Below, one piece after another: positions 1 to 64,000 of a DNA stretch of 64,000 nt. Each line of letters begins with the position of its first letter. Position 1 is the stretch's first letter. The DNA lies in the NCBI GenBank assembly GCA_903887325.1, contig CAISPG010000078.1:1-64000 (forward strand), in the 5' to 3' direction. Under the pieces are notes generated by a model. The model saw only the letters and a list, made by a program, of their open reading frames with translations. It made no database searches and was not told the DNA's origin. A program made the translations under genes and the position numbers. The stretch comes from an uncultured Burkholderiales bacterium. Lineage in GTDB: Bacteria > Pseudomonadota > Gammaproteobacteria > Burkholderiales > Burkholderiaceae_C.

Positions 1-920
1 ACATTGGCTTCGCCCACCACTTTCAAAATATCCGGTGCATGACCGCCGCCCGCACCTTCGGTGTGGAAAGTGTGAATGGTGCGGCCCTTGAATGCAGCGA
101 TGGTGTCTTCCACAAAACCGGATTCATTCAAGGTGTCGGTGTGGATCGCGACTTGCGTGTCTGTGTCTTCGGCCACGTTCAAACAGTTGTCAATCGCAGC
201 AGGTGTGGTGCCCCAGTCTTCGTGCAATTTCAGGCCGATAGCGCCTGCGTTGATTTGCTCGTGCAAAGCGTTCGGCAGCGATGCATTGCCTTTGCCCAGA
301 AAACCCAGGTTCATGGGGAATGCATCAGCAGCTTGCAGCATGCGCTCCAGATTCCAAGGCCCGGGCGTGCAAGTGGTGGCGAACGTGCCTGTGGCAGGCC
401 CTGTGCCACCGCCTAGCATGGTGGTCACACCACTGGCCAAGGCTTCTTCAATTTGCTGGGGCGCGATAAAGTGGATATGTGTATCAATCGCACCGGCAGT
501 GACGATCATGCCTTCGCAGGAAATGATTTCAGTGCCGGGACCGATGACGATGTCTACGCCGGGTTGGGTGTCGGGATTGCCTGCTTTACCGATGGCGGCA
601 ATGCGTGAATTTTTGATACCGATATCGGCTTTGACTATGCCCCAGTGGTCGATGATGAGCGCGTTGGTCAGCACCGCGTCCATGGCACCACCGGCTTGTG
701 CGCCGGTGCCAAGCGGGCCGTTGCGGGTGCGTTGCGACTGGGCCATACCGTCACGTATGGTTTTGCCGCCGCCGAATTTCACTTCCTCGCCATAGCCGCC
801 TGAGCGCAAGGTGTAATCATCTTCAACTTGAATGATCAAATCTGTGTCTGCCAGTCGCACACGGTCGCCGACTGTCGGGCCGTACATTTCCGCATAAGCG
901 CGTTTTTCTATTTGTGCCAT
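1..920 (-). CDS. ureC: Urease subunit alpha, N-terminal part (runs off the left edge)
   Basis: Minus-strand translation from CAT at 918-920 gives [28 protein letters not shown]...[22 protein letters not shown], characteristic of UreC; overlaps the ureB stop. Confidence 0.95.
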
Positions 921-1246
921 CACTTGGCCCCTTTCAATGCGCCTTGTACATCGCCGCGAAATCCGTAAATCTGCCGGTCACCAGCGTAGTCCACCAATTC
1001 AACCGTGCGCTCCTGCCCGGGTTCGAACCTGACAGCCGTGCCGGAGGCGATATTCAAGCGCATACCGGTGGCCTGTTCGCGATCGAAATGCAAACCGTGG
1101 TTGGTTTCGGCAAAGTGGTAGTGCGATCCCACTTGTATAGGCCGGTCACCGGCGTTTTTCACCAGCAGCGTGCAAGTGCGTCTGTTTGTGTTCAAGGCAT
1201 GCTGACCCGCATCAATGAACATTTCGCCAGGAATCATGCGGCTCAT
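920..1246 (-). CDS. ureB: Urease subunit beta
   Basis: [49 protein letters not shown]... typical UreB; start placed inside ORF 920..1294. Confidence 0.93.
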
Positions 1247-1404
1247 TTGCGGGTTTCCCACCAGATACCGGCAAGCACAAAGGCGAGCAGGCAAAGACCT
1301 ATCAATTCAGCACCGTGAGAGTGCGGTGAAGCCTCGCCGTGGCCCGGGTGCGCCATGGCTTGGGTGCAGATCAACAAGCTGATAAAAAAGAGTTGTTTCA
1401 ACAT
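1243..1404 (-). CDS. 53-aa His-rich putative membrane/secreted peptide between ureA and ureB
   Basis: [53 protein letters not shown]; signal-like N-terminus, His-rich segment, C-terminal TM; AAGGA upstream of ATG; stop overlaps ureB start. Confidence 0.7.
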
Positions 1405-1429
1405 GATGGTGTCCTTAAAGTGCAAATCA

Positions 1430-1732
<303 letters not shown>

Positions 1733-1771
1733 AAGGTGATGCGCCAGTCAAATGAGATCAGTAATTATTGA

Positions 1772-1787
1772 CGCAATTTTTGAACCA
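1772..1787 (-). promoter_or_regulatory. Candidate sigma54 (-24/-12) promoter for ureABC
   Basis: Minus strand reads TGGTTC-AAAAA-TTGCG (consensus TGGCAC-N5-TTGCA); GG and GC dinucleotides at correct spacing, ~40 bp upstream of the ureA ATG. Confidence 0.5.
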
Positions 1788-1815
1788 GGCTCAGCTTGAA
1801 TTTTTCGCTGTTTTA

Positions 1816-1832
1816 TGCACCTGTTGCGTGCA
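1816..1832. promoter_or_regulatory. Candidate NtrC-like enhancer site 1
   Basis: TGCACCTGTTGCGTGCA dyad versus TGCACCANNNTGGTGCA; 11/14 defined positions match. Confidence 0.5.
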
Positions 1833-1845
1833 AATTACACTTCTC

Positions 1846-1862
1846 TGCTTGAATATGGTGCA
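1846..1862. promoter_or_regulatory. Candidate NtrC-like enhancer site 2
   Basis: TGCTTGAATATGGTGCA versus TGCACCANNNTGGTGCA; 11/14 match; centre 30 bp from site 1. Confidence 0.5.
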
Positions 1863-1980
1863 AAAAAATCAAAATACGTATTAAATATTTAATATTTTAT
1901 AATTAAAAATTGGAAAAATCCTAGGGTAAGTTCGGATTACGCATTGAATGCACGGTAATACGATGAAGCTTCACCTATTT

Positions 1981-2010
1981 CGAAAAATCGTCAAAAAGGC
2001 CGATTTTTTG
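1981..2010 (+). promoter_or_regulatory. Leader hairpin upstream of the attenuator
   Basis: CGAAAAATCG tcaaaaaggc CGATTTTTTG forms a ~10 bp stem just before the terminator at 2018-2058. Confidence 0.55.
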
Positions 2011-2017
2011 GAGGAGC

Positions 2018-2058
2018 AAAAAAGCCCCATACGCGCTTGCCGCGCTATGGGGCTTTTT
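2018..2058 (+). terminator. Intrinsic terminator in the 5' leader of the fmd/ami operon (putative attenuator)
   Basis: AAAAAGCCCCATA-CGCG-cttgc-CGCG-c-TATGGGGCTTTTT: 13 bp perfect outer stem, 4 bp inner stem, U tract; 49 bp before the ATG at 2108, between divergent genes. Confidence 0.88.
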
Positions 2059-2107
2059 GCGTTTTGAGCGTCCATTTCCTTTGTGAATCACAGTTTAAGG
2101 AGTCAAC

Positions 2108-3298
2108 ATGAGTATGTCATCACGTCGTCGGTTTATACAAAAAGGCAGTACCTTGGTTGCTGCCGCAGCGCTTCCTGGCGCCGCACTCTGGCCCGGTTTG
2201 AGCCTGGCTGCTGAAGAGGTCAAGTTGGGCTTGCTGCACTCCATGTCGGGCACGATCGCTTTGGCAGAAGCGGCTATCGTTGACGCGGAAAAAATGGCCA
2301 TCGATGAAATCAATGCCGCTGGCGGCGTTCTGGGCAAAAAAATCGTGCCGGTTCTGGAAGATGGCGCAAGTGATTGGCCTACTTTTGCAGAAAAAGCCAA
2401 AAAATTGCTGCAGCAGGACAAGGTGCCAGCCGTTATCGGTTGCTACACATCAGCATCGCGCAAAGCCGTGTTGCCTGTGTTCAAGGCCAACAAGGGACTG
2501 CTGTACTACCCGACTTATTACGAAGGCCAGGAGGAAGATCCTCAGGTCATCTATACCTCACAGGAAGCCACGCAGTCAGTGGTCGCAGCCATGGAGTGGA
2601 TGGCAAAACAGCAGGGTAAAACTTTCTTCTTTGTCGGGTCGGATTACATTTACCCGCGCACCTGCAACAAGATTGCCAAAGCAACTGCTACCCGCCTGGG
2701 TTCAAGTGTTGTCGGCGAAGAATATGCGCCGCTGGGTCATACAGAGTTCTCGTCCATCATCAACAAAATCAAGGCAGCCAAACCTGACTGGATTTATTCA
2801 ACAGTGGTCGGTGGATCCAACGTTGCGTTCTACAAGCAATTGAAGGCGGCAGGCCTCGACGGAGCCAAGCAAAAGTTGTTGTCAACCGTGGTTTCAGAAA
2901 ACGAAATCGACGGCATCGGCAAAGACAATGCGATTGGTTATTACGCCTGTATGGGTTATTTCCAAAGCATCAAGTCACCGGAAAACGAAAAATTTGTGGC
3001 CGCCATCAAAGCCAAGTACGGTAAGGACCGGGTGGTCGGCGATCCTATGGAATGCGGCTACAACGCAGTGTATTTGTGGAAACTGGCTGTAGAAAAAGCC
3101 AAGTCATTCGATGTGGCCAAGGTGATTGCTGCTTCATCTGAAGTTGAATTCAAGGCACCTGAAGGGCTGGTGAGAATTCACAAAACCAACCATCACGTCT
3201 GGAAGAAAGTACGCATCGGACGGGCACGCGCAGACGGTCAGTTCGACATTGTTCATGAAAGTCAATTGACTGAACCGAACCCGTTCCCCAAGCTGTAA
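2108..3298 (+). CDS. Short-chain amide/urea ABC transporter substrate-binding protein (FmdD/UrtA family)
   Basis: Signal peptide then EEVKLGLLHSMSGTIALAE...AIDEINAAGGVLGKKI...GCYTSASRKAVLPV; paralogous to UrtA at 12393. Confidence 0.88.
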   Translation: MSMSSRRRFIQKGSTLVAAAALPGAALWPGLSLAAEEVKLGLLHSMSGTIALAEAAIVDAEKMAIDEINAAGGVLGKKIVPVLEDGASDWPTFAEKAKKLLQQDKVPAVIGCYTSASRKAVLPVFKANKGLLYYPTYYEGQEEDPQVIYTSQEATQSVVAAMEWMAKQQGKTFFFVGSDYIYPRTCNKIAKATATRLGSSVVGEEYAPLGHTEFSSIINKIKAAKPDWIYSTVVGGSNVAFYKQLKAAGLDGAKQKLLSTVVSENEIDGIGKDNAIGYYACMGYFQSIKSPENEKFVAAIKAKYGKDRVVGDPMECGYNAVYLWKLAVEKAKSFDVAKVIAASSEVEFKAPEGLVRIHKTNHHVWKKVRIGRARADGQFDIVHESQLTEPNPFPKL

Positions 3299-3363
3299 TT
3301 TCTTTAAAGTGAAGTATTCGGACGGCCTGCCGGGTAACCGGCGGGCTGCCGAGGAGAGTTTCT

Positions 3364-4266
3364 GTGAGCCTTGAAATATTCTGGATGCAAATTTTCAGCG
3401 GCGTCAGTTACACAGCAATATTGCTGCTGATGTCTTTGGGACTTGCCATTGTTTTTGGTTTGATGGGTGTCATCAACATGGCACACGGGGAGTTAATGGC
3501 CCTGGGAGCCTACGTCACCTTCATGGTGGCGAATGTGTTTTTAAAAATATTTCCTGATTCCATAGACATCTATATTCTTTTTGCCATACCGGCGGCTTTT
3601 CTGGTGACATTTTTTTTCGGTATGTTCTTAGAGTGGGCTGTCGTGCGCTGGTTTTATAACCGTCCGCTGGATACCTTGCTGGCTACCTGGGGTTTAAGTT
3701 TGATCCTGCAGCAAACTTATCGCACTGTATTCGGCCCTCAGGAAGTCACTATCCCGCTGGCGTCGTGGCTCGATGGTGCTATTGAGCCATTTACCGGTGT
3801 GCAACTTCCTTTGAATCGCATATTCATCATTGTGCTGACGTTGCTGGTTGCTATCGGTGTGTATTTGCTTTTTTTCAAAACTCGCATGGGTTTGCAGGTT
3901 CGAGCCATCACACAAAACCGTGCAATTTCTGAAACAGTAGGCATCAATACCCGCAAGGTCGACATGTATACCTTTGCCCTTGGCAGTGGTCTGGCAGGAA
4001 TTGCGGGCAGTGTCTTCACCATGATCGGATCAACCAATCCGGGTACCGGTCAACTCTATATCGTCGACACCTTCATTGTGGTTGTCTTCGGCGGTGTGGC
4101 CAGCATCATGGGTACTGCGCTGTCAAGTTTCATCATTGCACAACTACAAACTACGTTTGAATTCATGACCACCAGTTCGTATGCCAAAGTCTTGTTGATG
4201 CTGATTGTGGTGATTATTCTGTACTTCCGTCCTAATGGTTTGTTTTCTCCTAAAGTGAGGAGCTGA
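3364..4266 (+). CDS. Branched-chain-amino-acid/amide ABC transporter permease (UrtB/LivH-like, no N-terminal extension)
   Basis: GVSYTAILLLMSLGLAIVFGLMGVINMAHGELMALGAYVTFM; GTG start. Confidence 0.87.
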   Translation: MSLEIFWMQIFSGVSYTAILLLMSLGLAIVFGLMGVINMAHGELMALGAYVTFMVANVFLKIFPDSIDIYILFAIPAAFLVTFFFGMFLEWAVVRWFYNRPLDTLLATWGLSLILQQTYRTVFGPQEVTIPLASWLDGAIEPFTGVQLPLNRIFIIVLTLLVAIGVYLLFFKTRMGLQVRAITQNRAISETVGINTRKVDMYTFALGSGLAGIAGSVFTMIGSTNPGTGQLYIVDTFIVVVFGGVASIMGTALSSFIIAQLQTTFEFMTTSSYAKVLLMLIVVIILYFRPNGLFSPKVRS

Positions 4267-4267
4267 T

Positions 4268-5317
4268 ATGCCAAAAGATTTTTTGCGTAAAAGCTGGTGG
4301 GTAAATTTCGCCATCATCTTTTGCTTTTTATTGCTGCTGCCAGTGATTTCACCGTCTTTCAGAGTTCCGTTATACGGAAAGTACCTTTCCTTTGCATTCG
4401 TCGCTCTGGGCATTGTTCTCAGTTGGGGGTATTGCGGCATTCTGAGTCTGGGGCAAGGCATCTTTTTCGGAATCGGGGCGTATTCACTGGCAATGTTCCT
4501 CAAGCTTGAAGCCTCCAGCCCGGAGTTACCGGATTTCATGGTGTGGAGCAGCGTTGAGCAATTACCGTTGGCTTGGGAGCCTTTTCACAGTCTTGCGTTC
4601 ACCTTGATCTGCATACTGGTTCTGCCGGTGCTGCTTGCATTTCCGTTCACTTACATGATTTTCAAAAAACGGGTCAGTGGCGTTTATTTCTCAATTCTTA
4701 CCCTGGCGCTTTCATTGACTTTGACGGTATTGATCATCGGTAGTCAGGGCGGCACAGGTGGTGCCAATGGCATCACAGACTTCAGTACTTTGCAGGGATG
4801 GGATGTGGCATCGGACGAAGCGCGTATTCGCATGTATTTTCTGATGCTGGGCTTGCTGGCGGTGTGTGCTGTGATTGTCCAATACCTGGTGTCTTCCCGG
4901 TACGGCAAAGTGTTGATTGCCATCAGGGACAGGGAAGACCGGGTGAGATTTTCAGGTTATGACACCGCCTGGATCAAGGCGGCCACTTTGTCTGTGTCTT
5001 GTGTGCTTGCTTCTATCGGCGGCGCCATGTTTGTGTTGTTCACAGGCTTGATTACTCCTCAATTGGTTGGTGCGGTGGCATCAGTTGAAATGATTGTTTA
5101 TGCAGCATTTGGCGGCAGAACTTCAGTGCTTGGTGCGGTATTTGCAGCCTTTGCTGTCGGTTGGCTCAAATCCGCTTTGTCAGAAGAATTTCCACAAGGT
5201 TGGTTATTTTTTCTGGGAGGACTGTTCTTGCTTGTCACTGCGGTTTTGCCGCAGGGACTGGCAGGTTTGACCGGGCTATTTGAAAGAAAGCCGGCAAATG
5301 AAAGTGATGCCAAATGA
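4268..5317 (+). CDS. ABC transporter permease (UrtC/LivM-like)
   Basis: ALGIVLSWGYCGILSLGQGIFFGIGAYSLAM...GGTGGANGITDF; matches the UrtC pattern. Confidence 0.87.
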   Translation: MPKDFLRKSWWVNFAIIFCFLLLLPVISPSFRVPLYGKYLSFAFVALGIVLSWGYCGILSLGQGIFFGIGAYSLAMFLKLEASSPELPDFMVWSSVEQLPLAWEPFHSLAFTLICILVLPVLLAFPFTYMIFKKRVSGVYFSILTLALSLTLTVLIIGSQGGTGGANGITDFSTLQGWDVASDEARIRMYFLMLGLLAVCAVIVQYLVSSRYGKVLIAIRDREDRVRFSGYDTAWIKAATLSVSCVLASIGGAMFVLFTGLITPQLVGAVASVEMIVYAAFGGRTSVLGAVFAAFAVGWLKSALSEEFPQGWLFFLGGLFLLVTAVLPQGLAGLTGLFERKPANESDAK

Positions 5318-6051
5318 GTAAGCAAGCTCTTTTGGAGATCAACGATTTGCTGGTTGCCTTCGGCGGTTTTATCGCCATCGATCATGTCAGTTTGAGTGTG
5401 CTTCATGGTGAAATCCGTTGCATCATCGGTCCTAACGGCGCAGGTAAAACCACATTACTCGATGCCATATGCGGCAAAACGCAGGCAAGTCAGGGAAGCA
5501 TATTTTTTGCTGGTATCAGGATTGACAACGAAAGTGAATTCAAAAGAACGCGACTGGGAATGGGTCGAAAGTTTCAAACGCCTTCGGTCTACGATGATTT
5601 GACGGTTTATCAAAATATTCAAATTTCAGTGCCCAAAGGCCAAAGCATGCTCTCGGCCATATTCAACCAAGACTATCAGTTTGATGACGAAATCCAGGCG
5701 GTCGCTGTTACAACCAATCTTGAGAATTTGCTCACTACACAGGCCGGGACGCTAAGCCACGGGCAGAAGCAGTGGTTGGAAATTGCCATGCTGCTGGTGC
5801 AGCATCCTAAATTGCTGTTACTTGATGAGCCTGTGGCCGGCATGAGTTTGAAGGAGCGAGATCAGACTGTCGATCTCATTCAAAGAATTTCAGCCACTCA
5901 AGCTATTGTGGTGATTGAGCACGACATGGACTTTGTCAAAAAACTATCCGGCAATGTCACTGTATTGCATCAGGGCGCCATTTTGTGTGAAGGTTCCATA
6001 GAACAGGTTCAGATTGATCCGCGCGTGCGGGAAGTCTATTTAGGCGATTAG
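5314..6051 (+). CDS. ABC transporter ATP-binding protein (UrtD-like)
   Basis: Walker A GPNGAGKTT, LSHGQKQWLEI signature, Walker B LLLLDEPVAGMS. Confidence 0.88.
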   Translation: MSKQALLEINDLLVAFGGFIAIDHVSLSVLHGEIRCIIGPNGAGKTTLLDAICGKTQASQGSIFFAGIRIDNESEFKRTRLGMGRKFQTPSVYDDLTVYQNIQISVPKGQSMLSAIFNQDYQFDDEIQAVAVTTNLENLLTTQAGTLSHGQKQWLEIAMLLVQHPKLLLLDEPVAGMSLKERDQTVDLIQRISATQAIVVIEHDMDFVKKLSGNVTVLHQGAILCEGSIEQVQIDPRVREVYLGD

Positions 6052-6054
6052 AAG

Positions 6055-6750
6055 ATGACTCTGCTCAAGACCACAGACTTAATGGCAGGCTATGGACAAA
6101 GTATTGTGCTGCACGGTGTTTCCTTTGAAATGAAGGCACACGAGGCAGTGGCTGTTGTTGGAAAAAACGGCATGTCCAAGTCAACTTTTTTTAAAACTTT
6201 GGTAGGTTTACTTCCGGCGCACTCCGGGCGTATCGAGTTCATGGGACAGGACATCACACAAATGCCCGTTTTTGAACGTGCCCGAATGGGTTTGGGCTAT
6301 GTGCCTCAAGGACGTTTGTTATTTGCGCAATTGACCGTTGAAGAAAACCTGATGACGGCGCTGCAAACCGGTCGTTTGAAAAAAATTCCTGACCTGGTGT
6401 ATGAATTATTTCCTGTGTTGTCGGAGATGAAAAATCGAAAAGCGGGGAATCTGTCCGGCGGTCAACAGCAGATGGTTGCAATCGGGCGGGCTTTGACAGC
6501 GGGGCCGGTTTTATTGATTCTTGATGAGCCTACCGAAGGCATACAACCTTCCATCATCAAGGAAATTGCTGCAGCACTTGTCAAGTTGCAACAAGCAACT
6601 GATTGCACCGTGCTTTTGTCTGAGCAGGTGCTGAGTTTTGCAACCAGCGTTGCTGACCGGTTAGTGGTTTTGGAGCGGGGCGCAGTGGTTCATAGCTGCG
6701 GCAAGGGGGCGGAAGACGTGGATGCCGTCAAGGCATTTTTGACAATTTAA
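6055..6750 (+). CDS. ABC transporter ATP-binding protein (UrtE-like) with altered Walker A (GKNGMSKST)
   Basis: [29 protein letters not shown]; Walker A glycine before the Lys is Ser. Confidence 0.87.
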
Positions 6751-6770
6751 CAATTCACAGGAGAACTCAT

Positions 6771-7808
6771 ATGAGACACGGAGATATTTCTAGCAGCAAA
6801 GATTGCGTGGGCGTTGCAGTTGTTAACTACAAAATGCCGCGTTTGCATACCAAGGCTGAAGTTCTGGAAAATGCGCGAAAAATCGGCGACATGTTGGTTG
6901 GAATGAAACAAGGTTTACCAGGCATGGACTTGGTTATTTTTCCTGAATACTCAACCCACGGCATCATGTATGACTCCAAGGAAATGTACGAAACAGCCGC
7001 TACTATCCCTGGCGAAGAGACTGAAATTTTTGCAGCAGCTTGCCGTAAAGCCAAAGTCTGGGGTGTTTTTTCATTGACAGGTGAACGTCATGAAGAGCAT
7101 CCGAAAAAAGCACCTTACAACACCTTGATCTTGATGAACGACAAAGGTGAGATTGTGCAGAAATACCGCAAGATCATGCCTTGGGTACCTATTGAAGGTT
7201 GGTACCCCGGTAATTGCACTTATGTGTCAGACGGCCCCAAAGGAATGAAAATCAGTCTGATTATTTGTGACGACGGCAATTACCCCGAAATATGGCGTGA
7301 TTGTGCGATGCGGGGCGCTGAATTGATTGTGCGCTGCCAAGGCTATATGTACCCGGCTAAGGATCAGCAGGTGCTTGTTGCGAAGGCCATGGCCTGGATG
7401 AACAACTGCTATGTCGCCGTTGCCAATGCCTCCGGATTTGACGGCGTTTATTCGTATTTCGGTCACTCGGCTATTGTTGGATTTGACGGTCGCACGCTCG
7501 GAGAGTGCGGCGAAGAGGATATGGGCATTCAGTATGCTGAACTGTCTGTCGGGCTGATCCGTGACGCCAGACGCACCATGCAATCGCAAAACCATTTGTA
7601 CAAATTGCTGCACCGCGGCTACACCGGGAAAATCAATTCCGGCGAAGATGCCAACGGGGTAGCCGATTGTCCTTTTGAGTTTTATTCCAAATGGGTTAAC
7701 GATCCAGAGGGCGCACGCAAAATGGTTGAATCCTTCACTCGCTCTACGCCGGGAACAGACGAAGCGCCGATTGAAGGTATTCCAAATCAATCAACCAAGC
7801 ATCGCTGA
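6771..7808 (+). CDS. amiE: Aliphatic amidase (acylamide amidohydrolase)
   Basis: [38 protein letters not shown]...FPEYS...YRKIMPW...[38 protein letters not shown]; closely resembles Pseudomonas AmiE as recalled; Glu/Lys/Cys nitrilase-type motifs present. Confidence 0.95.
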
Positions 7809-7820
7809 TAACTTGTCCAG

Positions 7821-7870
7821 CAAGCGCCCTGTGACTTCAGTGGTTTCAGGGTGCTGCTTGGGGTTTTGTT
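7821..7870 (+). terminator. Candidate (leaky) intrinsic terminator between amiE and the MoxR gene
   Basis: CAAGCGCCCTG ... CAGGGTGCTGCTTG stem (2-nt bulge, one G-U) followed by GGGTTTTGTT. Confidence 0.5.
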
Positions 7871-8681
7871 AACAATACAAACAGGTATTTCATTCTTGAC
7901 TATTTCATACCACCACTTGGGTGAAGAAGAACTGGTGTTTCGTCAGGCATTCAGTCACTGCTTACCTCTGCTGATTAAAGGCCCCACCGGTTGCGGCAAA
8001 ACACGTTTTGTGGAATACATGGCGCAGCAATTAAAGCTGCCAATGTGGACAGTGGCCTGCAATGAAGATACCAGCGCAAGCGATCTGGTCGGCAGGTACA
8101 TTCTTAAGGGAAATGAAACACCTTGGATCGACGGGCCTTTGACCCAAGCGGTCAGACAAGGTGGTATTTGTTATCTGGATGAAGTGATAGAAGCCAGGCA
8201 GGAAGCACTGGTTGTTTTGAATTCGCTGGCTGATCATCGCCGTCAGCTCTTTATTGACAAAACTGGCGAAGTGCTTCAAGCCCCGCCTGATTTCATGCTT
8301 GTTGTTTCGTACAACCCCGGATACCAGAGCGTGATGCGTGATTTGAAAGAGTCCATCAAGCAGCGCTTCATCGCCGTACGCTTTGACTATCCTGCAGTCG
8401 AACTGGAGCAGCGCATTATTGCTACCGAATCCGGTTGTCAGCCTGGACTGGCGAGAGCGTTGGCCAACTTCGGGGCAAGCTCACGAAAATTAGCCGGCAC
8501 CGGTTTGTTTGAAGGTGTGTCAACCCGCATGCTGATACACGGCGCTAAATTGATGACGACCGAAAAAGCTCAGCAAAATTTGCTGGAAGCTGCTTTGATA
8601 GATCCGGTCACGGACGAGCCAACCATCCGTGCCACTTTGCTGGCTTTGTTGCCACTGGTCCTGGCCGCTGTTCAGAACTGA
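7851..8681 (+). CDS. MoxR-type AAA+ ATPase, CbbQ/NirQ/NorQ subfamily (start uncertain: GTG 7851 or TTG 7896)
   Basis: LLIKGPTGCGKTRFVEYMA...ACNEDTSASDLVGRYILKGNETPWIDGPLTQAVRQGGICYLDEV...VVSYNPGYQSVMRDLKESIKQRF; CbbQ/NorQ motifs. Confidence 0.9.
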   Translation: MLLGVLLTIQTGISFLTISYHHLGEEELVFRQAFSHCLPLLIKGPTGCGKTRFVEYMAQQLKLPMWTVACNEDTSASDLVGRYILKGNETPWIDGPLTQAVRQGGICYLDEVIEARQEALVVLNSLADHRRQLFIDKTGEVLQAPPDFMLVVSYNPGYQSVMRDLKESIKQRFIAVRFDYPAVELEQRIIATESGCQPGLARALANFGASSRKLAGTGLFEGVSTRMLIHGAKLMTTEKAQQNLLEAALIDPVTDEPTIRATLLALLPLVLAAVQN

Positions 8682-8685
8682 GTCA

Positions 8686-10320
8686 ATGCACATGGCAACA
8701 GTGCTTGCAGACAAATGGCTGGAAGCAGTGTTGCGGGGCTTGCAACAACCGGCACAGCAAAAACCGCTGGTTGCACTGGAACGGCACAATAAACAGCAAC
8801 GACTCGCAATTACCCCTTTTGGGTTGTCGTTACCGCGCAGTTTGTCTGAGCAACTGGCCAATGTTTTGCAAGGCGGGTATCAACCTGTAGATTTGTTATG
8901 TATGGCAGCGCATGCCAAGGCCCATTTATTGCACTCCGCTTTTTTTCAGCCGGTGGGTAAATTCAAGCAACTATCGCTGGCCCTGATTTCACTGCTTGAA
9001 GATGAGCGGGTTGAGCGTTTAATTGCTGACGACATAGAGGGCATTGACGCTGTTTTTGCTTCAAGACTGGATATCACGCAGGCGTTGGAAATCGGTGGTG
9101 TAGAAACTCAGCTGGCGAAAATGTCGGTCTGTCTCAACCGCAGAAGCAATGTTTATGACGATTATTGGTGCGGCAAGGCGTTGGCCATGTTTGAGCAGGC
9201 ATTGATCAGCGGCCAAGGCTTTGCTGCCCTGCGTGAAGCCGGCTCCATTCTGGCCAATGATCTCGGGCAAATGCGGTACCGGTTTGACCATACCCGGTAT
9301 GCCGTCTGGCCAGCCTACCGTGATGACAATTCAATTTTGTGGACTGATGCATCTGCTGAACAAAAAATCCGGGAATCTGTTACACACTCCAGCAGCAAAC
9401 CTCCTCCGCTTGAGGAGTTGCCCGTCGTCAAAGAACCTTTTATTTTTTACTATGACGAATGGGATGGTGAAAACTCAGCGATGAAAGAAGCTTTCGTCAC
9501 TGTGAATCACACGGGCTTGACGCCTGGTCATGGGACAAAAGGTATCCCATTGCGGGCAGCGCATGCTACTTCGTTTAAATCTCGCAGAAAACGCGCCATT
9601 CGCGGTGAGTTCAAAGCTGCTACTGACTTCAGTGAACAACTTTGGCTTGATAAGGCCATAGAGCGTAGTGTCGATCTGCGCTGTCTCATATCTCCGGATG
9701 AAAATATCTATCAGCTATGGCAACGCCAGCAACTGAGCACAGGAGTGATGCTCTTGATTGATGCATCTGAATCTGCCAATGACCGGATACCCGGAACCTA
9801 CACCAGTATTTTGGATATTGAGAAAAAATCGATTGCATACCTGGCCGATTTTTTTCAATCCGCACAAATTCCTTTTGCAATTTCAAGCTTTCATTCCAAT
9901 ACCCGTGCTGATGTCAATATATGCCTGCACAAGGATTTTGTATCTGCCTGGTCAACGGCTGAACGCAAGGCTATAAAGGGTTTACAGGCAGGTTTTTCTA
10001 CCAGACTTGGTGCCGCTTTGCGGCACATGGGTACTTTGTGCAGCAAGCGCCTGCAACAACCCATGGTTCTGGTATTGACTGATGGCATTCCCAGTGACGT
10101 TGACGTGGAAAACGATAATTATTTGTTGCTGGATGCTCAATATGCAGTGGCTCAACTCAAGGACGAAGGCGTTGCCATTAATTGTTTGAAAATAGGGTCT
10201 ATGCAAGGCCAGGTCTGTCAACAGATCTTCGGTATCCCGCATACTGTGGTTTGTGAAGCAGACAATATTGAATTGGCTATTCGCAGTGTTTTGAAAAAAA
10301 TTAGAAAGAGCTTTTCATGA
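8686..10320 (+). CDS. VWA-domain protein, CbbO/NorD-like partner of the MoxR ATPase
   Basis: C-terminal VWA with MIDAS-like LLIDASESAND and VLVLTDGIPSDVD; adjacent to the CbbQ-type ATPase. Confidence 0.85.
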   Translation: MHMATVLADKWLEAVLRGLQQPAQQKPLVALERHNKQQRLAITPFGLSLPRSLSEQLANVLQGGYQPVDLLCMAAHAKAHLLHSAFFQPVGKFKQLSLALISLLEDERVERLIADDIEGIDAVFASRLDITQALEIGGVETQLAKMSVCLNRRSNVYDDYWCGKALAMFEQALISGQGFAALREAGSILANDLGQMRYRFDHTRYAVWPAYRDDNSILWTDASAEQKIRESVTHSSSKPPPLEELPVVKEPFIFYYDEWDGENSAMKEAFVTVNHTGLTPGHGTKGIPLRAAHATSFKSRRKRAIRGEFKAATDFSEQLWLDKAIERSVDLRCLISPDENIYQLWQRQQLSTGVMLLIDASESANDRIPGTYTSILDIEKKSIAYLADFFQSAQIPFAISSFHSNTRADVNICLHKDFVSAWSTAERKAIKGLQAGFSTRLGAALRHMGTLCSKRLQQPMVLVLTDGIPSDVDVENDNYLLLDAQYAVAQLKDEGVAINCLKIGSMQGQVCQQIFGIPHTVVCEADNIELAIRSVLKKIRKSFS

Positions 10321-11432
10321 AGACCCTTATTCCTGTTGGCGTACTTTTTTCGCAAACAGGCGCTACCGCTGTGATTGAGAAGACGCAATTGCATGCCACC
10401 ACGCTCGCTATCCATGCCGCGAATCTTCAACTGGCCGCACACGGACTGGAAATTCAGCCTTTTTACATGGATCCGCAGTCTGACCCGTTTCTTTTTTCCA
10501 GCATGAGTGAACAATTGATCACAGAGCATGCGGTGAATGTGATCTTCGGTTGTTACACCTCCATAAGTCGTAAGTCGGTGGTGCCGGTTATTGAAAAGTA
10601 CAACAAGCTTCTTTTCTACCCGACCTTGTACGAAGGATTCGAATTTTCTCCGAACGTGATTTATACAGGTGCTTGCCCGAATCAAAACATCATCATCCTT
10701 GCTGAATTCATGTTTTCCATGTTTGGTAAAAATGTGTATCTCATCGGGTCGGATTACGTTTATCCCTATGAATCCAACCGCATCATGAAAGACATGGTCA
10801 ACGGGTTCGGCGGGCAGATCATGGGTGAGCACTACCTCAGCCTTGATGCCGCCCATGCGGCCTTCAGGCCTTTATTTGCAGATATAGCCGCGTGTAAACC
10901 GGATTTTATATTTTCAACCGTGGTGGGCGCATCAACATCCGCTCTGTATGAAACCTACGCGCAAGCCGGTTTTCAACCGCATACATTGCCTATCGCCAGC
11001 CTCACTACATCCGAGGCTGAGTTGGCGATCATGAATCCTGCTGCACGTGCTGACCACTACACAGCCGCTCCTTTTTTTGCGTCTCTATTAAAGAATTCAA
11101 CCTTACCTGACTGGCAACACTTGGCAGATTTGACAAAAGAAGTACCGGTTAATCAGTGCTGGGAGTCTGCCTATTTTCAGGTTATGCTGTTTGCTAAGGC
11201 GCTTATAGAAGCTGACAATGTCAATACTGACTCTCTGCTCAAGGTACTGCGCGGCATGGAAATAGATGCACCTCAGGGACGCATTCGCATTGACCCGGAT
11301 AACAACCATTGCTGGGTGTATTCGCGCATTGGTCGTTCTTGTGCGAATGGTGATTTTGAAATTGTGAAGGAATCGAAGAGGACAGTGCGGCCTGATCCGT
11401 ACCTGATGTCCTATGCCATTTCAGCTTTGTAG
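10317..11432 (+). CDS. amiC: AmiC-like cytoplasmic amide sensor / negative regulator (PBP fold, no signal peptide)
   Basis: MKTLIPVGVLFSQTGATAVIEKTQLHATTLAI...FGCYTSISRKSVVPVIEKYNKLLFYPTLYEGFE; homologous to the UrtA-type proteins in the window but without a leader; ATGA overlap with upstream gene. Confidence 0.85.
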   Translation: MKTLIPVGVLFSQTGATAVIEKTQLHATTLAIHAANLQLAAHGLEIQPFYMDPQSDPFLFSSMSEQLITEHAVNVIFGCYTSISRKSVVPVIEKYNKLLFYPTLYEGFEFSPNVIYTGACPNQNIIILAEFMFSMFGKNVYLIGSDYVYPYESNRIMKDMVNGFGGQIMGEHYLSLDAAHAAFRPLFADIAACKPDFIFSTVVGASTSALYETYAQAGFQPHTLPIASLTTSEAELAIMNPAARADHYTAAPFFASLLKNSTLPDWQHLADLTKEVPVNQCWESAYFQVMLFAKALIEADNVNTDSLLKVLRGMEIDAPQGRIRIDPDNNHCWVYSRIGRSCANGDFEIVKESKRTVRPDPYLMSYAISAL

Positions 11433-11493
11433 TTTCGCCAGCTGTTGAAGTATTTACAGCTTGCACATCTTATATAGCCGCTAAGGAGGTTGT

Positions 11494-12171
11494 ATGGAAA
11501 AGCATGATGTTGTCGCCGGATTACGCCAGATGCAGGTGGGTTTATGCCATCCTCTGGATGCCGAGTGCCGTTTGATATCTCAGCAATTGGAACGACTAGG
11601 CATGCCGTTCCGGCAGGTCTGGCCACCTGTCATGAGCGATTTAATGGCTGTTGATCTGGTGGTTCTGTCTCTGGTGCCTGAAGCTTTCATCAAGATAGAC
11701 AAAGCACTGTTCAATGCACTTAAAAATAAAATCGTGGTGTCAGTTCTGAAATTTGAAAGCCCCACCGTGCTGGAACTGGCCTGCCAATTGAATTCTTCTT
11801 CTTTGTTGTTTTCCCCTGTGAAACCTTTTGGTGTGTTGTCAGCTATTGTGCTGGCAGTCAATCAGCATAAAGTTCGCGAAGATTTGCTCAAACGCATCAG
11901 TAAGCTGGAAGGACGAATTGAGTCTGTGCGCTGCATTGAACAGGCCAAACGCTTTTTGATGGATACCAGCGGCATCAGTGATGCTGAGGCTTTCAAGGTC
12001 ATACGCGACCGATCCATGGACAAACGGTGTTCAGTAGAGGAAGTTGCCCAAAGCATCATCACCGCCAAGGATGCACTTGAATCTGCCCTGGGAGACTCTA
12101 GCCCTTTGGCAGGCCAGCACATAGCCGAATCCGTTCAACGCGGCACAGGTACAGTTGTTCGAATTAAATAA
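11494..12171 (+). CDS. amiR: AmiR-like ANTAR-domain transcription antitermination regulator
   Basis: Degenerate receiver-like N-terminus plus C-terminal helical segment (RISKLEGRIESVRCIEQAKRFLMDTSGISDAEAFKVIRDRSMDKRCSVEEVAQSIITAKDAL) typical of ANTAR; directly after AmiC. Confidence 0.85.
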   Translation: MEKHDVVAGLRQMQVGLCHPLDAECRLISQQLERLGMPFRQVWPPVMSDLMAVDLVVLSLVPEAFIKIDKALFNALKNKIVVSVLKFESPTVLELACQLNSSSLLFSPVKPFGVLSAIVLAVNQHKVREDLLKRISKLEGRIESVRCIEQAKRFLMDTSGISDAEAFKVIRDRSMDKRCSVEEVAQSIITAKDALESALGDSSPLAGQHIAESVQRGTGTVVRIK

Positions 12172-12231
12172 ACATTCGCAGACCTTCAATGCCCTTGTTT
12201 GGCGCTGAATGCACTGTACTTGGCCTGTTTT

Positions 12232-12248
12232 TGCATTAATTTGGTGCG
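12232..12248. promoter_or_regulatory. Candidate NtrC-like enhancer upstream of urtA
   Basis: TGCATTAATTTGGTGCG versus TGCACCANNNTGGTGCA; 11/14 match; ~100 bp upstream of the predicted sigma54 start. Confidence 0.55.
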
Positions 12249-12310
12249 GAGCCAACCCAATTAAAGGTATTTCTTGGTGATATTTTTGATTACTTGCTGA
12301 TTTAGCTGGT

Positions 12311-12326
12311 TGGCACAAGGCTTGCA
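12311..12326 (+). promoter_or_regulatory. Sigma54 promoter of urtABCDE
   Basis: TGGCAC-AAGGC-TTGCA, exact match to the -24/-12 consensus with correct spacing. Confidence 0.85.
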
Positions 12327-12392
12327 AAGGTAGTTGGCGTAGCCCACAAGGCGCGTTTCTTCTAACCCTTGTATTGTTTTGGAGCACATCGA

Positions 12393-13664
12393 ATGTTTAA
12401 CCGTCGCTTTCATCTGAAAACCCTGGTCGCTGCAGCCGCAGTTGCCAGCGGCTCTTTGTACATGACCGCAGTTCAGGCCGCTGACACCATCAAAGTGGGT
12501 GTGTTGCACAGCCTCTCAGGCACCATGGCTATTTCCGAGACCGTGTTGAAAGACACCGTGCTCATGGCCATCGACGAAATCAACGCCAAAGGCGGCGTGC
12601 TGGGCAAAAAGCTCGAGCCAGTGGTTGTTGACCCGGCCTCCAACTGGCCTTTGTTTGCCGAAAAAACCAAGCAGTTGCTCGGTCAAGACAAAGTTGCGGT
12701 GATCTTCGGTTGCTGGACTTCTGTGTCACGCAAATCAGTGCTGCCCGTGGTGGAAGAAATGAACGGCTTGCTGTTCTATCCCGTGCAATACGAAGGCGAA
12801 GAACTGTCTAAAAACGTGTTTTACACAGGCGCTGCACCTAACCAACAAGCCATTCCTGCTGTCGACTATTTGATGAGCAAAGACGGCGGTTCCGCCAAGC
12901 GTTGGGTGTTGCTGGGTACCGACTATGTCTACCCGCGTACCACCAACAAAATTTTGCGTGCTTACCTGATCAGCAAAGGCGTGAAAGAGTCTGACATCGA
13001 CGAAAAATACACACCCTTCGGTCACTCCGACTATCAGACGATCGTGGCCGATATCAAGAAATTTTCAACCGGCGGCAAAACCGCTGTGGTCTCTACTATC
13101 AATGGTGACTCCAACGTTCCTTTCTACAAAGAACTTGGCAATGCCGGTTTGAAAGCCAAAGACGTTCCGGTCGTGGCCTTCTCTGTGGGTGAAGAAGAAT
13201 TGCGCGGCGTGGACACCAAGCCCCTGGTCGGTCACTTGGCTGCATGGAACTACTTCCAATCCATCAAGAACCCCACCAACGATGCGTTCATCAAAAAATG
13301 GTCTGACTACGCCAAAGCCAAAGGCATTGCCGGTCATAAAGACAAGCCTTTGACCAACGACCCGATGGAAGCCACTTACATCGGTATCAATATGTGGAAG
13401 CAAGCGGTTGAAAAAGCCAAGTCCACTGATGTCGATAAAGTCATTGCTGCCATGGCAGGTCAGACATTCACCGCTCCAAGCGGCATCACTTCCAAAATGG
13501 ACGAGAAAAACCACCACTTGCACAAATCTGTGTTCATCGGTGAAATCAAGGCTGACGGTCAGTTCAACGTGGTTTGGAAAACACCCGGCCCTGTGAAAGC
13601 CAAGCCTTGGAGCCCTTACATTCCTGGCAACGACATCAAGCCTGACGAACCTGTCAAGAAGTAA
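12393..13664 (+). CDS. urtA: Urea ABC transporter substrate-binding protein
   Basis: MFNRRFHLKTLVAAAAVASGSLYMTAVQAADTIKVGVLHSLSGTMAISETVLKDTVLMAIDEINAKGGVLGKKLEPVVVDPASNWPLFAEK; GGAG RBS upstream. Confidence 0.95.
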   Translation: MFNRRFHLKTLVAAAAVASGSLYMTAVQAADTIKVGVLHSLSGTMAISETVLKDTVLMAIDEINAKGGVLGKKLEPVVVDPASNWPLFAEKTKQLLGQDKVAVIFGCWTSVSRKSVLPVVEEMNGLLFYPVQYEGEELSKNVFYTGAAPNQQAIPAVDYLMSKDGGSAKRWVLLGTDYVYPRTTNKILRAYLISKGVKESDIDEKYTPFGHSDYQTIVADIKKFSTGGKTAVVSTINGDSNVPFYKELGNAGLKAKDVPVVAFSVGEEELRGVDTKPLVGHLAAWNYFQSIKNPTNDAFIKKWSDYAKAKGIAGHKDKPLTNDPMEATYIGINMWKQAVEKAKSTDVDKVIAAMAGQTFTAPSGITSKMDEKNHHLHKSVFIGEIKADGQFNVVWKTPGPVKAKPWSPYIPGNDIKPDEPVKK

Positions 13665-13771
13665 TTCAATAGGGAATGCATTGGCTGCGTGAGCAGTCAA
13701 TGCGGGATGCGAAACATGAGGGGGAGGGCGCAAGTCACTCCCCCTTTTGATGAACAGCGAAAAGAGCAGGT

Positions 13772-15352
13772 ATGAAAGCGATAGCTTTATTTTTAGCAGT
13801 GTGTGTGTCTGTGCTTGGAACGACATCTGCACTGGCACTCACGCCTCAGCAGGTACATGACATAGTGACGGGCGAAACTGACGCCCGAATTGAAAGTCTG
13901 CAAAAGGCATTGGCACAAGCCGATGCGCAGACAGCCGTATTTTTGCAAGCCTTGGCAGATGACGCTGTCGTCATTGCAGGTGAGCAAGTTGTCGTTGTTC
14001 GTGACGGCAAAGGCTTTGATCCGGCAACAGGCAAAGACATGTCCGTGCCTGCAAGCGCAGAAGGCGTGGTCAGCAACAACCGCATGCGCGGCGAAATCGA
14101 TTCAGCCCTGGCTGCATTGCAATTGCTCAGCCCGGGTGATGCGATGCGCACGAAAGCAGCGCAGGCTTTGGTGTCTGAGCCCGATCCGAGTAAAAAACCG
14201 CTGCTTGAAAAAGCCATTACAGCAGAGAAAAATCCTGCCATCAGCCAATTGCTGCTGCTGGCGCAAGCTGCCATTGACATCAGCAGCACAGACGCCGCCG
14301 TGCGCTTGGCCGCTGCCAAGGCTTTAGGCAACAGCAAAACGCCAAACACGCAGTTATTGTTGAATCAACAAATGAAGTTGGAAACCGATGCAGCGGTGAG
14401 AGCGCAAATGAAGGCTTCCTTGGCAGAGATCAAATCCGCATTGGCTTGGGGCGAGCGACTCGGTGCGTTATTCACCGGTTTAAGTCTGGGATCTATTTTG
14501 TTACTGGTCGCGCTCGGCTTGGCCATCACTTACGGTTTGATGGGTGTGATCAACATGGCGCATGGCGAATTGATGATGGTCGGTGCGTATGCCACCTATG
14601 TGGTGCAGGCTTTTTTTCGCAAGCACATGGGCGGTGCTTTCGATTACTACCTGGTCGCCGCTTTGCCTATGGCATTTATCTCGGCTGCTTTGGTCGGCGC
14701 ATTGCTGGAGCGCGCGGTGTTACGCCATTTGTACGGCCGCCCGCTGGAAACATTGCTGGCTACCTGGGGCATCAGTTTGATTTTGATGCAAACCGTGAGA
14801 ACCATTTTCGGGGCTCAAAACGTCGCAGTGGAAAACCCGTCATGGATGAGCGGCGGCATACAGGTGTTGGCAAATCTCAGTTTGCCGTGGAACAGATTAT
14901 TGATTGTGGTATTTGCTTTGCTGGTGCTTGGCGGTGTGGCTTTGTTGATCAGCCAGACACGGTTAGGTTTGTTTGTACGCGGCGTCACGCAAAACCGCGC
15001 CATGGCCTCTTGCATGGGCGTGAACACTGCACGAATAGATACCTATGCATTCGCACTCGGCTCGGGCATTGCCGGTTTGGCTGGTTGTGCGTTGAGTCAA
15101 ATAGGTAACGTAGGTCCCGACTTAGGTCAAGGCTATATCGTCGACGCATTCATGGTGGTGGTGCTTGGCGGGGTCGGTCAACTGGCCGGCACGGTCTATG
15201 CCGCTTTAGGGCTGGGCGTGCTCAACAAATTATTGGAAGGTTGGACCGGGGCAGTGCTGGCGAAGATCGCCGTGCTGGTGTTCATCATCATCTTCATCCA
15301 GAAACGACCGCAAGGCTTGTTCGCGATGAAGGGCCGCAGTGCGGAGGCATGA
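13772..15352 (+). CDS. urtB: Urea ABC transporter permease with N-terminal helical extension
   Basis: 526 aa; N-terminal alpha-helical repeat region then LGSILLLVALGLAITYGLMGVINMAHGELMMVGAYATY. Confidence 0.95.
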   Translation: MKAIALFLAVCVSVLGTTSALALTPQQVHDIVTGETDARIESLQKALAQADAQTAVFLQALADDAVVIAGEQVVVVRDGKGFDPATGKDMSVPASAEGVVSNNRMRGEIDSALAALQLLSPGDAMRTKAAQALVSEPDPSKKPLLEKAITAEKNPAISQLLLLAQAAIDISSTDAAVRLAAAKALGNSKTPNTQLLLNQQMKLETDAAVRAQMKASLAEIKSALAWGERLGALFTGLSLGSILLLVALGLAITYGLMGVINMAHGELMMVGAYATYVVQAFFRKHMGGAFDYYLVAALPMAFISAALVGALLERAVLRHLYGRPLETLLATWGISLILMQTVRTIFGAQNVAVENPSWMSGGIQVLANLSLPWNRLLIVVFALLVLGGVALLISQTRLGLFVRGVTQNRAMASCMGVNTARIDTYAFALGSGIAGLAGCALSQIGNVGPDLGQGYIVDAFMVVVLGGVGQLAGTVYAALGLGVLNKLLEGWTGAVLAKIAVLVFIIIFIQKRPQGLFAMKGRSAEA

Positions 15353-15353
15353 C

Positions 15354-16478
15354 ATGAACAAACTTCAACTTCCTCAACCCGTTCGTTTGTTGTCGCCTCT
15401 GGGTTGGACGGTATTCATCGGTCTGCTGCTGTGTGTCAGCCTGTTGGCTCCAGCGCTGAATTTGTGGTTGCCGGTGAGCCATCCTTTGCATATGAGTGAC
15501 TTCGCTGTCTCGCTGGTCGGCAAGATCATGTGTTACGCCATATGCGCGTTAGCCATGGATTTGATCTGGGGCTACACCGGCATCTTGTCTTTGGGCCATG
15601 GTTTGTTTTTTGCACTCGGCGGTTACGCCATGGGCATGTATTTGATGCGTCAGATCGGCACCGACGGCAATTACAAATCCGAACTGCCTGACTTCATGGT
15701 CTTCCTCGATTGGAAAACCTTGCCCTGGCACTGGTACTTCAGCGACAGCTTTGTGGCTACCTTGCTGTTGGTGGTGCTGGCACCTGGATTGCTGGCTTTG
15801 TTGTTCGGCTACTTCGCGTTCCGTTCACGCATCAAAGGGGTGTATTTCTCCATCATCACGCAGGCCATGACTTTTGCTTTCATGCTGCTTTTCTTTCGCA
15901 ATGAAACCGGTTTTGGCGGCAACAACGGCTTCACCGATTTCAAACGAATTCTGGGCACACCGATTGCCACGCCGAACATGCGCATGTTCTTGTTTGTGTT
16001 GACCGGTGTGTGTTTGCTCGGTTGTTATTTGGCAGCTCGTTGGTTGGTGCAAAGCAAATATGGCCGGGTGTTGCAAGCCATACGCGATGCTGAAAGCCGG
16101 GTGATGTTCAGCGGTTACTCACCACTGCCATTCAAACTCAGCATCTGGGTGATTTCCGCAGTGATGTGCGGTGTTGCAGGTGCCTTGTACGTGCCTCAGG
16201 TTGGCATCATCAACCCCAGCGAAATGAGTCCTGCGAATTCGATTGAAATCGCCATCTGGGCAGCGGTCGGCGGACGAGCCAGTTTGATCGGTCCGATTGC
16301 CGGTGCCTTCATGGTCAACGGTGTCAAGAGTTGGTTGACGGTGGTCGCACCCGAGTATTGGTTGTATGTATTGGGCGCCTTGTTTATTGCAGTGACTTTG
16401 TACATGCCTCAAGGTGTCATTGGTTTGTTGGGCAATATCAAACAACGCCTGGCTGCACGCAAAGGGGAGCCGTCATGA
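15354..16478 (+). CDS. urtC: Urea ABC transporter permease
   Basis: DLIWGYTGILSLGHGLFFALGGYAMGMYLMRQIG...NETGFGGNNGFTDFKRILG. Confidence 0.94.
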   Translation: MNKLQLPQPVRLLSPLGWTVFIGLLLCVSLLAPALNLWLPVSHPLHMSDFAVSLVGKIMCYAICALAMDLIWGYTGILSLGHGLFFALGGYAMGMYLMRQIGTDGNYKSELPDFMVFLDWKTLPWHWYFSDSFVATLLLVVLAPGLLALLFGYFAFRSRIKGVYFSIITQAMTFAFMLLFFRNETGFGGNNGFTDFKRILGTPIATPNMRMFLFVLTGVCLLGCYLAARWLVQSKYGRVLQAIRDAESRVMFSGYSPLPFKLSIWVISAVMCGVAGALYVPQVGIINPSEMSPANSIEIAIWAAVGGRASLIGPIAGAFMVNGVKSWLTVVAPEYWLYVLGALFIAVTLYMPQGVIGLLGNIKQRLAARKGEPS

Positions 16479-17347
16479 CACCTGAACTCATGAGCGAAGG
16501 CGCAGAGCGACTGGAGAAACACAAATTCAGACTAGTGCAGCCTGTGTCGTCCGGTGACCGGGGCGCCAGCTTCTCGCGCATTCACCACCCGGGTGAATTG
16601 GATGTGGCGCATGGACGCATTTTGTATCTGGAAGATGTGAACGTCAGCTTTGACGGCTTCAAAGCGATCAACAACTTGTCGCTGGACATTGGTGTGGGCG
16701 AATTGCGTTGCATCATCGGCCCGAATGGGGCTGGCAAAACGACCATGATGGACATCATCACGGGCAAAACCAAGCCGGATTCGGGCCAGGTGTTTTTCGG
16801 CAGCACCATTGATTTGCTGCGTCACAACGAGCCCGAGATTGCGCAAATGGGCATAGGCCGTAAATTTCAAAAACCCACGGTGTTTGAGCAACTGACTGTA
16901 TTTGAAAATCTGGAACTGGCACTAAAGACTGGCAAAGGTGTGGCCGCTTCCATGCTGTTCAAACTCAACGGCGAACAACAAGACCGTTTGAGCGAAGTGC
17001 TGCACACCATCCATTTGGAAAATCATTTATTGCGCCAGGCGGGCAACTTGAGCCACGGACAAAAACAATGGCTGGAGATCGGCATTTTGTTGATGCAAGA
17101 CCCCAAGCTGTTGCTGCTGGATGAACCGGTCGCTGGCATGACAGATCAGGAAACTGAGCGCACGGCTGAATTGTTTTTGTCGCTCAAAGGCAAACATTCG
17201 CTGATGGTGGTTGAGCACGACATGGCATTCATCCGGCAGATTGCCGATGTGGTGACCGTGTTATGTGACGGCTCTGTGCTGGCGCAGGGATCGTTTGATG
17301 ATGTGCAAGATGACGAACGCGTCATCGATGTTTATTTGGGGCGCTAA
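16475..17347 (+). CDS. urtD: Urea ABC transporter ATP-binding protein
   Basis: CIIGPNGAGKTTMMDIITGKTKPDSG, LSHGQKQWLEIGILLMQDPKLLLLDEPVAGMT. Confidence 0.94.
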   Translation: MTPELMSEGAERLEKHKFRLVQPVSSGDRGASFSRIHHPGELDVAHGRILYLEDVNVSFDGFKAINNLSLDIGVGELRCIIGPNGAGKTTMMDIITGKTKPDSGQVFFGSTIDLLRHNEPEIAQMGIGRKFQKPTVFEQLTVFENLELALKTGKGVAASMLFKLNGEQQDRLSEVLHTIHLENHLLRQAGNLSHGQKQWLEIGILLMQDPKLLLLDEPVAGMTDQETERTAELFLSLKGKHSLMVVEHDMAFIRQIADVVTVLCDGSVLAQGSFDDVQDDERVIDVYLGR

Positions 17348-17350
17348 AGC

Positions 17351-18043
17351 ATGCTGGCGATAGAACATATTCACCAATACTACGGCGGCTCGCACATCTT
17401 GCGTGATGTCAGTTTGACTGCAAAAGCAGGACAAGTCACTGTGCTGCTGGGGCGCAACGGCGTGGGTAAAACCACCTTGCTCAAAGCCTTGATGGGTCTG
17501 GTGCCGGTGCGCGAAGGGCACATCAGTTTTGCAGGTCATACGGTCACCAAAGCCACGCCTTACGAGCGAGCCCGCGCAGGTATCGGTTATGTGCCGCAAG
17601 GCCGTGAGATATTCAACCGCCTCACCGTGGAAGACAATTTGCGCATGGGACTGGCGACCCAAGCTGCTTCTGCCGAAATACCTGCTGAGTTGTTTGAACT
17701 GTTTCCTATCTTGGATCAGATGCGCAGCCGTCGCGGCGGCGATTTATCCGGTGGACAGCAACAACAACTCGCCATCGCCCGTGCACTGGCCGGCAAGCCT
17801 AAATTGCTGGTGCTGGACGAACCCACTGAAGGCATACAACCGAGCATCATCAAAGACATAGGACGTGTCATACAACGACTGGCTGCACGCGGTGACATGG
17901 CCATATTGCTGTGTGAACAGTACTACGACTTTGCAGAAGAACTGGCGGATCAATACCTGGTCATGGAGCGTGGCGAGGTGATTGCGCAGGGCCCGGGGTC
18001 AGAGATGAAGAGCAAGGGCATACGCAAACTGGTTTCTATTTGA
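17351..18043 (+). CDS. urtE: Urea ABC transporter ATP-binding protein
   Basis: MLAIEHIHQYYGGSHILRDVSL, canonical [40 protein letters not shown]. Confidence 0.94.
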   Translation: MLAIEHIHQYYGGSHILRDVSLTAKAGQVTVLLGRNGVGKTTLLKALMGLVPVREGHISFAGHTVTKATPYERARAGIGYVPQGREIFNRLTVEDNLRMGLATQAASAEIPAELFELFPILDQMRSRRGGDLSGGQQQQLAIARALAGKPKLLVLDEPTEGIQPSIIKDIGRVIQRLAARGDMAILLCEQYYDFAEELADQYLVMERGEVIAQGPGSEMKSKGIRKLVSI

Positions 18044-18181
18044 CGCTTATAGCTCGTAGCAATGACTGACTTCTTAATTACTCTCTGATAGTAGTATCTG
18101 CTGTTCCGAATTTATCTGTGTTGAATAAGTGCATACTGTCTTAACTTGCAAGCGCAAGTCAGTACAGGTCAGGACAAAGAG

Positions 18182-19426
18182 ATGGAATTACAAACTGAGT
18201 TATTGAGTGGTTTTGCCACCGCCATAGGCATAGGTTTATTGATAGGCACAGTCAGAGAAAAACTCCATAACGCCCAGACCCTGACTTCGGGTATCAGAAC
18301 TCACGCATTGCTGGCTGTCATCTCAAGTGCCGCCATGACCATCAGTGCCACCGCTTTTCTGGTGACATTTGCCATCGTTGGCGCTTTGGTAGTGGTCGCA
18401 TACCGTCAAAACATGCAGTCCGACCCCGGCATGACAGGTGAGGTTTCGTTGTTGGCAACTGCCATGTTGTCAGCCTTGGCAAGTCAGGATCCTGCTCTGG
18501 CGTCTGCCTTGGGTGTGGTGGTTGCGGGTTTGCTATTTGCCAAGATTCCACTCAGGCGATTCAGCCGGGAAATGCTCAGCACCACCGAATTACAAGACGG
18601 TTTATTGTTGTGCGCCGCTATTTTGGTTGTGCTTCCATTGCTTCCAAAGCAACCCATCGATCCCTGGGGTGTGTTGCAGCCTTACGCCTTATGGCGCATT
18701 GTGGTGTTGATCATGGGGGTAGGCGTGCTCGGTCACGTGGCATTGCGCGTGGTGGGTACTTTTTGGGGTTTACCGCTGACCGGATTTTTCTCAGGCTTCG
18801 TGTCTTCTACCGCTGCTTCAGCCACATTTGGTTACCAAGTCAAGCAACAACCTGACTTATTAGGCGTATCTGTGGCCGCCACTGTGTTGTCCAATGCGGC
18901 TTCTGTCGGTTTGCTGGCCTTGGTTTTGCAAGTCAGTGCACCTGAATTTTTACAAACAGTGTGGGCACCTTTGGCTGCGGCAATAGCTTGCTTGTTGTTG
19001 ACTTCATTTTTCTGGTTACGCCACAGTAATGTGCATGGCGTGACATCCATGCAATTGATTGGCCATGCGTTTAATCTGCGCTATGCCTTATTGATTGCCT
19101 TCATCATCAGTTTGGTGCTTTTGCTCTCAGCCATCATGGGCGAATGGATGGGTGAAGCCGGTGCAATCGCGTCTGCGGTTTTTGTGGGTTTAGGTGAAAT
19201 ACATGCAGCCGGTATCAGCTTGGCGCACTTGAGTCGCTTGCCTGAGCATTCCGACATGCACTTGCATTGGGGCTTATGGGGTGTGTTGGCAGCAAGCACT
19301 TTGTCTAAATCAGTGCTTGCCACCATCAGCGGTGGATGGGCATTTGGCTGGCGTATCGCGTCTGCACTGGTATTGATGCTGCTGACATTCGCCGCTGTAT
19401 TGTTCTGGCATCATGCGCTGGTATGA
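18182..19426 (+). CDS. MgtC/DUF4010-family multispanning membrane protein
   Basis: MELQTELLSGFATAIGIGLLIGTVREK...GIRTHALLAVISSAAM...GVVVAGLLFAKIPLRRFSREMLSTTELQDGLL; many TM segments. Confidence 0.75.
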   Translation: MELQTELLSGFATAIGIGLLIGTVREKLHNAQTLTSGIRTHALLAVISSAAMTISATAFLVTFAIVGALVVVAYRQNMQSDPGMTGEVSLLATAMLSALASQDPALASALGVVVAGLLFAKIPLRRFSREMLSTTELQDGLLLCAAILVVLPLLPKQPIDPWGVLQPYALWRIVVLIMGVGVLGHVALRVVGTFWGLPLTGFFSGFVSSTAASATFGYQVKQQPDLLGVSVAATVLSNAASVGLLALVLQVSAPEFLQTVWAPLAAAIACLLLTSFFWLRHSNVHGVTSMQLIGHAFNLRYALLIAFIISLVLLLSAIMGEWMGEAGAIASAVFVGLGEIHAAGISLAHLSRLPEHSDMHLHWGLWGVLAASTLSKSVLATISGGWAFGWRIASALVLMLLTFAAVLFWHHALV

Positions 19427-19479
19427 ATCAATGTAAGCGGCAGACTTGCTTGAAAAGCCGCACCTCTGCACAGCAAGAA

Positions 19480-20316
19480 CTACATGGCCCAGATGCGCGG
19501 CGCCACCGCAGGCAGTTGCCAACAGCGGCTGCGCCATTGCAGCCACACCGAGCGCATCAGCTCCATGGCACTTTCCACTTGGTCTGACAGCACCCGCAGC
19601 ACCACCACACGGGCATCCGGTGAAGACACCCCGGCTTGCAATCTCAGGCGATGCGACTCGCACAATTCCCGCGCCAAGGCAACGACCTGTGCGCGGTAGT
19701 CCTCGCTCATTGCCGTGCCTTGTGCAAACACCAAGGTGGACTGGCAACTGTGCCCGTTCAAACCCAGCGGACTGTGTAACAAGCGGTGATCGGTGGCGGC
19801 GATCAAGCCGCGTTCCAGCCATGTGCCGGTAATTTCCAAGTGCTGCTGAAACTGACCGCTGAGAAACGGTTGATCCGCGTGCGGCAAACCCAGTGCCGTG
19901 ACATCCCATGCCATCAGGCGGCTGCCCGCTTCCAGATGAAACACGGCCTGGTTATGCGCCTGACAGCCGTTGTAGGCCAGTGCTTCCAGCGGCAACCATT
20001 CCAGGCAAGCGCCGTCAGCCACATGTGCATGCACTTGCTGGCGCGCAGTTTTTGCGTCCGAGCCGTAAAAACGGGTGGCGCCGGGCGTGGTGAGCAGCGC
20101 ATGCGCCCCGGCTTGCAAATTGATATCGATCAGCAATTCATCGCCGCCAACCAAGCCGGAAGGCGGGTGCACAAGTATGTTGTGGCAGACCCGGTCACCT
20201 TCGGGGTAAAGGCTTTTCAATATGCGCAGCGGCCCATGGTGTTCATGGCGGGCCACACAACGCTGGTCTTCGACACTGTAGTCAACCTTCAGTCTGGCCT
20301 GCCATCCCATAAGCAC
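19480..20316 (-). CDS. ureD: Urease accessory protein UreD
   Basis: MGWQARLKVDYSVEDQRCVARHEHHGPLRILKSLYPEGDRVCHNILVHPPSGLVGGDELLIDINLQAGAHALLTTPGATRFYGSD; typical UreD. Confidence 0.94.
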   Translation of the reverse strand: MLMGWQARLKVDYSVEDQRCVARHEHHGPLRILKSLYPEGDRVCHNILVHPPSGLVGGDELLIDINLQAGAHALLTTPGATRFYGSDAKTARQQVHAHVADGACLEWLPLEALAYNGCQAHNQAVFHLEAGSRLMAWDVTALGLPHADQPFLSGQFQQHLEITGTWLERGLIAATDHRLLHSPLGLNGHSCQSTLVFAQGTAMSEDYRAQVVALARELCESHRLRLQAGVSSPDARVVVLRVLSDQVESAMELMRSVWLQWRSRCWQLPAVAPRIWAM

Positions 20317-20386
20317 CTTTATTCAAAGAGCTTGAATCCTACTGCAGTCACCATCAAATCGTAGAAGGAACAAGGTGCAGGATTAT

Positions 20387-22042
20387 TCACACGCTCTTTA
20401 TTCGGTTTGGAATATCTTGCCAAAGTGCCCATTCAGAAGCTGATAAGCGGTCGGTTCTTTGCGCGCTTTTCTCAAATTGCTGGGCATCTGCCATCAGCGC
20501 CAATTGGTAAATTTGATTAACCAAGGATTTGTAATGCTCAACAGCATGGTCCGGTCTTTCCGCAATCAAATTCAACGGCAAAGTCGCATTTTTTAACTCA
20601 TCCTCTTCTTTTTGCTTAACCAGTGCTTCAAGAATTGTGTTGATTTCCTCAATGGTCAAGTGCAATCTCTTGGCTTCTTCCCGGATTTTCAGAATCTCTT
20701 CTTCATCCAGGTTGCCGTCCTTGAGCATGTTCATCAATTCGTTTTTCAAGGCATCACGTTCCTTGATCAATTGATCGCTGAAAGCCGAAGACAGCAAGGC
20801 CGCAGGGATAGCAAAAATACCAATACCCACCAAAGCCAGAACAATGGTCATTGTTCGTCCGACCGGGGTCACAGGGGAGATGTCGCCATACCCCACGGAT
20901 GCCAAGGTGATCACAGCCCAATAAATGGCGGTCGGGATGTTTTCGAATTTATCAGGTTGCGCCTCATGCTCAAACAAATAACCCAGACTGGCAGCCAAGA
21001 CAATCAATAACAACATGATGAACGCGGAGGCACTCATCACAGGCCACTCACGTACCAATACCTTGACCAGAATGCCGGTCGCATCGTTATGTCGTGTCAG
21101 CTTCAATAAACGCGCTAATCGGAATACCCGTAAAAAACGCAAGTCAAAAACGTGTGCCAGAAAGACCTCCAGAAAGAACGGAAGAATTGCCAGCAAGTCA
21201 ATCATGGTCGAAGCCGTGGTCGCTTGTTTGAAGCGACCTGCAACTGCATTTTTAAAACCCGGCTCTTCAACGCAAGAATAAATGCGCATACAGTATTCGA
21301 ATGCAAATATGCCTACAGCAACCGCATCCAGAATCACGAACTCAATGTTCAAAACATAGCTGACGCTTTGCACGGATTCGAGAATAACAGCAAGCACCGA
21401 GATCATCACCCACAAGCCGATGAATGAGTCAAAAATTAACTGCATTGTTCCGCCGTAAGGGCTGTCAAATACCAGGGCGTGGATTCTTTGTCGGAATGTC
21501 CGGCCCTTGTTAAGTTCGACAAATTCCTTGATAGCAGGAATCACAATGCGAAACAATTTCAAAATCCGCAATAACCGCAGGAATCGCAAGGCTCTTAAAT
21601 CGACTGGAATGAACGCCTGAAAAAAGAAAGGCGCAACGGCTAAGAAGTCAATGATTGCGAATGGACTGAAGACATAAGCAAGGCGGGGCAATTTGCGCTT
21701 GTTAAATTCATGGTCTTCAGGCGCAAGATACAGTCGCAATAAGTACTCAATCACAAATACAGCGATTGAAATCAAATCAAAAATATGAAACCAGTGTTTG
21801 TACGGCTCGAAAACAGCAGGTACGTGCTCAAAGACCAGCGTGAATAAATTCGCAACAATCAGCAAACCAATCCATTTGTCCAGTGTTTTCTGGTAGTTGC
21901 CAGGGCACTCAGGATCAAGCAGCCATGCATACAACCATTTGCGTAATGGCAAATCAGATGAGATGTTGGCCTCAGCCTCACTGCCCATCAAGGTTTGGGC
22001 ATCAAGATCCGTGATGCGGTGAACTTTTTTAACTTCTTCCAT
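20387..22042 (-). CDS. Ion channel with two voltage-sensor modules and one K+-type pore (4TM + 6TM)
   Basis: First S4-like VDLRALRFLRLLRILKLFRIV; second S4-like FDLRFLRVFRLARLLKLTRHN; single pore/filter TAIYWAVITLASVGYGDISPVTPVGR; charged helical C-terminal tail. Confidence 0.85.
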   Translation of the reverse strand: MEEVKKVHRITDLDAQTLMGSEAEANISSDLPLRKWLYAWLLDPECPGNYQKTLDKWIGLLIVANLFTLVFEHVPAVFEPYKHWFHIFDLISIAVFVIEYLLRLYLAPEDHEFNKRKLPRLAYVFSPFAIIDFLAVAPFFFQAFIPVDLRALRFLRLLRILKLFRIVIPAIKEFVELNKGRTFRQRIHALVFDSPYGGTMQLIFDSFIGLWVMISVLAVILESVQSVSYVLNIEFVILDAVAVGIFAFEYCMRIYSCVEEPGFKNAVAGRFKQATTASTMIDLLAILPFFLEVFLAHVFDLRFLRVFRLARLLKLTRHNDATGILVKVLVREWPVMSASAFIMLLLIVLAASLGYLFEHEAQPDKFENIPTAIYWAVITLASVGYGDISPVTPVGRTMTIVLALVGIGIFAIPAALLSSAFSDQLIKERDALKNELMNMLKDGNLDEEEILKIREEAKRLHLTIEEINTILEALVKQKEEDELKNATLPLNLIAERPDHAVEHYKSLVNQIYQLALMADAQQFEKSAQRTDRLSASEWALWQDIPNRIKSV

Positions 22043-22050
22043 GGGTAACC

Positions 22051-22512
22051 TCAGAATTCGAGTTCTGCAATTTTGATCGCGTAAGAGCCTTTGTCGCAAA
22101 CCGAGATGCGCAATTGCAGTTTTTGATCAATCGGGTCTGAATTGATAAGCTGTGAATTAATCACGGGTACCGCAGAACCCGGCGTAGGGATCAATTTTTC
22201 AATCACTATGTTGCCTGGCAAATTGCCGTCTGATGGAATGCATGCAGCAACAAACGCCGGAGCTTCATTGGTGAACGGATTGATCATGTCTTTGAGTTCA
22301 GATTTGGTCATCAAGTACTCAAAACAAGCACCCCAAGTGCCAGGCTTGGCTTCATTAACGTTTGCTAATTTATCGTCTGCATCAACCACAATTTTGTCGG
22401 CTTCAGCAGTTCTAGTTTCATCAGACACAACCACTGTTGAGTCTGTACTTTGCATGGCAGTGATATCTGAATCCGGCGGGATCAGTTCAGCAACCGGGGC
22501 TTTACCACCCAT
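22051..22512 (-). CDS. Hypothetical protein, 153 aa, no recognised domain
   Basis: MGGKAPVAELIPPDSDITAMQSTDSTVVVSDETRTAEADKI...; begins immediately after the stop of the upstream ORF (TGAATG), same strand as the channel. Confidence 0.7.
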   Translation of the reverse strand: MGGKAPVAELIPPDSDITAMQSTDSTVVVSDETRTAEADKIVVDADDKLANVNEAKPGTWGACFEYLMTKSELKDMINPFTNEAPAFVAACIPSDGNLPGNIVIEKLIPTPGSAVPVINSQLINSDPIDQKLQLRISVCDKGSYAIKIAELEF

Positions 22513-22752
22513 TCATTCGGCCAACGCGTTTTGATGCTTAAAGCGTTGGGCGCTGGTTTTGGTCAACCAAGCCGCCAAGTCCTCACCATGTTTCTTAGTG
22601 ACTTCAGTTTTCATCGCTTCTAGGTAGGCGTCGTGGCCAAGAATCCCGACGGATGAGAGCACAGAAAGAACGATGAGTATGAAAATCCAATCCATTAAAG
22701 TTGGACTGGTTTTGACTTTGCTGTGAGTTGATGTGGGGTGAGTAGATGCCAT
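22513..22752 (-). CDS. Small single-TM protein, 79 aa
   Basis: MASTHPTSTHSKVKTSPTLMDWIFILIVLSVLSSVGILGHDAYLEAMKTEVTKKHGEDLAAWLTKTSAQRFKHQNALAE; one hydrophobic span. Confidence 0.7.
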   Translation of the reverse strand: MASTHPTSTHSKVKTSPTLMDWIFILIVLSVLSSVGILGHDAYLEAMKTEVTKKHGEDLAAWLTKTSAQRFKHQNALAE

Positions 22753-22903
22753 AAGAGTCGATCAGAGCAAAAAGAGAGTGGGCAGCCTGCCGGCTTTTTA
22801 ATTCGCGGTGGAATGATATTCGGAAAAAATAAGAAAATTATTAAATTCAAAAGAAAATGATATTTTCAAATTTTGATTTTGCGTAGCTCAAAAATTAAGG
22901 TGA

Positions 22904-24676
22904 TTAAATTGAAAATTCATCCATAAGTAACGAAAAAGCCTGAATTGCAAGTTGTATATCGTCCGCCGTGGTGCATTCCAACGGATTGTGGCTGATGCCT
23001 TTGTTTTCGCCGCGCACAAATAACATGGCCTGCGGCATCAGGTCGTGTAATTTCATGGCATCGTGCTCGGCACCGCTTGGCATGCGGTGTACCGGTAGCC
23101 CCAGCGCCTGGACCACTGCTTCCCCGCGTTGTTGTAAACCAGTGTCGCTGGGGGCGGCGGCGGCTCTGACGGTTTCTTCTAGCCGGAACTGCAAGCCACG
23201 TTTTTCACAAACCGCAGTCAGTTGTTTCAATATGTCATGCGCCATGGCGTCGCGTTGCGCGTCAGTGGGCGCGCGCATGTCCAGGCTGAAATGACAATTA
23301 CCCGGCACCACATTGATGGAGCCTTGCGGCACATTGAGCATGCCCACGGTGGCGACCGAGTCGCCATCGGCCCGGGCGCGCTCTTCCACATACACCGCCC
23401 ATTCAGCAAAGCCGGCCACTGCGTCCTGGCGCCGGTTCATGGGACTGGTGCCTGCGTGACTGGCCGTACCACTGATCTCAATGAGGTAGCGCAAGCTGCC
23501 GTTGATAGAAGTCACAACACTTAGTGGGAGGTTAAGGCTTTGCAGCACCGGGCCTTGTTCGATATGCACTTCAACAAAGCCCAGGTAGTTCGAGGGGTCG
23601 CGCTGTAAAGCGGGTATGTCTGCCGGATTCAGACCCGCCTGTTGCATGGCCTGGCGCATGCTGACGCCATCTGCATCGATTTGATCCAGCCATTCTTGAC
23701 GAAAGCTACCGGTCAGCGCGCTGGAGGCCAGGAAAGTGGCTTTGTAGCGCTGGCCTTCCTCTTCGGCAAAAGCAACCACTTCCAGGCCAACATTCAGCCG
23801 TTTGCCCTCGCGCACGAGTTCGCGCACACAGGCCATAGGCACAAAAATACCCAAGCGTCCATCGTATTTGCCGCCATTGCGTACCGTGTCGTAGTGGCTG
23901 CCGGTCAACACATAACGCGCACCCGGGCGCGCCGGGTGGTAACGCCCGACCACATTGCCTACCGCGTCAATGAATACTTCATCAAAGCCGCAGGCGCGCA
24001 TACCAAGCACCAGCGTTTGCGCACTGGCCTGATGGGCGTGCGTGAGATAGCTGACACTCAACTCGTCTTTTTCGGCAAATCCCGGGTCACTGAACTGAGC
24101 CAGCCATTTGTGCCAGTCCCAGACTTCTGCGCCGGTGACGGGGTGGGTATGGGATTTATCGTTCAGGCGGTTTTCCGCTATCCGGTGAATCTGGCGCAAA
24201 CACTCTGCAAATTCGACTGAGGTGGACGCATGCAAACGGCGGCTGACTTCATTTAGCATCGTCTGCGGCGTCAGGCCCTGTCCGCGCGGGCCGCGCACGT
24301 CGATGACGAAAGGCCAGTCGAAGCGTGCCAAGTAAGCGTTGTTCAATGCTTTTAATTGCGAGGCTTGTGTTGGCGTGGCTTGCCACAGCCCGGTTTGAGC
24401 TTCTGGCGTCAGGCCGGTTGCAGGCTCGACCATCAGCAGCGGGTGGGCTTTGATCAAGGCCAGTTGCTGTTCGTGACCAGCCTGTGCCACGCTGTCGGCC
24501 AGTGCCCATTTCAGATGCGCCAGGCTGCGAAACGGACGATGCGCTAACGCTGCCTGTGCCACCCAAGTGCTTTGCCCGTACAAACTGGCCAGCCATTGCA
24601 AGGCGCTTTTGTCATCGGCGCGGTTCAGCCATTCCAGCGTGAAACCGGATCGGGCGTTTGTGTGTGGCAATGTCAT
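22904..24676 (-). CDS. Bifunctional OHCU decarboxylase (UraD) / allantoate amidohydrolase (AllC) fusion
   Basis: N-terminal ~170 aa OHCU decarboxylase-like (ALIKAHPLL...ALNNAYLARFDWPFVIDVRG); C-terminal M20 amidohydrolase (TGSHYDTVRNGGKYDGRLG, AFAEEEGQRY, EVHIEQGPVL, GTASHAGTSPMNRRQDA). Confidence 0.9.
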   Translation of the reverse strand: MTLPHTNARSGFTLEWLNRADDKSALQWLASLYGQSTWVAQAALAHRPFRSLAHLKWALADSVAQAGHEQQLALIKAHPLLMVEPATGLTPEAQTGLWQATPTQASQLKALNNAYLARFDWPFVIDVRGPRGQGLTPQTMLNEVSRRLHASTSVEFAECLRQIHRIAENRLNDKSHTHPVTGAEVWDWHKWLAQFSDPGFAEKDELSVSYLTHAHQASAQTLVLGMRACGFDEVFIDAVGNVVGRYHPARPGARYVLTGSHYDTVRNGGKYDGRLGIFVPMACVRELVREGKRLNVGLEVVAFAEEEGQRYKATFLASSALTGSFRQEWLDQIDADGVSMRQAMQQAGLNPADIPALQRDPSNYLGFVEVHIEQGPVLQSLNLPLSVVTSINGSLRYLIEISGTASHAGTSPMNRRQDAVAGFAEWAVYVEERARADGDSVATVGMLNVPQGSINVVPGNCHFSLDMRAPTDAQRDAMAHDILKQLTAVCEKRGLQFRLEETVRAAAAPSDTGLQQRGEAVVQALGLPVHRMPSGAEHDAMKLHDLMPQAMLFVRGENKGISHNPLECTTADDIQLAIQAFSLLMDEFSI

Positions 24677-24689
24677 GGAGGCAAATATT

Positions 24690-25385
24690 TTATTTTTGAC
24701 CTTCAGTCAGCGTATCCAATTGGAAACGCCCGCTGTCATGCCATAGCCAAGTTTCGGTATAGGTCACTTTGCGCAATTTGACAGGCGCCGGATAAGGCCC
24801 GGCATTCAGAATCAGGTTTTCAATTTCCCGGGTGACTTCGGCATGCCTGGGTGCACGCCACCAGTTGATGTTTAACACCTGTCCTTTGGGGCCGATCACC
24901 ACTTCCACCACACCGACCGACTTGAGCAGAGGCGGCAATTTGCCTTTGTAAATGCGGTGTGAATAGTGATGGTACAAATGCCGCGCTGCGTCCTGCCGGT
25001 AGTCATCAGGGTGTGTAGCTAGGGATTGCAAGCCGGGCGTAATCTCCGTGCTTGCAGGAGGAACGGGCGCTGGCGCAGGCGGCGGTAAGGGCGCAGGATC
25101 GGGTTTGTGTGCTGGTGCAGGCGCAGGCTTAGGTGCCGGGGTCGGCGCAGGGGCAGGTTTTGCCGGTGAGTCTGCTGTTGGAGGGGCTGGGGCGGCAGGT
25201 GGTGCAACCACAGGCTGAGGCGGGACGGTTAGGGTTGGCGTTGACATCGGCGGCTTACCCATGGGTTTATCCGCCTGAGGTTTTTTGTCCGGCGCAGGTC
25301 TTTCTATCAATGACACCACGGCACAGCCAGACAGCTGAAATACCAGGAGGAAACCAGCATAGGCATAAAAACGGGCAAGACTCAT
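24690..25385 (-). CDS. Putative lipoprotein with Pro/Ala-rich linker and TonB-C-like domain
   Basis: Lipobox-like QLSGC; long PAPAPTPAPKPAPAP stretch; C-terminal VGVVEVVIGPKGQVLNINWWRAPRHAEVTREIENLILNAGPYPAP. Confidence 0.7.
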   Translation of the reverse strand: MSLARFYAYAGFLLVFQLSGCAVVSLIERPAPDKKPQADKPMGKPPMSTPTLTVPPQPVVAPPAAPAPPTADSPAKPAPAPTPAPKPAPAPAHKPDPAPLPPPAPAPVPPASTEITPGLQSLATHPDDYRQDAARHLYHHYSHRIYKGKLPPLLKSVGVVEVVIGPKGQVLNINWWRAPRHAEVTREIENLILNAGPYPAPVKLRKVTYTETWLWHDSGRFQLDTLTEGQK

Positions 25386-25552
25386 GACGCTCCTGTGGTT
25401 TTATTCTTTGACGCGCATGGTCATCGCGTTGTCTGTATATCGCCTGTATCGCATTGCATACTTGCGTTGAGTGCGAATTTAGCATTTTCAAAGAGCCCAG
25501 GTATTTCTGGGACTGGCGGTTTGTCTAGTGCCTATAAACAATACCGCCGGTA

Positions 25553-25912
25553 TCAGGGTGCAGGAGCTGCCAGCGCCGGGGCAGCGGTATCTGTCGGGGG
25601 CGTCTGGTTTCTGAGTTTTTTCTCGTAAGCCTGTAAACGTTTTTCCCGCTGCACCAAGTAAGCCTGGTATTCCTGCATCATTTGCTGCTTGTGCGCTTGC
25701 TTTTGTGTTTCTATGCGGGCATCCTGATAAAACTTCAATTTATCGTTGTAAATGGCTTGGGCCAGAAAAGCAGCAGCGCCTTTGTTGAGCAATTTCCAGA
25801 CGGACCAAGCTATGACCAATTGAAAAAACACCACTGACGCCAACATCAGCCACAGGCTTTCGGGACTGTTGGCGGTGTCTTTCAGGTATTTGCTGATGTC
25901 AGAAGCTTGCAT
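25553..25912 (-). CDS. Small membrane protein with one TM and coiled-coil-like region, hypothetical
   Basis: SLWLMLASVVFFQLVIAWSVWKLLNKG then charged helical segment ETQKQAHKQQMMQEYQAYLVQREKRLQAYEKKL. Confidence 0.6.
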   Translation of the reverse strand: MQASDISKYLKDTANSPESLWLMLASVVFFQLVIAWSVWKLLNKGAAAFLAQAIYNDKLKFYQDARIETQKQAHKQQMMQEYQAYLVQREKRLQAYEKKLRNQTPPTDTAAPALAAPAP

Positions 25913-25991
25913 GATTGGCTTTCAAAAAGTATCGAAATAAGCATCGGCAGCAAACGCTTGAACTTGAGCCCATCCGTTATCCTTAACTTCT

Positions 25992-27311
25992 ATGGCTCCT
26001 CATCCTGACCCCCACCAACACCCGAAAGCGTTTTTACGCCATTTGTTTGATACTGCGGTCGCGCGCGCCCAGCCTTTGCTGAATATGCAGGGATTGCTGC
26101 CGCCACCGCCGCGCGGAAGAACCATTGTGCTTGGGGCGGGCAAGGCAGCGGGCGCCATGGCGCATGCCTTGGAACGCCTGTGGCCTGCTGATGTGCCCTT
26201 GGAAGGACTGGTGGTCACGCGTTACCACCACACCCCGCCGCGTCCACAGGGTTTGAGACAGCGCATAGAAGTGGTGGAAGCGTCCCACCCGGTGCCGGAT
26301 CAGGCCGGCATGGATGCTTCCGAGCGTTTATTGGCGCTGACCCGGGGCTTGAGCGACGAAGATCTGGTGATTTGCCTGATTTCCGGCGGCGGTTCTTCCC
26401 TTTTGACCATGCCGGCTGTGGGCCTGACGCTGGCCGACAAGCAGCGAATCAACCGCGAATTGCTGGCTTGCGGCGCGCCGATTGGAGAGATGAACACCGT
26501 GCGTAAACACCTCTCGCGCATCAAAGGCGGAAGATTGGCCGCCGCTTGTCACCCGGCGCAGGTGTTGACCTTGACCATCAGCGATGTTCCCGGCGATGAC
26601 CCTGCTGTGATTGCCAGCGGTCCGACCGTGCCGGATGAAACCACTTGCGCTCAGGCGCTGGCTTTGCTGGACAGGTACGGCATAGAGATTCCAGCGGCGG
26701 TTCGCGCAGCGCTGCAAGACGGTTCATTGGAAACGCCTAAACCGGGTGACGCGGTTTTCACAGGGCATCAGGTGAGGATGATGGCCACGCCCATGCAATC
26801 CCTGCAAGCAGCAGCAGCAGCTGCACGCGCCGCAGGCTTGAATGCATACATCTTGTCAGATGAAATCGAAGGCGAATCGCGTGAAGTTGCCAAAGTGCAC
26901 GCCGCGCTGGCCAGAGCCGCTGCGCGCGGACAAGGGCCGTTTCAAAAACCTTGCGTGATATTGAGCGGCGGTGAAACCACGGTCAATATACGGCCGCAGG
27001 TGCCAGGTTTTCTTAAGGGCAAGGGCGGTCGCGCAGGTGAGTTTTGTTTAGGCCTGGTTGTGGCTTTGCAGGGGCAAACCGCTGTGTGGGCGCTTGCCGC
27101 AGACACCGACGGCATAGACGGGGTTGAGGACAATGCCGGCGCTCAGGTGACCCCGGACAGTTTGCAGCGCTGTGAACAACTCGGTTTGAAACCCGCCGCA
27201 TTTGCTGACCGCAATGACAGCTACCGTTTGTTTGAAGCTTTGGGCGATCTGGTAGTTAGTGGCCCAACGCACACCAATGTGAATGACTTCCGGGCTTTGC
27301 TGGTGCTGTAG
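25992..27311 (+). CDS. Glycerate 2-kinase / MOFRL family (hydroxypyruvate reductase-like)
   Basis: VLGAGKAAGAMAHALE, VICLISGGGSSLLTMPA, NTVRKHLSRIKGGRLAAACHPAQVLTLTISDVPGDDPAVIASGPT. Confidence 0.9.
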   Translation: MAPHPDPHQHPKAFLRHLFDTAVARAQPLLNMQGLLPPPPRGRTIVLGAGKAAGAMAHALERLWPADVPLEGLVVTRYHHTPPRPQGLRQRIEVVEASHPVPDQAGMDASERLLALTRGLSDEDLVICLISGGGSSLLTMPAVGLTLADKQRINRELLACGAPIGEMNTVRKHLSRIKGGRLAAACHPAQVLTLTISDVPGDDPAVIASGPTVPDETTCAQALALLDRYGIEIPAAVRAALQDGSLETPKPGDAVFTGHQVRMMATPMQSLQAAAAAARAAGLNAYILSDEIEGESREVAKVHAALARAAARGQGPFQKPCVILSGGETTVNIRPQVPGFLKGKGGRAGEFCLGLVVALQGQTAVWALAADTDGIDGVEDNAGAQVTPDSLQRCEQLGLKPAAFADRNDSYRLFEALGDLVVSGPTHTNVNDFRALLVL

Positions 27312-27316
27312 TTTCA

Positions 27317-27733
27317 TTAGTTACGGGTATTCAATACTTTCACTTGCAAGCCCGGCATACCGGCAAAATCTTTGCCATTGAGTGTCAAAAGTACGTAGCT
27401 GTTTTCAATGGCTTGAGCGGCTATCCACAAATCGTTGTACCTGGGACGCGGTGATTTGCCGGCTTGTTTTAAAGAAGCGCACAGCAACCCGAAAGCGTCG
27501 GCGGTATGTTTTGAAATATCAAGCATCGGGCTGCTTTGAATCTGGCGTAAAAATGCGGCGCGGCGAGCGCGTTCTGCCGGATCTGCACAGGCATGAACGC
27601 CAAAGCTAAGTTCGCCCAAAGAGACGACCGAGGTCATGATAGTTGCATCCCCGGTGGCATCAATCAGTGTTTGTTTTGTTAGCTGTCCGGCTGCCATTGC
27701 GACCCAGATGCAACTGTCCCAAATCATTCCCAT
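27317..27733 (-). CDS. PIN-domain toxin (VapC-like)
   Basis: MGMIWDSCIWVAMAAGQ..SLGELSFG...YNDLWIAAQAIENSYVLLTLNGKDFAGMPGLQV; PIN acidic residues. Confidence 0.85.
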   Translation of the reverse strand: MGMIWDSCIWVAMAAGQLTKQTLIDATGDATIMTSVVSLGELSFGVHACADPAERARRAAFLRQIQSSPMLDISKHTADAFGLLCASLKQAGKSPRPRYNDLWIAAQAIENSYVLLTLNGKDFAGMPGLQVKVLNTRN

Positions 27734-27990
27734 GGGTTGGCCAAACTGTCGTCAAATCCCTGCTTGCTGTCATTCAGCCATTCATCGGCTTGTCCAGGAC
27801 TTAACAAGGGTAGCTTGATACCGGCCAGCACCTGCGAAGCAGTCATGCTGAGAAGCGGCGGGCTGAGCCGGGCGATCAAGGCGTTGTTGCGGGAAATACC
27901 CAGGGTCTGCCCGCGATTGGTCACTTTGTCGAGTATCACGCTCGTGTTGCGGGCCAGTTCTGTAGCGCTGATGGTTTCCATATTGTTCAA
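27724..27990 (-). CDS. Phd/VapB-like antitoxin
   Basis: METISATELARNTSVILDKVTNRGQTLGISRNNALIARLSP; overlaps the PIN toxin start. Confidence 0.8.
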   Translation of the reverse strand: MNNMETISATELARNTSVILDKVTNRGQTLGISRNNALIARLSPPLLSMTASQVLAGIKLPLLSPGQADEWLNDSKQGFDDSLANPWE

Positions 27991-28141
27991 AGTATGTATT
28001 GATACATATATTATGCATTTTTAACGCCGATAGTCAAGCCATAAGCTTGTGCTGCGGGGGAATGCGCCGATTGAACTTCTGCGCTTTATTCGGCAAGATG
28101 AGCCTCAATGCCGATGGGCAACAAACAAACAGGGCAAAAGC

Positions 28142-28984
28142 ATGACTAGTTTTTCCAGACCCGTGGTCATGACCGAGCGGCAGCGCCGTTTCAGGGAGAC
28201 TTACCGCGCCAACATCAGCCCGTTTTACAACGGCTTGCTGCACGTCGGCGTGATGTACGCTGTCGGCATCAGCCTGCTGGCATATTGCTTTGATCAGCTT
28301 GATGAAGCCACTTGGGCCTGGTTGATGGTGTTGCCGGTCGCAGTCGCAGGTAATTTCGGCGAATGGGCCATGCACAAATACGTGATGCACCGGCATATTG
28401 ATGTGTTTGCGCTGCGCGCCATTTACGACCGTCACACCCGCCAGCACCACCAGTATTTCACTGACACCGATTACACGATTGACAGTGTCAAAGAGTTTCG
28501 CATTGTGTTTTTTCCGTGGCGTGTGCTGACGGTGCTAGGCGTTGGCGGCGGGGCTGTGGCACTTATCTGCGCTTATATGTTCGGCGCGAATGCGGGCTAT
28601 ATCGCCTACATGACGGTGATCGGCCACTATGTGTTGTACGAGACTTTTCACTATTGCTGCCACATACAGGAAAACGCTTTTGTGCGGCACATGCCTTTCA
28701 TCAACACCATACGCCGGCACCACGCCGCCCATCACAATCTGGGCATCATGATGCATAAAAACATGAACCTGACGTTTCCGCTGGCGGATTGGCTCATGGG
28801 CACCAGCGATATCAAGCGTTCATTGATCGGTACGTTGTTCAACGGCTTTGACGAATCGCACATAGACCCGGCGCTCAAACCTTTGATAGAAAAATTTCGT
28901 GACGGTCAGGTGCAGCAAAACAGCGCAACCTTAGATGGGCCTTTGCTTAACGAGCAGGAAAGGGCGGCGCTGGGCGGTGCTTAA
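28142..28984 (+). CDS. Sterol desaturase / fatty-acid hydroxylase superfamily membrane protein
   Basis: Histidine-box motifs HKYVMHRH, HTRQHHQ, HYCCH, RRHHAAHHN within a multi-TM protein. Confidence 0.85.
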   Translation: MTSFSRPVVMTERQRRFRETYRANISPFYNGLLHVGVMYAVGISLLAYCFDQLDEATWAWLMVLPVAVAGNFGEWAMHKYVMHRHIDVFALRAIYDRHTRQHHQYFTDTDYTIDSVKEFRIVFFPWRVLTVLGVGGGAVALICAYMFGANAGYIAYMTVIGHYVLYETFHYCCHIQENAFVRHMPFINTIRRHHAAHHNLGIMMHKNMNLTFPLADWLMGTSDIKRSLIGTLFNGFDESHIDPALKPLIEKFRDGQVQQNSATLDGPLLNEQERAALGGA

Positions 28985-29216
28985 TTAAGCTGAGTCAAGG
29001 TGGTCAGCACGCTCAAAGACAAAACCATCATGCCGCCGAGTTTGATGACCATGGCTTGTTACTCAGCCAGCGCCTGCTCTTGCAAGCCGGTGGTACATTG
29101 ATTGGCGAATGCCGCCGTTGACGGTGATTCGACTCAAGTTCAGGGAAAGTCATGCCAACCGCGCCAAGTTGTTTAAGAGCTATTGTTGAATGGGAACCAA
29201 GAGGCGTCACTTTTCC

Positions 29217-30734
29217 ATGAACACCGCTTTGCTTGAATTGCGCAACATCAGCAAGCGCTATCCCGCTGTGCTGGCCAATGACCGTGTTTCATTGCAGGTG
29301 TTGCCGGGTCAGATTCACGCCATCCTCGGCGAAAACGGCGCCGGCAAATCCACCTTGATGAAAATCATTTACGGCGCGGTGCAACCGGACCAGGGCGATA
29401 TCCGCTTTGACGGCAAGCAGGTTCACATCCGCAATCCGCAGCAAGCCAGGGCTTTGGGCATCAGCATGGTTTTCCAGCATTTCAGTTTGTTTGATACCTT
29501 GAGCGTGGCGCAGAACGTCTGGCTGGGTCTGGATAAATCGCTGTCGCTGGCTGAGGTCAGTCGCCGCATTCGAGACAAAGCTGCGGCCTATGGTCTTGAC
29601 TTGGAGCCGGACAGGCCGGTGCACACGCTCAGTGTCGGTGAAATGCAAAGAGTGGAAATCATTCGCGCCTTGCTCTGCGAACCCCGTTTGCTGATTCTGG
29701 ATGAGCCGACCTCGGTGCTGACGCCGCAAGCGGTCGACAAGCTGTTCGCCGTATTGCGCCAATTGGTCGCCGAGGGTTGCAGCATTTTGTACATCAGCCA
29801 TAAGCTGCATGAAATCCGCGCGCTGTGCACCCATTGCACTGTGCTGCGCGCAGGCAAAGTCACGGGTGAGTGCGATCCGCGCGCGCAAAGCAATGCGTCG
29901 CTGAGTCAAATGATGATTGGCAGCGAACCGCCTGCGCTGGTTCACAGTCAACGCTCGCCCGGACAACTGGTGCTGGATGTATGTCAACTCAGTCTGACTA
30001 GCCTTGACCCGTTTGGTACGCGTTTGTCAGTCGTCGAGTTGCAAGTTCACGCAGGTGAAATCGTCGGTATTGCCGGTGTCTCCGGCAACGGTCAACGTGA
30101 ATTGCTGTATGCCTTGAGTGGTGAAGACACACGCGCATCTTCGGACAGTATCCGTGTGAGCGGGCAGGCGGTGGGCAACCAGGGGCCTTTGCAGCGCAGG
30201 GCGCTGGGCTTGCATTTTGTGCCGGACGAGCGACTCGGGCGCGGTGCGGTGCCGACTTTAAGTCTGGCGCACAACCTGTTACTTACGCGCAGCGAAGCCG
30301 TTAGCGGTTCAGGTTGGATCAATATGTCTGCACTGTCAGCGCAGGCGCAAAACATCATTGCCAAATACCAGGTCAAAGCCGGCGGACCGCAGGCACTTGC
30401 TCAATCGCTGTCAGGCGGGAATTTGCAAAAATTCATCGTCGGACGGGAGATAGACGCCAACCCTAAACTGTTGATCGTTTCGCAACCCACTTGGGGAGTG
30501 GATGTGGGTGCGGCGGCGCAAATACGTGCTGCCTTGCTGAGCTTGCGTGACGCCGGTTGCGCGGTGCTGGTGGTCAGCGAAGAGTTGGACGAATTGTTCG
30601 AACTTTGTGACCGCATACACGTCATCGCGCAAGGCCGCTTATCGCCTTCTTTGTCACGCACGCAAGCGACGATTGAGAAAATCGGCAGCTGGATGAGCGG
30701 TTTGTGGTCAGACACTGAAACCCTGGTGAACTGA
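29217..30734 (+). CDS. Nucleoside/sugar-type ABC transporter double ATPase (MglA-like; BMP system)
   Basis: Two ABC halves: GENGAGKSTLMKIIYGAVQ and SLSGGNLQKFIVGREIDANPKLLIVSQPTWGVDVGAA. Confidence 0.9.
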   Translation: MNTALLELRNISKRYPAVLANDRVSLQVLPGQIHAILGENGAGKSTLMKIIYGAVQPDQGDIRFDGKQVHIRNPQQARALGISMVFQHFSLFDTLSVAQNVWLGLDKSLSLAEVSRRIRDKAAAYGLDLEPDRPVHTLSVGEMQRVEIIRALLCEPRLLILDEPTSVLTPQAVDKLFAVLRQLVAEGCSILYISHKLHEIRALCTHCTVLRAGKVTGECDPRAQSNASLSQMMIGSEPPALVHSQRSPGQLVLDVCQLSLTSLDPFGTRLSVVELQVHAGEIVGIAGVSGNGQRELLYALSGEDTRASSDSIRVSGQAVGNQGPLQRRALGLHFVPDERLGRGAVPTLSLAHNLLLTRSEAVSGSGWINMSALSAQAQNIIAKYQVKAGGPQALAQSLSGGNLQKFIVGREIDANPKLLIVSQPTWGVDVGAAAQIRAALLSLRDAGCAVLVVSEELDELFELCDRIHVIAQGRLSPSLSRTQATIEKIGSWMSGLWSDTETLVN

Positions 30735-30735
30735 T

Positions 30736-31812
30736 ATGTGGAAACTGGAAGCCCGGCCTGAACCCTCTGCTTTCTGGCGCATTGCTTCGCCTCTGCTGGC
30801 GTTGGTGCTCACGGTTATTTTGGGTGTGCTGTTATTCCTGGCTTTGGGCAAAGATCCGGTCAAAGGCTTGCAGGTATTTTTTTGGGAACCGATTCGCAGT
30901 GCTTATGCCTTGGGCGAATTGGTGGTCAAGGCAACGCCCTTGTTGTTGATCGCATTGGGACTGGCGTTGTGCTTTCGCTCGAATGTTTGGAACATTGGCG
31001 CTGAAGGTCAGTACGTCATGGGCGCAGTCTTTGCCGCAGGTGTTGCGCTGTTGGCAGACAAAACAAGTAGCGGCTGGTTTTTCATACCTGTGCTGTTGGC
31101 CGGCGTGGTCGGCGGCATGTGCTGGGCGGCCATCACGGCTTGGTTGCGGGATCGTTTTCACGCCAATGAAATTTTGGTCAGTCTGATGCTGGTGTATGTC
31201 GCCATCATGGTGCTTGGTTTTCTGGTTTACGGCCCGTGGAAAGACCCTTTGGGCTATAACTTTCCGCAAAGTAAAACCTTTGAAGTAGCGACTCAGGTGC
31301 CGCGTTTGTTCAAGGGTTCGCGTGTCAATATCGGTGTGTTGCTTGCGCTGGCCGGAGTGGCTGGCATGTGGGTATTTTTGTTCCGCACGCGTGCCGGGTG
31401 GGCGCAGCAAATCGGCGGGCTTGCGCCGGCTGCTGCGCGCTATGCGGGCTTTTCTTCACGGCGAGCCATTTGGCTGGCGCTCTTGGTATCGGGCGCTTGC
31501 GCCGGTCTGGCAGGCGCTTTGGAAGTCGCCGGTCCCATCGGGCAACTCACGCCGTATGTGCCGGTGGGCTATGGGTTTGCCGCCATCATCGTGGCTTTTG
31601 TCGGCAGATTGCACCCGGTTGGCATGGTGTTTTCGGCTATTTTGATGAGCATGTTTTACATAGGCGGTGAATTGGCGCAATCCCGCCTCGGTTTGCCCAA
31701 GTCTCTTACCGGTGTGTTCCAAGGGCTGCTGTTGTTTTGCCTGTTGGCCTGTGATGTGTTGATGAATTACCGCTTGCGTGCGAAACCTTTACAAGCGTTG
31801 GAGGGCGCATGA
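30736..31812 (+). CDS. Nucleoside ABC transporter permease (YufP-like)
   Basis: GLALCFRSNVWNIGAEGQYVMGAVFAAG; VPVGYGFAAIIVAFVGRLHPVGM. Confidence 0.88.
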   Translation: MWKLEARPEPSAFWRIASPLLALVLTVILGVLLFLALGKDPVKGLQVFFWEPIRSAYALGELVVKATPLLLIALGLALCFRSNVWNIGAEGQYVMGAVFAAGVALLADKTSSGWFFIPVLLAGVVGGMCWAAITAWLRDRFHANEILVSLMLVYVAIMVLGFLVYGPWKDPLGYNFPQSKTFEVATQVPRLFKGSRVNIGVLLALAGVAGMWVFLFRTRAGWAQQIGGLAPAAARYAGFSSRRAIWLALLVSGACAGLAGALEVAGPIGQLTPYVPVGYGFAAIIVAFVGRLHPVGMVFSAILMSMFYIGGELAQSRLGLPKSLTGVFQGLLLFCLLACDVLMNYRLRAKPLQALEGA

Positions 31813-32732
31813 TGGAAACCTATGCTTTGCTGTTTGCCGCCACCTTGAGCGCCGGCACTGTATTGGCGATTGCATCACTGGGTTTGTTGATCAACGAAAA
31901 AGCAGGCATTGTCAATTTGGGTGCTGAGGGCATGATGTTGTGTGCCGCTATTGCGGCTTATGCAACCGTGGTGCACACTGGCAGCGATTTTTTGGGATTT
32001 GTCGCCGGCGCGGGCGTGGGCGCCTTGCTTGCATTGATTTTTGGTGCCTTAGTGATTGGACTGAACACCAATCAATACGCTACCGGCCTGGCGCTGAGTT
32101 TGTTCGGCGCAGGTTTTTCTGCTTTTGTAGGAACCGGCTATGTGCAAGCCAGTTTGCCTGAGCGCATCAGCTATGAAGTGCCTTATCTGACTGATCTGCC
32201 GGTGGTCGGTTTGGCCTTGTTCCGTCAGCACCCCATGGTGTACTTGGTCATTGGCTTTACCTTGGCATTGATTTGGTTTTTAGATAGCAGCCGGGCTGGT
32301 CTGGTGCTGCGTGCGGTCGGCGAGTCGCCGCAATCTGCGCATGCCTTGGGCTATCCGGTTCGCCGCATCAGGCTTGCTGCTGTGGTGTGTGGTGGTGCTT
32401 TGTGCGGCTTGGCCGGTGCATATATTTCTGTCATTTACACGCCGCTGTGGGTGGAGGGCATGATTGCGGGTAAGGGCTGGATTGCATTAGCGTTGACCAC
32501 ATTTGCCACCTGGCGGCCTGCACGCATTTTGCTCGGTGCGTATTTGTTTGGCGGCGTGACTATGTTGCAATTCCATTTGCAGGCTACTGGTTTAGAAGTA
32601 CCGAGTCAGTTTTTGAGCATGCTGCCGTATGTGGCCACCATCGTGGTGCTCGCGCTGATTTCGCGCAACCCGCAGTGGATACGGGTGAATATGCCGGCGT
32701 CTTTGGGTAAGCCGTTTTATCCGGGGGCTTGA
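31809..32732 (+). CDS. Nucleoside ABC transporter permease (YufQ-like)
   Basis: ASLGLLINEKAGIVNLGAEGMMLCAAIAAY; GKGWIALALTTFATWRPARILLGAYLFGG. Confidence 0.88.
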   Translation: MMETYALLFAATLSAGTVLAIASLGLLINEKAGIVNLGAEGMMLCAAIAAYATVVHTGSDFLGFVAGAGVGALLALIFGALVIGLNTNQYATGLALSLFGAGFSAFVGTGYVQASLPERISYEVPYLTDLPVVGLALFRQHPMVYLVIGFTLALIWFLDSSRAGLVLRAVGESPQSAHALGYPVRRIRLAAVVCGGALCGLAGAYISVIYTPLWVEGMIAGKGWIALALTTFATWRPARILLGAYLFGGVTMLQFHLQATGLEVPSQFLSMLPYVATIVVLALISRNPQWIRVNMPASLGKPFYPGA

Positions 32733-32774
32733 GTTTAAGAAGCCATTCAGGGTGATTGGCTTTCTTACTTTTCT

Positions 32775-32853
32775 ATGAAGACACGCTTTGGCCCACCATC
32801 CGAAAGTGTTGGCATTCCTGCTGTCATGGAGACACGCTTTGGCCGACCATCCG
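32775..32853 (+). repeat. Direct repeat pair, 28 bp units (32775-32802 and 32826-32853)
   Basis: ATGAAGACACGCTTTGGCCCACCATCCG and ATGGAGACACGCTTTGGCCGACCATCCG, 2 mismatches. Confidence 0.85.
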
Positions 32854-32963
32854 GTGCGATTTTTTTCTGCGCTTTCGCTCGAAAAAAACGCCCCCTCTGT
32901 CGGCCTCTGTGATGTTTTTGGTGTGAGCGCTGTTTCGGTTTTCATGAGGTTTTGGTATATCGA

Positions 32964-32979
32964 ACCGCAGAAATGCGGT
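32964..32979. other. Short perfect hairpin with GAAA tetraloop
   Basis: ACCGCA-GAAA-TGCGGT in the same repeat-rich spacer. Confidence 0.6.
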
Positions 32980-33053
32980 AGGAGAAGGTCACGAGCAGAT
33001 GACGACATGGTGGGCGGGCCGACGCGAACATTGGCGCGTAGCGGCAGTGAGCG

Positions 33054-33157
33054 GCGACCGAACCGGCATGGCGTGAGCACTTGACTTAGATGAAACATAT
33101 CAGCGACCGAACCAGCGTGGCGTGAGCACTTGACTTAGATGAAACATACAAGCGACC
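33054..33157 (+). repeat. Tandem 49-bp repeat, two copies plus a partial third
   Basis: GCGACCGAACC[G/A]GC[A/G]TGGCGTGAGCACTTGACTTAGATGAAACATA starting at 33054 and 33103; GCGACC again at 33152. Confidence 0.9.
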
Positions 33158-33252
33158 AACAAAAAACGAATTCACGGGAAAACCCTGAAATCAAGGCCAT
33201 AATCCGGTTTTTGCTTATTGACCAAATCTTGCGATATTTAAAAAGGATGGAT

Positions 33253-34398
33253 ATGACTGATTTTCAAAAGCGCACTTGGCTCCGTGCAGCCGCTCTTGGC
33301 GTAGTGGCTGCGGCTCTCATCGTTGGTTGCGGTAAAAAAGAAGAACCGAAACCTGCGCCTGTGGCTGAAGCTCCCAAGCCCGAGCCTTTGAAAATTGCAT
33401 TTGCCTACATTGGTCCCGTTGGCGATGGCGGTTGGACATTTGCCCATGACAACGCCCGCAAGGCCATCGAAGCTGAGTTTGGCGACAAAGTCAAAACCTC
33501 ATTTGTTGAAAGCGTGTCTGAATCTGCTGACGCAGAACGCAATTTCCGCGACATGGTGTCGCAAGGCAATAAGTTGATTTTCGGCACCACCTTCGGGTAC
33601 ATGGAACCCATGTTGAAAGTCGCTGCTGACAGCAAAGACGTTAAGTTCGAACATGCCACCGGTTACAAGCAGGCCGAGAACATGCGCACCTACGACAGCC
33701 GCACTTATGAAGGCGCATACATGGCCGGCGTGATCGCGGGCAAGATGACCAAGACTAACACGCTGGGCGTGGTGGCTTCCATCCCGATCCCGGAAGTGGT
33801 TCGCAACATCAACAGCTTCACGCTGGGTGCTCAATCGGTCAACCCCAAAATCAAAACCAAAGTGGTGTGGGTGAATGAATGGTTCAATCCACCGAAAGAA
33901 ACAGAAGCCGCCACATCGTTGATCAACAGCGGCGCAGACATCCTGTTTCAAAACACGGATTCAGCCGCTGTCCTGAAAACCGCAGAAGCCAAGGGCAAAC
34001 GCGCTTTCGGCTGGGACTCTGACATGACTGCCTACGGTCCCAAAGCCCACCTTGCATCTGCCGTCATCAACTGGGCGCCTTACTACATCAAGGCCACGCG
34101 TGAAGCCCTCGAAGGCAAATGGACCGGCGGCGCTGCAGTCTGGTGGGGCGTGAAAGAAGGCGCTATCGATATCGTTTCTATTGCCGAAGATGTGCCTGCT
34201 GAAACCAAAAGCAAAGTTGACGAAGTCAAAGCCGGCTTGAAAGACGGCAGCTTTGTGATTTGGAAAGGCCCGTTGCTGGACAACACCGGCAAAACACTGC
34301 TGAAGAAAGACGAAGTCGCTGACGACAAGTTCCTGGGCGGACTCAATATCTATGTCAAAGGCGTGGAAGGCAAAGTCCCCGGTAGCGACAAGAAATAA
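33253..34398 (+). CDS. BMP-family (nucleoside-type) ABC substrate-binding lipoprotein
   Basis: Lipobox LIVGCGKKEEP; KIAFAYIGPVGDGGWTFAHDNARKAIEAEFG...GTTFGYMEPMLKVAADSKDVKFEHATGY; AAGGATGG RBS. Confidence 0.9.
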   Translation: MTDFQKRTWLRAAALGVVAAALIVGCGKKEEPKPAPVAEAPKPEPLKIAFAYIGPVGDGGWTFAHDNARKAIEAEFGDKVKTSFVESVSESADAERNFRDMVSQGNKLIFGTTFGYMEPMLKVAADSKDVKFEHATGYKQAENMRTYDSRTYEGAYMAGVIAGKMTKTNTLGVVASIPIPEVVRNINSFTLGAQSVNPKIKTKVVWVNEWFNPPKETEAATSLINSGADILFQNTDSAAVLKTAEAKGKRAFGWDSDMTAYGPKAHLASAVINWAPYYIKATREALEGKWTGGAAVWWGVKEGAIDIVSIAEDVPAETKSKVDEVKAGLKDGSFVIWKGPLLDNTGKTLLKKDEVADDKFLGGLNIYVKGVEGKVPGSDKK

Positions 34399-34417
34399 TT
34401 TGTTGACTGCTTCCGCC

Positions 34418-34446
34418 AAAAGGCTGCCTGCGGGCAGCCTTTTTTG
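34418..34446 (+). terminator. Intrinsic terminator after the BMP gene
   Basis: AAAAGGCTGCC-TGCG-GGCAGCCTTTTTT. Confidence 0.85.
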
Positions 34447-34458
34447 AGACAGATAAGC

Positions 34459-35385
34459 ATGAAAATCAAACAAGCATGGACTGATTCGCTTTATGTGCTG
34501 GCTGTAGCCTTGGTTTTTTGGGCCGTGGCTACGCATTGGGAATTGTCAGAGCATATTGCTGCGTTCAGTCGCATCCATGAAACCGATCAAATCGATGAAT
34601 TGCCTTTTTTATTGATTGTTTTGTTTCTTGGTATGACCTGGTATTCATGGCGACGCAGTATGGAGGCCAGACAGGAAATTGCCGAACGCATTCGCTCTGA
34701 GCAACAAGTGCAGGAATTGCTGCGCCACAACAGTGATCTGGCGCAACGATTGTTCACCGCGCAGGAAGACGAAAGACGTGCGTTGGCGCGTGAATTGCAC
34801 GATGAAATGGCGCAGACTGTGACAGCCATTCGCACTGAAGCCGCTGTGTTGACTGCGCATCAAGCCAGTCCGCATGAAGTCCATCTGTCTGCCCAGCGGA
34901 TTGCCGATGCGGCACAGCAGGTGTCGCAAATGACCAGGAATATGCTGTTGCAGTTGAGGCCTATGGCGCTGGACAGCATGGGTTTGCGCGAGGCGGTATT
35001 GGCATTGTGTCAACAGTGGCAAAACAGCTCAGGCATTGAGTGCGAATGCGAGATTCCGGATCTCATGGACAGTGATGCGCAAGATTACCTTTGTGTCACG
35101 GTTTACCGATTGGTGCAAGAGGCATTGACCAATGTGGCCAAGCATTCCCGGGCGACAAAGGTATTGTTGAATTTACACACGACATCGCAAGGCAATTTGC
35201 TTTTGACTATCCGGGATAACGGCCAGGGTTTGCCTTCTGTCCAGAATAACAGTCAAGGCTTTGGCTTGCTGGGCATGCGTGAGCGCGTGGCCAGTTTGAA
35301 AGGGAGCTTTCACCTGCACACTGAGCCCGGCCAAGGTGTTGAAATCAGTATTGAATTACCGGTGAAGTTAGATACAAGCGCTTAA
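34459..35385 (+). CDS. NarL-system type sensor histidine kinase (HisKA_3)
   Basis: Two TMs; RLFTAQEDERRALARELHDEMAQTVTAIRTEA; HATPase DNGQGLPSVQNNSQGFGLLGMRERVASLKG. Confidence 0.9.
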   Translation: MKIKQAWTDSLYVLAVALVFWAVATHWELSEHIAAFSRIHETDQIDELPFLLIVLFLGMTWYSWRRSMEARQEIAERIRSEQQVQELLRHNSDLAQRLFTAQEDERRALARELHDEMAQTVTAIRTEAAVLTAHQASPHEVHLSAQRIADAAQQVSQMTRNMLLQLRPMALDSMGLREAVLALCQQWQNSSGIECECEIPDLMDSDAQDYLCVTVYRLVQEALTNVAKHSRATKVLLNLHTTSQGNLLLTIRDNGQGLPSVQNNSQGFGLLGMRERVASLKGSFHLHTEPGQGVEISIELPVKLDTSA

Positions 35386-35386
35386 C

Positions 35387-36025
35387 TTATTGAAACGATT
35401 TGATAACGCCGTGGCGCTGCGCAAAATGCACCAATGCCGCAGGTGTTTCTGCTTTTAACTTGGCGCGAATCGCGGTCTGGTAGTTGTTGACTGTTTTCTG
35501 TGACAAACTCAGCAATTTTGCGCATTCAGGGATGGATTTGCCTTCTGCCAGCATTTTGAAAACTTCAAATTCTTTGGATGACAGGTGCTTGATGGTTTCA
35601 GCTTCTTTGGCCAGCGCATTGTCGTGTTGCCTGGACAGCAAATCTTCGCTCAGGTAAATACTGCCTGCGTGCACAGCGTGTATTGCGTTGACAATATGCA
35701 CCGGGTCTGAGGATTTGCTGATAAAGCCCCTGGCCCCGTTATTCAAAGCAGTGGAAATCAATGATGAGTCGTCATACATGCTGCAAATAATGACTTTGGC
35801 GTGTTTGTCGCGGCTCAGGATTTTTTGCAGCAGCGTCATGCCGGACAAGCCTTTCATAGCCAAGTCTGTGATCACCACATCCGGCGTTTTGCCGGAATAA
35901 AGCGAATAACCTTCTTCGGCCGATTCCGCTTCGCCGCATACGCTGAGAAGCGGGTCTGAAGCGATCAATCGCACATAGCCTTGGCGCACGATGGCGTGAT
36001 CATCAACGATCAAAACACTGACCAT
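35387..36025 (-). CDS. LuxR/NarL-family response regulator
   Basis: MVSVLIVDDHAIVRQGYVRLI...DVVITDLAMKGLSG...; C-terminal HTH HLSSKEFEVFKMLAEGKSIPECAKLLSLSQKTVNNYQTAIRAKL. Confidence 0.92.
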   Translation of the reverse strand: MVSVLIVDDHAIVRQGYVRLIASDPLLSVCGEAESAEEGYSLYSGKTPDVVITDLAMKGLSGMTLLQKILSRDKHAKVIICSMYDDSSLISTALNNGARGFISKSSDPVHIVNAIHAVHAGSIYLSEDLLSRQHDNALAKEAETIKHLSSKEFEVFKMLAEGKSIPECAKLLSLSQKTVNNYQTAIRAKLKAETPAALVHFAQRHGVIKSFQ

Positions 36026-36222
36026 GGTCTGATACCTTTAACAAATAACGCGGTGAATCTTTGAATCTCAAGTCAAGCAGATGAGAGTAAGAGCTTAGAG
36101 GCAAATGCTTCCAGAAAGTGTGGCGGTGGCCTGAACCTAAAGGCAGATCAGGAATTTTTCCCGAACGAACTGGCAAATAATCCTGTTCTAGGAAATTTTC
36201 TTGCTGAAGGTACATATTAATC

Positions 36223-38553
36223 ATGCGTTTCCATATGCCTAACAAGCCCTTCGTAACGGGTTCTGCCCCTCTTTTTAAGCAGGCCTTGCTGCTGGCCATT
36301 GCTTCATGTTTCGCTGCACCCCCGTTGTTGTTGGCACAAGAGGCCGCAACAGGTGAAGAAGTGTTGCCCGATGTGCGCATCATTGCCACCACGCCTGTGG
36401 GTTCTACCGGTATTCCCATCACGAAATTTGCAGGCAATGTTCAAACCATCAATCAAAAAGACATGCCGCGTGATTTGCAAGGCTTCACCGATGTATTGAA
36501 CCAGAACATTGGCTCAGTCCATTTGAACGATACCCAAGGCAACCCTTTCAACATTGACTTGATGTACCGGGGCTTTACCGCTTCGCCTATTCTCGGGTCA
36601 TCGCAAGGTATTTCGGTCTTTCTGGATGGTATGCGTGTCAACGAACCTTTTGGCGACATCGTGCCCTGGGACTTGATACCGCAAATTGCGATTGCCAACA
36701 CCCTCGTGGTTCCCGGTTCCAACCCTGTGTACGGTTTGAACACCTTGGGCGGCGCCGTGGCCATGACCACCAAGCGCGGGTTCACCAATGAAGGCAGCGA
36801 AGCCAAACTGACCCTGGGTTCTTACAACCGCCGCAGCATCGAAGCGGAAAAAGGTGGCCATAGCGAAAACACAGACTATTATTTTGCAACCAGCCTTTAC
36901 GAGGACAGTGGCTGGGCCACTTACAACCCCAGCACTGTGCGCCAGTTTTTCGGCAAACTCGGGTTCATGGATGAAAAAAGGGATATTCAGTTTTCGTTTG
37001 CCTACACCGATAACTCGCTATACGGCAACCAGAGTACACCTACCACATTGCATGCCGCCGAGTATAAAAGTTACACCCACCCTGATTACACCAATACCCA
37101 GAACCTCACCTTGAATCTCAAGGGTGAGATGGACATGGGCGACGATAAAACAGTAGCCGGAAATATCTATTACCGCTGGATCAAGCGGGATGCCATGAAC
37201 AGTAATTTGAATGGTGTCACGACAGCGGGTACGACTTGCTCAGATTACACTAATTGCGTTGCAGCAAATTTACTGGCCAATTACACCCAAAATATTGTGG
37301 GTGCCAATGCGCAATGGTCTGCACTTGATAAATTGTGGGATCGCTCTAACACCATGACCTTGGGTACCAATATTGAATACGGTCGTACCACGTTCACCAA
37401 TAAAGGACAGAACGCATATGTTGATAGTTCGTTCGGCTTGGTGGCAGTAGACGCTTACCAGGATCAGGCCAACATCACATCAACTAACGGCCGTTTCGGC
37501 TTGTTTGCCACGGACACTCTGGACGCAACCGATAAGCTGGCTGTGACAGCTTCTGCGCGACTAGATTATGCGGATGTCAAATTAAACGGCAGTTCTTGTA
37601 CTGGAAACTCTAATACGGTCAATGATTTGTGTGGGTTTGATTCAACCTCATCCAATGATGGTTGGACATCTGTTAACGGAACCAGCAGTTACATCCGTTT
37701 GAACCCATCGTTGGGCACCACTTATCAGTTGTCTCCTCAAACCACTGGTTTTGCCACGTATTCAGAGGGTTTTCGCACGCCGTCTGCCATTGAGCTGGCA
37801 TGTGCTGATGCAGCCAATCCATGTACTGGCATACCCAACGCATTTGGAGCAGACCCGTATTTGAAAGCGGTAGTGTCAAAAACGTTGGAATTTGGCTTGC
37901 GGGGAAAAATAAGCGATGCTGCTATGTGGAGCTTTGCTGTTTTTCGAACTGATTTGTACAACGACATTCTGTTTAATGCCACAACGACTACTACGGGTTA
38001 TTTCTCTAACGTTGGTCAAACCCGCCGACAAGGCCTAGAGTTGGGGGTGCATGGCAATCTCAGCAGGTTTGACTATGCGGCAAATTTGAGTTGGATAGAG
38101 GCGACTTTCCAGTCTACTTTCCAAATTGCAAATGCTGCGAATAGTAGTTGTCCCGACCATGCAACCAGTATCTCTTGTCCAAGCAACAAAGTCGGCGACA
38201 AAATCCCCGGCATACCTGCAGGCGTAATGAAACTGAAACTCGGCTACGCACTTTCTGATGCGACACGCATAGGCACGAATATCCATGCACAAGGACCGCA
38301 ATACGCACGAGGCGACGAAAACAACCTGGATTCCAACGGCCAAATTCCAGGCTATGTGCTCCTAAATATCGATGCTAGCCACCGTATCAGCAAAACTTTC
38401 GAATTGTTTGGAGGTGTGTCCAATTTGATGGATAAGAGTTATGCCACTTACGGTGTACTCGGGCAGAATAATTTAAGCGGGGGCGGGTATGAGCAATTCC
38501 GCAGTTACGGTGCGCCCCGTACTTATTTCGCTGGTGTTCGCGGCAGTTTTTAA
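36223..38553 (+). CDS. TonB-dependent outer-membrane receptor
   Basis: Plug QTINQKDMPRDLQGFTDVLNQNIG...GISVFLDGMRVNEPFGD...PVYGLNTLGGAVAMTTKRG; C-terminal Phe barrel strand RTYFAGVRGSF. Confidence 0.92.
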   Translation: MRFHMPNKPFVTGSAPLFKQALLLAIASCFAAPPLLLAQEAATGEEVLPDVRIIATTPVGSTGIPITKFAGNVQTINQKDMPRDLQGFTDVLNQNIGSVHLNDTQGNPFNIDLMYRGFTASPILGSSQGISVFLDGMRVNEPFGDIVPWDLIPQIAIANTLVVPGSNPVYGLNTLGGAVAMTTKRGFTNEGSEAKLTLGSYNRRSIEAEKGGHSENTDYYFATSLYEDSGWATYNPSTVRQFFGKLGFMDEKRDIQFSFAYTDNSLYGNQSTPTTLHAAEYKSYTHPDYTNTQNLTLNLKGEMDMGDDKTVAGNIYYRWIKRDAMNSNLNGVTTAGTTCSDYTNCVAANLLANYTQNIVGANAQWSALDKLWDRSNTMTLGTNIEYGRTTFTNKGQNAYVDSSFGLVAVDAYQDQANITSTNGRFGLFATDTLDATDKLAVTASARLDYADVKLNGSSCTGNSNTVNDLCGFDSTSSNDGWTSVNGTSSYIRLNPSLGTTYQLSPQTTGFATYSEGFRTPSAIELACADAANPCTGIPNAFGADPYLKAVVSKTLEFGLRGKISDAAMWSFAVFRTDLYNDILFNATTTTTGYFSNVGQTRRQGLELGVHGNLSRFDYAANLSWIEATFQSTFQIANAANSSCPDHATSISCPSNKVGDKIPGIPAGVMKLKLGYALSDATRIGTNIHAQGPQYARGDENNLDSNGQIPGYVLLNIDASHRISKTFELFGGVSNLMDKSYATYGVLGQNNLSGGGYEQFRSYGAPRTYFAGVRGSF

Positions 38554-38847
38554 TTTTTAAAACCTCTCAGATAGCTTGATTCACTGTTTTTTGTAAGCCC
38601 GCAGCCCGGCTGACACCAAGGTGTTGGCCGGGCTGTCGCACATTTAAAAACGTGCAACGCTTAGGGCAAACGTAGTCATTGATACGTGCAATAGCCCCGT
38701 GCCTCAGGAGGGTATTGCCGCTAACTCATTTAAATTGTTGCAAAACGAGAATTTGAGGGCTAAAGCAAGGGCTTTCCCTAGGGTGAGCGGGGATAAAAAA
38801 TCATTAATATGACCATCGTTCCGCATCCCTCAATCAAGGAAGTATTT

Positions 38848-39306
38848 ATGAGCCTTCAATTCAAAGTTAACGGTAAATCCGTTTCGTCCAACTCCGAGGC
38901 AGACACGCCTTTGCTTTGGGTCATCCGTGATGAACTCGGCCTGACCGGCACAAAATTCGGTTGCGGCGCTGCCCTGTGCGGCGCTTGTACCGTGCATGTG
39001 AACGGCGAAGCTGTTCGTTCATGTCAAACCCAGGTCGGCAATATTGCCGGCTCTAACGTTGCCACCATCGAAGGCCTCGGCGGCACACACGCTCTGCAAA
39101 AAGCCTGGATCAAGCATCAGGTTCCCCAGTGCGGTTACTGCCAGTCCGGCCAGCTGATGAGCGCTGCTGCACTGCTGAGCAAAAACAAAAACCCTTCAGA
39201 TGCAGACATCGACGCAGCCATGGCTGGTAACGTCTGCCGTTGCGGTACTTACACACGTATCCGTGCTGCCGTCAAAGATGCAGCATCCCAGTTGCGCGCT
39301 GCTTAA
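38848..39306 (+). CDS. (2Fe-2S) small subunit of molybdenum hydroxylase (IorA-like)
   Basis: [63 protein letters not shown]. Confidence 0.92.
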
Positions 39307-39324
39307 TTTCAAAGGAAATACATC

Positions 39325-41466
39325 ATGATAAGCACAGAAACAAATCGCCGCGACTTCATCAAAACCACCAGCATCGCCACTTCCGGCCTGATGATGGGTG
39401 TGGTTCTGCCAAGTACCGTCTCCAAATCTATCGCTGCCGGCACATTGCACACACCTAACGCTTGGGTGCACATTGCTGACGACAACACCATCACGCTGCT
39501 GTCAGCACGTTCAGAAATGGGCCAGGGTGTTTACACCTCTATGCCTATGCTGATCGCTGAAGAGCTGAATGTTGACGTGAACAAGGTTGTCATTTCCGCG
39601 GCCCCTCCCGGAGCCGTGTATGTCAACGCTTTGCTCGGCGCCATGATTACCGGTGGTTCTACCTCCGTTCGTGACGGCTGGGAAAAACTCCGTATAGCCG
39701 GCGCACAAGTTCGTGAAATGCTGGTTGCCGGTGCTGCTGCTGAATGGGGTGTCCCCGCCAGTGCAGTGAAAGCTGAAAACGGCATGTTGACCGGCCCTGG
39801 CGGCAAAAAAGCCACCTACGGTCAAATGGCAGAAGCCGCTTCCAAGCAGCCCGTGCCTGAAAAGCCCGCCATCAAAGCAGCCAAAGACTTCCGCGTTGTC
39901 GGCAAGCGCATTGTCCGCACTGATGCTCCTGCCAAAGTCAACGGCACCGCAGAATTCGGTATTGACGTTCGTCTGCCCGGCATGGTTTACGCCAGCCTGG
40001 AACAGTCACCTGTCATCGGCGGCAAAGTCATTCGCGTTGACAGCACAGCAGCCAAAGCCATGCCTGGCGTGGTTGACGTGATTGAAATCCCTGATGGCGT
40101 GGCTGTTGTTGCCAATTCCTACTGGGGTGCAGTCAAAGCACGTCGCGCTCTGAAAATCGAATGGGACTTCGGTGCAGGCGCAAACCTGTCATCCGACGGC
40201 ATGATCGAGACTCACAGACAAGCTTCTTCTACCGGCAAAGTGCTGCCAATTCAGCCTGCTAAAGGCGATGTGATGGCAGCCATCGGTGGTTCAGCCAAGA
40301 AAATGTCTGCTACTTACATTACACCCCTGCAGTCTCATTCACCCATGGAACCCATGAACTTCACGGCCCACGTCACCGGCGGTAAAGCGCTGTTGATCGG
40401 ACCTACCCAGTTCCAACAAGGCGTTCAAGGTAGCGTTGCTGGCGCTCTAGGCATCAAGCCTGAAGACGTGCAAGTGCAAACCACCTTCTTGGGTGGCGGT
40501 TTTGGTCGTCGTATTGAGCTGGACTTCCCGGTTCAGGCTGCACTGATTTCTAAAGCAGTCAAGCTGCCAGTGAAATTGGTCTGGTCACGCGAAGATGACA
40601 TGACCCATGACTTCTACCGTCCCATCGGCTTCAACCAGATCAATGCCGGTCTGGATTCCAATGGCATGCCTGTCGGTTTGCACTTCAAGCTGACTTCACA
40701 GTCCATCACACAGCGCGCTTTCGGTCTGCCGAAAGACACTATGGATCCTTTCATGGTTGAAGCAGCTGTTGCGCCTTACAACATTGCCAATACCCAGCAC
40801 GACCTGGTCATCCATGATGCCGGTTTGCGTGTGGGTTACTGGCGCGGTGTGAGCCACAACATGAACGTTTTTGCCAATGAAAGCTTCGTTGACGAAATGG
40901 CTCTGGCTGCCGGCAAAGACCCTGTGGAATACCGCATGGCCATGTTGGAAGGCAAAACACGCTTCCAGAACGTCCTGAAACTTGCTACGGATAAAGCCGG
41001 CTACAAAAAAGGCGCAGGCAAAGGCAATGCATTCGGCGTATCCATCATGGAAGGTTATGACACCTACGTCGCCGTTGTTGCTGAAATCAGCATCGGTGCC
41101 GATGGCGAAGTCAAAGTGGTGAAAGCCACTGTGGCAGCCGACATGGGCATGATCGTCAACCCTGAAATCGTTGAGCAGCAAATCCAGTCCAGCATCATCA
41201 TGGGCATGGGCACTACGCTCAAGCATTCCATCACGCTGGTAAACGGACGCGTTCAGCAAACCAACTTCAATACATACCCGATGGTTCGTACCAACGAAGC
41301 ACCGCTGGTTGACATTGTGTTGGTCAAGAGCGCTGAGAAGCCTGGTGGTATCGGCGAACCCGTCACAGCGGCCATCGTGCCTGCTCTGGCTAACGCTGTT
41401 GCCAAACTGACTGGCAAGCGTGTTCGCACACTGCCTATCACCGGCAAAGCTATTCAGCAAGCCTGA
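39325..41466 (+). CDS. Molybdopterin-binding large subunit (IorB-like aldehyde/isoquinoline oxidoreductase family), TAT signal
   Basis: NRRDFIKTTSIATSGLMMGVVLP TAT-like leader; QSHSPMEPMNFTAHV; TTFLGGGFGRRIELDFPVQAALISK; GGIGEPVTAAIVPALANAV. Confidence 0.9.
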   Translation: MISTETNRRDFIKTTSIATSGLMMGVVLPSTVSKSIAAGTLHTPNAWVHIADDNTITLLSARSEMGQGVYTSMPMLIAEELNVDVNKVVISAAPPGAVYVNALLGAMITGGSTSVRDGWEKLRIAGAQVREMLVAGAAAEWGVPASAVKAENGMLTGPGGKKATYGQMAEAASKQPVPEKPAIKAAKDFRVVGKRIVRTDAPAKVNGTAEFGIDVRLPGMVYASLEQSPVIGGKVIRVDSTAAKAMPGVVDVIEIPDGVAVVANSYWGAVKARRALKIEWDFGAGANLSSDGMIETHRQASSTGKVLPIQPAKGDVMAAIGGSAKKMSATYITPLQSHSPMEPMNFTAHVTGGKALLIGPTQFQQGVQGSVAGALGIKPEDVQVQTTFLGGGFGRRIELDFPVQAALISKAVKLPVKLVWSREDDMTHDFYRPIGFNQINAGLDSNGMPVGLHFKLTSQSITQRAFGLPKDTMDPFMVEAAVAPYNIANTQHDLVIHDAGLRVGYWRGVSHNMNVFANESFVDEMALAAGKDPVEYRMAMLEGKTRFQNVLKLATDKAGYKKGAGKGNAFGVSIMEGYDTYVAVVAEISIGADGEVKVVKATVAADMGMIVNPEIVEQQIQSSIIMGMGTTLKHSITLVNGRVQQTNFNTYPMVRTNEAPLVDIVLVKSAEKPGGIGEPVTAAIVPALANAVAKLTGKRVRTLPITGKAIQQA

Positions 41467-41506
41467 TCAACACCAGTGGCTGTTCGCAGCCATTGGGTTT
41501 GGTTCG

Positions 41507-41537
41507 AAAAAGAGCGGGAATTTCCCGCTCTTTTTTT
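41507..41537 (+). terminator. Intrinsic terminator after the Mo-hydroxylase operon
   Basis: AAAAAGAGCGGGAA-TTTCCCGCTCTTTTTTT. Confidence 0.85.
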
Positions 41538-41602
41538 GTCTAAAAATTTTCAGCTTATTGATTGCAAGAATCTCACATCGTATTTTGAGAGGTAGAAACC
41601 AG

Positions 41603-43281
<1,679 letters not shown>

Positions 43282-43323
43282 ACTGTATATATATCTTTCA
43301 ATCCATGCCACTGTGATGAAGCA

Positions 43324-44517
43324 ATGTCAATGCTGAACACATTGGCCGTAGCGGGCGGTGGCATTGGCGGACTTGCAACTGCGCTGGCGCTTGGCCAAAC
43401 TGGTGTGCGTCTAAACGTCTACGAACAAGCGGATGCATTTACCGAGACAGGTGCCGGCATAGGACTCGGGCCGAATGCCATGCGGGTGTTGGATCAATGG
43501 GGATTAAGCAGCGAATTGCGCTCGACCGGCTGCATCCCTGAGTATTTGCAGTCACGCCGCGCAGATGACGGGCGTATTGCGGGACGTTTGCCTATGGGCC
43601 AGTCTTATATCGAAAAATACGGCGCACCCTATCTGACGGTACACCGGGCTGATTTGCATCAGATATTGCTTGAAGCAGTAAAAAAACAAGCTGTCACTGA
43701 ACTCTTTTTGAATCACACACTGATGGCGATTGATGTTCGATCGCAAGATATTGATCTTAAGTTCCAAGAAATTAACGAGTCACATCAAACAATGGCGCTG
43801 GTAGGTGCAGATGGTTTACACAGCCGTGTTCGTACTTCGATACTTGGCGCTGATGAACCTGTGTCAAGCGGTCATTGGGCTTATAGAGCATTATTGCCTA
43901 TGCACAGTTTGCCTCAGACAATTCAAGAATCGCACATTGGTATTTGGATGGGTAAGCGCTTGCATGTGGTGCATTACCCGGTGCGAGGCGGTGAATTTTT
44001 AAATATCGTTGTGCTGGTTGAGACCACCGGCCATCAATCGCAAGCCGGTTGGGATGTGCTGCGCAGCACAGAGCAAATCAATGCTGATTTAAAGCAAGTA
44101 TTGCAAGGCTGTTGCAATGAATTACAAGCACTGATTAACAGGGTAGAAAACTGGCGCGCCTGGTGTTTGTTTGATCGCCCGCCTTTGCAAAGAGCGACGC
44201 AAATGGCGCGGGGCAGGGTGGCGCTATTGGGAGACGCAGCGCATCCCATGTTGCCTTACCTGGCTCAAGGGGCGGGTATGGCGATTGAAGATGCTGCTTG
44301 TCTGGCCGTGCAATGGCAGCGTATCGATTTGCCGGTAGAGCAGCGTTTTCTTAACTACGCGCAGGCTCGATGGCAACGGGTCTCACGAGTACAACAGCGC
44401 GCGCGTCGCAACGGCACCATTTTTCATGCCGATGGATGGCTGCGCTTGGCGCGGGACACGGCACTGGCGCTAGGAGGTTCTTATATGATAGACTTGCCGT
44501 GGTTGTACGCAGGCTGA
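43324..44517 (+). CDS. FAD-dependent aromatic-ring monooxygenase (salicylate/6-hydroxynicotinate hydroxylase-like)
   Basis: AVAGGGIGGLATALALGQTGVRLNVYEQA; GADGLHSRVR; GRVALLGDAAHPMLPYLAQGAGMAIEDAACLA. Confidence 0.85.
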   Translation: MSMLNTLAVAGGGIGGLATALALGQTGVRLNVYEQADAFTETGAGIGLGPNAMRVLDQWGLSSELRSTGCIPEYLQSRRADDGRIAGRLPMGQSYIEKYGAPYLTVHRADLHQILLEAVKKQAVTELFLNHTLMAIDVRSQDIDLKFQEINESHQTMALVGADGLHSRVRTSILGADEPVSSGHWAYRALLPMHSLPQTIQESHIGIWMGKRLHVVHYPVRGGEFLNIVVLVETTGHQSQAGWDVLRSTEQINADLKQVLQGCCNELQALINRVENWRAWCLFDRPPLQRATQMARGRVALLGDAAHPMLPYLAQGAGMAIEDAACLAVQWQRIDLPVEQRFLNYAQARWQRVSRVQQRARRNGTIFHADGWLRLARDTALALGGSYMIDLPWLYAG

Positions 44518-44562
44518 TTTTTTTGGCAATGCTGGTACAAAAAAAGCCTTAAAAGCCAACTT

Positions 44563-45504
44563 TCAAAGTCGCCCCAGCAGCAATAATTCCATCAAAGCTT
44601 TTTGCACGTGCAATCGGTTTTCAGCTTCGTCCCAGACCACGGACTGCGGGCCGTCTATCACAGCAGCTTGAACCTCTTCACCGCGATGGGCGGGCAGGCA
44701 ATGCATGAACAAAGCGTCCGGTTTGGCCGCAGCCATCATGGCTTCGTCTACGCACCAAGCGGCAAAGGCTGTGCGGCGGGCTTCATTCTCTGCTTCGTAG
44801 CCCATGCTGGTCCACACGTCGGTGGTCACCAAGTCTGCGTCTTTGCAAGCAGCCAGCGGGTCGGCAAATACTTTGAAACAGCCATTGTTGGCGACACCGG
44901 CCACCGATTGGTTGACCTCGTAGCCACCGGGTGTGCTGACATGCACAGTAAAGCCCAACAGATCAGCGGCCTGCAGCCACGTGTTGGCCATGTTGTTGCC
45001 GTCGCCCACCCAGGCCACCACTTTTCCCTTGAGACATGCCAGCGGCTGCGATACATCGCCACGGTGTTCAATGAAAGTGAATAAGTCTGCAAGGATTTGG
45101 CAGGGGTGAAATTCATTGGTCAAACCATTGATGACGGGAACCCGTGAATTGGCGGCGAAGCGCTCAATCTTTGTTTGCTCATAGGTGCGGATCATGACCA
45201 GATCGACCATACGGCTGATGACCTTGGCGGAGTCCTCTATGGGTTCAGCGCGCCCGAGTTGGCTGTCTCCAGTGGTCAGATGCACCACGGCTCCGCCCAT
45301 TTGGTACATGCCTGCTTCAAAGCTGATGCGCGTGCGCGTGGATGCTTTTTCGAAAATCATGGCCAGTGTGCGGTCTGTCAGCGGCTGGTGTTTGTCGTAG
45401 GCTTTGAATTTTTGTTTGATGAGTGCCGCTCGCGTGAACAGATAAGCGTAATCATCCGCCGTGAAATCGCTGAACTGTAAATAATGTTTCAGAGGCTGGC
45501 TCAT
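44563..45504 (-). CDS. argF: Ornithine carbamoyltransferase
   Basis: MIFEKASTRTRISFEAGMYQMGG; LTNEFHPCQILADLFTFIEHRG; MHCLPAHRGEEV. Confidence 0.95.
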   Translation of the reverse strand: MSQPLKHYLQFSDFTADDYAYLFTRAALIKQKFKAYDKHQPLTDRTLAMIFEKASTRTRISFEAGMYQMGGAVVHLTTGDSQLGRAEPIEDSAKVISRMVDLVMIRTYEQTKIERFAANSRVPVINGLTNEFHPCQILADLFTFIEHRGDVSQPLACLKGKVVAWVGDGNNMANTWLQAADLLGFTVHVSTPGGYEVNQSVAGVANNGCFKVFADPLAACKDADLVTTDVWTSMGYEAENEARRTAFAAWCVDEAMMAAAKPDALFMHCLPAHRGEEVQAAVIDGPQSVVWDEAENRLHVQKALMELLLLGRL

Positions 45505-45505
45505 G

Positions 45506-46708
45506 TCAGGCCTTAGGTGAAGTAGCTAGAAATTCTTTGACCAGAGGCACCAGCAATGCCACCACTTCATCTGCCTCAGCCTCGGTCATGATGAGCGCGG
45601 GCAACAAGCGTATGACGCTGTCGGCAGTCACACTCAACAATAAACCGGCTTGTAGCGCCTGTCCCATCAACGGGCCGCAGGGACGGTCCAGATCTATGCC
45701 AATCATCAAGCCGTTGCCGCGGATTTCCTTGAACCCTGCCACATGTTCAAGCTCGCGTTGCAATGCGTTTTTCAAATGCGTGCCGACGCGGGACGCGTTT
45801 TCCAGCAATCTGTCTTCTTCCATGATACGCAGTGTTTCCACCCCTGCGCGCATGGCCAAGGGGTTGCCGCCAAACGTCGTGCCGTGGTTACCCGGTTGAA
45901 AAATTTTGGCGGCCTTGGGGCCCGCCACCACCGCGCCAATCGGCACCCCCGAGCCCAACCCTTTGGCCAAAGGCATGACATCTGCGTGAATGCCTGCCCA
46001 TTGGTGGGCAAACCATTTGCCGGTGCGGCCGATGCCGCATTGCACCTCGTCAATCATCAGCAGCCAGTCGCGCTCATCGCACAGTTGGCGAATGGCACGC
46101 AAATAGTCTGCGCTCATAGGGTTGATGCCACCTTCGCCTTGTATGGTTTCGAAAAACACCGCCACTACATTGGGGTTGTTGACCGTGGCTATTTCAATCG
46201 CGGCGATATCGTTCATAGGCACGCGGATAAAACCTTCGACCAGCGGCCCGAACCCTTGCTGAATTTTGGCGTTGCCGGTGGCGCTCAGCGTTGCGATGCT
46301 GCGGCCGTGGAATGCTTTGTCATAGACCACGATTTCGGGTTTATCAATGCCTTTGTCATGGCCGAATTTGCGCGCCATCTTGAGTGCGGCTTCGTTGGCT
46401 TCCAAACCAGAGTTGCAGAAGAACACATTGCTCATGCCTGACAGCGCCACCAGTTTGTCGGCGAGTTGTTGTTGCAAAGGGATGTGGTAATAGTTGCAAC
46501 TGTGCATGATCTTGCTGATCTGGTCTTGCAAGGCGGGCACCAGCTTGGGGTGGTTGTGCCCCAAAGTGTTGACCGCGATACCGGCCAGCGCATCCAGATA
46601 ACGTTTACCGCTGGTGTCCCACACATAAACGCCTTGGCCATGCGACACCGTCATCGGCAGACGGCCATAGGTGTTCATCAAGTGAGCAGCAGGATCGGCA
46701 GTGGACAT
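45506..46708 (-). CDS. argD: Acetylornithine/succinyldiaminopimelate aminotransferase
   Basis: MNTYGRLPMTVSHGQGVYVWDTSGKRYLDALAGIAVNTLGHNHP; NSGLEANEAALKMAR; DEVQCGIGRTGKWFAHQ; PLAKGLGSGVPIGA. Confidence 0.94.
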   Translation of the reverse strand: MSTADPAAHLMNTYGRLPMTVSHGQGVYVWDTSGKRYLDALAGIAVNTLGHNHPKLVPALQDQISKIMHSCNYYHIPLQQQLADKLVALSGMSNVFFCNSGLEANEAALKMARKFGHDKGIDKPEIVVYDKAFHGRSIATLSATGNAKIQQGFGPLVEGFIRVPMNDIAAIEIATVNNPNVVAVFFETIQGEGGINPMSADYLRAIRQLCDERDWLLMIDEVQCGIGRTGKWFAHQWAGIHADVMPLAKGLGSGVPIGAVVAGPKAAKIFQPGNHGTTFGGNPLAMRAGVETLRIMEEDRLLENASRVGTHLKNALQRELEHVAGFKEIRGNGLMIGIDLDRPCGPLMGQALQAGLLLSVTADSVIRLLPALIMTEAEADEVVALLVPLVKEFLATSPKA

Positions 46709-46834
46709 GTGAACCTCGGGGTGTGGCGGAAAAGAAATCGGCTCTGAAGCCATGGAGACTTGGAGCCGCAAACATAGATTCTAGGGCGCATTGCTTGTCA
46801 GACGTTTGAAATAACTGGCATCTAAGATAGATCG

Positions 46835-47131
46835 GTGCAAAGCAATATTTCAAAAGAAGTCGTGATTCTGGGTGTCACTCAATCTGGTCAAACTTTCCGG
46901 CCAAGTGATTGGGCGGAGCGCTTGGCCGGAGTGATCAGCAGCATACGGCCCGCACCCGCCAACCCGGGCGACCACTTCAGTTATTCACCTTGGTGCGTGC
47001 CCAATACCTTGCAAGGTCAAAAATGCGTGATTGTTCATATTGACATTCGCGCAGCCAATGTCATGGCTTGGGATTTTTTAATGGGATTTGCCAAAGACAA
47101 CGACTTGCAAATTCTCGAGGTTAAGGAATAA
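46835..47131 (+). CDS. DUF3579-like small protein
   Basis: EVVILGVTQSGQTFRPSDWAERLAGVISSIRPAP...; matches the betaproteobacterial DUF3579 pattern as recalled. Confidence 0.7.
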   Translation: MQSNISKEVVILGVTQSGQTFRPSDWAERLAGVISSIRPAPANPGDHFSYSPWCVPNTLQGQKCVIVHIDIRAANVMAWDFLMGFAKDNDLQILEVKE

Positions 47132-47138
47132 GCGCCCA

Positions 47139-47165
47139 TGAAAAAACCGCCCGAAGGCGGTTTCT
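47139..47165. terminator. Hairpin between convergent genes (bidirectional terminator candidate)
   Basis: GAAAAAACCGCCCGAAGGCGGTTTCTC. Confidence 0.6.
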
Positions 47166-47239
47166 CACTTTTTTGCCAACAGCGCACCGGTTTCAAACGG
47201 CGGCCTGCTTGCGGCAGACCGGGCTGGGTACCTGAAACG

Positions 47240-47539
47240 TCAGGCGGCGAGGGCCAGGTGTTTCACCTTGGCGGCCAGGCGGCTCTTATCGCGAGCTGCC
47301 TTGTTTTTGTGGAAGATGTGTTTGTCAGCGATGATGTCCACCACCGATTGCATCTTGCCGAACAGTTCAGCGGCTTTGACTTTGTCACCGGCTTGAACTG
47401 CTTTTTCGACGTTCTTCACTGCTGTGCGGTATTTGGAGCGCAACGAGCTGTTGGCTTCGTTGAGTTTCACGTCCTGGCGGGCGCGTTTGCGGCCTGATGC
47501 CAGGCGCGGGTTCTTTTTCTTGGGTTTGGCTGAAGCCAT
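47240..47539 (-). CDS. rpsT: 30S ribosomal protein S20
   Basis: [48 protein letters not shown]. Confidence 0.96.
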
Positions 47540-47638
47540 GGTTTTTCCTTTGAGTGTCTGAGGATGATGCTGGCAAAGCCGGACATTGTAGCAAATGCCC
47601 CCGGCTGACTGTCACCGGCGGCGGCTACACTGCGGCGG

Positions 47639-49204
47639 ATGAGCATGTTCAAGTCCGCTTCTACCGTTTCCTTGTTGACCCTGGTGTCGCGCATCACCGG
47701 GTTCGCGCGAGAGACCCTGATCGCCACGGTTTTCGGTGCCAGCGCGCTGACCGACGCGTTCAACGTGGCTTTTCGCATCCCGAATCTGTTTCGCCGCTTG
47801 TTTGCCGAAGGTGCGTTCAGCCAGGCCTTTGTGCCGGTGCTGGCCGCCACCCGGGCCGAAAAAGGGGATGCTGCCACCCGCGTATTGATTGACAAAGTGG
47901 CTACTTTGCTTGCGTGGGCGGTGTTGTTGACCAGTCTGCTCGGCGTGCTGGGCGCGCCTTGGCTGGTCTGGGTCATGGCCAGCGGCTTGCGCCAATCGCC
48001 CCAAGGTTTGCAAACCGCCATCAACCTGACAGGCTTCATGTTTCCCTACATCGCCTTCATGTCCATGGTGGCCTTGTCTGCCGGTATTTTGAATACCTGG
48101 CGGCGTTTTGCCGTGCCTGCGGCCACTCCAGTGTTGTTGAATGTGTGCATGATTGGCAGCGCCTGGTTGGGCGCGCCTTGGTTTGAAGCCCAGGGCATAG
48201 CGCCGATTTACAGCTTGGCAGCCGGCGTCATGCTGGGCGGCTTGTTGCAGTTGGCGGCGCAAATTCCGGCGCTTTTAAAGCTGGGTTTATTACCGCGCAT
48301 CAGCGTGTCGCCGACACAGATCAAAGCCGCATGGCAGGACGAGGGTACCCGCAAGATTTTGGCCATGATGGGCCCGGCTTTGCTGGGCGTGGGCGTGGCC
48401 CAGTTGTCGTTGGTCATCAACACTCAAATCGCCTCACACCTGACCCCGGGCAGCGTCAGCTGGATCAGTTACGCCGACCGCTTGATGGAATTTCCCATCG
48501 CTTTGCTCGGTGTGGCGCTGGGCGTGGTATTGATGCCGCAATTGGCCGCCGCCAAGGCTGCTTCAGACAGTGAGCGTTACAGCGCCATGCTCGATTGGGG
48601 GCTGCGCCTGGTAGTGGTGCTGGCGCTGCCGTGTGCGGTGGCGCTGTTGGTGTTTGCCGCGCCGCTGGTGTCGGTGCTTTATCACTATGGCGCGTTTTCA
48701 AGCCATGATGTGCAGCAGACCAGCCTGGCCTTGACGGGTTACGGCGTGGGTTTGCTCGGTCTGGTTGCCATCAAGGTGCTGGCACCGGGCTTTTATGCCA
48801 ACCAGGACACCCGCACGCCGGTGCGCATTGCGGTCGCGGTGCTGGTGTTCACGCAAGTCATGAACTGGCTGCTGGTGCCGTATCTGGCGCATGCCGCATT
48901 GACTTTGTCGATTGCGCTGGGCGCCTTGGTCAACGCCTTGAGTTTGTTGATCGGTTTGCGCAGGCAGGGGCAATACATGCCGCTGCCGGGTTGGCCACGT
49001 CTTTTGCTGCAAGTGTTGCTGGCGTGCGGCTTGATGGCTGCCGGTTTGTTGTGGGCTTCCCAACAATGGGATTGGACCGGCTTGCAGTCACACGCCTGGC
49101 AGCGCATAGGTTTGATGACACTGGTGCTGGGTACATCGGGTGTTGTGTATTTGGTGACGCTTAGGGTTATTGGCGTCGATCTGCGTGCACTTTTGCGCCG
49201 CTGA
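47639..49204 (+). CDS. murJ: Lipid II flippase MurJ (MviN)
   Basis: MFKSASTVSLLTLVSRITGFARETLIATVFGASALTDAFNVAFRIPNLFRRLFAEGAFSQAFVPVL. Confidence 0.96.
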   Translation: MSMFKSASTVSLLTLVSRITGFARETLIATVFGASALTDAFNVAFRIPNLFRRLFAEGAFSQAFVPVLAATRAEKGDAATRVLIDKVATLLAWAVLLTSLLGVLGAPWLVWVMASGLRQSPQGLQTAINLTGFMFPYIAFMSMVALSAGILNTWRRFAVPAATPVLLNVCMIGSAWLGAPWFEAQGIAPIYSLAAGVMLGGLLQLAAQIPALLKLGLLPRISVSPTQIKAAWQDEGTRKILAMMGPALLGVGVAQLSLVINTQIASHLTPGSVSWISYADRLMEFPIALLGVALGVVLMPQLAAAKAASDSERYSAMLDWGLRLVVVLALPCAVALLVFAAPLVSVLYHYGAFSSHDVQQTSLALTGYGVGLLGLVAIKVLAPGFYANQDTRTPVRIAVAVLVFTQVMNWLLVPYLAHAALTLSIALGALVNALSLLIGLRRQGQYMPLPGWPRLLLQVLLACGLMAAGLLWASQQWDWTGLQSHAWQRIGLMTLVLGTSGVVYLVTLRVIGVDLRALLRR

Positions 49205-49219
49205 AGGCATGATTGAGCC

Positions 49220-49933
49220 ATGGATTACAAGTTGACACTCCCCTCGGCACTGGACTATTTCTCTACCCTGGTGCAAAGCGACGAAGAATTTCCCTTGCTG
49301 GAAACAGCAGTCAGTCTGGCGCAGGATGAATTTCCCGCGCTCGACATACTACAGGTGCTGGACGAAGTCGATGTGATGTCCGCCAAGCTCAAAAGGCGCT
49401 TGATGCCGAATGCCGACGCGCTGGACAAACTGCGCGAGCTGAACCGGTTTTTTTATGGAGACATGCGGTTCGCGGGCAATGTCAACCATTACGACGACCC
49501 GCACAACAGCTATTTGAACGTGGTGCTCGGCAAGCGCCTGGGCATTCCCATCAGCCTGGCTGTGTTGTGGCTGGAGCTGGGGCAAAGTCTCGGTTTGAAC
49601 GTCAGCGGTGTCAGCTTTCCCGGTCATTTTCTGGTCAAGCTGGATTTGAATTTTCCGCAGGAAGGCCACGTGGTGATTGACCCTTTCACCGGCGAATCGC
49701 TGAGCCGTGAAGACCTGGCCGAGCGGCTGATTCCCTGGCTGCCCGGCGCCAAGCTGGGCAAACCTCAAGCTATTTCCGATGACGCGCTGGCCTTTCATTT
49801 GGAGCCGGCCGAACCGCGCCAGATCATTGCGCGCATGTTGCGCAATCTGCACGAGATTTACCGCCGCCAGGACGATCAGGAACGGTTATTGAAAGTCAGG
49901 GCCAGGTTGGCTTTGTTGTTGCCTGAAAATTAA
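49220..49933 (+). CDS. SirB1/transglutaminase-like family protein
   Basis: [64 protein letters not shown]. Confidence 0.9.
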
Positions 49934-50958
49934 TTGATCACCACCGCAGCGCCATCGCCTTTGTCGGCAATCACACCAATGCGGTAAACCTGCTCGCCTA
50001 AAGCGGCAAGAGTTTGAGCACATGCATCTGCGTGTTCAGCGGAAATCACCACGACCATGCCAATGCCGTTGTTAAATGTGCGGCACATTTCTGCTTCGTC
50101 AATGCCTGCGGTTTGTTGCAACCAAGTGAACAATTCTGTGCGCGGCCAACTGGCACGTTGCAGGTGAGCGGCGCAATGGTCGGGCAGCACGCGCGGGATG
50201 TTTTCGGTCAAACCGCCGCCGGTGATGTGCGCCAAGGCTTTGATTGGATGAGCTTTCAGCGCGGCCAAGACAGATTTCACATACAAACGCGTGGGTGCCA
50301 TCAGCGCTTCTTTGAATGGCTGGCCGTCAAGCTGAGCCGGCAAATGCGATGAAGCACGTTCTATGCATTTGCGCACCAGGCTGAATCCGTTGGAATGCAC
50401 GCCGCTGGACGAAAGGCCCAGCACAATATCTCCGGGCGACACATTCTTGCCGGTCAGGATCAGCGATTTTTCCACCACGCCAACCGCAAATCCCGCCAAA
50501 TCGTATTCGCCCGCCGGGTACATGCCCGGCATCTCGGCGGTTTCGCCGCCTATCAAGGCGCAACCGGACAACTCGCAGCCTTTGGCGATGCCGCCGACCA
50601 CGGCCGCGGCCGTGTCCACGTCTAGCTTGCCGCAAGCGAAATAGTCGAGAAAAAACAGTGGCTCTGCACCTTGCACCAACACGTCATTGACGCTCATGGC
50701 CACCAAATCAATGCCGACGGTGTCGTGCATCTGCCATTCAAACGCCAGTTTCAGTTTGGTACCGACGCCGTCGGTGCCGCTGACCAGCACCGGTTCTTTG
50801 TAGTTTTTCGGTACCTCAAACAGCGCGCCGAAGCCGCCTATGCCGGCCAGCACGCCGTCGCGCATGGTTTTTTTGGCCAGCGGTTTAATGCGTTCAACCA
50901 AGGCGTCGCCTGCGTCGATATCGACGCCTGCATCTTTGTAGGAAAGTGGTGTGTTCAT
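49930..50958 (-). CDS. purM: Phosphoribosylformylglycinamidine cyclo-ligase
   Basis: [31 protein letters not shown]...[17 protein letters not shown]...[12 protein letters not shown]. Confidence 0.96.
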
Positions 50959-51037
50959 ATGCGTAGGGCGCTGCAATCATGCCCGGGGGTCGGGTCGATA
51001 GAATCAGAGCATTCTAAATGCGGGTACTTCTCCCCTG

Positions 51038-52108
51038 ATGTCCATATCCCCCGACTACCGTTTTTACGCTGCCTGGCTGTTGATACTCAGCCTGCTTGCG
51101 GCGCTGTTGTGGTGGTTAACGCCTGTGCTGACCCCGTTTCTTATCGCCGGGGTGATCGCCTATGTGTTGTCGCCGCCGGTCCGGCGCTTGCAAGCCTTGC
51201 TTGGCCCCGGTGTGCCCAAGTTTCTCGTCGTGCTGGTCTGCGAAATTGTTTTTTTGCTGTTGCTGGTGGCTTTCGTCGGCTTGATTGTGCCGGTGCTGTT
51301 CAAGGAAGCCGGCCGGTTGCAAACTCAATTACCCGGTTTGCTGGCCGAATTGCAGACTTGGGTCACACCCCTGCTGCAAAGCATGGGCATTGAATTACAA
51401 CTCGACCCGCAAGGCATCAAAGACTTTGTGTCCAACCAGTTTCAGTCCATTTTGCACAACAGCATGGACTCAGTGCTGTCCTCGTTGCGCATAGGCGGCA
51501 GTGTGGCGCTGGCGCTGATAGGCAACTTGATTCTGGTGCCGGTGGCGCTGTTTTACCTGCTAATGGACGGTCACCACATGCTGGCTCAACTGCGCGAGTG
51601 GCTGCCGCGCAAGGCTGAACCAGGGGTGATCGATTTTGTCTCCGAAGCCGATGCGGTGCTGGGCGAGTATGTGCGCGGTCAGTTGCTGGTGATGCTGAGT
51701 TTGTCTGTTTACTACGTGGCTGGTTTGTCGCTGTTTGGACTGTCAGTTGCCTGGCCCATAGGTATTCTGACCGGCATGGCGGTGTTCGTGCCATATGTCG
51801 GTTTCGGCGTGGGCTTGCTTTTGGCGGCTTTGTCGGGTTTTCTGGAAATGGCGCCGCTGCAAGCCTCGGGCATGCTGGCGGTGGTGTTCGGCATCGGACA
51901 GTTGCTGGAAGGCTTTGTGCTGACCCCGCGCCTGATCGGCGAGCGCATCGGTTTGCACCCGCTGGCCGTGATTTTTGCTTTGCTGGCTTTCGGTCAGTTG
52001 CTGGGTTTTGTCGGCGTGTTGATCGCCTTGCCGGCCAGCGCGGTGTTGCTGGTGGCTTTGCGGCGCTTGCGTCAACGTTATGTGGCCAGCCGTTTGTATG
52101 CGGGCTGA
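51038..52108 (+). CDS. AI-2E family transporter / PerM-like membrane protein
   Basis: Multi-TM; LIPVLFKEAGRLQTQLPG; VLTPRLIGERIGLHPLAVIFALLAFGQLLGFVGVLIALPASAV. Confidence 0.9.
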   Translation: MSISPDYRFYAAWLLILSLLAALLWWLTPVLTPFLIAGVIAYVLSPPVRRLQALLGPGVPKFLVVLVCEIVFLLLLVAFVGLIVPVLFKEAGRLQTQLPGLLAELQTWVTPLLQSMGIELQLDPQGIKDFVSNQFQSILHNSMDSVLSSLRIGGSVALALIGNLILVPVALFYLLMDGHHMLAQLREWLPRKAEPGVIDFVSEADAVLGEYVRGQLLVMLSLSVYYVAGLSLFGLSVAWPIGILTGMAVFVPYVGFGVGLLLAALSGFLEMAPLQASGMLAVVFGIGQLLEGFVLTPRLIGERIGLHPLAVIFALLAFGQLLGFVGVLIALPASAVLLVALRRLRQRYVASRLYAG

Positions 52109-52111
52109 GGT

Positions 52112-52801
52112 TTGATGAAACAAATCGCATTGGACATAGGTGTTTCAGTCGGCCCCAGTCTGGGGAATTTTCATCCCGGGCATAACGCGGCTGCGCTTGC
52201 GCATCTTGAATTGTGGATGGCCGGTCGCACACGTTCGCCGGTTCCCACGTTTTTGTGGGGCGACAACGGCAGCGGCAAAACCCATTTGCTGCGTGCGGTG
52301 GCAGACCATATTCGAAACCAAGGCGCCCGGGTCGGCTGGATGGACAAGACCACGGTGCAACCGCCTGAATTCAACCCTGAATGGGAAGTGTTGCTGCTAG
52401 ACGATGTGCAGTTTTTTTCTGCGGTTCAGCAACACATGGCGTTCAACTGGTTTGTCAACGCAGCCACGCCGGGCGCGGCGCGTCAGCCTTGGGTGCTGGC
52501 CGCTGGCACCTTGCCGCCTCAAGACTTGCCGTTGCGGGAAGATTTACGCACCCGGCTGGGCTGGGGCCATGTGTTTCATTTGCAATTGCTGGACGATGAC
52601 CAGCGCCGCGAGGTGCTGCTCAAGCACGCGCAAGCGCTGGGTATGCACCTTGGCAAGGATTTACTGGATTATTTGCTCAGCCGTTTCAGCCGGGACCTGG
52701 GGCATTTGATCCATCTGCTTGAACAACTCGACAACTATGCGCTGCAAACACAGCGGCCTTTGACCATTCCTTTATTGAGAGCCATGTTGGATGAAACCTG
52801 A
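52112..52801 (+). CDS. hda: DnaA-related regulatory inactivator Hda
   Basis: FLWGDNGSGKTHLLRAVADHI; VLLLDDVQFFSAVQQHMAFNWF; FSRDLGHLIHLLEQLDNYAL. Confidence 0.88.
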   Translation: MMKQIALDIGVSVGPSLGNFHPGHNAAALAHLELWMAGRTRSPVPTFLWGDNGSGKTHLLRAVADHIRNQGARVGWMDKTTVQPPEFNPEWEVLLLDDVQFFSAVQQHMAFNWFVNAATPGAARQPWVLAAGTLPPQDLPLREDLRTRLGWGHVFHLQLLDDDQRREVLLKHAQALGMHLGKDLLDYLLSRFSRDLGHLIHLLEQLDNYALQTQRPLTIPLLRAMLDET

Positions 52802-52808
52802 ACCGCAC

Positions 52809-53480
52809 ATGAAACTCGCGCTGTTTGACCTGGACCATACCTTGTTGCCGCTGGACTCAGACCAGTCCTGGGGTGAGTTCACCTTGCAACTCGGCTGGGT
52901 AGATGAAGCCACTTTCCGTGAGCGCAACAACGCTTTTTACGCCGACTACAACGCCGGCTGTCTGGACATACATGAGTACGTGCGCTTTGCCACACGCAGC
53001 ATGCGCGAGCGCGGCATGGATGAGGCGCTTGCTGCGCACCGCCAGTTCATGCAACAAGTGATTCAACCTGCGATCAAACCTGCTGCTTTGGAATTGGTGG
53101 CGCAGCACCGCTCTTTGGGTGAAACGCTGGTGATGGTGACTGCAACCAATGAATTTGTCACCGGCCCTATCGCCGAAGCCTTTGGTATGGATGTGTTGCT
53201 CGCTGTTGAATTAGAGCGGGACGACAACGGTCATTTCACCGGTGAAATTGCCGGTGTGCCCAGTTTGCGCGAAGGCAAAGTGACACGCGTGAGCCAATGG
53301 CTGGCTCAGCAAGGCTTGGATTGGGCGCAAGTTGAAGCCACGTTTTACAGCGACTCGACCAACGATTTACCGCTGCTGGAAAAAGTGCAAACGCCGGTGG
53401 TGACCAACCCCGGCCCCGCCTTGAGGCAGATAGCCCAAGAGCGGGCATGGCGTATCCTCGACCTTTTCGAGACCTCATGA
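52809..53480 (+). CDS. HAD-family hydrolase (SerB-like phosphatase)
   Basis: MKLALFDLDHTLLPLDSDQSWGEF; VMVTATNEFVTGPIAEAFG; FYSDSTNDLPLL. Confidence 0.9.
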   Translation: MKLALFDLDHTLLPLDSDQSWGEFTLQLGWVDEATFRERNNAFYADYNAGCLDIHEYVRFATRSMRERGMDEALAAHRQFMQQVIQPAIKPAALELVAQHRSLGETLVMVTATNEFVTGPIAEAFGMDVLLAVELERDDNGHFTGEIAGVPSLREGKVTRVSQWLAQQGLDWAQVEATFYSDSTNDLPLLEKVQTPVVTNPGPALRQIAQERAWRILDLFETS

Positions 53481-54934
53481 TCAAAAAAATCATTCAAAAC
53501 CTGTTCGGTAAATCAGACAAACCAAGCGCCACGCGTTTCGGCAAGCGGCGTGTGATTCCTGCTTCCACCCACGGCATAGACCCGGAACTGGTGGACGAGC
53601 GTGCGTGGAACGTGGTGCGCACTTTGCAGGAACGCGGTTTTGAGGCTTACATCGTCGGCGGCGCTGTACGCGATTTGCTGGTCGGTTTAAAGCCCAAAGA
53701 TTTTGATGTGGCCACCGACGCCACGCCGGAAGAAGTCAAAGCGTGTTTTCGCCGTGCGTTCATCATCGGCAGACGCTTTCGTATCGTGCATGTGGTGTAC
53801 GGGCGCGGGCGCGACCACGAAGTGATTGAAGTTTCCACGTTCCGGGCCCATTTGGACAGCAACGACGCCGAGCAGGTCAGCGGCAACGAGCGCACCAGCA
53901 AGAAAGCCTTGTCGAATATGACGCACGCGGTGGACGCCAGCGGGCGCGTGCTGCGCGACAACGTGTGGGGCCCGCAGGACGAGGACGCCACCCGGCGCGA
54001 TTTCACCGTCAACGCCATGTACTACGACCCCAGCGTGGGTGAAGTCATCGACTACCACCACGGTTTTGAAGACGCGGCCAAACGCGTCATCCGCATGATT
54101 GGTGAGCCGTCGGCGCGTTACCGCGAAGACCCGGTGCGCATCATCCGCGCGGTGCGGTTTTCCGCCAAGCTCAGTGCGCTGGGCTTCAAGCTTGAGCCGC
54201 GCACCGCCAAGCCTTTGAAAGCCATGATGGAGTTGCTGGCCGATGTGCCGCAAAGCCGTTTGTTCGATGAAATGCTCAAGCTGCTGCAAACCGGTCATTC
54301 CATCGCCAGCATTGAGCAATTGAAAAAACTCGGACTCGCTCGCGGCATTTACCCGCTCTTGGATGTGGTGGTTGAACGCGCCGACACCCCGTTTGTGCAA
54401 GCTGCGCTGTTGGACACCGACCGGCGCGTCGGCGAAGGCAAACCGGTGGCGCCGAGTTTTTTGCTGGCCTGCGTGTTGTGGGCCGATGTACGCGAAGGCT
54501 GGCAGGCACGCACCGGCGAAATGGCGGTGTTCCCGGCTTTGCAGGAAGCCATTGAAGAAGTGTTTAACGCGCGCATCGGCGACGTATCAGGCCGCGGCAA
54601 ATTGGCCGGTGACATGCGTGAAATCTGGACCATGCAACCACGCTTCGAGAAGCGCAACGGCAGTGCGCCCTTTGGGCTGGTCGAGCAGGCGCGTTTTCGT
54701 GCAAGTTTTGATTTCATGTGCTTGCGTGCCGAGGTCGGCGAAGTTGATGTGGAGTTAGCCGACTGGTGGGAAGACTTCAGCTTGGCAGATGACGACAGCC
54801 GGGTCGCCTTGTTGCAAGCCGTCAAACCTGCAGCGCGTGCAGTTCGTGCTGAAGGCGAAGCCAAAAAACGCCCGCGCCGCCGCCGCAAACCCGCTGGTGC
54901 CAAACCCGATGCAGGCGGCAACCCTGGCGCGTGA
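53477..54934 (+). CDS. pcnB: Poly(A) polymerase I
   Basis: GFEAYIVGGAVRDLLVGLKPKDFDVATDATPEEVKACFRRAFIIGRRFRIVHV; basic C-terminal tail. Confidence 0.94.
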   Translation: MIKKIIQNLFGKSDKPSATRFGKRRVIPASTHGIDPELVDERAWNVVRTLQERGFEAYIVGGAVRDLLVGLKPKDFDVATDATPEEVKACFRRAFIIGRRFRIVHVVYGRGRDHEVIEVSTFRAHLDSNDAEQVSGNERTSKKALSNMTHAVDASGRVLRDNVWGPQDEDATRRDFTVNAMYYDPSVGEVIDYHHGFEDAAKRVIRMIGEPSARYREDPVRIIRAVRFSAKLSALGFKLEPRTAKPLKAMMELLADVPQSRLFDEMLKLLQTGHSIASIEQLKKLGLARGIYPLLDVVVERADTPFVQAALLDTDRRVGEGKPVAPSFLLACVLWADVREGWQARTGEMAVFPALQEAIEEVFNARIGDVSGRGKLAGDMREIWTMQPRFEKRNGSAPFGLVEQARFRASFDFMCLRAEVGEVDVELADWWEDFSLADDDSRVALLQAVKPAARAVRAEGEAKKRPRRRRKPAGAKPDAGGNPGA

Positions 54935-55394
54935 ACCGGTCAGCGCCTATGTCGCTGTCGGCGCCAATCTGGGTGACGCCATCGCTTCAGTCACTCAGGC
55001 TTTGCAAGACCTGAGCGAATTGCCGCAGACGCAGGTCGAATCAATTTCCTCTTTGTACCGCAGTGCGCCTTATCAGGCCGAAGGCCCGGCCTTTATCAAC
55101 GCAGTGGCGCATATACGCACCCGTTTGAATGCGCCGGATTTACTTGTGGCTTTGCAAGCCATGGAACAACAGGCGGGTCGGGTACGCCGCCACGTGAACG
55201 CACCGCGAACGTTGGACTTAGATATTTTGTTTTATGGCGACGCCAAGCTGCAAAGCAGTCGTTTAACGCTGCCACATCCGCGCTGGATGGAACGGGCTTT
55301 TGTGCTGCTGCCTTTGCAGGAAGTGGCGCCGCACAAAGTCATACCCGTCATGCTGCACGCAGTGGCCGATCAGCAGATCGAGAAATTGGTTTAA
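54909..55394 (+). CDS. folK: 2-amino-4-hydroxy-6-hydroxymethyldihydropteridine pyrophosphokinase
   Basis: AYVAVGANLGDAIASVTQAL; APYQAEGPAFINAVAHIRT; APRTLDLDILFYGD; LPHPRWMERAFVLLPL; overlaps the pcnB end. Confidence 0.94.
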   Translation: MQAATLAREPVSAYVAVGANLGDAIASVTQALQDLSELPQTQVESISSLYRSAPYQAEGPAFINAVAHIRTRLNAPDLLVALQAMEQQAGRVRRHVNAPRTLDLDILFYGDAKLQSSRLTLPHPRWMERAFVLLPLQEVAPHKVIPVMLHAVADQQIEKLV

Positions 55395-55451
55395 CAGCTT
55401 TTGGCCGAGGCTTAGCTTGACCACATAAGCGTGATTGTTCAAGGCTTGCAG

Positions 55452-55946
55452 TTACTGGGACAGTTTTTGAGCTTCCTCGATTTGCGATTCAAAGTAGCGC
55501 TGAAAACCATAAGCCAGGCTGGAGAGCAGGGCGGTGGTGCCCAGCATCAGCGACAGCACCAGTGCACCCACAGTCAACCAGTTGGTGTTGCCGCCTTGGG
55601 TCTCTGCGTCTGCGGCGGGGTTGTAGTTGGTGTTCCAGTTGGCGGCGGACATCAAACCCCAGTAAATGGTGTGCATGGCACTGACGGCGATGGAGATGCC
55701 AAGCAAGGGCGCAAGCCACCAACTTAAGGGGTCGTCCAACCCGAACGATTGGGCGCGCTCAAAGCCGTAAATACCCAACAGGCTCATCAATATCTGCGAC
55801 CAGGCTATCGAGTCGCGCAGTCCGAACATATAAAAGCGTGCCAGGCCCAGGGGCCCGCCGATCAGACTGAGCCAACACACCAGAGTTTTGTTTTTCATGC
55901 GCGGATTATCCGCTGGCGACATTGGCATGTTCGCGGTCTGACACAT
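55452..55946 (-). CDS. Multi-TM hypothetical membrane protein
   Basis: KTLVCWLSLIGGPLGLARFYMFGLRDSIAWSQILMSLLGIYGFERA...; hydrophobic spans. Confidence 0.65.
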   Translation of the reverse strand: MCQTANMPMSPADNPRMKNKTLVCWLSLIGGPLGLARFYMFGLRDSIAWSQILMSLLGIYGFERAQSFGLDDPLSWWLAPLLGISIAVSAMHTIYWGLMSAANWNTNYNPAADAETQGGNTNWLTVGALVLSLMLGTTALLSSLAYGFQRYFESQIEEAQKLSQ

Positions 55947-55973
55947 AACAGCAGTTCAGCTGATGGCCTTGGC

Positions 55974-56507
55974 TCATGAAGGATCGCAGCTTTGGCCCGG
56001 CCCCAGCGCTCTTTGCATCAGCACCGTGTCCAGCCAGCGTCCGTGTTTCCAGCCGCTGGCTTTGAGTAAACCGGCGTGGCTGAATCCCAGTCGCGCATGC
56101 AAAGCGATGGACCCCGAGTTGGCCGAGTCGCCGATCACTGCCAGCATTTGGCGGATACCGGCTTGTTCGCACAGGCCTATCAGTTCGGCCAGTAAGGCCG
56201 CGCCCAGACCTTGGGCAGTGTGTTGCGGGTGTATGTAAACCGAGTCTTCAACCAGGTAGCGAAAGCCCGGGCGCGGTCTGAACTGACCGGCATAAGCAAA
56301 ACCCAGTACCTCTTCGCCCCGACACGCAACCAGCCAGGGCAGGCCGAGTTGCACCACATTCGCATGGCGTTGCGACATATCTTGAACCGAAGGCGGATCG
56401 AGCTCAAAAGTCCCGCTGCCATGATTCACATGGTGGGCGTAAATGGCGGTGACCGCATGTATATCGGCGGGCTGGCAAAGGCGGATTCCGGCTGTTTGAG
56501 GGTTCAT
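55974..56507 (-). CDS. GNAT-family N-acetyltransferase (PAT-like)
   Basis: IRLCQPADIHAVTAIYAHHVNHGSGTFELDPPSVQDM; SVYIHPQHTAQGLGAALLAELIGLCEQAGIRQMLAVIGDSAN. Confidence 0.88.
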   Translation of the reverse strand: MNPQTAGIRLCQPADIHAVTAIYAHHVNHGSGTFELDPPSVQDMSQRHANVVQLGLPWLVACRGEEVLGFAYAGQFRPRPGFRYLVEDSVYIHPQHTAQGLGAALLAELIGLCEQAGIRQMLAVIGDSANSGSIALHARLGFSHAGLLKASGWKHGRWLDTVLMQRALGPGQSCDPS

Positions 56508-56520
56508 GGCGGCGGCAGTC

Positions 56521-56526
56521 TATAAT
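56521..56526 (+). promoter_or_regulatory. Candidate -10 box (TATAAT) of the rpsP-rimM-trmD operon
   Basis: TATAAT ~84 bp upstream of rpsP; weak -35 (TTGAGG at suboptimal spacing). Confidence 0.4.
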
Positions 56527-56609
56527 GACAGGCTTTTCAGCGAGCGCTGGCCGGGTGGTCAAGTCGCGTGTCTCATCGCTGAATCAAAGACTGCACCCAA
56601 GGATAAACC

Positions 56610-56861
56610 ATGGTCGTCATCCGACTTTCCCGAGGCGGCGCAAAAGCCCGTCCGTTTTTCAATATCGTCGTCGCTGACAAGCGCGTTCGCCGTGATGGCC
56701 GTTTCATCGAGCGTATCGGGTTTTACAACCCCATCGCCGCCGGTGGCGAAGAAGGCCTGCGCATCGCGCAAGATCGTCTGAGCTACTGGGTCGGTGTCGG
56801 CGCACAAACATCGCCTACCGTCGACCGCCTGATCAAACAAGCCGGCAAAAAAGCCGCTTAA
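56610..56861 (+). CDS. rpsP: 30S ribosomal protein S16
   Basis: [41 protein letters not shown]. Confidence 0.97.
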
Positions 56862-56869
56862 TTCATCCT

Positions 56870-57442
56870 ATGTTGCCCGCCTGGGAGCCTGCTGAATTAC
56901 CAGCGGACGCTGTCGAAGTCGGGCGCATTCTGGATGCCTGGGGACTCAAAGGCTGGTTCAAAGTCTTGCCCCACAGCGCCTCACCAGAGGCGCTTTTTTC
57001 TTCCAAACGCTGGTTTTTACAACCGAACGAGCGTGGTGCCTCGCCTTTCAAAGGCACGGTGCTCATGCCGATTCGCGAGGCCAAAGAGCACGGTGACTCG
57101 GTGGTGGCTTGCCCCATGGAAACCATAGACCGTGACGTCGCCGAGAGCCTCAAGGGCGCGCGCATATTCGTGCCGCGTTCCTCATTTCCGTCTACCCAAG
57201 AAGACGAGTTTTACTGGGTGGATTTGATAGGCTTGTCGGTGCGCAACCGCGAAGGCTTGGATCTGGGAACAGTCAGCGAATTGATGTCCACTGGCCCGCA
57301 AACCGTGCTGGTTCTCACCCAGCCCAACCCGGACGATCCGGCCAAACCGCTGGAGCGCATGATCCCGTTTGTCAGCGCGTATGTGGACAAAGTGGATATG
57401 ACCGCTCGACTGATCCTGGTCGATTGGCAGGCGGATTATTAA
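56870..57442 (+). CDS. rimM: Ribosome maturation factor RimM
   Basis: VEVGRILDAWGLKGWFKVLPHS...DEFYWVDLIGLSVRNREGLDLGTVSELM; rpsP-rimM-trmD-rplS synteny. Confidence 0.95.
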   Translation: MLPAWEPAELPADAVEVGRILDAWGLKGWFKVLPHSASPEALFSSKRWFLQPNERGASPFKGTVLMPIREAKEHGDSVVACPMETIDRDVAESLKGARIFVPRSSFPSTQEDEFYWVDLIGLSVRNREGLDLGTVSELMSTGPQTVLVLTQPNPDDPAKPLERMIPFVSAYVDKVDMTARLILVDWQADY

Positions 57443-57452
57443 AGCCGTCGCC

Positions 57453-58211
57453 ATGCGCATAGACGTCATCACGCTGTTTCCCGAGATGATTGAGTCGTTC
57501 GTCGCGCAAGGTGTGACGCGCCGCGCCTACGACAGCGGGCACGTGGTTTTGAAATGCTGGAACCCGCGCGATTTCGCCGACGGCAATTACCGCCGCGTCG
57601 ACGACCGACCGTTTGGCGGCGGCCCCGGCATGGTGATGCTGGCCGAGCCGCTGGCGGCTTGTTTGGCGGCGATTCGCAGCGAGCGCCAAGACGACAGGCA
57701 CAGCGCGCCGCTGATTTATTTTTCTCCCATAGGAGAACCTCTGAACCAACATATGGTGCGTGAATCTGCCGCGTCTGTTACAGGTGCCGTGCTGTTGTGC
57801 GGACGTTATGAAGGCGTGGATCAACGCTTCATTGATACCTATGTTGACCGGCAAATCAGCCTCGGAGACTTCGTGTTGTCAGGTGGCGAATTGCCCGCCA
57901 TGGCTTGGCTGGACGCGATTGCGAGGTTGCAACCCGGCGTGCTGAACGACAGCGACAGCCACGCCCAGGACAGTTTTTCGCCGGATTTAAGCGGCCTGCT
58001 CGACAGCCCGCACTTCACTCGTCCCGAGGTGTGGCAGGGTTTGCCGGTGCCGCCCGAACTGCTGTCCGGCCACCACGCGCATATTGCGCAATGGCGGCGT
58101 GTGCAAAGTTTGCGGCTCACCGCCGCAAACCGCCCCGACTTGATCACCGAAGCCAGAAAAGCTGGGCTGCTCAGCGCCAAAGACGAGCGGATATTGGTCG
58201 ACAAGAACTGA
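57453..58211 (+). CDS. trmD: tRNA (guanine-N1)-methyltransferase
   Basis: MRIDVITLFPEMIESFVAQGVTRRA...DDRPFGGGPGMVMLAEP...LCGRYEGVDQRFIDTYVDRQISLGDFVLSGGELPAM. Confidence 0.97.
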   Translation: MRIDVITLFPEMIESFVAQGVTRRAYDSGHVVLKCWNPRDFADGNYRRVDDRPFGGGPGMVMLAEPLAACLAAIRSERQDDRHSAPLIYFSPIGEPLNQHMVRESAASVTGAVLLCGRYEGVDQRFIDTYVDRQISLGDFVLSGGELPAMAWLDAIARLQPGVLNDSDSHAQDSFSPDLSGLLDSPHFTRPEVWQGLPVPPELLSGHHAHIAQWRRVQSLRLTAANRPDLITEARKAGLLSAKDERILVDKN

Positions 58212-58327
58212 TTTTGCAGTTGGTTATAATGTTGGGCTCCGATCCTCTGAATGGCCGCCTGGTGTTTCAGCCTTTGTGCAATCACCGGCCTTTTGTGTAG
58301 CGCATCCAAGATCGAACAGAGGACCTC

Positions 58328-58720
58328 ATGAATCTCATCCAAATCCTGGAACAGGAAGAAATCGCCCGCATGGGCAAAAAAATCCCCCCGTTCGCCCCCG
58401 GCGACACCGTGGTGGTCAGCGTCAACGTGGTTGAAGGCAGCCGCAAACGTGTGCAGGCCTTTGAAGGCGTGGTGATTGCCAAGCGCAACCGTGGCATCAA
58501 CAGCAACTTCATCGTTCGCAAAATCTCCAGCGGCGAAGGCGTGGAGCGTACGTTCCAAACCTACAGCCCCTTGATCGCAGCCATTGAAATCAAACGCCGT
58601 GGCGATGTGCGCCGCGCCAAGTTGTACTATTTGCGTGAGCGCAGCGGCAAATCCGCACGTATCAAAGAAAAACTCACCGCCAAGGCCACACCGGCTTCCA
58701 AGGCAGCAGCAGCTCAGTAA
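58328..58720 (+). CDS. rplS: 50S ribosomal protein L19
   Basis: [67 protein letters not shown]. Confidence 0.97.
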
Positions 58721-58783
58721 TTTCCAGCTGATGACTTCCGACCAAACCGCCCCAGTGCAAGCTGCGGCGGTTTTTTATCGACC

Positions 58784-59488
58784 ATGAGCAGCACCCCTTT
58801 TTTCTCATTCATGCAAATCCCGAAGTTTTCGCCGCACGATGCCGAGGTGTTGGGCACTGACGCTCACTTGCCGCCACTGAGCGAAAGCCGGTTAAGTCCG
58901 CTTGCTTTGCGAGATCACTTCAGCCGCCCGGGCTTGCCGCAGCCGCAGGCGGTGCACGAGCCTTCATGGTCCGGCAAACCACCCAAACCGGCATCGGTGT
59001 TGCTGGGCATAGTGACCCGATCCGAGCCCACGGTGCTGCTGACAGTGCGTACCGCGCATTTGACGTCGCACTCGGGGCAGGTGGCTTTGCCGGGCGGTCG
59101 TCAGGACGCGCAAGACGCGGATGAGGTCGCCACCGCTTTGCGCGAAGCGCAGGAAGAGGTGGGCTTGCATCCGCAGTTTGTCTCGGTGCTGGGGTGCTTG
59201 CCTTTGTACATCACCGGCACCGGTTACAAGGTGACGCCGGTGGTGGCTTTGATCGACCCGGCAATGCAATTGACGGCGAATCCGCACGAGGTGGCCGATG
59301 TGTTTGAGGTGCCATTGGCCTATTTGATGAACCCGGCCAACCACCTTCGCCACGCGCTGGAATGGCAGGGCGTCAAGCGCCAATGGATTTCCATGCCTTA
59401 TGAGGCCGGTCAGCGTGAACGCCTGATCTGGGGCGCGACGGCAGGCATGTTGCGCCATCTTTATGACTTTTTGCAGACCCCGGACTGA
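58784..59488 (+). CDS. NUDIX hydrolase (CoA pyrophosphatase-like)
   Basis: SHSGQVALPGGRQDAQDADEVATALREAQEEVGL Nudix box. Confidence 0.92.
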   Translation: MSSTPFFSFMQIPKFSPHDAEVLGTDAHLPPLSESRLSPLALRDHFSRPGLPQPQAVHEPSWSGKPPKPASVLLGIVTRSEPTVLLTVRTAHLTSHSGQVALPGGRQDAQDADEVATALREAQEEVGLHPQFVSVLGCLPLYITGTGYKVTPVVALIDPAMQLTANPHEVADVFEVPLAYLMNPANHLRHALEWQGVKRQWISMPYEAGQRERLIWGATAGMLRHLYDFLQTPD

Positions 59489-59518
59489 AGACAGCCGCAG
59501 AGCTTCTATCATCGGGGC

Positions 59519-60490
59519 ATGAGCTTTATTGCATTACTGTTTGCCCTGTTGCTTGAGCAGGTCAGGCCGCTGGCCTCCGGTCACGGCCTGGAGCGGATGT
59601 TCACCCAATGGGCGGACTGGCTCAAAAACAACCTGGACACCGGCGATATTCGCCACGGCTGGACCACCTGGGGGCTGGCGGTCGGCCTGCCGTGTCTGTT
59701 GGTCGTGGCGGTTCACTGGTGGCTGGTTTGGTCTATGGGCTGGATCTTCGCCATGGTGTGGAGTCTGGCGGTGGTCTATGTCACGCTGGGGTTCAGGCGT
59801 TTCAGCCACCATTTCACCGGCATCCGGGATGCGCTGGCGGCAGGTGACGACATTCTGGCCAGAGAGTTATTGCGCGAATGGCAGGGCGAAGCCGATGTGA
59901 CGCTGACGCGCTCCGAGATCGTGCGTCATGTCATCGAATTTTCTGCCATAGCCGCGCACCGCCATGTTTTCGGCGTGATGGCCTGGTTCTCGCTGCTTGC
60001 TGCCCTGGGCCTCGGGCCGGCGGGGGCATTGTTGTTTCGCCTGTCCTCCTTGTTGTTCAAGGCCTGGGGCGAGCCGCCAACCCCGGCAGAAGGCGATATC
60101 AGTCACACCAGCGATGCGCTGCAACACGTGGTTGCCCGTGCCTGGTACCTGGTGGACTGGCTGCCGGCTCGTATGACGGCTTTGTCGTTTGCGGTGGTCG
60201 GCAATTTCGAGGATGCTGTGGACGCCTGGCGTCAGGAAGCCGGCAATTTCCCCGGTGCCAATGACGGCGTGGTGCTGGCCGCCACCTCGGGCGCCATCAA
60301 CGTGCGTTTAGGCGGCGCGTATTTGTCGCCGCAAGTCACCGACGAAGAAGACGACAGCATGGTTCAGCCCACCGCCGGGCGCGAGCCGCAATACACGCAT
60401 TTGCGCAGCATGGTCGGTTTGGTTTGGCGTGCAGTGGTGATGTGGATGGTGCTGCTGGCGCTGATGACTTTGGCCCGTTTGCTGGGTTGA
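59519..60490 (+). CDS. CobD/CbiB-like membrane protein
   Basis: MSFIALLFALLLEQVRPL...EFSAIAAHRHVFGVMAWFSLLAALGLGPAGALLFRLS...; CbiB-like, standalone copy. Confidence 0.8.
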   Translation: MSFIALLFALLLEQVRPLASGHGLERMFTQWADWLKNNLDTGDIRHGWTTWGLAVGLPCLLVVAVHWWLVWSMGWIFAMVWSLAVVYVTLGFRRFSHHFTGIRDALAAGDDILARELLREWQGEADVTLTRSEIVRHVIEFSAIAAHRHVFGVMAWFSLLAALGLGPAGALLFRLSSLLFKAWGEPPTPAEGDISHTSDALQHVVARAWYLVDWLPARMTALSFAVVGNFEDAVDAWRQEAGNFPGANDGVVLAATSGAINVRLGGAYLSPQVTDEEDDSMVQPTAGREPQYTHLRSMVGLVWRAVVMWMVLLALMTLARLLG

Positions 60491-60501
60491 CGAACTGTCA
60501 C

Positions 60502-61395
60502 TCAATAGGTTTTAGGCGCTGACAATTCAGCAAACAGTTCGGTGAATATGGCGTAGCGACCGGCATCTATCAAACCTTCTTTCACTGCCTGACGCACGCC
60601 GCAATCCGGCTCGTGTACATGGGTGCAGTTATAAAACTTGCAGTGATCCGTAAAGCCTTTGATGTCCGGCATGCTGGCGGCCAGATCGCCGGGCGCTATG
60701 TGGTTAATCCCGAAGGCTTGAAAGCCGGGTGAATCCATCAAAGCCGTGGTCTTGAGTTCATCCACCCAGTACCAGGTTGTGCTGGTGGTCGTGTGTTTGC
60801 CGCTGTGCAAGGCTTTGGAGATGATGTTGGTGGCGGCATTGGCTTGCGGCACCAAGCGGTTGATCAAAGTGCTTTTACCGGCGCCGGATGGGCCGAGTAC
60901 CAGCGTGATGCGACCTTGCAGCGCTTCCTTCAGCTTGAGTAAATCGTCGGTCTGGTTGCGCAAACCCAATGGCAGCACCTGGCAGCCGAAATCGCGGTAG
61001 GGTTTGAGTTTGGTCCAGGCTTTTTCGAAAGGGGTGCTCAAGTCCTGCTTGTTCAAGGCAATCAGGCTGCGTATGCCTGCTTGCTCCGCCGCGATCAGGG
61101 CGCGTGCCACCTGGCTTTCGGAAAACTCAGGGTCGGCAGCGACCAGCACCAGTACCTGGTCCAGATTGGCGGCAAAGGATTTGGTACGAACATCGTCCTG
61201 GCGGTAAAACAAATTGCGCCGTGGTTCTATGGCTTCTATGCTGCCTTCGTCTTCGCTGGCCAGCCATTGCACCAGATCGCCAACCACAGCCTGGTTTTTT
61301 TTGCCGCGCGGGTGGCAGATACGCCGGTTGCCCGCACTGTCCTCGATCCACACATGCCGGCCGTGGCTGGCCACCACACGACCGGTTTGTGTCAT
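60502..61395 (-). CDS. rsgA: Small ribosomal subunit biogenesis GTPase RsgA
   Basis: VLGPSGAGKSTLINRLVPQANAATNIISKALHSGKHTTTSTTWYWVDELKTTALMDSPGFQAFG; C-terminal Cys/His zinc motif. Confidence 0.94.
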   Translation of the reverse strand: MTQTGRVVASHGRHVWIEDSAGNRRICHPRGKKNQAVVGDLVQWLASEDEGSIEAIEPRRNLFYRQDDVRTKSFAANLDQVLVLVAADPEFSESQVARALIAAEQAGIRSLIALNKQDLSTPFEKAWTKLKPYRDFGCQVLPLGLRNQTDDLLKLKEALQGRITLVLGPSGAGKSTLINRLVPQANAATNIISKALHSGKHTTTSTTWYWVDELKTTALMDSPGFQAFGINHIAPGDLAASMPDIKGFTDHCKFYNCTHVHEPDCGVRQAVKEGLIDAGRYAIFTELFAELSAPKTY

Positions 61396-62648
61396 GCAGT
61401 CAAACGTGCCAGGCGCTGCGAAGCCGGCGGGTGCGAATGGTAGAAAGCCACGTACAGCGGATCCGGTGTCAGCGTAGATGCGTTGTCCTGGTAAAGCTTG
61501 ATCAGGGCCTGTTTCAAATCTGAGGCGTTGGCATGCTGACTGGCAAACGCGTCAGCTTCAAACTCGTGCTTGCGCGAGCGTGCCGCACGCAGCGGCGTGG
61601 TGATGAACGTCAGCAAAGGCACGAACTGCATGAACAAGAGCAAGGCCAGTGCGTCGTTGGCTGACAGTGCATGGGCTTGCACGCCCAGCCCTTCGAAAAA
61701 CCACAATTGGGTAGACAGCCAGCCCAGCGCCGCCATGCCGACGAGGGTGACCAGAAAACTGCGCACCAGTGACTTGGGAATGTGGTTGAGTTTGGCGTGT
61801 CCCAATTCATGCGCCAACACGGCTTCCATTTCACCGGCATTCAAGGTTTTGAGCAGGGTATCGAAAAACACCACGCGTTTTTGTTTGCCCAGACCGGTGA
61901 AATACGCATTGGAGTGGGCCGAGCGGCGACTGCCGTCCATGACAAAAAAACCGTCCGATTTGAAACCGGTGCGTTGCATCAAATTGTTGACACGGTCTTT
62001 GAGCTCGGCGTCTTCCAGCGGTTGGAATTTGTTGAACAAGGGCATGATGAAATTCGGCGCTATCCACATGACAAACAACTGGTAAGCCACCAACAGCGCC
62101 CAGGCCAGCAGCCACCACAGGCTGCCGCCGGATTGCATCAGCTGCAGCACCGCCCAAATGAGCGGCAAACCCAGTACAGCGCCCACCAGTGTGCTTTTGA
62201 GCAAATCGCTCAGCCACAAGCCTATGGTCATGTTGTTGAAGCCGAAACGCTGTTCTAGATGGAAGGTCTGGTAGTAGGACACCGGCAGATTCAAAGCGCC
62301 GCTGACCAACATAAAGCCCGCGACCAGCAACAGTTGTTGCAGCATGCCGGCACCGACGAATTCCAGTAACCAGCCATCCAGCAAGCTCAAGCCACCCAGC
62401 AAAGTCCAGCCCAGCAACACCAACGCATCCAGCGCCAGATCCCAATGATCTAAGCGCAGTTTGGCCAGCGTGTAATCAGCGGCTTTTTGGTGGGTGGATA
62501 AGCTGATGGCATCAGCGAAGTCGGCAGGTACTTGTTCGCGGTGTTGTGCCACATGGCGAATTTGGCGGTTGGCCAGCCACAGCTTGAGCAATAAATTGAT
62601 CAACAACAAGGCTGCAAATAGCAGCGTGAAATTCATAGGTGACATCAT
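61392..62648 (-). CDS. M48-family CAAX/HtpX-like membrane metalloprotease (Ste24-like)
   Basis: AVLAHELGHAKLNHIPK (HExxH); KHEFEADAFASQHANASDLKQALIKLYQDN; multi-TM. Confidence 0.92.
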   Translation of the reverse strand: MMSPMNFTLLFAALLLINLLLKLWLANRQIRHVAQHREQVPADFADAISLSTHQKAADYTLAKLRLDHWDLALDALVLLGWTLLGGLSLLDGWLLEFVGAGMLQQLLLVAGFMLVSGALNLPVSYYQTFHLEQRFGFNNMTIGLWLSDLLKSTLVGAVLGLPLIWAVLQLMQSGGSLWWLLAWALLVAYQLFVMWIAPNFIMPLFNKFQPLEDAELKDRVNNLMQRTGFKSDGFFVMDGSRRSAHSNAYFTGLGKQKRVVFFDTLLKTLNAGEMEAVLAHELGHAKLNHIPKSLVRSFLVTLVGMAALGWLSTQLWFFEGLGVQAHALSANDALALLLFMQFVPLLTFITTPLRAARSRKHEFEADAFASQHANASDLKQALIKLYQDNASTLTPDPLYVAFYHSHPPASQRLARLTA

Positions 62649-62764
62649 TTTGTGAGTGTAGGGCTTTTCAGGAACAGGCTTGAATAGAGGAACAAGCTGT
62701 CGTCGGCAAACAGGCATTTTCCTTCAAGCGCTTAGGCACTGTGCGCTTGAGGGACAATGTGAGC

Positions 62765-63355
62765 ATGAATTCAGACAACCTCACTCCCGCGTCACCAAGT
62801 GCCGCCATCCTCGGCAAAAATGACAATAACCTGGTGTGGCTGGACTGCGAAATGTCTGGACTGGACCCGGAAAAAGAACGTCTGCTGGAAATCGCCGTCG
62901 TCATCACCGGTCCGGACCTGACTCCTCGCGTCGAAGGCCCGGTGCTGGTCATCCACCAAAGCAATGAACTGCTGGCCGGTATGGATGCATGGAACAAGGG
63001 CACACACGGCAAAAGCGGATTGATTGACAAGGTGAAAGCTTCTACCCTGAACGAGGCGCAGGCAGAAGAACAGTTGATCGCCTTCATCAAACAGTACGTC
63101 AGCAAGGGCGTTGCGCCCATGTGCGGCAACACCATCGGACAGGACAGGCGTTTTCTGCTCAAGTACCTGCCAAAGCTGGAGGGCTGGTTCCATTACCGCA
63201 ATCTGGATGTCAGCACTTTGAAAGAGCTTTCCAAGCGCTGGAAACCGGAGGTTTACGCTTCATTCAAAAAACAGCAAAGCCATACCGCTCTGGCAGACGT
63301 GCACGAGTCCATCGACGAACTTGCGCATTACCGCGAGCATTTTCTGAAACTGTAA
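62765..63355 (+). CDS. orn: Oligoribonuclease
   Basis: [32 protein letters not shown]...[42 protein letters not shown]. Confidence 0.96.
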
Positions 63356-63566
63356 GTAGTCTTATATAACTGCAACAGCATCCGCATTTCGTGCGAGAAT
63401 ACCCTGAGTTGCACTTGATGGTGCAACATTGCTACATCCTCCTCACACCTTGGGTTCATCTGAACCGCGTTGCAAAAAGTTTTGCAGCATGCTTTGTTTG
63501 AAGGTTGATGTTTTTTCCAACCTTTGAACGGAGTTGCCTCACCTTTTCAGGTGCGGGCTTTACACA

Positions 63567-64000
63567 ATGGACGATTTGAATTTGCATTCCCCGGCTGACG
63601 CTATGAACGATCACGCCTCTGACACACCTGCACCGGTCATCGCCGAGACCAAGGCCGTCACCCCTAACGCTTTTGCTCAGATGGGTCTGGCCCCTGAGTT
63701 GCTCGCTGCGGTTCGTGACCTGAATTTCACAGAACCAACAAACGTACAACTGAAAGCCATTCCCCTGGCTTTGCAAGACAACGCCGACAAACCCGCCAAC
63801 GATTTGCTGGTCTCCAGCCAGACCGGCAGCGGCAAGACCGCGGCATTTTTATTGCCTGTGCTTCACACCATTCTGATTGAGCGCCAGGCGCAAGAGCAAG
63901 AAGAAGCCAAAGAATGGGCGATGAAAGTTGAACAGGCCAAGGCCAGCGGCGAAGAATTACCAAAGACGCCGCGTCGCAAAAACCCAACCGATACGCGCCA
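63567..64000 (+). CDS. DEAD-box RNA helicase, N-terminal part (runs off the right edge)
   Basis: Translation from ATG 63567: ...NAFAQMGLAPELLAAVRDLNFTEPTNVQLKAIPLALQDN...DLLVSSQTGSGKTAAFLLPVLHTI (Q motif and motif I). Confidence 0.92.
   Translation, partial: MDDLNLHSPADAMNDHASDTPAPVIAETKAVTPNAFAQMGLAPELLAAVRDLNFTEPTNVQLKAIPLALQDNADKPANDLLVSSQTGSGKTAAFLLPVLHTILIERQAQEQEEAKEWAMKVEQAKASGEELPKTPRRKNPTDTR

Follow-up and report, generated by a model that had tools for sequence, protein, structure and literature searches.

A CbbQO-type ATPase/VWA adaptor pair in an amidase operon and the amidase AmiE as its probable client

The window, which is the whole analyzed stretch of 64,000 nucleotides from an uncultured Burkholderiales bacterium, harbors a cbbQ-like and a cbbO-like gene inside an amidase operon. 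The gene order is amiE, cbbQ-like, cbbO-like, amiC, and amiR, and the genes are tightly spaced within an amide/urea uptake cluster. The features are as follows.

2108..6750, + strand: Urt-type ABC transporter (substrate-binding protein, UrtB, C, D, E; TIGR03408-03411, Peripla_BP_5)
6771..7808, + strand: amiE, aliphatic amidase of the nitrilase superfamily (NCBIfam NF009802, 723 bits versus a cut-off of 427)
7800..7805, + strand: His344-Arg345 codons at the AmiE C-terminus, proposed CbbQO recognition tag (tail–pair covariation; Rubisco motif)
7896..8681 (open frame from 7851), + strand: cbbQ-like MoxR AAA+ ATPase (PF07728, 113 bits; PF08406 CbbQ_C, 71 bits)
8686..10320, + strand: cbbO-like VWA adaptor (MIDAS residues; NorD profile and model matches)
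9760-9774: MIDAS D-A-S-E-S of the cbbO-like gene, with the Thr439 codon at 10000-10002 and the Asp466 codon at 10081-10083
10317..11432, + strand: amiC, amide-sensing negative regulator (Peripla_BP_5; ATGA overlap with the VWA gene)
11494..12171, + strand: amiR, ANTAR antiterminator (PF21332 AmiR_N and PF03861 ANTAR)
12369-18043, downstream of amiR: second Urt-type ABC transporter set (UrtABCDE)

A sequence-only reading had described the pair as lying between amiE and amiC with very tight spacing, which is borne out by the stop at 8681 followed by the start at 8686 and by the ATGA overlap at 10317. The start codon of the cbbQ-like gene is probably the TTG at 7896. The first Urt-type transporter (2108..6750) is a probable amide/urea uptake system. 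Beyond the second UrtABCDE set, a gene for an MgtC/DUF4010 protein is followed by UreD on the other strand (window 12369-20316).

The catalytic residues E59, K134, and C166 of AmiE are all present and belong to the invariant columns. The cbbQ-like ATPase carries the Walker A motif GPTGCGKT (7980-8003), and its closest solved structure is CbbQ (6l1q, E 3e-83). The Pfam VWA score of the cbbO-like protein falls slightly below the cut-off, but its MIDAS residues (D359-x-S361-x-S363, T439, and D466) are complete and do not vary among 33 relatives. In the PDB, the profile of this protein matches NorD (9qhd, E 1e-75), and its predicted model resembles the NorD VWA domain (9qh6, E 3e-19). The window thereby shows the hallmarks of the CbbQO family: a CbbQ-type AAA+ ATPase with CbbQ_C, an adjacent C-terminal VWA with an intact MIDAS, and a neighboring candidate client, AmiE, that ends in KHR. 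The neighbors of the pair are amiE, amiC, amiR, and the Urt genes; no Rubisco genes adjoin it, and norB and norC are absent from its annotated neighbors.

The linkage of the pair with amiE is conserved across genomes. When named genomes were scanned with the window AmiE as query, a CbbQ/CbbO pair was found to lie at most 9 kb from amiE in 72 of 80 loci and at most 400 bp away in 59; these loci are the nearest to the window AmiE and overstate the pair frequency for AmiE at large. The co-occurrence that the sequence-only reading had proposed as a check is thus found, and chance does not account for it. The pair is on the same strand as amiE in 58 of the 72 loci and on the opposite strand in 14, which indicates that the adjacency survives rearrangement. 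In the alphaproteobacteria Ancylobacter and Rhodopseudomonas, for example, the pair takes the opposite strand and faces amiE, and on an Ancylobacter plasmid, it is situated past a urease cluster. Of 398 evenly sampled genomes in the phylum, 35 contain AmiE, and the pair accompanies 10 of the 36 AmiE genes, the window counted. AmiC/AmiR occur in about two thirds of the loci that have AmiE and CbbQO, on either side: AmiR lies within 9 kb in 46 of the 72, either upstream or downstream of amiE. In six loci of at least 15 kb, AmiC, AmiR, and the Urt genes are all absent. Because these genes vary or are missing while AmiE and CbbQO persist, AmiE is the constant partner of the pair. On an Agrobacterium plasmid (L285), a single AmiE is flanked by two different CbbQ-CbbO sets.

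The most telling feature of AmiE is its C-terminus. A His-Arg/His-Lys pattern was first seen in the listed AmiE C-termini, before any comparison with the Rubisco papers, and additional sequences then served to test it (32 further AmiE loci from the order, 28 from one genus, and 17 plasmid records). Among 194 AmiE, 120 of the 121 pair-positive proteins end in H[RK] and the remaining one in HA, compared to only three of the 73 pair-negative proteins (70 lack the ending) and a background of 5/1157 long open frames in these loci. The pair-positive class includes three HR/HK AmiE with the pair elsewhere in the same genome, not beside amiE (L036, L057, and L062), and two that were scored from the initial BLAST annotation (L019 and L031). 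Of all 345 AmiE columns, residues 344 and 345 discriminate best between the two classes. The penultimate histidine is present in all 121 pair-positive AmiE, and positions -3 to -7 are variable. The tail is weak in the predicted AmiE structure, which is of moderate quality (pLDDT 76) and does not place it with confidence. As to the three H[RK] AmiE without an AmiE-type pair, the genome of one (L084) has no CbbQ, and the other two carry a CbbQ elsewhere, which adjoins Rubisco in one of these genomes (G435; the other is G473).

The association also holds between close relatives. The genome of the window contains two AmiE, one ending in KHR with the pair and one ending in NGS without it; the second copy (L119, G000:C88:31212-32234) is 82% identical and serves as a natural internal control. 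Another genome (G402) likewise combines a GHR-ending AmiE with the pair and an NGA-ending AmiE without it. In one alphaproteobacterial genus, probably Methylobacterium, four CbbQO-positive species (G155, G701, G728, and G729) all end in HR, and none of the CbbQO-negative species examined does. An AmiE tree from which the tail was left out gives, by parsimony, 11 gains or losses of the pair and 12 tail changes. Eight of the 11 CbbQO gains or losses share branch and direction with a tail change, compared to at most five in 20,000 random placements (null p < 5e-5). An independent-pairs sign test has four to six pairs on well-supported branches, which are too few to reach 0.05, and none of them runs in the opposite direction. 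Two side observations concern other tails. In the alphaproteobacterial genus g124, AmiE without CbbQO share an -NY ending (L137-L142, L145, and L148); no motor was seen with them, and the ending might tag them for another partner. On an Acidithiobacillus caldus plasmid (L289), an AmiE ending in RHK is followed by a broken CbbO, and the 17 kb stretch shows no recognizable CbbQ; this AmiE might be served by a CbbQO on the chromosome.

The same C-terminal motif is known from Rubisco. In Acidithiobacillus Rubisco, deletion or extension of the HK/R motif abolishes both activation by CbbQO and stimulation of its ATPase, the last residue can be changed while the penultimate histidine hardly can, a C-terminal Rubisco peptide stimulates the CbbQO ATPase, and activation requires both the MIDAS of CbbO and an acidic residue on the Rubisco surface (Tsai 2015, PMC4660213). 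Rubiscos without cbbQO lack the motif (Tsai 2021, PMC8718961). The Rubisco large subunits that we sampled next to CbbQO end in KLDVAHK/R or KLGVHK, with one KHA, and NorB, the client of NorQD, lacks an HK/R tail. The AmiE tail pattern follows the published rules for the Rubisco tail, the natural HA variant included.

The phylogeny of the pair points in the same direction. In a tree of CbbQ plus CbbO, AmiE-linked and Rubisco-linked pairs form one clade with a support of 100, and NorQD and an orphan group fall outside. The window pair is unusually diverged. On CbbQ alone, it sits on a long branch and is not placed; with CbbO added, it falls inside the AmiE/Rubisco HK/R clade and outside NorQD. 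In the first two trees, Rubisco pairs fell within the diversity of the AmiE pairs, but a single AmiE-pair clade is not rejected (AU p 0.21). At CbbO position 438, beside the MIDAS threonine, the AmiE/Rubisco clade has serine (50/50), as does the window, and NorD and the orphan pairs have tyrosine (22/22). Clade-separating columns number one in CbbQ and two in CbbO, which is too few to map a tail pocket. A distinct CbbQ-CbbO clade was also observed (L244, L245, L254, L259, L262, and L274), with Rubisco, NorB, and AmiE not recognised nearby.

Compared to the CbbQO Rubisco activases of Acidithiobacillus ferrooxidans (Q1O1 and Q2O2; 6l1q), the window pair shares the motor and adaptor architecture, the MIDAS residues, an adjacent client gene, the C-terminal HK/R with its conserved penultimate histidine on the client, and membership in the same clade. 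The differences are that AmiE is a cysteine amidase unrelated to Rubisco and that the CbbO of the window is short, with ~545 aa versus ~770 aa reported for Rubisco CbbO. The nitric oxide reductase maturase NorQ/NorD (9qh6 and 9qhd) is similar in pairing a MoxR ATPase with a VWA partner, and the CbbO profile and model match NorD, but it differs in its separate clade, in the tailless NorB client, and in the tyrosine that NorD carries before the MIDAS threonine in place of serine.

Because tail, linkage, and phylogeny agree, the window pair is very probably a CbbQO-type activase with the neighboring AmiE as its client. Counting against this are the many AmiE that do without the pair, the three HR-tailed AmiE that have no AmiE-type pair, the small number of independent pairs on well-supported branches, and the divergence and short CbbO of the window pair. 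The activation role for AmiE that had been suggested from the sequence alone thereby gains strong support from the common C-terminal HK/R tag and the conserved linkage. By homology, CbbQ would form a hexameric ATP motor and CbbO would be its single adaptor. As published for Rubisco, the MIDAS site of CbbO would hold an acidic residue on the client surface, and the His-Arg/His-Lys tail would be bound in the complex. ATP-driven remodeling would then pull AmiE open and render the blocked enzyme active again. AmiE binding, the state that is repaired, and the direction of the force are steps that we infer. The blocked state may be a dead-end active-site complex, at a guess a stuck acyl or carbamoyl thioester derived from urea-like compounds. 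Repair of a blocked amidase is favored over assembly by analogy with Rubisco. Urea and thiourea are reported to inhibit formamidases (PMC10781810), and the cluster contains urea-type transporters. Our literature searches returned nothing on a blocked state of AmiE itself. The amidase of Pseudomonas aeruginosa reportedly shows time-dependent inhibition by urea and hydroxyurea.

A second kind of ATPase is found beside amiE in other genomes. AmiB of the P. aeruginosa ami operon, reportedly described by Wilson et al. in 1995, had been likened to the window ATPase; the likeness stands as far as an AAA+ gene beside amiE is concerned and misleads as homology. AmiB-like ATPases beside amiE are Clp-type AAA+ proteins (PF07724, AAA_2, with ClpB_D2-small) without a VWA partner, whereas the window ATPase lacks these domains and has AAA_5 and CbbQ_C instead. 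Homology between AmiB and CbbQ was therefore rejected, and P. aeruginosa AmiB itself is probably Clp-type, to judge from its relatives. The 12 loci with an AmiB-like ATPase beside amiE (L120-L124, L128, L129, L133, L152, L153, L296, and L297) are all without CbbQO, and within the 194-AmiE set, the two were never seen together. Their hosts are apparently Gammaproteobacteria, plus two Actinomycetota. The gene lies directly downstream of amiE in 11 of the 12 and is divergent upstream in Rhodococcus, and the AmiE beside it carry a different conserved tail of their own. The AmiB-like ATPase looks like an unrelated AAA+ protein that fills the same slot as CbbQO. That two unrelated AAA+ machines occur at the same place lends support to the idea that a remodeler benefits AmiE.

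Three other explanations have to be weighed. The main one is that CbbQO acts as an assembly or maturation chaperone that aids the folding or correct oligomerization of AmiE, with the HR tail still as the handle. The same linkage and tail evidence speaks for it, the sister pair NorQD matures its client by metal insertion (PMC13036017), and a 2026 paper suggested a role in assembly or activation (PMC13209695). Nevertheless, many genomes, that of the window included, encode close AmiE relatives that lack the pair, and the tail is shared with the Rubisco repair clade and not with NorQD. Enzymes of the nitrilase superfamily have neither metal nor cofactor, which leaves nothing to insert into AmiE. 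The solved AmiE structures 2plq and 2uxy are from enzymes that lack the HR tail and presumably also the CbbQO pair. Since these enzymes and many further AmiE do without the pair, AmiE folding does not require it, and we regard the chaperone role as unlikely.

A client other than AmiE is far less probable still. The position of the window pair between amiE and amiC, with its overlap, would suit a role in which CbbQO gates induction through AmiC/AmiR or uptake through the Urt transporter. Such gating of AmiC/AmiR had been raised by the sequence-only reading and does not survive the variation in neighborhoods described above, by which AmiC/AmiR and the transporter were ruled out as clients; moreover, the tag is on AmiE. 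It is also very improbable that the tail merely marks an operon lineage, in which amiE and cbbQO spread together as a modular cassette that carried HR along without a function. Tail and pair do move together, on plasmids too, as this would predict, but fixation is confined to the last two residues, with free variation just before them, Rubisco, though unrelated, combines this dipeptide with CbbQO of the same clade, and the changes of tail and pair coincide on the AmiE core tree.

The arrangement itself has a precedent. The plasmid-borne ami operon of Pseudomonas veronii Yu15 contains CbbQ- and NorD-like genes in the same order, and an amidase assembly or activation role was suggested from this one plasmid without evidence, with homologs noted in Burkholderiales; that paper contains no analysis of the tail, phylogeny, or client (PMC13209695). 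No report linking an HK/R tail with an amidase was found in the literature searched, which was mostly open-access.

So far, Rubisco activation is the only role known for CbbQO, and AmiE, if the reading is correct, would be its second client. The machine would then recognize a transferable handle and not Rubisco itself. A broader reading, which we hold tentatively and with some doubt, makes CbbQO an enzyme-repair module of general use that would recognize a C-terminal His-Lys/Arg tag wherever unrelated enzymes carry it, with amidase repair maybe the older function from which the Rubisco activase was recruited. One of the three classes of Rubisco activases would thereby gain a possible origin. 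As a small, soluble, and easily assayed client, AmiE would lend itself to working out the mechanism, and the roles of both the MoxR pair and AmiB in amidase operons become testable. Further clients may be sought by a simple rule, namely proteins that end in His-Lys/Arg beside CbbQO genes.
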